Assembly: GCA_029570205.1 (NCBI GenBank)
Contig: JAKQSI010000036.1
Span: forward strand, 1 to 28,890
Direction of reading: 5' to 3'
Length of the DNA: 28,890 nt
Source: Candidatus Omnitrophota bacterium
Lineage (GTDB): Bacteria; Hinthialibacterota; Hinthialibacteria; Hinthialibacterales; JAKPRU01
Below the pieces are notes generated by a model. The model saw only the letters and a list, made by a program, of their open reading frames with translations, was not told the origin of the DNA and ran no database searches. Below are positions 1 to 28,890 of this stretch, piece by piece. The first letter of the stretch is position 1. The number at the start of each line of letters is the position of its first letter. The translations under genes were made by a program, and so were the position numbers.

Positions 1-525
1 ACACCGTCGAACGTCTTGAAACTCAGGGGCACGTATCGCCGGGATCGGGATTCCGGCGGCAAGATCGAACCGGAACCTCTCCGTTCTTTGCGCTGTCCTG
101 TCGAACTGCGCACCGATAAGTTGGCGGCTGGTTTCTGGAAGGAACACGCGGGGCAACTCCGGGACCTTGGCCTGCTCACTGAATTGGACAAACCCGCATT
201 TACTCTATTGTGTCAAATTCACGGGATGATGCGGCGCGAAGAGGCCATCCTGCAACAGGAGGGCAGTACGTATCAGTCCGGCACGTTGACGAAACAGAAC
301 CCGCGCTTCAATGTCGTTACCGCCTTGCGGAGAGACTTTGACACGCTTTCCGGCAAATTCGGTATGAGTCCGAAGTCCCGGCGCGGTATCCCTCTCCGAG
401 AGATCGAACCATCGGAAGAAAGCGCATTCGACCGGTTCCTTGCGCAGTCAAAACGAAAGAACCGGGCGCGATCCGACGGGGATGACGGACCGGACGATGG
501 TGACGGTTTCGACAAGTCGGGATAG
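1..525 (+). CDS. terS: P27-family phage terminase small subunit, 5' partial
   Basis: The frame is open from base 1, so the gene probably starts left of the window. A TTG at 16 is possible but has no good ribosome site. The first residues (PSNVLKLRGTYRRDR) resemble the conserved N-terminus of P27-type small terminases (Thr/Leu-Lys-Leu then Arg-Gly-x-x-Arg). The middle has the helical 'AGFWKEHAGQLRDLGLLTELD' type segment and the later LRRDFDTLSGKFGMSP helix typical of the family, and the tail is charged and Asp/Gly-rich. In phages this subunit recognises packaging-site DNA and hands it to the large terminase. No large terminase follows; about 500 bp of apparently non-coding DNA and then a tRNA-Glu come next. 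A prophage remnant or edge is the simplest reading. Family assignment rests on recognised sequence patterns only. Confidence 0.72.
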   Translation, partial: TPSNVLKLRGTYRRDRDSGGKIEPEPLRSLRCPVELRTDKLAAGFWKEHAGQLRDLGLLTELDKPAFTLLCQIHGMMRREEAILQQEGSTYQSGTLTKQNPRFNVVTALRRDFDTLSGKFGMSPKSRRGIPLREIEPSEESAFDRFLAQSKRKNRARSDGDDGPDDGDGFDKSG

Positions 526-1042
526 GCCATTTTCGTTTAACCCCCCTTGGCCGTCCGGTTCTCCTCATTTCCGGGCGGCATTCTTTTGCCTGTGGGGCGC
601 GATCCATCAGGGGGGTGACTCCTGTATCGTCCTCAGGACTGTTCCATCGGGGGGCCGATAGAAGATCTTCCTACAGGCCTACAAGATCGACCGGCGAACT
701 GGACCGGAAACAGGCATTTCCGGGGAATCTGCCAGCGGATCGGCGCGGATCGGTTCGACCAGGACCTTGCAACCGGACGCGGTGATTCCATCGGGAATGT
801 CTAGGGCAACCGGGGCGGATCGGGGGCGATGGGCGGCGCGGGGGTCCCATCGGTTGATAGACCTTCCAGGAACCGGACCGCGGCATTCCCACGCGGGCCG
901 GGCTGGACGGGGAACCGGGACATTTCCGGGCCGTCCGGGGTGCGTCAAAAGGGGCCGGTGTTTCCCTCTCCTGCTCACTCTATGCTCACTCCGGGAAATT
1001 GAGGGTCCGGCGGGAAGTACGTAAGTCCAGTAAAATCAACCA
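526..1042. other. GC-rich spacer without convincing genes
   Basis: Short open frames occur on both strands, but they are rich in Arg, Pro and Gly, overlap one another and match nothing I recognise. Visible structure includes a perfect hairpin at 704-723 (stem CCGGAAA/TTTCCGG, 6-nt loop) and a 10-bp palindrome GAAGATCTTC at 661-670. No large terminase, integrase or other phage gene can be read. It may be decayed prophage DNA between the terminase gene and the tRNA. Confidence 0.5.
704..723. repeat. Perfect 7-bp inverted repeat with 6-nt loop
   Basis: CCGGAAA at 704-710 and TTTCCGG at 717-723 pair perfectly around CAGGCA. Its geometry (7-bp stem, 6-nt loop) is the same as the dispersed hairpins elsewhere in the window, but the sequence is unrelated. 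No role can be assigned. Confidence 0.5.
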
Positions 1043-1114
1043 CGGCCCCACCGGGAATCGAACCCGGGTTTCCAGAATGAGAGTCTGGCGTCCTAACCCC
1101 TAGACGATGGGGCC
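1043..1114 (-). tRNA. trnE: tRNA-Glu (anticodon CTC)
   Basis: On the minus strand the acceptor stem GGCCCCA pairs with TGGGGCC. The D-arm GTC/GAC follows, then an anticodon stem CCAGA/TCTGG around the loop CTCTCAT, placing CTC at positions 34-36 (reads GAG, Glu). The T-arm CCGGG-TTCGAAT-CCCGG is perfect. The discriminator base is G, and CCA is not encoded (TGG follows), so the end must be added by a nucleotidyltransferase. A strong sigma70-like promoter lies upstream at 1189-1217. The tRNA sits between a terminase remnant on its 3' side and glmM on its 5' side; tRNA 3' ends are common phage integration sites. Confidence 0.97.
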
Positions 1115-1188
1115 TTGCGTGTATCGAAATGGCAGGGTCTTGTGCTAAGAATGTCTTGAACCGACTAAGGTCCAAAAACCGGAAAGGT

Positions 1189-1217
1189 TTTATACCGTTC
1201 GCGGTTTGGAGAGTCAA
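1189..1217 (-). promoter_or_regulatory. Sigma70-like promoter for tRNA-Glu
   Basis: Read on the minus strand, TTGACT (1212-1217) and TATAAA (1189-1194) are separated by exactly 17 nt (1195-1211). This is the best promoter match in the window. The predicted start is about 70 nt upstream of the mature tRNA 5' end. The -35 box lies about 20 nt past the glmM stop codon, so the tRNA appears to have its own transcription unit. Confidence 0.7.
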
Positions 1218-1237
1218 GGAACCATATCAGTCCGAAT

Positions 1238-2593
1238 TCACGCGGTTTTCGCGGCGGCCAGGGCGACTTTTCGAGCCATATCCAGCAACAACTGTGCGCG
1301 TTCCGAAGTGGCGGCCTCGGCCATATTCCGAAAGATCGGCTCGGTATTCGACAAGCGGACATGATACCAGCCATCCGGCAGGATCACCTTGAGGCCATCC
1401 GTGGTGTCGATCGTGCCGTGGGAGATACCGGCAGCCGCCCGCTGGACCCAGTCCGGCCCCGGGAACGAAGCGATTTCCAGTTTGTCTTTCAGGATCGTGG
1501 TTTTCGGCAATTCGGCAGCCAGGGCGCTGAGCGGTTTGCCGGAAAGCGCCATGGCCTCCAGGATGAGGCCGGCAGCCGCCATGGCATCCCGTCCGGGATG
1601 GATGTCGGGGAAGATCACACCGCCGTTCCCTTCTCCGCCGATTACGGCCTTCTCGCGTATCATTCCCTCCACGACATGGGCCTCACCAATGGGAGTCCGA
1701 ACCACCCGTCCGCCTGCGAGCGTCGCCGCCGCATCCACCATCATGCTGCTGCTGAGATTCACCACGGCGGTTCCCCCTCCCCGGCGGCTCAAGACATGTT
1801 TCACCGCGAGCGCCAGAGTGTATTCCTCCCCGATGGCAACCCCCTGCTCATCGACCAGAGACAGGCGGTCCGCATCCGGGTCAACGGCGAATCCCACGGC
1901 GCACTTACGGGACCGCACCCGCTCACACAGGCGCTCCAGCACAGCCGGATTCGGCTCCAGGGGACGAGTAAATCGGCCATCCGCCTCGCAATCCAGTTCG
2001 ATTACCTCGCAGCCCAACTCGCGCAGCAGGCGCGGGAGGAATATCCCCCCGACCGACCGGCACCCGTCCACGGCCACGAAATACGCCCGCGCTATAATTG
2101 CAAGGCTCTCGATATGGGAATGCACCCGGCGGCAATGGATCCCCAGAGCCATATCATTGTCCTGGGATTGACCGCATGTGGTTCCGGTCGCGTGTCCATC
2201 GGTGTCCTGCGCGAGTTCCACAAGGCGTTTGATCTGCGCCGGGCTGATAAACAGGCCCTGTTCGTTATAGAGTTTCAGAGCGTTCCATTTGACCGGATTG
2301 TGGCTCGCGGTGACATTTACCGCACCCCTGGCACCCAGTTCCCGGACCATTATCCCCACCGTCGGGGTCGGAACCAGTCCCAGCCGAACCACACCGCACC
2401 CCTCCGCCATCAAGCCGGAAGCCACGGCTGCCTCAATCATCTGGCCGGACGGTCGCGCATCCCTCCCGATCACGACCGTGCCCTTTCCCAGCAACCGTCC
2501 GAATGCCCGCGAAAGACGCACGGCGCTTTCCACTGTGAGGTCATCCCCCACGATACCTCTCGCCCCGGAAATCGTTATACGCGGAAGTTTCAT
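1238..2593 (-). CDS. glmM: Phosphoglucosamine mutase / phosphomannomutase family protein
   Basis: This 451-aa alpha-D-phosphohexomutase has all four family sites. The phosphoserine loop is TASHNP with Ser97, the Mg-binding loop is DPDADR (238-243), the sugar-specificity loop is GEGNGG (320-325), and the phosphate-binding loop is RLSNTEP (413-419). Length fits the family. GlmM converts glucosamine-6-phosphate to glucosamine-1-phosphate for UDP-GlcNAc and cell-wall synthesis. Classical bacterial GlmM has a GEQSGH-like sugar loop, whereas GEGNGG is usual in archaeal-type GlmM and some ManB enzymes, so phosphomannomutase or dual activity is possible. The start ATG is preceded by GGGAGAG about 12 nt upstream. 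It diverges from the GH57 gene and is followed by tRNA-Glu. Family is near certain; substrate is inferred. Confidence 0.88.
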   Translation of the reverse strand: MKLPRITISGARGIVGDDLTVESAVRLSRAFGRLLGKGTVVIGRDARPSGQMIEAAVASGLMAEGCGVVRLGLVPTPTVGIMVRELGARGAVNVTASHNPVKWNALKLYNEQGLFISPAQIKRLVELAQDTDGHATGTTCGQSQDNDMALGIHCRRVHSHIESLAIIARAYFVAVDGCRSVGGIFLPRLLRELGCEVIELDCEADGRFTRPLEPNPAVLERLCERVRSRKCAVGFAVDPDADRLSLVDEQGVAIGEEYTLALAVKHVLSRRGGGTAVVNLSSSMMVDAAATLAGGRVVRTPIGEAHVVEGMIREKAVIGGEGNGGVIFPDIHPGRDAMAAAGLILEAMALSGKPLSALAAELPKTTILKDKLEIASFPGPDWVQRAAAGISHGTIDTTDGLKVILPDGWYHVRLSNTEPIFRNMAEAATSERAQLLLDMARKVALAAAKTA

Positions 2594-2624
2594 ACTCGAT
2601 TTGCTCTCCCAAAATGAAAGGATG

Positions 2625-2633
2625 TGCTATAGT
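2625..2633 (+). promoter_or_regulatory. Extended -10 promoter for the GH57 operon
   Basis: TGCTATAGT gives a TGn extended -10 with hexamer TATAGT at 2628-2633 in the 102-bp divergent gap between glmM and the GH57 gene. No good -35 is seen, which is tolerated by extended -10 promoters. The predicted start near 2640 falls just before a 7-bp hairpin at 2643-2667. Confidence 0.45.
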
Positions 2634-2642
2634 GATCTTCAA

Positions 2643-2667
2643 CCGACCGAACGGGAAGTGCGGTCGG
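2643..2667 (+). promoter_or_regulatory. Inverted repeat in the GH57 operon leader
   Basis: CCGACCG (2643-2649) and CGGTCGG (2661-2667) are perfectly complementary around an 11-nt loop. The repeat lies just downstream of the predicted transcription start and 28 nt before the GH57 start codon. It could be an operator or an RNA stem-loop; nothing in the sequence decides between them. Confidence 0.4.
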
Positions 2668-2695
2668 AATTCATTGTCATAACGGGATAATTCCG

Positions 2696-4825
2696 ATGCA
2701 AAATACTATCCATTTCCTGTTTTGTCTTCACAACCATCAACCCGAAGGGAATTTTGAGCATGTTTTTGAGGAAGCCTATCAAAAGGCTTATCTGCCCATG
2801 TTGGAGACTATCGAACGGCATCCCGGGATTCGTCTGGCACAGCATTTTTCCGGTATTCTGCTCGAGTGGATCGACAACAAACACCCGGACTTCTGGGATC
2901 GATACCGCACCCTCGTGGAAACCGGGCAGGTGGAGTTTCTGACCGGCGGGTATTTCGAGCCGATTCTGCCCTCCATACCGGACCGGGACAAACTGGGTCA
3001 GATCGCCAAACTGACCGACACAATCAAGACGCGCCTGGGCTATAAACCGAAAGGACTGTGGGTAACCGAGCGGGTCTGGGAGCCATATCTGCCCAAACCC
3101 CTGGAGGAAGCCGGTGTCCGGTATGTGCTGCTCGATGATGCACAGTTCAAGATCAACGGACTCCAAGACGAACAACTCACCGGCTATTACAGCACGGAAG
3201 AGCAGGGTCATGTGATTTCCGTATTCCCCGTCAACGAACGTTTGCGATACCTGATTCCATTTCATCCGCCCGAAGAAACTATTCAGTATTTGTTATCCTT
3301 CGCAGATCGTGGGGGCAAGCGAATGCTGATGATGGGGGATGACGGGGAGAAATTCGGTATCTGGCCGGAAACCTACGACTCCGTTTATCGTCAGGGCTGG
3401 CTGGAGCGATTCTTCGGACTGCTGGAACAATATACAGAGCAGATTCATATCATTACCACCAGCGAATACCTGGAGCGATTCCCAGCGGTGGGGAATATCT
3501 ATCTGCCGACAGCTTCTTATCGGGAGATGATGGAATGGGCCTTGGCGGCGGATGATGCGTATGAGTTGGAGGCCGCTTTCCATGACGAGCGGTACGCGGA
3601 GGTCCGGCGTTTTCTGCGCGGAGGATTCTGGCGGAATTTCCTGGTGAAATACCCCGAATCCAACAACGCGCACAAGAAAATGCTGTGGGTCGGCGGAAAA
3701 ATCGATAAGATTCCCAAGAATCGGAAAGTCTACCGGCAGGCCCTGGAAACGTTTTGGAGAGCGCAATGCAACTGCGCGTACTGGCATGGAGTATTCGGAG
3801 GGCTTTATTTGAATTTCTTGCGCAGCGCGATCTATCGCAGCCTGATTGAAGCCGAGGACCTGGCCGATTCGGTGTTGCACGACAAGGCCAAATGGGTGGA
3901 GGCAACCCGTGGGGATTTTCTTCGATGCGGCAGTGATTGTGTCATTCTGGCGAATTCCGACGTGATGTATCACTTCGATGCGAGCAGCGGAGCGATACTG
4001 TTTGAATTGGACTTGCGAAAGAAGCGGTTCAACCTGCTGAACACGCTCAGCCGTCGGAAGGAAGGGTACCACCGGAAGATGCTGGAAGCGGCCTCGAAAC
4101 CCAAGCCCGCGCCGGGCCAGGCCGCCTCCATTCACGATCTTGTCGTGCTGAAAGAGGAAGGACTTGAGAAGCACTTGCACTATGACTGGTATCGGCGGAG
4201 CGCCGCCATCGATCACTTTTTCGACCGCACAACAACCATCGAGTCATTTCGAACATGCGCCTATCGTGAACTGGGAGATTTCGTAAATCAGCCTTATCAA
4301 TGCGAGGTCAAGAATAAAACAGACAAGGCGAAAGCGGTGTTTCAACGGGATGGCAGTCTTTGGCGGGATGGCGATCCGCAGAGCGTCCGGGTGGAAAAGA
4401 AGGTCATTCTCACGCCATCCGACATCGGGATCTCGGTGAAAATCACTATGTGGAACACCTCGGATCGACCGCTTGAGACCTGTTATGCTTCGGAGTGGGG
4501 GTTCGCCATGAATGCGGGGCACACGTTCGACCGTTATTATGTCGTGCCGGGAAGAGATTTGGAGGACAAGAACCTGGATAGTGTCGGAGAGGTGCGGGAT
4601 GCGACACAGGTGATCCTGGTGGAAGAGTGGGTGGGGATTGATGTAGACTTGTCATGGGATGCTCCGGCTGTTCTCTGGCGGTTTCCGATTGAAACAATCG
4701 CCAGTTCCGAGAGCGGATTCGAGCGGTGTTACCAGAGCAGTGTTGTCGTCCCCGTGTGGGACCTGTCGATTCAGCCGGGAGAAATCTGGTCGACCCAAAT
4801 CACTCTTACAGTCAGGGATCGATAA
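2696..4825 (+). CDS. GH57 4-alpha-glucanotransferase / alpha-amylase
   Basis: This 709-aa cytoplasmic-looking enzyme (no signal peptide) has the GH57 motifs in order: HNHQP (12-16), GGYFEPILPSIP (84-95), WVTERVWEP (122-130) and MMGDDGEKFG (212-221). By alignment from memory with Thermococcus litoralis 4-alpha-glucanotransferase (Glu123, Asp214), Glu125 is the nucleophile and Asp216 the acid/base. The C-terminal half matches the expected helical and beta-sandwich domains (DUF1925/1926) of that enzyme type. The family transfers alpha-1,4-glucan chains between malto-oligosaccharides, remodelling glycogen or maltodextrin. Its TAA stop overlaps the ATG of the next gene by one base, so it heads an operon with a Zn-ribbon protein and an exported hydrolase. 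Distinguishing transferase from amylase activity by sequence alone is not secure. Confidence 0.9.
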   Translation: MQNTIHFLFCLHNHQPEGNFEHVFEEAYQKAYLPMLETIERHPGIRLAQHFSGILLEWIDNKHPDFWDRYRTLVETGQVEFLTGGYFEPILPSIPDRDKLGQIAKLTDTIKTRLGYKPKGLWVTERVWEPYLPKPLEEAGVRYVLLDDAQFKINGLQDEQLTGYYSTEEQGHVISVFPVNERLRYLIPFHPPEETIQYLLSFADRGGKRMLMMGDDGEKFGIWPETYDSVYRQGWLERFFGLLEQYTEQIHIITTSEYLERFPAVGNIYLPTASYREMMEWALAADDAYELEAAFHDERYAEVRRFLRGGFWRNFLVKYPESNNAHKKMLWVGGKIDKIPKNRKVYRQALETFWRAQCNCAYWHGVFGGLYLNFLRSAIYRSLIEAEDLADSVLHDKAKWVEATRGDFLRCGSDCVILANSDVMYHFDASSGAILFELDLRKKRFNLLNTLSRRKEGYHRKMLEAASKPKPAPGQAASIHDLVVLKEEGLEKHLHYDWYRRSAAIDHFFDRTTTIESFRTCAYRELGDFVNQPYQCEVKNKTDKAKAVFQRDGSLWRDGDPQSVRVEKKVILTPSDIGISVKITMWNTSDRPLETCYASEWGFAMNAGHTFDRYYVVPGRDLEDKNLDSVGEVRDATQVILVEEWVGIDVDLSWDAPAVLWRFPIETIASSESGFERCYQSSVVVPVWDLSIQPGEIWSTQITLTVRDR

Positions 4826-5091
4826 TGGACATAACCACAATTAAAGAACAATGGACCTGCCCCAAGTGCCGTTCGCGAGGATGCACAACTCAGGAAATGT
4901 CGCTCACGAAAGCGAGCTACAAGCTAGCGCTCCGCGCAGGGCATGAGAAATATCTCATGGTGACCTGCACGCTGTGCGGCTATTCGGAACTGTACAATAG
5001 AAAAGTATTGGCGCGGATTGTAGAAAAAGTACATATCGAAAATGCCGCTCCCGTTGTCAAACAGGTGGATCTGATTAAGGGGGATCAATGA
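4825..5091 (+). CDS. Small Zn-ribbon nucleic-acid-binding-like protein (COG3478 type)
   Basis: This 88-aa protein starts at the ATG of a TAATG stop/start overlap with the GH57 gene; a longer in-frame reading would run deep into GH57 and is unlikely. It has two Cys pairs, CPKC (12-15) and CTLCGY (48-53), with about 30 residues between them, followed by a short basic/hydrophobic stretch. This spacing and the terminal CGYSELY match the DUF2082/COG3478 Zn-ribbon proteins annotated as predicted nucleic-acid-binding. Their real function is unknown. Its stop overlaps the next start as ATGA, so all three genes are likely translationally coupled. Confidence 0.8.
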   Translation: MDITTIKEQWTCPKCRSRGCTTQEMSLTKASYKLALRAGHEKYLMVTCTLCGYSELYNRKVLARIVEKVHIENAAPVVKQVDLIKGDQ

Positions 5092-6395
5092 GATTTCGAA
5101 CCGCATTTATTCTGATTGCCCTGGTTTGGTATTCAACGGCTATCGTTCAAGCCGGGCGGTGTGTGTTCCTTACGCTGGATACCTGCCGGGCGGATAGACT
5201 GAGCTGTTATGGCTCCCAAACCTCAAAGACACCGGCTCTCGATGAATTAGCCGTAAAAGGTGTCTTGTTCGAGAATGCCCTTGTGACGGCCCCGCTGACA
5301 TTGCCCTCCCATTGCTCTATTTTCACCGGAAATCTGCTTTCCCATCACCAGGTGCGAGACAACGCCTGGTATCGGTTGAAATCGACTGTGCCTACGCTGG
5401 CGGCGTTGCTTCAGAAAGCCGGTATACAAACAGGGGCGGTGATTGCGGCCTTTCCGCTCGAACGTCGGTTCGGGCTGGCCCGTGGATTCGACTTTTACGA
5501 CGATGCATTTGCGCGAGAGGGGAAAAAGGGAGACCCTTGGTATGGGCATCGGCCCGCTCGGTTTGAGCGATCCGGGTATGAGGTCACCGAGGTTGCGCTG
5601 GAATGGTTGCGTGAGAATGCCCTATCCGGCAAACCGTTTTTCTTGTGGGTCCACTACTTTGATCCGCATACTCCCTACGAACCGCCATCGCCTTTCAAGG
5701 AGCGGTTCCCCGATCAGCCTTATGACGGCGAAGTGGAAGCGATGGATGATGCTATTGGGCGACTGCTTGCCGGGCTGAAAGAATTGGGATTGATTGAAGA
5801 CACCCTTTTCGTGGCCGTTGGGGACCACGGCGAGAGCTTGGGGGAACACGGCAACAACGGCCATGGATGGGACCTGTACCAGCCGGGGTTGCGCGTACCG
5901 ATGATGGCCCGGCTGGACGGTGTAATTGTACCGGGTCGAAAGATTCCTGATCCGGTGCAACCGACAGACCTGTACCCCACGGCGCTGGAGTATTTCGGCG
6001 TAGAGCCGGAATCCACGATTGACGGAAAGAGCCTGTGGAAGACACTGGTGGAACAGGCCCCTGTTTCCGCGAAACCCGTTTATTCCGAAACAATCTATAT
6101 GGAACGTGAACGGAAAACACCCGGCGAGGGGATTTTCTGTATCGTTGCAGGGCACTGGAAACTGATCTCCAACCGCAAGGGCCGGCCGATTGAGTTTTAC
6201 AATCTCGAACAAGACCCCGGAGAGTCCAAAAACCTTGTGACAGATAAACCGTCCTGGGAACAGGCGCACGGGTATGCGATGCATCTGCTGTTGCTGAATT
6301 ACATCAAGGAAGCGGAAAGCGAACCGGGTCACGCGGTAGAGGAACTCGACCCCGAAACCATGGAGGCAATGAAGACACTGGGCTATCTCAAGTAA
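5088..6395 (+). CDS. Exported sulfatase-fold hydrolase lacking the formylglycine Cys/Ser
   Basis: This 435-aa protein has a signal peptide (about residues 1-22, cleavage near VQAG) and the alkaline-phosphatase/sulfatase fold. A metal-binding Asp lies in LTLDTCRADRLSCYG (Asp31), FDPHTPY is at 191-197, GDHGESLGEHG at 245-255, and the usual C-terminal EFYNLEQDPGESKNL segment is present. The active-site motif is T-L-P-S-H (71-75) instead of C/S-x-P-S-R. The residue normally converted to formylglycine is therefore Thr, so classical sulfatase chemistry is unlikely. Thr could act as a direct nucleophile, as in phosphatase or phosphotransferase members of the superfamily. It is preceded by AGGGGG and starts inside the previous gene's stop (ATGA). 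Substrate is unknown; linkage to a glucan enzyme may hint at a decorated glycan. Confidence 0.85.
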   Translation: MRFRTAFILIALVWYSTAIVQAGRCVFLTLDTCRADRLSCYGSQTSKTPALDELAVKGVLFENALVTAPLTLPSHCSIFTGNLLSHHQVRDNAWYRLKSTVPTLAALLQKAGIQTGAVIAAFPLERRFGLARGFDFYDDAFAREGKKGDPWYGHRPARFERSGYEVTEVALEWLRENALSGKPFFLWVHYFDPHTPYEPPSPFKERFPDQPYDGEVEAMDDAIGRLLAGLKELGLIEDTLFVAVGDHGESLGEHGNNGHGWDLYQPGLRVPMMARLDGVIVPGRKIPDPVQPTDLYPTALEYFGVEPESTIDGKSLWKTLVEQAPVSAKPVYSETIYMERERKTPGEGIFCIVAGHWKLISNRKGRPIEFYNLEQDPGESKNLVTDKPSWEQAHGYAMHLLLLNYIKEAESEPGHAVEELDPETMEAMKTLGYLK

Positions 6396-6462
6396 AAACA
6401 ACGGGGACTTTTCCTCGCGACCCGGCCCCATGGAAACCTGTGGTAAAAGTCACGATCGAGGT

Positions 6463-6480
6463 TCAGGCAGAGACGCCTGA
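6463..6480. repeat. Dispersed hairpin repeat, variant copy
   Basis: The stem is TCAGGC/GCCTGA and the loop AGAGAC. The loop is identical to that of the tandem array at 28306-28713, while the outer stem bases differ on both arms so that pairing is kept. Confidence 0.7.
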
Positions 6481-6627
6481 CCCAGCAGGAGAAATAGGGG
6501 AACAAATGCTGGAACAGGCCTCTGTCCCTGTCATGGTCGGCCGGCAGAAAATCAGCCAATCCCAGTTTTTTTGTTGACGCCCCGCAAACCCCATGATCTA
6601 TTCACTCCAGGGTCGTATAGAGTATGA

Positions 6628-6780
6628 TCCCTGAACTATCAGGTCATCGGCGATACAATCCGCTGGAACGATGTGTACCCAAATATCGATCTGACAGTGC
6701 GTTGCGTGCATGATACACTCAAGGTAGACACAATTGTGAAAGCGTCGCTGATGAGAGGACTCCGCGCACAGATCGGCGCG
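6628..6780 (+). pseudogene. Fragment of a larger, probably surface, protein
   Basis: Between an in-frame stop at 6625 and about 6780 the frame reads LNYQVIGDTIRWNDVYPNID followed by LTVRCVHDTLKVDTIVKA. The alternating pattern with W-x-D-V-Y-P-x-I-D resembles the N-terminal domain of large secreted bacterial proteins. There is no start codon with a ribosome site, and past about 6780 the frame runs into the reverse of the HDAC-like gene. I read it as a relic truncated at both ends. The family is not identified with certainty. Confidence 0.35.
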
Positions 6781-6801
6781 GGAGACTCTCCCGGTCCTCG
6801 T

Positions 6802-7827
6802 TCACTCCATCATTACTCGAATATGACTCTCGACACACCGCGAGAGGGCGCTCAATGTGTAGCCGCCTTCCAGGACGGACACGATTCGGCTCCGGCAGCA
6901 TTGTTCTGCAATCTCTTTGACAATGCGGGTAAGGGTTGCGAATCCGTCTTCCGTCATTTCGAGCGATCCGAGTAGATCATCCCGGTGCGCATCGAATCCG
7001 GCGGAGATCAGCATAAAGTCGGGTTTGAATTGTAAGGCCGCCGGAACCCGCATTTCCCTGTACATACGGATGATTTCTTCCTCCGAAGTGTGTGCCGGAA
7101 TTGGAACATTGATGGTCGTCCCCTCCCCCGGGCCCTCTCCGCGTTCCTTCGCGCTGCCGGTTCCGGGATAGAACGGGTATTGATGAATGCTGAAGTAGAG
7201 AACTGTAGGGTCACGGTAAAATATTTCCTGTGTCCCGTTCCCGTGATGCACATCCCAATCGACAATGAGAACTCGATTTGCGCCGTACCGTTTCTGAACG
7301 TATCGAGCGGCAATGGCGACGTTATTGAAAACGCAGAATCCCATGCCCCGGCTGGGACCGGCGTGATGACCCGGCGGGCGCACGGCACAAAAGGCGTTTC
7401 GCGCCCGGCCTTCCATCACCGCATCGACAGCGGCCAGTATGCCTCCGACCGCCGCGCAGGCCACGCGGTAAGTATCAGGGCAAATTGCGGTGTCTCCCGT
7501 GTCCAGGTCTGTCGCACCATCCGCGCAGAGTCGCTCAACATGGCGGATATATTCTTCGGTGTGTACCGCGGCAATCCATTCCGAGATATCCGGTTTCGGA
7601 TGGAGCGAAAGCCGCTGTGCCGCCAGGCCGGTCTGTTCCAGGCGTTCGACAATGGCCAGGAGCCGCTCAGGACCTTCAGGGTGTCCCGGACCGGGCAAGT
7701 GTTTCAAGTAAATGGGATCATAAACGAAGGCCGTAGCCGCCGCTGGAGAGGGTTGCAAGTCCGCCGTCTCGACCGAGAAAATCGGAATGGCTGCCGCGGA
7801 ACCCACCAGGAGAGTCAGAATCCTCAC
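6802..7827 (-). CDS. Histone-deacetylase/AcuC-family hydrolase, apparently exported
   Basis: I chose the GTG at 7825-7827 because a near-perfect ribosome site AGAGGTG (7834-7840) sits 6 nt upstream. The product is 341 aa. It begins with a hydrophobic, signal-peptide-like stretch (RILTLLVGSAAAIPIFSV), then carries the full deacetylase signature: GHPEGPERL, RPPGHHA (His154/155), DWDVHHGNG with zinc ligands Asp192 and His194, SAGFDAHRDD with the third ligand Asp279, and EGGY with the transition-state Tyr323. The family removes acetyl or other acyl groups from amines (acetyl-lysine, acetylpolyamines, AcuC-type substrates). Export would be unusual for this family and suggests an environmental acylated amine as substrate. 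An upstream ATG at 7936-7938 would bury the signal and lacks a ribosome site. It diverges from an MFS transporter. Confidence 0.87.
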   Translation of the reverse strand: MRILTLLVGSAAAIPIFSVETADLQPSPAAATAFVYDPIYLKHLPGPGHPEGPERLLAIVERLEQTGLAAQRLSLHPKPDISEWIAAVHTEEYIRHVERLCADGATDLDTGDTAICPDTYRVACAAVGGILAAVDAVMEGRARNAFCAVRPPGHHAGPSRGMGFCVFNNVAIAARYVQKRYGANRVLIVDWDVHHGNGTQEIFYRDPTVLYFSIHQYPFYPGTGSAKERGEGPGEGTTINVPIPAHTSEEEIIRMYREMRVPAALQFKPDFMLISAGFDAHRDDLLGSLEMTEDGFATLTRIVKEIAEQCCRSRIVSVLEGGYTLSALSRCVESHIRVMME

Positions 7828-7865
7828 GTTTTTCACCTCTGTCACTCGAAAACCGAACGGAGTTT

Positions 7866-7880
7866 CTGATATCATATCAG
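7866..7880. promoter_or_regulatory. 15-bp perfect palindrome, candidate operator
   Basis: CTGATAT-C-ATATCAG reads the same on both strands around a central base. It lies between the divergent HDAC-like gene and the MFS gene. On the minus strand it contains TATGAT, a plausible -10 box for the HDAC-like gene, so a bound dimer could block that promoter. Regulator and role are inferred. Confidence 0.45.
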
Positions 7881-7979
7881 GGAAGCATAAGACAATCCGG
7901 GTTGTTGTGTTTCGAATCTTGCCGAGAAAACCGGGCATGTCTCGGAATCGCCGAAACGAAAGCGACAGGGAGGATTTTT

Positions 7980-9221
7980 TTGAAGCCGGCGGAACTGTGT
8001 TATCAATCTGCGATTGACCGGGGAACCCCGGTCTTTTACGGTTTCTCCGGCCAGGACCTGCGCATCATGACGCTGTTCGGCATCATGGTGTTTATCGGCG
8101 GCGCCGATTCGCAGATCATCACACCCCTTTTGCCGGAGATGTCGAAGGATTTCGATCAATCTCCTGTTGACACAAACAGCTTGGTGACCCTGTACTTTGC
8201 CGGGTCCGCACTCGCTTCCCTGATCGCCGGTCCGCTACTGGACCGGTACGGGCGAAAAGGGATTCTTCTGCTCGGCATCGGCATTGCGGCGCTGGCGAAT
8301 CTGCTCGCGGCCGGTTCTTCTTCTTTCGAACTTGTTCAAGTGTATCGTTTTTGCGACGGGTTAGGGTCTTCGCTGGCCTCGGTCGCCTACCTGACCCATA
8401 TTGGAGATTACTTTCCCTACGACATTCGGGGAAGAGCCATGGGGTGGGTAACGATCGGCTATTTCGGCGGGTATACATTCGGGCTTCCGCTGAGTGGGCT
8501 TTTGGCACAGGAATTCGGATGGCGCTCGACTCTGGCTGTGTATGGAATCTCCATGGTCGCGCTTCTGCTGGGATGCCTGTCGATGGTTCCGGAGATTCCG
8601 CGGCAACGGACTACAATTAACTTGTACACGTTTGCCCGGGATATCTTCGACTTTCACCGTCACACTCAGCCCGCATTGGCTATGCTCATCTATGCCCTCA
8701 TCGGGGCCAGTACGATCGGATTTCTGGCCTACACAGGCGATTGGCTGTTTCGGAATTTCGACTACAGTATTTCTGATCGCAGCCAGATTTTCCTGTGGTG
8801 CGGCATGGCCAGCCTGGTATTCAGCCCGATTTCGGGCGCTTGGGCTGACCGTTCCGGCAAACGGTTACCTTCCATCATCGGTAGTATTGGAATCACGATC
8901 TTGATGCCCACGATTGCCTTTCTTCCCGGCCATCCGGTTTTGATTTATTCGGGATTTGTCCTGCTGGCGGCGGCAATCTCCATCCGTCAAAGCCCGCTGT
9001 TAACCCTGATTACCGAGTTGGTTCCGGCAGAACGAAGAGGAACATTTCTGGCCATCAAGAATGCGTGGACCCAGATTGGAGCGGCTTTCGGTAATTTTGC
9101 TGTGGGCGTACTGTATGCCCAGGGCGAATTTCTGCTTGTAGCGATCTCATGCGGGATTCTGACTGCGCTCACCGTGTTTCTTTTGATTCGGTATATTAAA
9201 GAACCCGCATCGGTATCATGA
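7980..9221 (+). CDS. MFS transporter
   Basis: I chose the TTG at 7980 because GGGAGGA (7968-7974) lies 5 nt upstream; an earlier ATG at 7902 has no ribosome site. The 413-aa product has about 12 hydrophobic segments. It carries the MFS motif A GPLLDRYGRKG (84-94) between helices 2 and 3 and a related GAWADRSGKR loop in the second half, marking the two six-helix bundles. The DHA1-like layout suggests drug or metabolite export, but the substrate cannot be read. It diverges from the HDAC-like gene over a 152-bp region with a palindrome, so the two may be co-regulated, for example uptake or efflux of the compound that the hydrolase deacylates. That link is inference. Confidence 0.88.
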   Translation: MKPAELCYQSAIDRGTPVFYGFSGQDLRIMTLFGIMVFIGGADSQIITPLLPEMSKDFDQSPVDTNSLVTLYFAGSALASLIAGPLLDRYGRKGILLLGIGIAALANLLAAGSSSFELVQVYRFCDGLGSSLASVAYLTHIGDYFPYDIRGRAMGWVTIGYFGGYTFGLPLSGLLAQEFGWRSTLAVYGISMVALLLGCLSMVPEIPRQRTTINLYTFARDIFDFHRHTQPALAMLIYALIGASTIGFLAYTGDWLFRNFDYSISDRSQIFLWCGMASLVFSPISGAWADRSGKRLPSIIGSIGITILMPTIAFLPGHPVLIYSGFVLLAAAISIRQSPLLTLITELVPAERRGTFLAIKNAWTQIGAAFGNFAVGVLYAQGEFLLVAISCGILTALTVFLLIRYIKEPASVS

Positions 9222-9669
9222 TTCGCATTTCGATCCTGATGAAATTACGCTTTGTCCCTGTCGATATACCGGATTCTGAGTTTTGTCGTTCTAACCGTCC
9301 TTTTGTTGCCTGTATTGGCCGGCCTACCCGATAGATCTCGGTCAGGAGATGTCTTGGGAGAAATCGGTGTCTCCGTGCTGCTCGTGCCGTATAAGAGTTA
9401 GTTTTCGTAGATCGGTCCTTGGTTTGATGATGATGATGACGATGACACCGCTGCGCAAAAATCACGAAGGATCCGCGACCGCCAGGCTACGATGAAATAG
9501 TTCCGGGTGGAATCGGCATTTTGCCGGTCAGATCGTAGCACAGGCGTCTCGCCCGTGACTTGTCGCGGCGTACGGTCATGTACGTTCTTTTCCTTCTCCT
9601 TCCGGGAGAGGGGCGGGGTGACCGATTCCTTGGGCGGCATGTACGTCTCGTCCCTGACTCCTCCCCCAC
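9222..9669. other. Convergent spacer with repeats
   Basis: No gene is convincing here. The spacer holds a short GAT-rich run (9425-9445), a variant dispersed hairpin (9539-9557), the 9-mer CATGTACGT twice, and a GGGAGAGG-type stretch. No intrinsic terminator was seen between the MFS gene and cysS. Confidence 0.5.
9539..9557. repeat. Dispersed hairpin repeat, variant copy
   Basis: CACAGGC/GCCCGTG pair over 7 bp with one G-T wobble around the loop GTCTC. It is the reverse-strand form of the same hairpin family with altered outer stem bases. Confidence 0.6.
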
Positions 9670-11073
9670 TCATCCCCCCCGTTTCCACCTCACGCCGTCC
9701 TTGGTGTCTTCCAGGACAATGCCCTGCGCGGCGAGTTGATCCCGAATCGCGTCCGCCCTGGCCCAGTTTCGATTCTTGCGGGCCTCCTGACGTTCCGCAA
9801 TGAGAGATTCAATTTCCGCGTCCAGGGATTTCTGTTCTTCTTCCAACACCGCCAGCACAGTATCGGTACGCATCAGGATTGCCAGGAAATGCCGCGCGTC
9901 GGCTTTTGTTGCGGCATCCCGGTCCAGGAACCGGTTGGCATCCCGAACGAAATCGAAGACTTCCGCCAGCGCCTGCGGGGTGTTGAGGTCATCATCCATG
10001 TGTTCCTCAAACCCGCGCAATCCCTTCTCCGCAATCGCCCGCGCTTCTTCAGAGAGGGGACCTTCCGGAGCCTTATCCTGGGTCTCGACCAGCCTCCGGC
10101 GGAAATCCAACAACCGTCGCCATGCCTGGTGCGCCGCGTGAAGGCCATCCTCCGTGAGATTCAATTGCACCCGGTAGTACCCGGAAAGAAGAAAATAGCG
10201 GATCGCAAGAGCGGAATGCCCTTTTTGCAGTAAATCCCGCAACGTATAGAAATTCCCCTTGGACTTGGACATCTTCTCCCCTTCAACCATTAGATGCCGC
10301 GAATGAAGCCAGTATTTTACAAACGGTTTCCCCGTGGCGGCTTCGCTCTGGGCGATTTCATTCTCGTGGTGCGGAAAGATATTGTCCTCGCCCCCGCAAT
10401 GGATATCGAACGTATCCCCCAGGTATTTCCGCGACATAGCCGAGCATTCGATATGCCAGCCGGGGCGACCCTCGCCGTATTCCGTCTGCCAGAAATGCTC
10501 CCCTTCTTTCCTGGCTTTCCAGAGAACAAAGTCCCGGGCGTCTTCCTTCTCGTATTCGTCCTGATCGACACGCGCCCCCACTTTTACGGAATCCGGCGTG
10601 ATCCCCGAAAGCGCGCCGTATCGGGGAAAAGTAGAGATTCGGTAATAAATGGAACCTTCGCTCTCATACGTGTGGCCCTTTTCGCGAAGAATCCTGATGA
10701 TTTCCAGCATTTCGGGAATATGATCGGTAGCCTTCGGGTACACTTCTGCGCGCTGAATGCGCAATGTATCCAGATCCTCAAAAAATGCCTCAATGTAAGG
10801 CCGGGTATGCTCAAAAATGGAAATCCCCTTTGATTGCGCGGCCCGAATAATTTTATCTTCCACATCCGTCAGATTCATTACCTGGAACACCCGGTAGCCC
10901 CGGTAAATCAGATACCGACGGAGAATATCTTCGAATATGTATGTCCGGAAATTACCGATGTGCGCGAAATCATACACAGTCGGCCCGCAGGTATACATCC
11001 CCACATTCGGCGGATTGAGAGGATGGAACTCTTCCTTTTTTCCGCCCATCGTATTGGTGAACTGTAAGGCCAT
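9670..11073 (-). CDS. cysS: Cysteinyl-tRNA synthetase
   Basis: This 467-aa class I synthetase charges tRNA-Cys. It has HIGN at 38-41 (HIGH motif) and KMSKS at 267-271. The zinc-site residues correspond to Cys29, Cys210, His235 and Glu239 (Cys28, Cys209, His234 and Glu238 in the E. coli enzyme). The N-terminal segment MYTCGPTVYDFAHIGN is diagnostic, and the C-terminal region has the DALR-type helical domain and the terminal IRDQLAAQGIVLEDTKDGVRW segment. The start ATG has AAGGAG 9 nt upstream. The region in front is packed with hairpin repeats, and I see no T-box on the coding strand. Full length and apparently intact. Confidence 0.98.
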   Translation of the reverse strand: MALQFTNTMGGKKEEFHPLNPPNVGMYTCGPTVYDFAHIGNFRTYIFEDILRRYLIYRGYRVFQVMNLTDVEDKIIRAAQSKGISIFEHTRPYIEAFFEDLDTLRIQRAEVYPKATDHIPEMLEIIRILREKGHTYESEGSIYYRISTFPRYGALSGITPDSVKVGARVDQDEYEKEDARDFVLWKARKEGEHFWQTEYGEGRPGWHIECSAMSRKYLGDTFDIHCGGEDNIFPHHENEIAQSEAATGKPFVKYWLHSRHLMVEGEKMSKSKGNFYTLRDLLQKGHSALAIRYFLLSGYYRVQLNLTEDGLHAAHQAWRRLLDFRRRLVETQDKAPEGPLSEEARAIAEKGLRGFEEHMDDDLNTPQALAEVFDFVRDANRFLDRDAATKADARHFLAILMRTDTVLAVLEEEQKSLDAEIESLIAERQEARKNRNWARADAIRDQLAAQGIVLEDTKDGVRWKRGG

Positions 11074-11170
11074 TCAAAAAACTCCTTATTAGTGTAAACG
11101 AATAGTCTTGGCAAAGATTATCATTGCGAGCGAAGCGCGGCAATCTCGTTGTCTTGTCGGCTCGCCCATC

Positions 11171-11190
11171 GACAGGCACGGAGGCCTGTC
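11171..11190. repeat. Dispersed hairpin repeat, GACAGGC type
   Basis: GACAGGC and GCCTGTC pair perfectly over 7 bp around the loop ACGGAG. It has the same core (AGGC/GCCT) and geometry as the array units but different outer pairs and loop. Confidence 0.7.
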
Positions 11191-11200
11191 CCACCAGTAG

Positions 11201-11220
11201 GCCAGGCGTCTCTGCCTGGC
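11201..11220. repeat. Dispersed hairpin repeat, array-type copy
   Basis: GCCAGGC/GCCTGGC pair around GTCTCT, with flanking CAGTAG. In reverse complement this equals the unit of the tandem array at 28306-28713, including the neighbouring GTAG. It lies 10 nt from the GACAGGC-type copy. Confidence 0.8.
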
Positions 11221-11360
11221 AAAGAAGGGCGGGAAACACGCTTTCTTCACCCCAATCACCGGCCCCACCGGAGCGATGCTCGCGATGACGGAACGGGGAC
11301 GGCCACCGCGAGTGGCATGGGTGGGCTACCGCTGCGCGGTCCAGCCTACCCTGCCCGAAA

Positions 11361-12380
11361 TCACCCCTGTATCTCTACACGCTTGCCGGTTTGGGCGGAC
11401 TTGTACGCGGCAAGAGCTACCACCAATCCCTGTATTCCCGCCTCCAGGCTTTCTTCCGGCTGGATTCCTTTCCGCACGTGACGCAAAAAGTAGTCGATTT
11501 CCACTTCCCACCCGCCGACTGTCGGTTGTTTATCCACAACGCGCCACGATGTTTTTACCGTGCCGTCCGGCGAGGTCCGCCCCCGCAAGACAGAAAGTTC
11601 TTTCAAATAATCAAAGATAATTGTGCCCTTGGTCCCGTAAATCTCTATTCCCGAAAACCCCGGCTTGCTGGTCCAGCCGACTTCAATGTATCCCAGGCAG
11701 TTTTGCTCGAACTCCAGAAGAAGCACCGCGTTGTCTTCCACCGCAATATCCTTAATCAATGTCTTAATAACGGCAGAGACAGCGGTGATGGGACCGATAT
11801 AATAGTGCGCCAGGTCGATCGCGTGAATGCCCATATCCAGCATGGCCCCGCCACCCGCCAAGTCGGGATTGTAAAACCAGTCGCTCATCGCCCAGCCCGG
11901 CTGTGGCCCCTCGTGGGCGAAACGAACGCGAATCATGAACGGTTTCCCGATTTCACCCCTGTCCACGAGTTTCTTCGCTGTTACATTGCCCCGATAAAGA
12001 CGGTGGGTAAACGCTGTCATAAATACAGTCCCGGCTTTATCTCGGGCCTTCTGGATTTTTCGGGCTTCCGTCAGGGTGAGACAGAGCGGCTTCTCGCATA
12101 GAACATGGCAGCCATGCTCCAACGCCAGAACGGCCTGTTCCGAATGGAATCGGTTGGGCGTGCAGATACTTACCACATCCGGTCGCTCGTTCTCAAACAG
12201 CGCTTCCGCCGTGGCGTACGTGCGGGCTGCGCCGAAAATCTTTTCGGCCTCCTTCCGTCTTGTCTCACACGGGTCCGCTGCCGCGATCAACTCACAGGCT
12301 TTGCTCTTCTGGTATCCCGGAAGATGACAGTTTTGCGCAATAGCTCCGCAACCGATTACGGCTGCTTTCAATCTGGCCAT
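11361..12380 (-). CDS. Gfo/Idh/MocA-family oxidoreductase
   Basis: The start is the ATG at 12378-12380, with AGGAGG 8 nt upstream; a longer frame has no ribosome site. The 339-aa product opens with a Rossmann fold (VIGCGAIAQ, residues 8-16), has CEKPL (95-99) with the conserved Lys of the EKP motif, and LDMGIHAIDL (181-190) with candidate catalytic Asp182 and His186. The C-terminal half is the usual open beta-sheet substrate domain. These NAD(P)-dependent enzymes oxidise or reduce sugars, inositols and aminosugars; the exact substrate is not readable. No signal peptide is seen. It is upstream of cysS on the same strand but separated by a repeat-rich spacer, so it is probably its own unit. A 19-bp inverted repeat lies just upstream. 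Confidence 0.92.
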   Translation of the reverse strand: MARLKAAVIGCGAIAQNCHLPGYQKSKACELIAAADPCETRRKEAEKIFGAARTYATAEALFENERPDVVSICTPNRFHSEQAVLALEHGCHVLCEKPLCLTLTEARKIQKARDKAGTVFMTAFTHRLYRGNVTAKKLVDRGEIGKPFMIRVRFAHEGPQPGWAMSDWFYNPDLAGGGAMLDMGIHAIDLAHYYIGPITAVSAVIKTLIKDIAVEDNAVLLLEFEQNCLGYIEVGWTSKPGFSGIEIYGTKGTIIFDYLKELSVLRGRTSPDGTVKTSWRVVDKQPTVGGWEVEIDYFLRHVRKGIQPEESLEAGIQGLVVALAAYKSAQTGKRVEIQG

Positions 12381-12400
12381 GGATTTATCCTCCTGGTTTA

Positions 12401-12419
12401 TCGACAGTTCTCTTGTCGA
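12401..12419. promoter_or_regulatory. Inverted repeat upstream of Gfo/Idh gene, candidate operator
   Basis: TCGACA (12401-12406) and TGTCGA (12414-12419) are perfect complements with a 7-nt spacer. They are located about 20-40 nt upstream of the start codon, overlapping the probable promoter area, which suits a dimeric repressor site. No regulator gene is adjacent. Confidence 0.35.
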
Positions 12420-12706
12420 AAGTGTCTCAAAACCCGCGAATGCGCACAACCCTCTCCCCCAAAGATTGTGGACATATAGAAGGAAGTTGAATTTGCTGGA
12501 CTTATCAATTCAACCCGGACCTGCTCCGTTCCCAAATCTCAGGATTTCTCCGACATCGCCCGCCGGTACGCACTCCAGTCGAACCCACACCGTACCATAA
12601 TTCCCAATCGGATCATAATGCCCATCCGGTTTCATGGGAGGGATGCGTTCTTGAAGTGACTCGGTGGCGCTGACACAATGCGAAAGACTCACCCAGGAGG
12701 TGCATC
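12420..12706. other. Divergent spacer between Gfo/Idh and M20 genes
   Basis: A candidate plus-strand promoter for the M20 gene is TTGAAG (12651-12656), 17 nt, CACAAT (12674-12679). A 60-codon minus-strand frame (12510-12692) has a plausible protein-like composition but no ribosome site and no recognised family, so I do not call it as a gene. AGGAGG at 12695-12700 belongs to the M20 gene. Confidence 0.4.
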
Positions 12707-14086
12707 ATGACTGCATTTGCCGATTATGTCCGCACTCATCGAGATAGTTTTCTCCGAGAACTTCAAGAGATTGTCCGAATTCCAAGTGTCAGCACGGAAC
12801 CCGCCCATGCCCCGGATGTCCGCCATGCCGCCGAGTGGGTCCGAAATGCTTTTCTGAAACTGAATATCCCGGCTGAAATCCTGGAAACCGCCGGGCATCC
12901 TGCGGTCCTGGCTGAGCTGGATACAAACCCCAATGCCCCCACGATCATGATTTACGGCCATTATGATGTCCAACCGGCCAAAAAAGAGGACGGTTGGGAT
13001 CGAGACCCGTTTTCTTCCGATATTGATGGAGACAAGTTGATTGCGCGCGGGGCCGCCGACAACAAGGGACAATTCCATGCTCATATCAAGGGACTCGAAA
13101 CTTTTCTGAACACCGTGGGCCGGCCGGCGCTCAACATTCGCTTTCTTATTGAAGGGGAAGAAGAAATCGGCAGCCCCAATCTCGGCGGCGTGGTGCGAGA
13201 GCAAAAAAAACGTCTTCGTCCCGATGCGATTGTCATTTCTGACACAAGCATGTACCAGGAGGACACACCCACCATCTGCTATGGTCTTCGCGGGCTGGCT
13301 GCAGCAGAAATAACCGTGATTGGGCCTGATCGGGATTTGCATTCGGGAACTTACGGTGGGGCAGTCGCCAATCCCATCCATGCTCTTGTGGAAATACTTG
13401 CCGGATTACATGACAGTGAAGGGCGTGTCACAATCCCAGGATTCTATGATGATGTAAAGCCGCTGGAATCCTGGGAACGCAATGCTTGGGCGGAACTGCC
13501 CTGGGATGAGGCGGAATACCGCAAGAACTTGGGCGTTAAGGAGCTTTGGGGCGAACAGGGCTACACGACCATCGAACGGACTTGGGGGCGTCCAACTCTT
13601 GAAATCAACGGGATTTACGGTGGCTTTACCGGTCCGGGAGTTAAAACGGTCTTGCCCCATTGCGCTACAGCGAAAATTACAATGCGGCTGGTCCCCGACC
13701 AGAACGCAAAGAAGGTCCTTGATTTACTTGAGGATCATCTTAAGTCTATACAATTGAAAGGGATACAAATTCGCTTCTCCCGCCAATCGGAGGGCAATCC
13801 GGTCCGTTTTGACGTAAAAGGCCCCTGGATGGATGCTCTGATCCGCGCCTTGAAAACTGGATTCAGTCGCGAACCGGTTTTAATGCGAGATGGAGGTTCC
13901 ATTCCGATCGCAGGTCTATTCAAAGATGAGTTTGATGTCCCTATTTTAATGGCAGGTTTTGCGCGCCCTGATTGTGGAGCGCATGGTCCGAACGAATATT
14001 TCTCAATTTGCGACTATGAGCGCGCGATCATCACCTCCGCTACCCTGTTGCAGGAGCTGACGCGTGTCGATTTGAGGGATGTTTAG
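12707..14086 (+). CDS. M20-family dipeptidase (carnosinase-like)
   Basis: This 459-aa cytosolic metallopeptidase starts at an ATG 6 nt after a perfect AGGAGG. Metal and catalytic sites are clear: YGHYDVQP (His85 and Asp87), RGAADNKGQ (bridging Asp118), IEGEEEIGS (catalytic Glu151 and ligand Glu152), ISDTSM (Asp179) and CGAHGPNEYF near the C-terminus (His426). DLHSGTYGG (His212) is the dimerisation-domain His that reaches across to the partner active site. The family hydrolyses dipeptides and related amides using two zinc or manganese ions. It has its own probable promoter and is followed by a 189-bp gap with another promoter, so it may be monocistronic. Family assignment is firm; substrate is open. 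Confidence 0.93.
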   Translation: MTAFADYVRTHRDSFLRELQEIVRIPSVSTEPAHAPDVRHAAEWVRNAFLKLNIPAEILETAGHPAVLAELDTNPNAPTIMIYGHYDVQPAKKEDGWDRDPFSSDIDGDKLIARGAADNKGQFHAHIKGLETFLNTVGRPALNIRFLIEGEEEIGSPNLGGVVREQKKRLRPDAIVISDTSMYQEDTPTICYGLRGLAAAEITVIGPDRDLHSGTYGGAVANPIHALVEILAGLHDSEGRVTIPGFYDDVKPLESWERNAWAELPWDEAEYRKNLGVKELWGEQGYTTIERTWGRPTLEINGIYGGFTGPGVKTVLPHCATAKITMRLVPDQNAKKVLDLLEDHLKSIQLKGIQIRFSRQSEGNPVRFDVKGPWMDALIRALKTGFSREPVLMRDGGSIPIAGLFKDEFDVPILMAGFARPDCGAHGPNEYFSICDYERAIITSATLLQELTRVDLRDV

Positions 14087-14139
14087 GCATTTGATCTACA
14101 ATCTACTGAAAGTTTCGTATCCTGCAGTGAAATTTAAAC

Positions 14140-14168
14140 TTGACATTGGTTAATCTGTCTGGTAGGAA
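14140..14168 (+). promoter_or_regulatory. Promoter with consensus -35
   Basis: TTGACA (14140-14145) is followed after 17 nt by TAGGAA (14163-14168), a weak -10. It would drive the Zn-ribbon gene starting at 14276. A small hairpin GATTAG-GGCT-CTAATC (14182-14197) lies just after the predicted start. Confidence 0.45.
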
Positions 14169-14181
14169 TACTGTGCAACCG

Positions 14182-14197
14182 GATTAGGGCTCTAATC
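14182..14197 (+). promoter_or_regulatory. Short leader hairpin
   Basis: GATTAG and CTAATC pair perfectly around a GGCT loop near the predicted 5' end of the transcript. It has no U-tract, so it is not a normal terminator; it might stabilise the RNA end or be an operator. Confidence 0.3.
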
Positions 14198-14275
14198 TGA
14201 GACAGAAACATCGCAAGGTCTATGCGGAATCACGGAAGGCCCAGGGAGAAGCCATCCGGCTAGAAAGCCTTATCT

Positions 14276-15049
14276 GTGGAAGCTCAGCTCCAATGGCTTC
14301 ATGCTCTTCAAGCCATCGAGGATCGTCTTCGTGCGCTCCGCGATGGAAGGAAGACGCGTCGTTGCCTCCTCGACATTGCTGCCCTCGAAAAAGAAAGAAT
14401 CCGCCTTTCTCAACAACTTGATCCGAGACTATTGCGTCGATTTGAGATACTTTTGGAGCGTAGACAAGGCAAGGCGATGGCCCCGATTCGTGGGAAATCC
14501 TGCGGAGCCTGCGGTCTGGTTCTTCCCGAACAAACCGTTGTGGATGTGCAGACGATGGAATTCCTTATCTCATGCGAATCCTGCAATCGGTTTTTGTATT
14601 GGGATCACGAAGAAGAGCGTAAACGTGAGGCCCGTATTGCCGCAGAGGTGGCAAGGGCAAAGTCCGAGCAAGCGCAAGGGGTGAAGACCGTCGAACCGGT
14701 TGGCGTGCGCAGGGCAAAAGCGGCCAAACGAGTCGGGGCAAGAATCCCCGTCGGGGAAACACGCCAATCGGAACCGGCAAGTCCTGAAAAACCCGCGGCA
14801 ACTAAGACAAAACCTGCGGCGAAGGGGGGCGTCCCCAAAGAGACAGTCACTGCAAAGAAACCGGTGGATAAAAACAAACCTGCGGCAAAGAAACCGGTAG
14901 TCAAGAAGACGGTCGCAAAGAAAGCGGTTATCAAGAAGCCCTCCGTCAAGAAAAGCGGAGTGAAAGAATCCACTGTGAAAGAATCCCCTCACCGGAAAAG
15001 AACACCCGGCATTTCACGCACACCGAAAAAAAGTTCTGCCAGGAAATGA
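14276..15049 (+). CDS. C4 zinc-ribbon protein (COG1579-like) with histone H1-like tail
   Basis: GTG is the only plausible start after an in-frame stop at 14261; the ribosome site is weak. The 257-aa product has three parts. Residues 1-60 are helical, opening like COG1579 proteins (QLQWLHALQAIEDRLRALRD). Residues 64-110 are a zinc ribbon with CGAC (76-79) and CESC (100-103) ending NRFLYW, as in that family. From about 145 to 257 the chain is a Lys/Ala/Pro/Val-rich tail of repeated KKPVVKK- and KKTVAKK-like units, like bacterial H1/HC1-type DNA-binding tails. Compared with typical COG1579 proteins the central coiled coil is about 100 residues shorter. Nucleic-acid binding is inferred from ribbon plus tail. 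The function of COG1579 proteins is itself unclear. Confidence 0.75.
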   Translation: MEAQLQWLHALQAIEDRLRALRDGRKTRRCLLDIAALEKERIRLSQQLDPRLLRRFEILLERRQGKAMAPIRGKSCGACGLVLPEQTVVDVQTMEFLISCESCNRFLYWDHEEERKREARIAAEVARAKSEQAQGVKTVEPVGVRRAKAAKRVGARIPVGETRQSEPASPEKPAATKTKPAAKGGVPKETVTAKKPVDKNKPAAKKPVVKKTVAKKAVIKKPSVKKSGVKESTVKESPHRKRTPGISRTPKKSSARK

Positions 15050-15111
15050 TGGCCCATGGCCTGCTTCGGAATCAAATTGATGAGAGAATAGTCCGTATTG
15101 CTGACCGAATT

Positions 15112-15127
15112 CGGAGAAGTGTCTCCG
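15112..15127 (+). promoter_or_regulatory. Hairpin upstream of FG-GAP gene
   Basis: CGGAGA and TCTCCG pair perfectly around AGTG, in the 103-bp gap between the Zn-ribbon gene and the FG-GAP gene. There is no U-tract after it, so it is a weak candidate for a terminator or leader structure. Confidence 0.3.
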
Positions 15128-15152
15128 GGACCTGAGTTTATGGAGGAAAGTC

Positions 15153-16292
15153 ATGTCTTTTTCACACGCTCGTTTTATGTTGGGACTTTTCGCGATTTGT
15201 GTTTCCCTTGTGGGAGGCGTTGCGGCGGATGGTTTCGCTTTCTCGACGATTGTGATTGACGCCAGCGCCGTATTTGAATGTGCCGGGATTGGGGATATAG
15301 ATGGCGACGGCAAAAACGACATTGTTTCGGGGTCTTATTGGTACAGCTATCCGGGTTTTGAACGGCATTTCATCTGCGAAATTGCGGCGAAGAACGGCTA
15401 CCGGGATGACTTTTCCAACTCGTTGATGGATGTGGATGGGGACGGGGATTTGGATATTGTCTCGGTGACCTGGTTCACGGAACAATGCCTGTGGCGTGAG
15501 AATCCCGGATCGCCATCCGGAACCTGGAAGGAACACGTGATCGACAAACCGGGGAACTGTGAAACCGGCTATTTGGACGATTTGAGCAGGGACGGGGTAC
15601 CGGACCTTGTGGTCAGTGTGGCCCAGGCCGTCAACTGGTATGAGCATATTAATCAGCCGCCGTACTGGAAAAAGCGTTCCCCCGGAAAAGAGGGGGTCGA
15701 GCATGGTTTGGGCACCGGGGATATTAACGGAGACGGCCTGAAAGACATCGTTACTCCAAAAGGCTGGTACGAGGCCCCCGAAGACATTTCTAAGGACCCC
15801 TGGACCTGGCATCCGGAATTCGATCTCGGTTCGACCAGCGTTCCGATTCTTGTTTTCGATGTAAATGGAGACGGTCTAAGCGACATTGTTTTCGGGATGG
15901 GCCATGACTACGGGGTATTCTGGATGCGACAGAATGCGGCTGCCGATGCGGGCAAGCGAACATGGACCCGGCTGGAGATCGACAAGAGCTGGTCCCAGGC
16001 TCATACGATGTTCCATGTGGATTTGGATCAGAGCGGAAAACCGGGATTTATTACCGGGAAACGTTACTATGCGCACAATGGGTCGGATCCGGGAGCGGAA
16101 GATCCAATCGGTGTGTATTTTTATCAATATGACCCGCAGCAGTCGAAATGGGTCAAGACGAATCTGGATTACGGAAACCGTGTCGGATTCGGTTTGATGC
16201 CCGCCGTGGGAGACATTGACGGAGACGGCGATACCGATGTGGTATGTTCCGGGAAGAGCGGTTTGTATTTACTGCTTAATAAACTGAAGTAA
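15153..16292 (+). CDS. Secreted FG-GAP/VCBS repeat beta-propeller protein
   Basis: This 379-aa protein has a signal peptide (about 1-25, ending GVAA) and a clear GGAGGA ribosome site 5 nt before the ATG. It carries repeated calcium-loop blades: GDIDGDGKNDI (47-57), DVDGDGDLDI (93-102), a degenerate DLSRDGVPDL (143-152), GDINGDGLKDI (189-199), DVNGDGLSDI (236-245), a further degenerate DLDQSGKPGF, and GDIDGDGDTDV (353-363). Seven such units fit a single seven-bladed propeller, as in FG-GAP/VCBS and integrin-like domains that bind calcium and often mediate surface binding. No catalytic domain is visible. It converges on the ABC ATPase gene with only 3 nt between stop codons. Ligand unknown. Confidence 0.88.
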   Translation: MSFSHARFMLGLFAICVSLVGGVAADGFAFSTIVIDASAVFECAGIGDIDGDGKNDIVSGSYWYSYPGFERHFICEIAAKNGYRDDFSNSLMDVDGDGDLDIVSVTWFTEQCLWRENPGSPSGTWKEHVIDKPGNCETGYLDDLSRDGVPDLVVSVAQAVNWYEHINQPPYWKKRSPGKEGVEHGLGTGDINGDGLKDIVTPKGWYEAPEDISKDPWTWHPEFDLGSTSVPILVFDVNGDGLSDIVFGMGHDYGVFWMRQNAAADAGKRTWTRLEIDKSWSQAHTMFHVDLDQSGKPGFITGKRYYAHNGSDPGAEDPIGVYFYQYDPQQSKWVKTNLDYGNRVGFGLMPAVGDIDGDGDTDVVCSGKSGLYLLLNKLK

Positions 16293-16295
16293 AGA

Positions 16296-17108
16296 TCACA
16301 CGTATTCCCGCTGGAGGTTTTGGAGCAGATCGTCGGTGAGTCGTTCGACTTTGCGGATTTCGGCGAATTTGTTCAGCAGGTCGTCAACGGTGAGTCGATT
16401 TTTCTCGGCAAGCGGAATATCGTCGATTATTTTTCCCTTGTTCATCATAATGGTTCTGGCGCCGAGGTCGAGGGCCTGCTGCATACTGTGCGTCACCATC
16501 AGAGTAGTAAATCCGCTACGTCCGATGAAACTTTTCGTCAGTTTAATGACTTGTGCGGCGGACTTGGGGTCCAAGGCGGCGGTGTGTTCGTCCAGGAGCA
16601 ACACTTTCGGTTCGCTGATGACGGCCATCAGGAGGGTTAATGCCTGACGCTGGCCGCCGGAGAGCGTTCCGATTAAATGATCCAACCGATTTTCCAACTG
16701 CATTTCCAGTTGAGCCACCGCCTCCCGGTAGGCTCTTCTCCGTTCCCCATTCAGGCCGATTTTGGGTTTTTTGTGGCGACCGCGCAACCAGGCCGTATGG
16801 AGATTCTCGGCAATGGTCATATCCGGCGCGGTTCCCATAAAGGGATTCTGAAACACACGGGAGACAAATTTGACGCGCTGGTAGTCTTTTCTGTAGGTGG
16901 TATCTTGCCCCGCGATTTCTATTTTTCCGGAATCAGGCAGAAAAGTTCCGGCAACGGCATTCAGCAAGGTCGATTTTCCGGACCCGTTTGTCCCGATGAT
17001 GGTAACGAAATCACCGGCATTGACTCTCAGGTCGATTCCACGAAGCGCATACACCTCATTGGCCGTACCGGGATAAAATTTCTTATGAAGATCGGTAATT
17101 GTAATCAT
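16296..17108 (-). CDS. ABC transporter ATPase (TrpZ/COG1101 type)
   Basis: This 270-aa ATPase subunit has Walker A GTNGSGKST (39-47), Q-loop Gln87, signature LSGGQ (149-153), Walker B VLLLDE (169-174) and switch His207. The order and the LHKKFYPGTANEVYALRGI opening match the ATPases that accompany PF04392-type binding proteins and COG4120 permeases. It hydrolyses ATP to drive the importer encoded just upstream; the gap to the permease gene is 6 nt, so it is the last gene of the operon. There is a C-terminal extension of about 30 residues after the core. It is apparently intact. Confidence 0.95.
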   Translation of the reverse strand: MITITDLHKKFYPGTANEVYALRGIDLRVNAGDFVTIIGTNGSGKSTLLNAVAGTFLPDSGKIEIAGQDTTYRKDYQRVKFVSRVFQNPFMGTAPDMTIAENLHTAWLRGRHKKPKIGLNGERRRAYREAVAQLEMQLENRLDHLIGTLSGGQRQALTLLMAVISEPKVLLLDEHTAALDPKSAAQVIKLTKSFIGRSGFTTLMVTHSMQQALDLGARTIMMNKGKIIDDIPLAEKNRLTVDDLLNKFAEIRKVERLTDDLLQNLQREYV

Positions 17109-17114
17109 TCGTCA

Positions 17115-20100
17115 CTACTCTCTTTTTACAACGGCCGCACGGCTCAGGAATTCATCGGTAAGATGGATTCCATACAGGTCTGCGAGCGCCAGGTTGACAG
17201 CCATTGTTTCGGGAATGCAAGCGTTAATCGGGATATCTTTCGGGTGTTCACCGCCCAGGACACGAAGCGCCACACGCGCGGTTTCTCGCCCTACCTGGTA
17301 ATAATCCGCCCCCAGTCCGATAAACGCACCCAGATCGACATCGGACGGACCGTTGGTAAAGAATGGAATCTTGTGCCGTTTCATCAAATCCGCAAGGGAT
17401 TGGGTAGCCAGAAGAACGGTATTATCGCCCGACGTGATATAGATTTCGATGCCCCTGGCGATGAGGGAGTTCGCCGCATCGAGTACGTCGCCGGTTCCGC
17501 TCACATTTGCCTCCAGCAGTTCAAAGCCGTATTGTGCCGCCGCCTCCCGTGCCTTGCAGGTACAGGCTTCGGAGCAGGCCTCGGCGGTGTTCCATATAAT
17601 CCCGATGCGCCTGGCTTTCGGAAACAACTCCCGCATGACTTTGACGGCGGAGCCGACCGGCTGCAGGGTTGCCACGCCGGTGAGCTGCGGGAGATGATCC
17701 TGCGGATTCTGTGCAACTCCCATGCGGAACGGGTCGGTTACCATGCCGAACACATGCGGGATGCGCTGATTCGATTGAGCCAGAACCTGAAGGAGCGGCG
17801 TGCTCAGACTGATAATATAATCATACCGCTGACGAACCAGATCGTTCGCGAGAAGGGTTGCAATGGACATGTCTCCCTGGGCGCTCTTTTCATCCAGTTC
17901 AATGTTGTACTTGTCCATTGCCCCGCTTTCTTTTAACTCATCGCGGATCCCCCGGAGGCCCTCCATGGTAATTCCGTGTTCGCTATAATAGACTAACGCA
18001 ACACGTGTCTTCTCTTTTTTCGTCGGCGTTTCCCCCGTCCCGTTTTTTTGACTGTCGATGATCTTCTGCGCTCTTTCAAGAACGGCAGGGGTAACCGCAA
18101 GGTTCAATCTCCGGGCCACATCCAAATTAACGTACAGAACGGTTTCTTTTGTCTGATAAATGGGGAGACTCGCGGAATGTTGACCGCCCAGGATTTTTGC
18201 CAGGTAATTACCGCCATCATAGCCGGTCTGATAGTAGTCAGGACCTAAAACGGCCACCGCTCCCTGCTCGGCCTGTTCGGCGCTGACGGACAACACCGGG
18301 ATTTTCATTTCATTACCGACCTTTACCAATCCGCCGAATCCGACATCCAGGGTGTTGTCGCCGGGGTTCAGGAGAACTTCCGCTCCCTTGGCCGTCAGGG
18401 ACCGGGCGGCGTCCACAATTTCGGACGGGTTGGTTACCGAGGCTTCGATAATTTCCAGGCCGATTTGTGCGGCATGGTCGCGCGCTTTTTCCAGGACGGC
18501 TTCGCTGTTTGCCTCGGCGGTGTTCCAGGGAATACCCACTCTCTTTCGGTCCGGAAACATCTCGGCTATCAGGTCCAGAACGCTGTCAATCGGAGGGAAG
18601 CACGAAATGCCGGTCATGTTCGGCCAATGGTCGGTCGCGCTCTTTGCCGCGCCGACCCGGTACGGATCGAACACGTATGTAAACACAACGATGGGCTTCT
18701 CCCGCTCTGCGACCAGCTGCACGGCCGATTGGACGCACGGTGTTGAAAGCGGAACAATGATATCGACTTCTCGACGGATAAAATCCTGAATGATCGCGTT
18801 AATCATTGCAAAATCGGCTTGGGCATTCTTGTAAATTAACTCGACATTGTCTCCGTCGAAATAGCCCTGATCTTCGAGGGCTTTGAGTATCCCTTTCTTG
18901 CACAACTCAACAGTGGGTTCCATCCCGAACTGCACAATACCGATCTTCGATTTTCTCTTCACAGCCGCTTCGGGCGCTTTGATAAGGAGAGTAGCCTGCG
19001 ACAACAGTTGCTCGGGGAACTCGATCCCGATTTCTCCGGCAACGGGAAGATTGAGGCCGACAGTCAGTTTACTGTAATGTTCGAAGGGAATATCCCTCGG
19101 GTTCTCGCCTTTCAGGATCCGGTCGACCAGGTGCGCAGCCTGGATACCGCTCTGCGTATAGTCGTATCCGAGCGCCGCAAGCGCGCCGTCTCCGAGGCGC
19201 TCAACATCACTTAGAAAAATAGGGATCTTCCCGGATTTCGCCGCCTTTACCACCGACTCGAATGCGGAGTACACGACATTATCCGGTACAAGAACGAAGG
19301 CATCAATTCCTTTTTGTGTCAGAGACAGGGCGGCTTCGTACACTTCGGCGGAACCGGTAATTGTTGCTTCGAGTAATGTGACATCACTGTACGTGGCGAC
19401 AACTTTCTTCAACTGCTCGACATTGAACACGGAGTTTGCATGTGCCTGATCATAAATGCAGCCGATGTTCAGCGGTTGCGGCATGATCGCGCGGACCATC
19501 TCCATGGTTTTGTCCATAGGAACCGAGCCGTACACGCCGGTGACATTCGGCAGGTGGTCCGTATCGGATTTCCCGGCCTCGATTTTGAACGGATTGGCCA
19601 CGGTTGCAAATACAACGGGCCGATCCTTGATCTTATTGACGGCGATCTGGGTACAGGCTGTCGAGATGGCGACAACGATATCTACGTTCTCGCTCAGGAA
19701 CTTGTCGGCGATGGTGTTCGCCGTGGGAAGATCGTTGTTGGCGTTTTCGACCAGGAGAATGCAGTTCCGACCATTTTTATAGCCGATTGTTGCCATTTCT
19801 TCCAGAAAGCTGTCGCGTGTTACATTGAGGAGACCGTTGTCGCTGACTTGAAATACACCGATTTTGCAAGTTTTTGCGGACGATAGTTCAGTGACAGAAG
19901 AACGATTCTTATATGCAACAATTGCAATCATCGCAAGAAGCGCCGCGGTTCCGGCAACGAGCTGTAATCGTTTTGAAGAGAGGAGGTCGGACAGGCGCGG
20001 CAGGCGTGTTTTCCGCGACTCTCCAGCGGTTACCGTCTTCGAAACAACTAGAGTAATCAAAACAAATACAGCGGTCAGGAGCTTCAAATCAATCGGATTC

Positions 20101-20882
20101 ATTCCCACATACAGGGCAACGGCGATCATCATGCGGAAGACCACGGAACCGACAATGACGCTCAGTGTTTTCACAAACATAGAGGGTGTTCGGAGAATCG
20201 ATTCTCCGATGATGACCCCGGCCAGCCCGATGACTATGGTTCCGATGCCCATCCCGATATCCGCAAAGCCCTGGTACTGGGCGACAAGCCCCCCGGAAAT
20301 GCCCACGAGAGCATTGGCGAATGTGATGCCGAAGATTTTCATCCCATTTACATTCACCCCGGTTGCGGCAGCCATAACCGGGTTATTTCCGGTAACCCGC
20401 ATGGAGATCCCGAAATCGGTTTTGAAAAACAGGGACATCAGAATCCAGAAAGCCAGAAGCCCAATACAGAGTGCAATGCAGGTCCATATTTCTGTCGGCA
20501 AACCGGGATTGATGTTCTCCAGGCAGGTGAGGAAAGTAGTCCGGTTCAGCAGGGGGATGTTGGAGCGGCCCATCACGTGCAGGTTAATGGAATACATGCC
20601 GGTCATCACCAGGATTCCTGCGAGGAGTCCGTTAATACCGAATCGGGTATGAATAATCGCGGTGGCGCACCCGGCGGCGGCTCCGAGCAAACCGGCGGCG
20701 AGAAGGGCGACGAACGGATTGTGCCCCGATACGATCAGGACGGCCGCCATGGCTGCGCCGGCGGCGAAACTCCCGTCGACCGTGATATCCGCGAAATCGT
20801 GTATGCGAAAGGTGATAAACATCCCCATGGTCATAAACGCATACAGAAGGCCTAAGTTGAGCGCGCCGACCCAGAGTTCCAT
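17115..20882 (-). CDS. ABC permease fused to three substrate-binding domains
   Basis: This 1255-aa single chain begins (residues 1-285) with a multi-helix permease of COG4120 type (TrpY-like). A basic linker and one more membrane helix (about 307-324) carry the chain outside. Three PF04392/TrpX-like binding domains follow at about 338-635, 645-940 and 958-1250. Each repeats the same landmarks. A ligand-loop Ser-Thr occurs as ISTACTQ, LSTPCVQ and LSTPLLQ. A P-F/Y-x-x segment occurs as ANPFKI, FDPYRV and TDPFRM. A hinge motif occurs as YDQAHANS, WNTAEANSE and WNTAEACSE, and a late loop as PDNV, GDNT and GDNT. Domain 1 is the most divergent. In known systems the three parts are separate proteins; TrpXYZ of streptococci takes up tryptophan. 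Fusion tethers three receptors to each permease. The gene starts 3 nt after the STAS gene stop. Confidence 0.9.
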   Translation of the reverse strand: MELWVGALNLGLLYAFMTMGMFITFRIHDFADITVDGSFAAGAAMAAVLIVSGHNPFVALLAAGLLGAAAGCATAIIHTRFGINGLLAGILVMTGMYSINLHVMGRSNIPLLNRTTFLTCLENINPGLPTEIWTCIALCIGLLAFWILMSLFFKTDFGISMRVTGNNPVMAAATGVNVNGMKIFGITFANALVGISGGLVAQYQGFADIGMGIGTIVIGLAGVIIGESILRTPSMFVKTLSVIVGSVVFRMMIAVALYVGMNPIDLKLLTAVFVLITLVVSKTVTAGESRKTRLPRLSDLLSSKRLQLVAGTAALLAMIAIVAYKNRSSVTELSSAKTCKIGVFQVSDNGLLNVTRDSFLEEMATIGYKNGRNCILLVENANNDLPTANTIADKFLSENVDIVVAISTACTQIAVNKIKDRPVVFATVANPFKIEAGKSDTDHLPNVTGVYGSVPMDKTMEMVRAIMPQPLNIGCIYDQAHANSVFNVEQLKKVVATYSDVTLLEATITGSAEVYEAALSLTQKGIDAFVLVPDNVVYSAFESVVKAAKSGKIPIFLSDVERLGDGALAALGYDYTQSGIQAAHLVDRILKGENPRDIPFEHYSKLTVGLNLPVAGEIGIEFPEQLLSQATLLIKAPEAAVKRKSKIGIVQFGMEPTVELCKKGILKALEDQGYFDGDNVELIYKNAQADFAMINAIIQDFIRREVDIIVPLSTPCVQSAVQLVAEREKPIVVFTYVFDPYRVGAAKSATDHWPNMTGISCFPPIDSVLDLIAEMFPDRKRVGIPWNTAEANSEAVLEKARDHAAQIGLEIIEASVTNPSEIVDAARSLTAKGAEVLLNPGDNTLDVGFGGLVKVGNEMKIPVLSVSAEQAEQGAVAVLGPDYYQTGYDGGNYLAKILGGQHSASLPIYQTKETVLYVNLDVARRLNLAVTPAVLERAQKIIDSQKNGTGETPTKKEKTRVALVYYSEHGITMEGLRGIRDELKESGAMDKYNIELDEKSAQGDMSIATLLANDLVRQRYDYIISLSTPLLQVLAQSNQRIPHVFGMVTDPFRMGVAQNPQDHLPQLTGVATLQPVGSAVKVMRELFPKARRIGIIWNTAEACSEACTCKAREAAAQYGFELLEANVSGTGDVLDAANSLIARGIEIYITSGDNTVLLATQSLADLMKRHKIPFFTNGPSDVDLGAFIGLGADYYQVGRETARVALRVLGGEHPKDIPINACIPETMAVNLALADLYGIHLTDEFLSRAAVVKRE

Positions 20883-20885
20883 CGT

Positions 20886-22103
20886 CTAGCCTTTCAATTC
20901 GATGATCCCCGCCATGCCGTTCTGAAATCGGGTCTGGCCGAGGATATGTTGAACCTTGTAGACTTCCAGATCCGTCATGACGCGATTCATCTCCTGTTCG
21001 AATTGTTCCAGATTTTTGTTCAGGGCTTCTTTCGCGAATACGGCGCCGTGCAAGTGGAACGGGTGATCTTTCGCGAGGAGTTCCTGCAGCGCGGGAGGTT
21101 CCGCGTTCTTGTCTTTGATGGCGATCCCCACTCCGATCACAACATGGTTGTAATCGGAAGCCTCGACGGGGAAATTGACCCATTCGGCGAAATTAGTCGA
21201 ATCGAAAATCTCCCTGCCGTTCGATGGTTTATTTTCCAGAATGGGGACATTTTTCAGGTGCATTCCCCAAAGTCCTTTACTTTCAGCAAGGAGGACAATT
21301 CCCAGCATATTGGCCTTCGCGATTTCAAAGAATGCGGAGATGAGTTCCGTAAGTTGAATGAGTCGGTCGGGGTGATCAAAAGTCAAGATGTAGTTGTAGG
21401 AACCGTTGAATCCGAATCCGTGAAGGAACTTGTACTCCAGCGAGGAATCTCCCTGCGGGCACAGCATAAAATCGACCGCCGGGCGTTTCACCGCCGGATA
21501 GAAGTAGAAGTTCTTGTTGATGGTAACCGATTCGCCCAGAAACTGTTTGTAGTCATCGAAGTTCTCGCCGATAGTGGCCAGTCCGGTACTGAATGGGATA
21601 TCCTGCGCTTTCATGGTCACGATATCCTGTTCGGTGTATTCGGAAAGCGGGAGTTTGCGTTGCGAACCGATGGGGAGGAGTGTTCCCGGGGATACCTGCC
21701 GCTCGACATATTGGATGGAGATTCCACGGATCTCTTTGGACAGCAGAGAAGGAGCCGGCTTTTCTCCCCGAATAGCGGCGAGAATCCCTTCACGGTTTGC
21801 GAACAATCGAAAGACCTGGAGGAGGCCGCTGAGGGTGAAGATTTCCTGTGTCTGAGGCGAAGCGTTATACAGCAGAATGTCACCGCCGACTTTTTTGAGC
21901 TGTTTCAGGGTATTGATGAAAACGCGAAGGCCGGCGCTGCTGACATAGCTGACTTCATGCAGATCGGCGATCAGTATTCGTTCTCCGTTCAGGATGAGAT
22001 TATCGATCTGTTTCTGGAGATCCGAGCAGGTCATTCCATCAATGCGGCCTCGGATACGGAGGCATTTACATCCGAGTTCCTCTTCAACGGTACAAGTAAG
22101 CAT
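20886..22103 (-). CDS. STAS-domain protein with large C-terminal domain
   Basis: I start at the ATG at 22101-22103 because the STAS domain begins there; the upstream extension has no homology-like features. The product is 405 aa. Residues 1-110 form a STAS domain (anti-sigma-factor-antagonist fold) with VSYVSSAGLR; Ser56 aligns with the phosphorylatable serine of SpoIIAA, though the preceding Asp is Ser55. Residues about 120-405 form a soluble alpha/beta region of unknown function containing DIPFSTGLATIGENFDDYKQ, VDFMLCPQGDSSLEYKFLHG and LGIVLLAESKGLWGMHL. I have an impression of similar regions in other uncharacterised STAS proteins. It is first in an operon with the fused ABC importer (3-nt gap), so it probably regulates that importer, much as MlaB binds its ABC ATPase. 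That role is inferred. No strong ribosome site was seen. Confidence 0.82.
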   Translation of the reverse strand: MLTCTVEEELGCKCLRIRGRIDGMTCSDLQKQIDNLILNGERILIADLHEVSYVSSAGLRVFINTLKQLKKVGGDILLYNASPQTQEIFTLSGLLQVFRLFANREGILAAIRGEKPAPSLLSKEIRGISIQYVERQVSPGTLLPIGSQRKLPLSEYTEQDIVTMKAQDIPFSTGLATIGENFDDYKQFLGESVTINKNFYFYPAVKRPAVDFMLCPQGDSSLEYKFLHGFGFNGSYNYILTFDHPDRLIQLTELISAFFEIAKANMLGIVLLAESKGLWGMHLKNVPILENKPSNGREIFDSTNFAEWVNFPVEASDYNHVVIGVGIAIKDKNAEPPALQELLAKDHPFHLHGAVFAKEALNKNLEQFEQEMNRVMTDLEVYKVQHILGQTRFQNGMAGIIELKG

Positions 22104-22377
22104 AATTTTAAACCCGACTGTGCGATGAGATACAGGCCAAGCGGAACTGTACGGAGCAGCGACCTCTACCGACAGCCCGCGGTCAGGCAAAGGCTATCAG
22201 ACAGGAACGGGTTGTACAGGTGGGTCTTGGTTCGGTCCGGGTAGGCCGACATACCGAAATCCGGGAGTTTGCCCGTCCGTCCGTAAAAAGCGCAGACCGA
22301 TCTACCGCATACCCTCTCAACAAACGGCGCAGTATCTTGTATAAATACACCATTCTACACATATTCGGAGAACGACC
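22104..22377. promoter_or_regulatory. Divergent control region, STAS-ABC operon and GH38 gene
   Basis: On the plus strand TCAACA (22317-22322), 17 nt and TATAAA (22340-22345) make a reasonable promoter for the GH38 gene, followed by GGAG (22367-22370) and ATG at 22378. No comparably good promoter was found for the STAS operon on the minus strand. No gene or riboswitch was recognised in the remaining sequence. Confidence 0.45.
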
Positions 22378-25300
22378 ATGATGCGATTCTTTTTCCCTGT
22401 ATGCCTGTTGTTGGTGACGATGCCGGTCATTGCCGGTGATCCCATAACCCTTGCGGAGGGAGGATTCATCGCGGCCTGGACGGTGGCGGGACCGTTGCCG
22501 GCTGAGGTGAAGGATTCTGCGGGTGTATCGCATGGAGGCTACTACCACGATTTTCTCTCAGCGGCGGGCGGCGAGAGACACGCGGTCCCGGCGGAGGGAG
22601 ATCGGATTGACTTTGGTTCGGGCAAATCGGTTTTCTGGAAGACCGCTTTGATCAACCCCACTGGGGCTTTGGATTTCATCAGCATTTTCGAAGCGAGCAC
22701 GGACAGCAGCGGAATCGCGTATGCGTTTTCGCCGCTGCATTCCGAAACCGATCAGGATGTTTTGCTGAAAGTCGGCAGCAACGATGGCGTTCAGATTTGG
22801 CTGAACGAAAACCTGGTGCATGACAACCATGTGTCGCGAGGTCTGACTATCGGTGAGGACACGGTTCCCATGTCGTTGAAAAAAGGGACCAACCGGCTGT
22901 TAGCGAAAGTGGAAAATCTGGGCGGTTCCTGGGGGCTGTCCGTGATTGTGGCGGGCAAGGACGATAAGCCGGTGGAAGGAGTCACCACGTTGCTCGCCTC
23001 CGAAAGCGGCTCCATTCAGAACATTTTCTCGATTCAGTGGGTTCCATCTCCCATTGTGATTCGCACACCCGAAGGAGAGCGCCAAGCGCTGACCGCTGAG
23101 ATCACTTCGGGAGGATTGGAGGACGCAACCTGTCGTATTTCCTCCGATGGCTGGCCGAAGGAGAAGGCATTCCATCTGGGCGACATTCCCGTCGGAACCC
23201 ATCCGTTCGAGTTTCATCTTCCCGTAGCGGACAAAGAGATCAAAATTAACGTGAAGTTCCAGTCCAAGACGCACAACAAAGAATGGAAAGACATCGTACT
23301 GGAGCAACCGAAGCATTGGACAGTTTACCTGGTGCAGCATGTCCATACCGATATCGGGTACACGCGCCCACAGACGGAGATTCTTGCGGAACATCTTCGA
23401 TACATTGATTACGCCCTGGATTACTGCGATTTGACAGATGATTACCCCGACGATGCGAAGTTCCGGTGGACCTGTGAGGTTTCCTGGGCGGTTCGGGAAT
23501 ATCTGAAGCGGCGACCGATCGAGCAAGTGGAGCGATTCAAGAAGCGTGTACAGGAAGGCCGGATCGAGATCACCGGCATGTTTCTGAACATGGCCGAGAC
23601 CGCGACGGAGAGTTCGATGGCGGCCTCTTTGCAGCCGTTGCGGGAATTCAAAGATGAATTTGGGATCGAGGTGCGCACCGCGATGCAGAACGATGTGAAC
23701 GGGGCGGCGTGGTGCCTGGTGGATTACTTCAGCGGGATCGGATTGAAATACCTCACCATGGGGATCAATAAGACCCGCTCGCTGCTTCCGTTCGACCTGC
23801 CGACTGCGTTCTGGTGGGAGTCGCCTTCCGGGAAACGGATCATGGCGTTTCGAGCGGAACATTATCACTTGGGGAATGTCTGGAAAATTCACGAAGCGCA
23901 AATCGGCCCGTTCCGAGACGGCCTGATGAGGTACTTGGAGCAGCTGGAGAACAAGGGGTATCCGTTCGACCGCGTGTATGCGCAGTATTCGGGCTACCAA
24001 ACCGATAACTCGCCACCGGCGATGAAAGAGTGCGACCTGATCCGCGAGTGGAACGAGAACTATGTCTGGCCGAGGCTGCGTTCGGCGACAGCGCACGAGT
24101 TTTTCGAATGGATTGAGAGAGAAAAGGGCGAGGAATTGCCGGTGTATCGGGTTGCCTGGCCGGACTGGTGGACGGACGGATTCGGGTCCGCTGTGCGGGA
24201 AACCGCCGAGGCACGTCGCATCCATGTTGCTATGCAGGTCAGCGAGACGGCGATGGCGTTGGCGGCTTTGTTGGGGACGCCGATTTCCCTGGGGACGACC
24301 GAGCGCATTCAGGAGGTCCAGGAGCAACTCCTGTTCTACGATGAGCATACATTCGGAGCCGCCGAGAGTATCGGCGATCCCATGGCGGAAAACAGCATGG
24401 TGCAGTGGGGTGAAAAGTCCTCGTACTGCTGGCAGGCGGTCAAAACGGGCGGACTGTTTCGTGAAGAGGCTTTCGGGGTAATTCAGGAGTATCTTCCCCG
24501 CGCCGATGTCCCCACTGTTGTGGTCTGCAATACGTTGAATTGGAACCGGTCAGGATTGGTGGAGGTTTTCATCGACCACGAGATCGTTCCTCTTCACGAA
24601 CCATGCGGCATCCTTGATGCCGAAACGGGTCGTGAGGTCCCCGCGCAGCAGCTTCGGAATCGCACGGAGGGAAGCTATTGGGCGCTCTGGGTGGAGGATG
24701 TCCCGGCCCTGGGATATAAAGTGTTTCGAATCGAGAAGGGCGGGCAAAAACCCAAACCCGAGCCGCCGACGACCTCTCGCGAAATGGAGAATCAGTTCTA
24801 TCTCGTCGAAGTGGACCCTGATACCGGGAATATCATCCGGCTGTTCGACAAGGAGTTGGGACAGGAATTGGTGGATTCGAATTCACAGTGGAGAATCGGG
24901 CAGATTTTGCATGAGAGCCTTCAAAACCCGGAGCGGCAACTGAAAACCGACAGGTTTACGCGCACTCCCTTGAAAAACGTGAACGTTCAAGAAGGCATAA
25001 ACGAAGAGATCTGGCAGAGCATCCGATTCTCCGGAGATCTGGAAGGTTGCGCCGGGGTGAAAGGGGAATACCGACTTTTCGATACGGCAAAGCGGATCGA
25101 CTTCCATTACAGTATACGGAAAAACCCGATCACAGACCCGGAAGCGGTCTATGTGGCATTTCCATTCCAATTTCCTGACGGGAAATTCATTTACGAGGCG
25201 CAGGGGGGAATAGTGACTCCAGGCGAGAATCAGCTGCCCCGGTCTTCCTCCGATTGGCAAACCGTGCAGAGTTTCATTGTTTTGCGTAACAAAACGGGGC

Positions 25301-25860
25301 AGGTGGTATTCGGCAGCGATGAGATTCCGCTGGTGCAGTTCGGCGATCTCAACCTGGGCAAGTGGCAGGAGATGGTGCAGATCGAGAGACCGCACGTATT
25401 TTCCTGGATTTTGAACAACTATTGGTTCACGAATTTCCGGGCCACCCAGGAGGGCGAGCTGAACTGGTCTTACTATCTGACCTCCACAAAAGAGACGGAT
25501 AACCGATCCGCCGTCCGGTTCGCATGGGGATCGCGGATTCCGTTCCTGGCGCGGGTTTTTCCTGCAAGTAAGGACATCAAGAAGACCCCGGCACCGAGCC
25601 TTTCATGGATTCCCTGGAATGCGCCGAATGTGATCCTGGTGGATGCGCAACCGGCGCGGCACGGGGATGGTGTGATTCTCCATCTGCGTGAAATTGAGGG
25701 CGTGCCATCGACAGTTGATCTGGAGGGGCAAAAAACGGCGATGAAGATCAAGCGGGCCGATGAGGTGAATGTTCTGGAAGAGGTAGTGCGGAAGAAAGTT
25801 CGTTCGGTGTCGTTTGAGCCGTTTGAGGTAAAGTTTGTCCGGTTGTTGGCGCGGGGGTGA
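22378..25860 (+). CDS. Secreted GH38-family alpha-mannosidase-like enzyme
   Basis: This 1160-aa protein has a signal peptide (1-19, ending VIAG). An N-terminal region (about 20-200) resembles the sugar-binding sandwich of PA14-like domains (LLKVGSNDGVQIWLNENLV). A linker domain follows, then the GH38 catalytic domain from about 312. Zinc ligands are in QHVHTDIGY (His321/His323 region, Asp325), and the nucleophile is Asp439 in MQNDVNGAAW. The later beta-sandwich domains (about 680-1155) are the usual C-terminal half. GH38 enzymes are retaining alpha-mannosidases. The QNDVNG form around the nucleophile differs from the QIDPFGHS of well-studied Golgi/lysosomal enzymes, so the exact linkage or sugar is uncertain. 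It is preceded by its own promoter and ribosome site. Likely role is extracellular or periplasmic degradation of mannose-containing glycans. Confidence 0.88.
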   Translation: MMRFFFPVCLLLVTMPVIAGDPITLAEGGFIAAWTVAGPLPAEVKDSAGVSHGGYYHDFLSAAGGERHAVPAEGDRIDFGSGKSVFWKTALINPTGALDFISIFEASTDSSGIAYAFSPLHSETDQDVLLKVGSNDGVQIWLNENLVHDNHVSRGLTIGEDTVPMSLKKGTNRLLAKVENLGGSWGLSVIVAGKDDKPVEGVTTLLASESGSIQNIFSIQWVPSPIVIRTPEGERQALTAEITSGGLEDATCRISSDGWPKEKAFHLGDIPVGTHPFEFHLPVADKEIKINVKFQSKTHNKEWKDIVLEQPKHWTVYLVQHVHTDIGYTRPQTEILAEHLRYIDYALDYCDLTDDYPDDAKFRWTCEVSWAVREYLKRRPIEQVERFKKRVQEGRIEITGMFLNMAETATESSMAASLQPLREFKDEFGIEVRTAMQNDVNGAAWCLVDYFSGIGLKYLTMGINKTRSLLPFDLPTAFWWESPSGKRIMAFRAEHYHLGNVWKIHEAQIGPFRDGLMRYLEQLENKGYPFDRVYAQYSGYQTDNSPPAMKECDLIREWNENYVWPRLRSATAHEFFEWIEREKGEELPVYRVAWPDWWTDGFGSAVRETAEARRIHVAMQVSETAMALAALLGTPISLGTTERIQEVQEQLLFYDEHTFGAAESIGDPMAENSMVQWGEKSSYCWQAVKTGGLFREEAFGVIQEYLPRADVPTVVVCNTLNWNRSGLVEVFIDHEIVPLHEPCGILDAETGREVPAQQLRNRTEGSYWALWVEDVPALGYKVFRIEKGGQKPKPEPPTTSREMENQFYLVEVDPDTGNIIRLFDKELGQELVDSNSQWRIGQILHESLQNPERQLKTDRFTRTPLKNVNVQEGINEEIWQSIRFSGDLEGCAGVKGEYRLFDTAKRIDFHYSIRKNPITDPEAVYVAFPFQFPDGKFIYEAQGGIVTPGENQLPRSSSDWQTVQSFIVLRNKTGQVVFGSDEIPLVQFGDLNLGKWQEMVQIERPHVFSWILNNYWFTNFRATQEGELNWSYYLTSTKETDNRSAVRFAWGSRIPFLARVFPASKDIKKTPAPSLSWIPWNAPNVILVDAQPARHGDGVILHLREIEGVPSTVDLEGQKTAMKIKRADEVNVLEEVVRKKVRSVSFEPFEVKFVRLLARG

Positions 25861-25876
25861 CAGGAAAGCCCAGTAG

Positions 25877-25896
25877 GCCGGGCGTCTCTGCCCGAC
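25877..25896. repeat. Dispersed hairpin repeat, covarying copy
   Basis: GCCGGGC and GCCCGAC pair over 7 bp (one G-T) around GTCTCT, with the same CAGTAG flank as the copy at 11201. The inner pairs differ from the array unit on both arms, preserving the stem. It sits 17 nt after the GH38 stop and before the pseudopilin gene. Confidence 0.75.
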
Positions 25897-25948
25897 AACA
25901 GACTATGGTGTATTATATCCGGGAATCATGTATGGAGGTTAACAACAA

Positions 25949-26527
25949 ATGTTCCGTCGGCACGGTTTTACATTGATTGAGCTCCTGATTGTGGTCGCGA
26001 TCATCGGCGTTCTCGCGGCGATTGCCGTCCCGAACTTTCTAAACGCGCAGTTGCGGGCGAAGGTGACGCGGGCTTATAGCGACATGGGGGCCATCGGGAA
26101 AGCTCTGGATATGTATCTTCTCGACCAGAACTCATTCCCGACAAGTAACTATGTCGAGAGCTATCCGAAACGGGCGTTACGACGACTGACAACCCCCATC
26201 GCGTATATGACCGCGCTTCCTGTAGATGCCTTTCGCGATTCGGTTGTGGGACAGAGCAGCTCCTTTGTGTCTGTCTCCGGGCCGGATTATACGTACTACA
26301 TGTGCGACGACACGGATGCCTACGATGGCCCGAATTCGAAAGGCAAACCGACCCGCCCTGCCGACGAACTGAAGACATTCGATTGGTTTATGATTAGTCC
26401 AGGACCCTCTCCGGGAAAGGTCTGGACTTTTTACAACCTCAGCAACGGGCTGAAATCCGAAGGGTATATTTACTGCTCGAACAGCAAAGAAGAGTTGAAC
26501 AGCGGCGGCAGCTACAGCAGCCGGTAG
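25949..26527 (+). CDS. Type II secretion / type IV pilus-like pseudopilin
   Basis: This 192-aa protein has a textbook prepilin leader. Five charged/polar residues precede Gly6, cleavage falls before Phe7, Glu11 takes the +5 position, and a hydrophobic helix follows (LLIVVAIIGVLAAIAVPNFL). The segment RAKVTRAYSDMGAIGKALDMYLLDQNSFP matches the GspG-like family common in Planctomycetes-like genomes. The rest is a Ser/Gly/Tyr-rich domain without a recognised fold. Such proteins assemble into short filaments for secretion or are orphan pseudopilins. GGAGGTT (25934-25940) precedes the ATG. No other secretion genes are near, so it is an orphan copy. It converges on the Gfo/Idh gene with 6 nt between them. 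Confidence 0.9.
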   Translation: MFRRHGFTLIELLIVVAIIGVLAAIAVPNFLNAQLRAKVTRAYSDMGAIGKALDMYLLDQNSFPTSNYVESYPKRALRRLTTPIAYMTALPVDAFRDSVVGQSSSFVSVSGPDYTYYMCDDTDAYDGPNSKGKPTRPADELKTFDWFMISPGPSPGKVWTFYNLSNGLKSEGYIYCSNSKEELNSGGSYSSR

Positions 26528-26533
26528 AGTTTT

Positions 26534-27571
26534 CTATGCTCCCATCGGCGGAGGGGAGATGCGGACGGTTTCTCCGGACTGTGCCGAGCGATGCGCCGCA
26601 TCCAAAACGGCGGTCGAACGCCAGCCTTCGTAAGCAGTAACGTACGGTTCGCGATCCTCTACCAGCGCGTCTATAAAACTATTGATGCAGGATGGAAACG
26701 CGCCCAGCCATCGGTCGTACACCTGATAATTCAGTAATGAACGCGGCCAGGCTATCCCTTGGGGGGTAGACATTTCAATGGCTTCCATTTTCCGGTCCAG
26801 GTGAAAATGCCCATGCTCGCCGACTACCTCCATGAATGAGTCCGGCATGGCCGGGTGGGATTCCGGGTAAATCCAGGTGGACTCGAAGGTCGCAAAGGCC
26901 CCGCCCGCATAGCGCACCATCGCCTGCATGGCATCGTACGTATCCCACCCCATTTTTTCTTTCAGTACACGTTTGACACCGAACGCCTTGACCTCAACCG
27001 GGTCCCGGTCGAACCACCAGGTCATCAAATCGATATCATGACAGGAGAGGAACCACATCGGGGAGCTGTCTTTCGCCCAGGGGATCATCTTGGTGGGAAC
27101 GGTGATCGGGTTGTTTTTGCGGGCATAGCCCATCAGACATTCGCCGATTTTCCCGTCACGGATCATGCGGAATGTGGCATGGTATGGCGCAAGCCAGCGA
27201 TGGTTGAACGAAACCTGGAGTTTGAGTCCGGTTGCGCGGACTTTTCGGACCATCGCGGCAGCCTCGGATTCGCTGGTCGCCAGCGGTTTTTCCACATGGA
27301 CATGGACTCCGGCATCCAGGCAGGTCATCACCGGCTCAAAGTGCGCCCAGTCCGGTGTAGCGACATACACGGCATCGGGTTTTTGCTCCGCGAGCATTTT
27401 ATGGTAGTCGGAATAGGTGTCTTTGATTCCGTATTCCTGTTTTGCGTAGTTGCGGTTGTTTTCATCCAGGCAGGCGATAGCCGTAAGCGTGACCTGTGGA
27501 TTGCGCAGCAGAACTTGGGCCACGGATTTCCCCATGATCCCCAAGCCGATGATGTTTACTTTAAGCGACAT
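26534..27571 (-). CDS. Gfo/Idh/MocA-family oxidoreductase (second copy)
   Basis: This 345-aa NAD(P)-dependent enzyme has the dinucleotide motif GLGIMG (9-14), HVEKPL (92-97) and a downstream FLSCHDIDLMTWW segment in the position of the catalytic His-containing motif. The ribosome site GGGAGGT precedes the ATG. It differs clearly in sequence from the copy at 11361 (for example SCHDIDL instead of LDMGIHAIDL), so it is a separate subfamily rather than a recent duplicate. It lies 41 nt downstream of yggS on the same strand and could be cotranscribed with it. Substrate is probably a sugar or polyol derivative; it cannot be named from the sequence. Confidence 0.92.
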   Translation of the reverse strand: MSLKVNIIGLGIMGKSVAQVLLRNPQVTLTAIACLDENNRNYAKQEYGIKDTYSDYHKMLAEQKPDAVYVATPDWAHFEPVMTCLDAGVHVHVEKPLATSESEAAAMVRKVRATGLKLQVSFNHRWLAPYHATFRMIRDGKIGECLMGYARKNNPITVPTKMIPWAKDSSPMWFLSCHDIDLMTWWFDRDPVEVKAFGVKRVLKEKMGWDTYDAMQAMVRYAGGAFATFESTWIYPESHPAMPDSFMEVVGEHGHFHLDRKMEAIEMSTPQGIAWPRSLLNYQVYDRWLGAFPSCINSFIDALVEDREPYVTAYEGWRSTAVLDAAHRSAQSGETVRISPPPMGA

Positions 27572-27612
27572 GAAAGAACCTCCCGGAATTTTTGTGGTGT
27601 TGTTGGCTGTAT

Positions 27613-28290
27613 CTACCTTGCCCCGAAAATCGCGGTTCCGATTCGGACCATGGTGGAGCCTTCCTCGATGGCGACCTCGAAATCGCCGGTCATACCCATG
27701 GAGAGTTCCGGGCGGTTACCGAGTTCATTTGTGTACCTTGCGGCGAGATCTCGAAGTGCGCGGAAATACGGGCGGGCCTCTTCGGGGTTCTCACTGAACG
27801 GCGGCATGACCATGAGGCCTTTCACCTCGACAGCGGGCACGGCCAGAGCATAATCCAGAAGATGTTCAAACTCACCGGGAGGGATTCCGAATTTCTGTTC
27901 CTCCCCGGCGATATTGACCTGCAACAGGATGGCCTGGCGTTTTCCGATCGATTGCGCGGCACGGTTGATTGCCTCAACAAGGCGCGGGCTGTCCACGGAA
28001 TGAATGAGATCGAACAAAAGAACCGCCTTGTTTGCTTTGTTGGTTTGCAGGTGGCCGATCAGATGCCAGACTGCCGGGAGATCGCGCAGTTCGGCGATTT
28101 TGCTTTCTGCCTCCTGTACACGATTCTCACCCAGGATGGTTGCCCCGGCGGCGACTGCCTCTCGGACCATTTCGGGCGGCTTTGTTTTGGAGACCGCAAC
28201 CAGGGTAATTTCAGACGGAGCTCTCCCGGCACGCGCCGCCGCCAGCGCGATACGTTCTCGGACTTGTTCCAGGTTGGTTTTGATCGACAT
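27613..28290 (-). CDS. yggS: PLP homeostasis protein, YggS/PROSC family
   Basis: This 225-aa alanine-racemase-like barrel protein binds pyridoxal phosphate without known catalysis. Lys35 in AVSKTKP is the expected Schiff-base lysine. HLIGHLQTNK and SMGMTGDFEVAI with GSTMVRIGTAIFG are the family signatures for phosphate and cofactor binding. Length is normal. It helps keep free PLP and amino-acid pools balanced. The ribosome site CCGGAGAT lies just upstream of the ATG. Immediately beyond is the 13-unit hairpin array, so the mRNA leader would include the array if transcription starts at the candidate promoter 28741-28769. Followed by the Gfo/Idh gene. Confidence 0.96.
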   Translation of the reverse strand: MSIKTNLEQVRERIALAAARAGRAPSEITLVAVSKTKPPEMVREAVAAGATILGENRVQEAESKIAELRDLPAVWHLIGHLQTNKANKAVLLFDLIHSVDSPRLVEAINRAAQSIGKRQAILLQVNIAGEEQKFGIPPGEFEHLLDYALAVPAVEVKGLMVMPPFSENPEEARPYFRALRDLAARYTNELGNRPELSMGMTGDFEVAIEEGSTMVRIGTAIFGAR

Positions 28291-28305
28291 GTGATCTCCG
28301 GAGAA

Positions 28306-28713
28306 TGGGTAACTGCCAGGCAGAGACGCCTGGCCTACGTAGCTGCCAGGCAGAGACGCCTGGCCTACTGGGTAACTGCCAGGCAGGGACGCCTGGCCTA
28401 CTTAGCTGCCAGGCAGAGACGCCTGGCCTACGTAGATGCCAGGCAGGGACGCCTGGCCTACTTAGCTGCCAGGCAGAGACGCCTGGCCTACTGGGTAACT
28501 GCCAGGCAGGGACGCCTGGCCTACGTAGCTGCCAGGCAGAGACGCCTGGCCTACCGGGTAGCTGCCAGGCAGAGACGCCTGGCCTACTGGGTAACTGCCA
28601 GGCAGGGACGCCTGGCCTACTGGGTAACTGCCAGGCAGAGACGCCTGGCCTACGTAGCTGCCAGGCAGAGACGCCTGGCCTACGTAGATGCCAGGCAGGG
28701 ACGCCTGGCCTAC
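28306..28713. repeat. Tandem array of 13 hairpin units
   Basis: Thirteen 25-nt units each contain GCCAGGC, a loop AGAGAC (8 copies) or AGGGAC (5 copies), and GCCTGGC, followed by CTAC. First unit 28314-28338, last 28689-28713. Units are joined by 5-nt linkers (GTAGC, TTAGC, GTAGA) or 8-nt linkers (TGGGTAAC, CGGGTAGC), giving periods of 30 or 33. The linker types are interspersed, which points to duplication of multi-unit blocks. Every unit can form a 7-bp stem with a 6-nt loop. The array lies in front of yggS. Confidence 0.93.
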
Positions 28714-28740
28714 TCGATGGGCAATCTTGCCTTTTCAAAA

Positions 28741-28769
28741 ACAGTAATGCTCTTGTCTTTTCCGGTCAA
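28741..28769 (-). promoter_or_regulatory. Candidate yggS promoter beyond the array
   Basis: On the minus strand TTGACC (28764-28769), 17 nt and TACTGT (28741-28746) form a modest sigma70-like promoter. There is no room for a promoter between the array and the yggS ribosome site, so yggS must be transcribed from inside or beyond the array. Confidence 0.3.
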
Positions 28770-28806
28770 CTCCTCTTGCATCCGTTCACGGGATCGATGG
28801 GAGTGT

Positions 28807-28834
28807 TTGGAAGATTGGTTGAACAGGCTATGAT
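28807..28834 (+). promoter_or_regulatory. Candidate promoter at right edge
   Basis: TTGGAA (28807-28812), 16 nt and TATGAT (28829-28834). The predicted start would fall within a base or two of the ATG at 28843. Confidence 0.35.
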
Positions 28835-28842
28835 TTTTGATT

Positions 28843-28890
28843 ATGACAAAACAGGTTGCAACGCCGTTGCATGTTCTCCGCACACACAAT
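28843..28890 (+). CDS. Start of an unidentified gene, 3' partial
   Basis: ATG at 28843 opens a frame (MTKQVATPLHVLRTHN) that runs off the window. A decent promoter ends 8 nt before it, leaving no space for a ribosome site, so translation would be leaderless if this start is right. Only 16 codons are visible and no family can be named. Confidence 0.3.
   Translation, partial: MTKQVATPLHVLRTHN

Follow-up and report, generated by a model that had tools for sequence, protein, structure and literature searches.

The window analysed here, 28,890 nt of contig JAKQSI010000036.1 from a Candidatus Omnitrophota bacterium, contains an operon in which a STAS protein is encoded together with an ABC importer whose receptors are fused to its permease, and this STAS protein is most likely a regulatory subunit of the importer. 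Since the pairing recurs, often beside genes for a switch kinase and a switch phosphatase, uptake is probably switched directly at the transporter. According to the open reading frames of the window, the three genes lie on the minus strand in the order STAS protein, permease-receptor fusion, ATPase, with the following features:

20886..22103, minus strand: STAS protein, 405 aa (ATG at 22103, stop at 20886)
21768..22103, minus strand: STAS domain of the SpoIIAA/RsbV type, residues 1-112 (PF01740 1e-18; TIGR00377 65.9 bits)
20889..21767, minus strand: second domain of the STAS protein, residues ~120-405, with a predicted AF0104/ALDC/Ptd012-like fold (ALDC, alpha-acetolactate decarboxylase)
17115..20882, minus strand: permease-receptor fusion, 1255 aa, consisting of a BPD_transp_2/COG4120-type transmembrane domain (TMD), an extra transmembrane (TM) helix and three tandem ABC_sub_bind domains
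20013..20882, minus strand: transmembrane permease domain, residues 1-290, with the anchoring TM helix behind it at residues 306-324
18951..19880, minus strand: receptor domain 1 (membrane-proximal), Asp/Tyr at the CD0873 Glu263/Tyr279 positions
18060..18980, minus strand: receptor domain 2, specificity positions Ser/Tyr (Asp/Tyr in other phyla)
17118..18020, minus strand: receptor domain 3 (distal), Gly/Tyr here, varying across phyla
16296..17108, minus strand: ABC ATPase, COG1101-type, 270 aa (PF00005 3.8e-29)
16299..16370, minus strand: C-terminal tail of the ATPase (..RKVERLTDDLLQNLQREYV), kept only in STAS-linked ATPases

The intergenic gaps measure 3 nt between the STAS and permease genes (tag-acg-atg) and 6 nt between the permease and ATPase genes (tag-tgacga-atg). 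Pfam matches along the operon are STAS (1e-18), BPD_transp_2 (9e-23), three ABC_sub_bind domains (2.6e-156 in sum) and ABC_tran (4e-29), and the combination of a BPD_transp_2 permease, an ABC ATPase and an ABC_sub_bind receptor in one operon identifies an ABC importer with PF04392 receptors. Sequence and Pfam together confirm what a sequence-only reading of the window had described, namely three genes with these gaps for a STAS protein, a permease carrying its own receptors and an ATPase. The domains named in its protein descriptions were correct but the descriptions were incomplete, as they mentioned neither that the receptors are three in tandem nor that the STAS protein has a second domain of ~290 aa; the ATPase tail and the partner-switching surroundings had likewise escaped that reading. 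Both flanking genes are oriented opposite to the operon: upstream lies, divergently, a large GH38 alpha-mannosidase-like gene (22378-25860), and downstream a gene for an FG-GAP repeat protein, the stop codon of which is 3 nt from that of the ATPase gene. Promoter and terminator scans gave matches at chance level only. The operon is real: an assembly artefact, for which the same reading had allowed, is rejected because independent genomes carry the same genes in the same order at 37-94% identity.

The order STAS gene, fused permease, ATPase recurs in contigs labelled Omnitrophota, Aminicenantes, Thermodesulfobacteriota/deltaproteobacteria, KSB1 and Delongbacteria; it is an old operon rather than a local one, and the STAS/importer pairing is present in at least five bacterial phyla. 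A set of 297 Desulfobacterota genomes was searched separately with the second domain of the STAS protein and with the permease domain. A fused permease was found in 12 of the 297, and in 12/12 the STAS gene lies immediately upstream on the same strand, which bears out the view that it belongs to the transporter. Among the Desulfobacterota genomes with an unfused permease only, 2/28 (G283 and G293) have a STAS relative, divergent in sequence and also immediately upstream, and the difference in linkage between the two groups of genomes is significant (Fisher p 1.6e-8). The expected co-occurrence of the STAS gene with COG4120/COG1101 genes thus holds for the fused type but not for most of the unfused TrpXYZ-type relatives. 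In a second sample of 386 genomes spread over the bacteria, the STAS gene is at hand for four of the five fused permeases (2 kb away in G001) and the fifth (G002) runs off the end of its contig; among the unfused permeases of this sample only G590 has a STAS relative, which is divergent. Only one named locus, L047, lacks an adjacent STAS gene, and there the gene is on another contig of the same genome. The STAS protein is present in G362, with no permease match in that genome. Additional genes are found within some of the operons. In a close relative of the window, L057 (G001:C767), a 641-aa gene (9900-11822) stands between the STAS gene and the permease, and L114 (6873-10084), L116 (4130-7326) and L117 (5168-10912) have two unknown genes and a ParA/MinD-like protein between permease and ATPase, accompanied in L117 by TPR repeats.

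Alignment revealed a C-terminal tail, ..RKxERLTDDxLxxLRREY plus one residue, that is common to the STAS-linked ATPases and missing from the STAS-less ones. The penultimate residue is a Tyr in 24/24 STAS-linked against 0/36 STAS-less ATPases; in L043 the tail is a few residues longer, the penultimate Tyr is incidental and the REYL motif is present. The tail as a mere companion of the receptor fusion was rejected: three STAS-linked systems with an unfused permease (L121, L122 and L195) bear it, and its presence thus goes with the STAS gene rather than with the fusion. In an ATPase tree built without the tail, the STAS-linked ATPases form one or two clades separate from the other ATPases, and the tail is therefore a shared derived trait rather than a repeated independent gain. 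Tail and linkage could reflect shared ancestry instead of repeated selection, and the tail does not count as independent evidence.

A STAS protein linked to an ABC ATPase is known from MlaFEDB of E. coli (MlaB and MlaF, respectively). MlaF and the present ATPase both have a conserved C-terminal tail containing a Tyr, an analogy by which no homology of the tail sequences is claimed; in MlaFB the tail helps to bind the STAS protein, and the tail described here is specific to STAS-linked ATPases. Both STAS proteins have a Ser or Thr at the STAS phospho-site. Unlike the present importer, Mla handles phospholipids with an MlaE/MCE-type permease, no kinase or phosphatase is known for it, and MlaB is a minimal STAS domain whereas the present protein has a second domain. 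The analogy with MlaB that had been drawn from the window is strengthened by the STAS-linked ATPase tail and by the kinase and phosphatase genes beside related operons, but the STAS domain itself is no MlaB, scoring 17.9 bits, far below the MlaB model cut-off of 90.

Instead, the domain scores above the cut-off of the anti-sigma factor antagonist family TIGR00377 (65.9 bits, cut-off 53.45), and its predicted structure matches TM1081 and SpoIIAA with Z 18-19. Ser56 (..YVSSAGLR..) is invariant in 11/11 STAS protein homologues and occupies the position equivalent to the phosphorylated serines of SpoIIAA (Ser58) and RsbV (Ser56); score and conserved phospho-serine position together place the domain in the SpoIIAA/RsbV STAS family. 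An invariant Ser in a SpoIIAA-like STAS domain likens the system to the partner-switching systems SpoIIAA/SpoIIAB/SpoIIE and RsbV/RsbW/RsbU. The known targets of these are sigma factors, whereas here the STAS gene stands in a transporter operon and its product has a second domain.

In related operons, though not in that of the window, the likeness to partner switching extends to the gene neighbourhood. Around STAS-linked operons in several lineages, genes for RsbW-like HATPases, small STAS proteins and SpoIIE-type PP2C phosphatases are found; several of the phosphatases carry a dCache-HAMP sensor part, with an NMT1-type receptor gene beside them. Taking the background expectation from whole-genome counts and a neighbourhood of about 5 kb in 26 genomes, SpoIIE genes occur near the operon in 7/26 genomes (0.6 expected, p 1e-6) and, with close kin collapsed, in 5/23 (p 9e-5). 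For RsbW-like HATPase kinases the enrichment is modest (5/26 versus 1.5 expected, p 0.015), and 17/26 genomes have neither kinase nor phosphatase nearby. A blast with the neighbour genes found none of them beside 18 unfused control loci; as its seeds came partly from linked loci, the family counts are the fairer test. G107 and G283 have STAS, kinase and PP2C genes all beside the operon, and G098 has the complete set spread over two contig ends that look contiguous. In L053 a kinase fused to a GNAT domain is encoded directly upstream of the STAS gene, and chemoreceptor genes adjoin these STAS/kinase genes. The window's own operon has no kinase or phosphatase gene adjacent to it. Its genome, counted as a whole or away from the operon, has 5 SpoIIE, 16 HATPase and 18 STAS matches and encodes a dCache-PP2C that is 38% identical to that of the operon of G008. 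The neighbouring kinases and phosphatases could serve the adjacent small STAS proteins rather than the STAS protein of the importer.

Further genes of this kind were observed at individual loci. GNAT-like acetyltransferase domains are encoded beside the STAS gene in L132 (1995-3947), L053 (1077-2588) and L126 (9554-10600), in two of the three fused to or adjoining an RsbW-like HATPase. L123 (5013-9433) has two chemoreceptor (MCP) genes beside small STAS, kinase and STAS-transporter genes, and in L114, L116 and L117 a SpoIIE PP2C gene follows the ATPase.

As for the receptors, a hydropathy scan locates the extra TM helix at 306-324, following the permease domain and a positively charged stretch, and a helix there would be a simple means of bringing the receptors to the other side of the membrane. 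Apart from the three fused receptor domains, PF04392 has no match in the genome (assembly 93% complete), and no free receptor of the family was found. Each fused domain can be aligned over its full length with 3lkv, 6hni (CD0873) and 3lft, the ligands of which are Phe, Tyr and Trp, respectively (PMC6816091), and this homology backs the earlier suggestion of aromatic amino-acid-type receptors. Two receptor positions, Glu263 and Tyr279 in CD0873, are tied to specificity (PMC6816091). Domain 1 has an Asp at the former and a Tyr at the latter in every fused permease examined, domain 2 has mostly Asp/Tyr with Ser/Tyr within the window's genus, and in domain 3 these positions are variable between phyla. 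The Gln of the Trp binder (SP1069 Gln284) is found in none of the three domains, which have a Tyr there as in the Tyr and Phe binders (PMC6816091). At the level of sequence, the membrane-proximal receptor appears conserved and the distal ones more variable. The predicted ligand of domain 1 is tyrosine or a similar polar aromatic compound, and as a guess at class level the substrate of the importer may be an aromatic or similar amino acid.

TrpXYZ and the CD0873-type importers of C. difficile (NF041285, PF04392) share with the present system the receptor family, the COG4120 permease and the COG1101 type of ATPase; in the systems described so far the receptor is a single, separate protein, and a STAS gene has not been reported with them (PMC9382623, PMC6816091). 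Here, in contrast, three receptors are fused in tandem, each at 166-184 bits against the TrpX cut-off of 390. The TrpX equivalog (NF041285) was rejected on these single-domain scores (177.9, 183.7 and 166.0 bits), the whole fusion protein reaching 525.7 bits because the three domain scores add up. Receptors fused to the permease, with tandem domains of differing specificity, are known from GlnPQ and OpuA, which differ in having other permease and receptor families and, in GlnP, N-terminal receptor domains. GlnPQ has two receptor domains per subunit (PMC8025302), and the account consulted mentions no STAS partner.

By locus, the sets of receptor domains are 1+2+3, 1+3, 2+3, 2+3+3 and 1 alone, and there are two to four receptors per chain in these importers. 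The unfused systems of G283 and G293 have three or four receptors as a separate protein. That uptake would not depend on a free periplasmic receptor, as had been proposed, is reasonable for the window, but the Delongbacteria locus and one KSB1 locus have an extra free receptor gene besides the fused receptors. Separate proteins of three and four tandem ABC_sub_bind domains are encoded in L121 (5343-8333) and L122 (10452-14219), respectively; the permeases adjacent to them are unfused and have a divergent STAS partner.

The second domain of the STAS protein has no Pfam match in any of the 11 homologues, a PDB sequence search with the homologue profile gave nothing significant, and comparison with an ALDC profile built here yielded a non-significant hhalign probability of 0.2%. 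AlphaFold2 models have a mean pLDDT of 84 for the whole STAS protein and 76 for the second domain alone. The whole-protein model gives Z 16-18 to ALDC and 14.9 to PTD012; that of the domain alone gives Z 13-14 to ALDC, 11.4 to PTD012 and 9-11 to PPC/AF0104, with the next unrelated chain at 4.6. These models predict an AF0104/ALDC/Ptd012-like fold for the ~290 aa. Because the sequence and profile searches gave nothing significant, the tie to ALDC is one of predicted fold only: to the ALDC, PTD012 and PPC (AF0104) proteins (Z 13-18, 11-15 and 9-11) the domain has 9-14% identity and no profile match, and its zinc triad is incomplete. Residues E191, H350 and H352 are invariant among the homologues and might, as a working hypothesis, be candidate remnants of a metal site, corresponding to the active-site Glu and two of the three zinc His of ALDC. 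The HxH is kept and the third zinc His has no counterpart in the aligned stretch. Given the missing profile match and the incomplete His triad, the domain is not assigned to the acetolactate decarboxylases (PF03306).

Our reading of the operon is that of a TrpXYZ-like importer with receptors fused to the permease and with the STAS protein as its dedicated, phospho-switched cytoplasmic regulatory subunit, to which we give slightly less than an even chance. The analysis shows the anatomy of the operon, its conserved linkage, the tail, the invariant serine, the predicted folds and the switch enzymes encoded nearby in related genomes, and we infer docking of the STAS protein on the ATPase, phosphorylation of Ser56, metabolite sensing, the ligand and the direction of control. 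By way of the extra TM helix, each channel subunit would hold three tethered receptors on the outer side of the membrane, their specificities differing in part, while the STAS domain would dock on the ATPase as MlaB does on MlaF, aided by the conserved C-terminal tail. Ser56 would be the switch: its phosphorylation by an RsbW-type kinase would break the contact between STAS domain and ATPase, and a PP2C phosphatase, dCache- or otherwise sensor-linked, would restore it. In this manner outside signals could set transport activity through the action of kinase and phosphatase on Ser56, and the ALDC-fold domain may sense a cytoplasmic metabolite and tune the switch. This full mechanism, an importer gated by partner switching in which a phosphorylatable STAS subunit with a metabolite-sensing domain sits on the ATPase and is switched by a kinase of the RsbW type and a PP2C linked to a sensor, is put forward tentatively.

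The linkage of the STAS gene and the ATPase tail would also fit a constitutive, MlaB-like subunit that binds and stabilises the ATPase with no phospho-switch, the kinases and phosphatases nearby acting on other STAS proteins. Most loci are indeed without adjacent switch enzymes, and MlaB is needed for the stability of MlaF with no demonstrated phosphorylation (PMC7367683). Such a constitutive role is nevertheless doubtful, as the STAS domain falls in the phosphorylatable anti-sigma-antagonist family (TIGR00377) and not in MlaB, Ser56 is invariant, and switch enzymes are enriched, with the kinase gene of L053 directly upstream of the STAS gene. Signals might also flow in reverse, the transporter being a sensor and the STAS protein passing its occupancy or flux to a partner-switching network for transcription or behaviour. 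STAS proteins usually act on kinases, and the partner-switching and dCache-PP2C neighbours, the NMT1-type receptors next to a dCache-PP2C gene, the chemoreceptors by the STAS/kinase genes of L053 and the modular variation of receptor number and type are all in line with this. We consider it unlikely, since the ATPase catalytic motifs and the TMD are fully conserved, which suggests real transport, and since conservation of the ATPase tail points to the ATPase as the target, yet is compatible with sensing. That the second domain acts on the imported compound, as an enzyme or by otherwise handling the metabolite, and that the operon is a matter of shared expression only, as the predicted ALDC/PTD012 fold and the plausible active-site register of the invariant E191, H350 and H352 might suggest, is improbable, since the aligned stretch offers no equivalent of the third zinc His, comparison of sequence profiles gave no match to ALDC, and the phosphorylatable STAS domain and the ATPase tail would be left unexplained.

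Returning to the phospho-switched importer, each of its elements is known alone: a STAS protein on an ABC ATPase (Mla), tethered tandem receptors (GlnPQ), the receptors themselves (TrpX, CD0873) and partner switching (SpoIIA, Rsb). A search limited to freely available papers returned no report of a STAS gene with COG4120/COG1101 genes, of these elements combined or of a STAS-fused acetolactate-decarboxylase-fold domain. MlaFB is, according to its authors, the only STAS-ABC pair with a structure, and they raised the questions of what might control an active STAS subunit and of whether regulation of this kind is more widespread (PMC7367683). The importer family described here adds another transporter, unrelated to the first, that has a conserved STAS partner and an ATPase tail to match; in several lineages kinase and phosphatase genes adjoin it, so that the question of STAS control can be put to the test. 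The family also includes importers whose chains carry two to four receptors each, together with a STAS-fused domain family not described before. If true, the mechanism would amount to direct post-translational gating of nutrient uptake by partner switching in several phyla.

Proteins with a STAS and a second domain of this type may pair with other transporters too. In L055 (G008:C155, 4927-8704) a paralogous protein of this architecture (445 aa, about 24% identical) is encoded, and between its gene and a second small STAS gene lies one that by eye resembles a Na/Pi cotransporter. Elsewhere in the window, positions 14276-15049 encode a protein that combines a C4 zinc ribbon with a long tail rich in Lys, Pro and Ala, as in histone-H1-like proteins.
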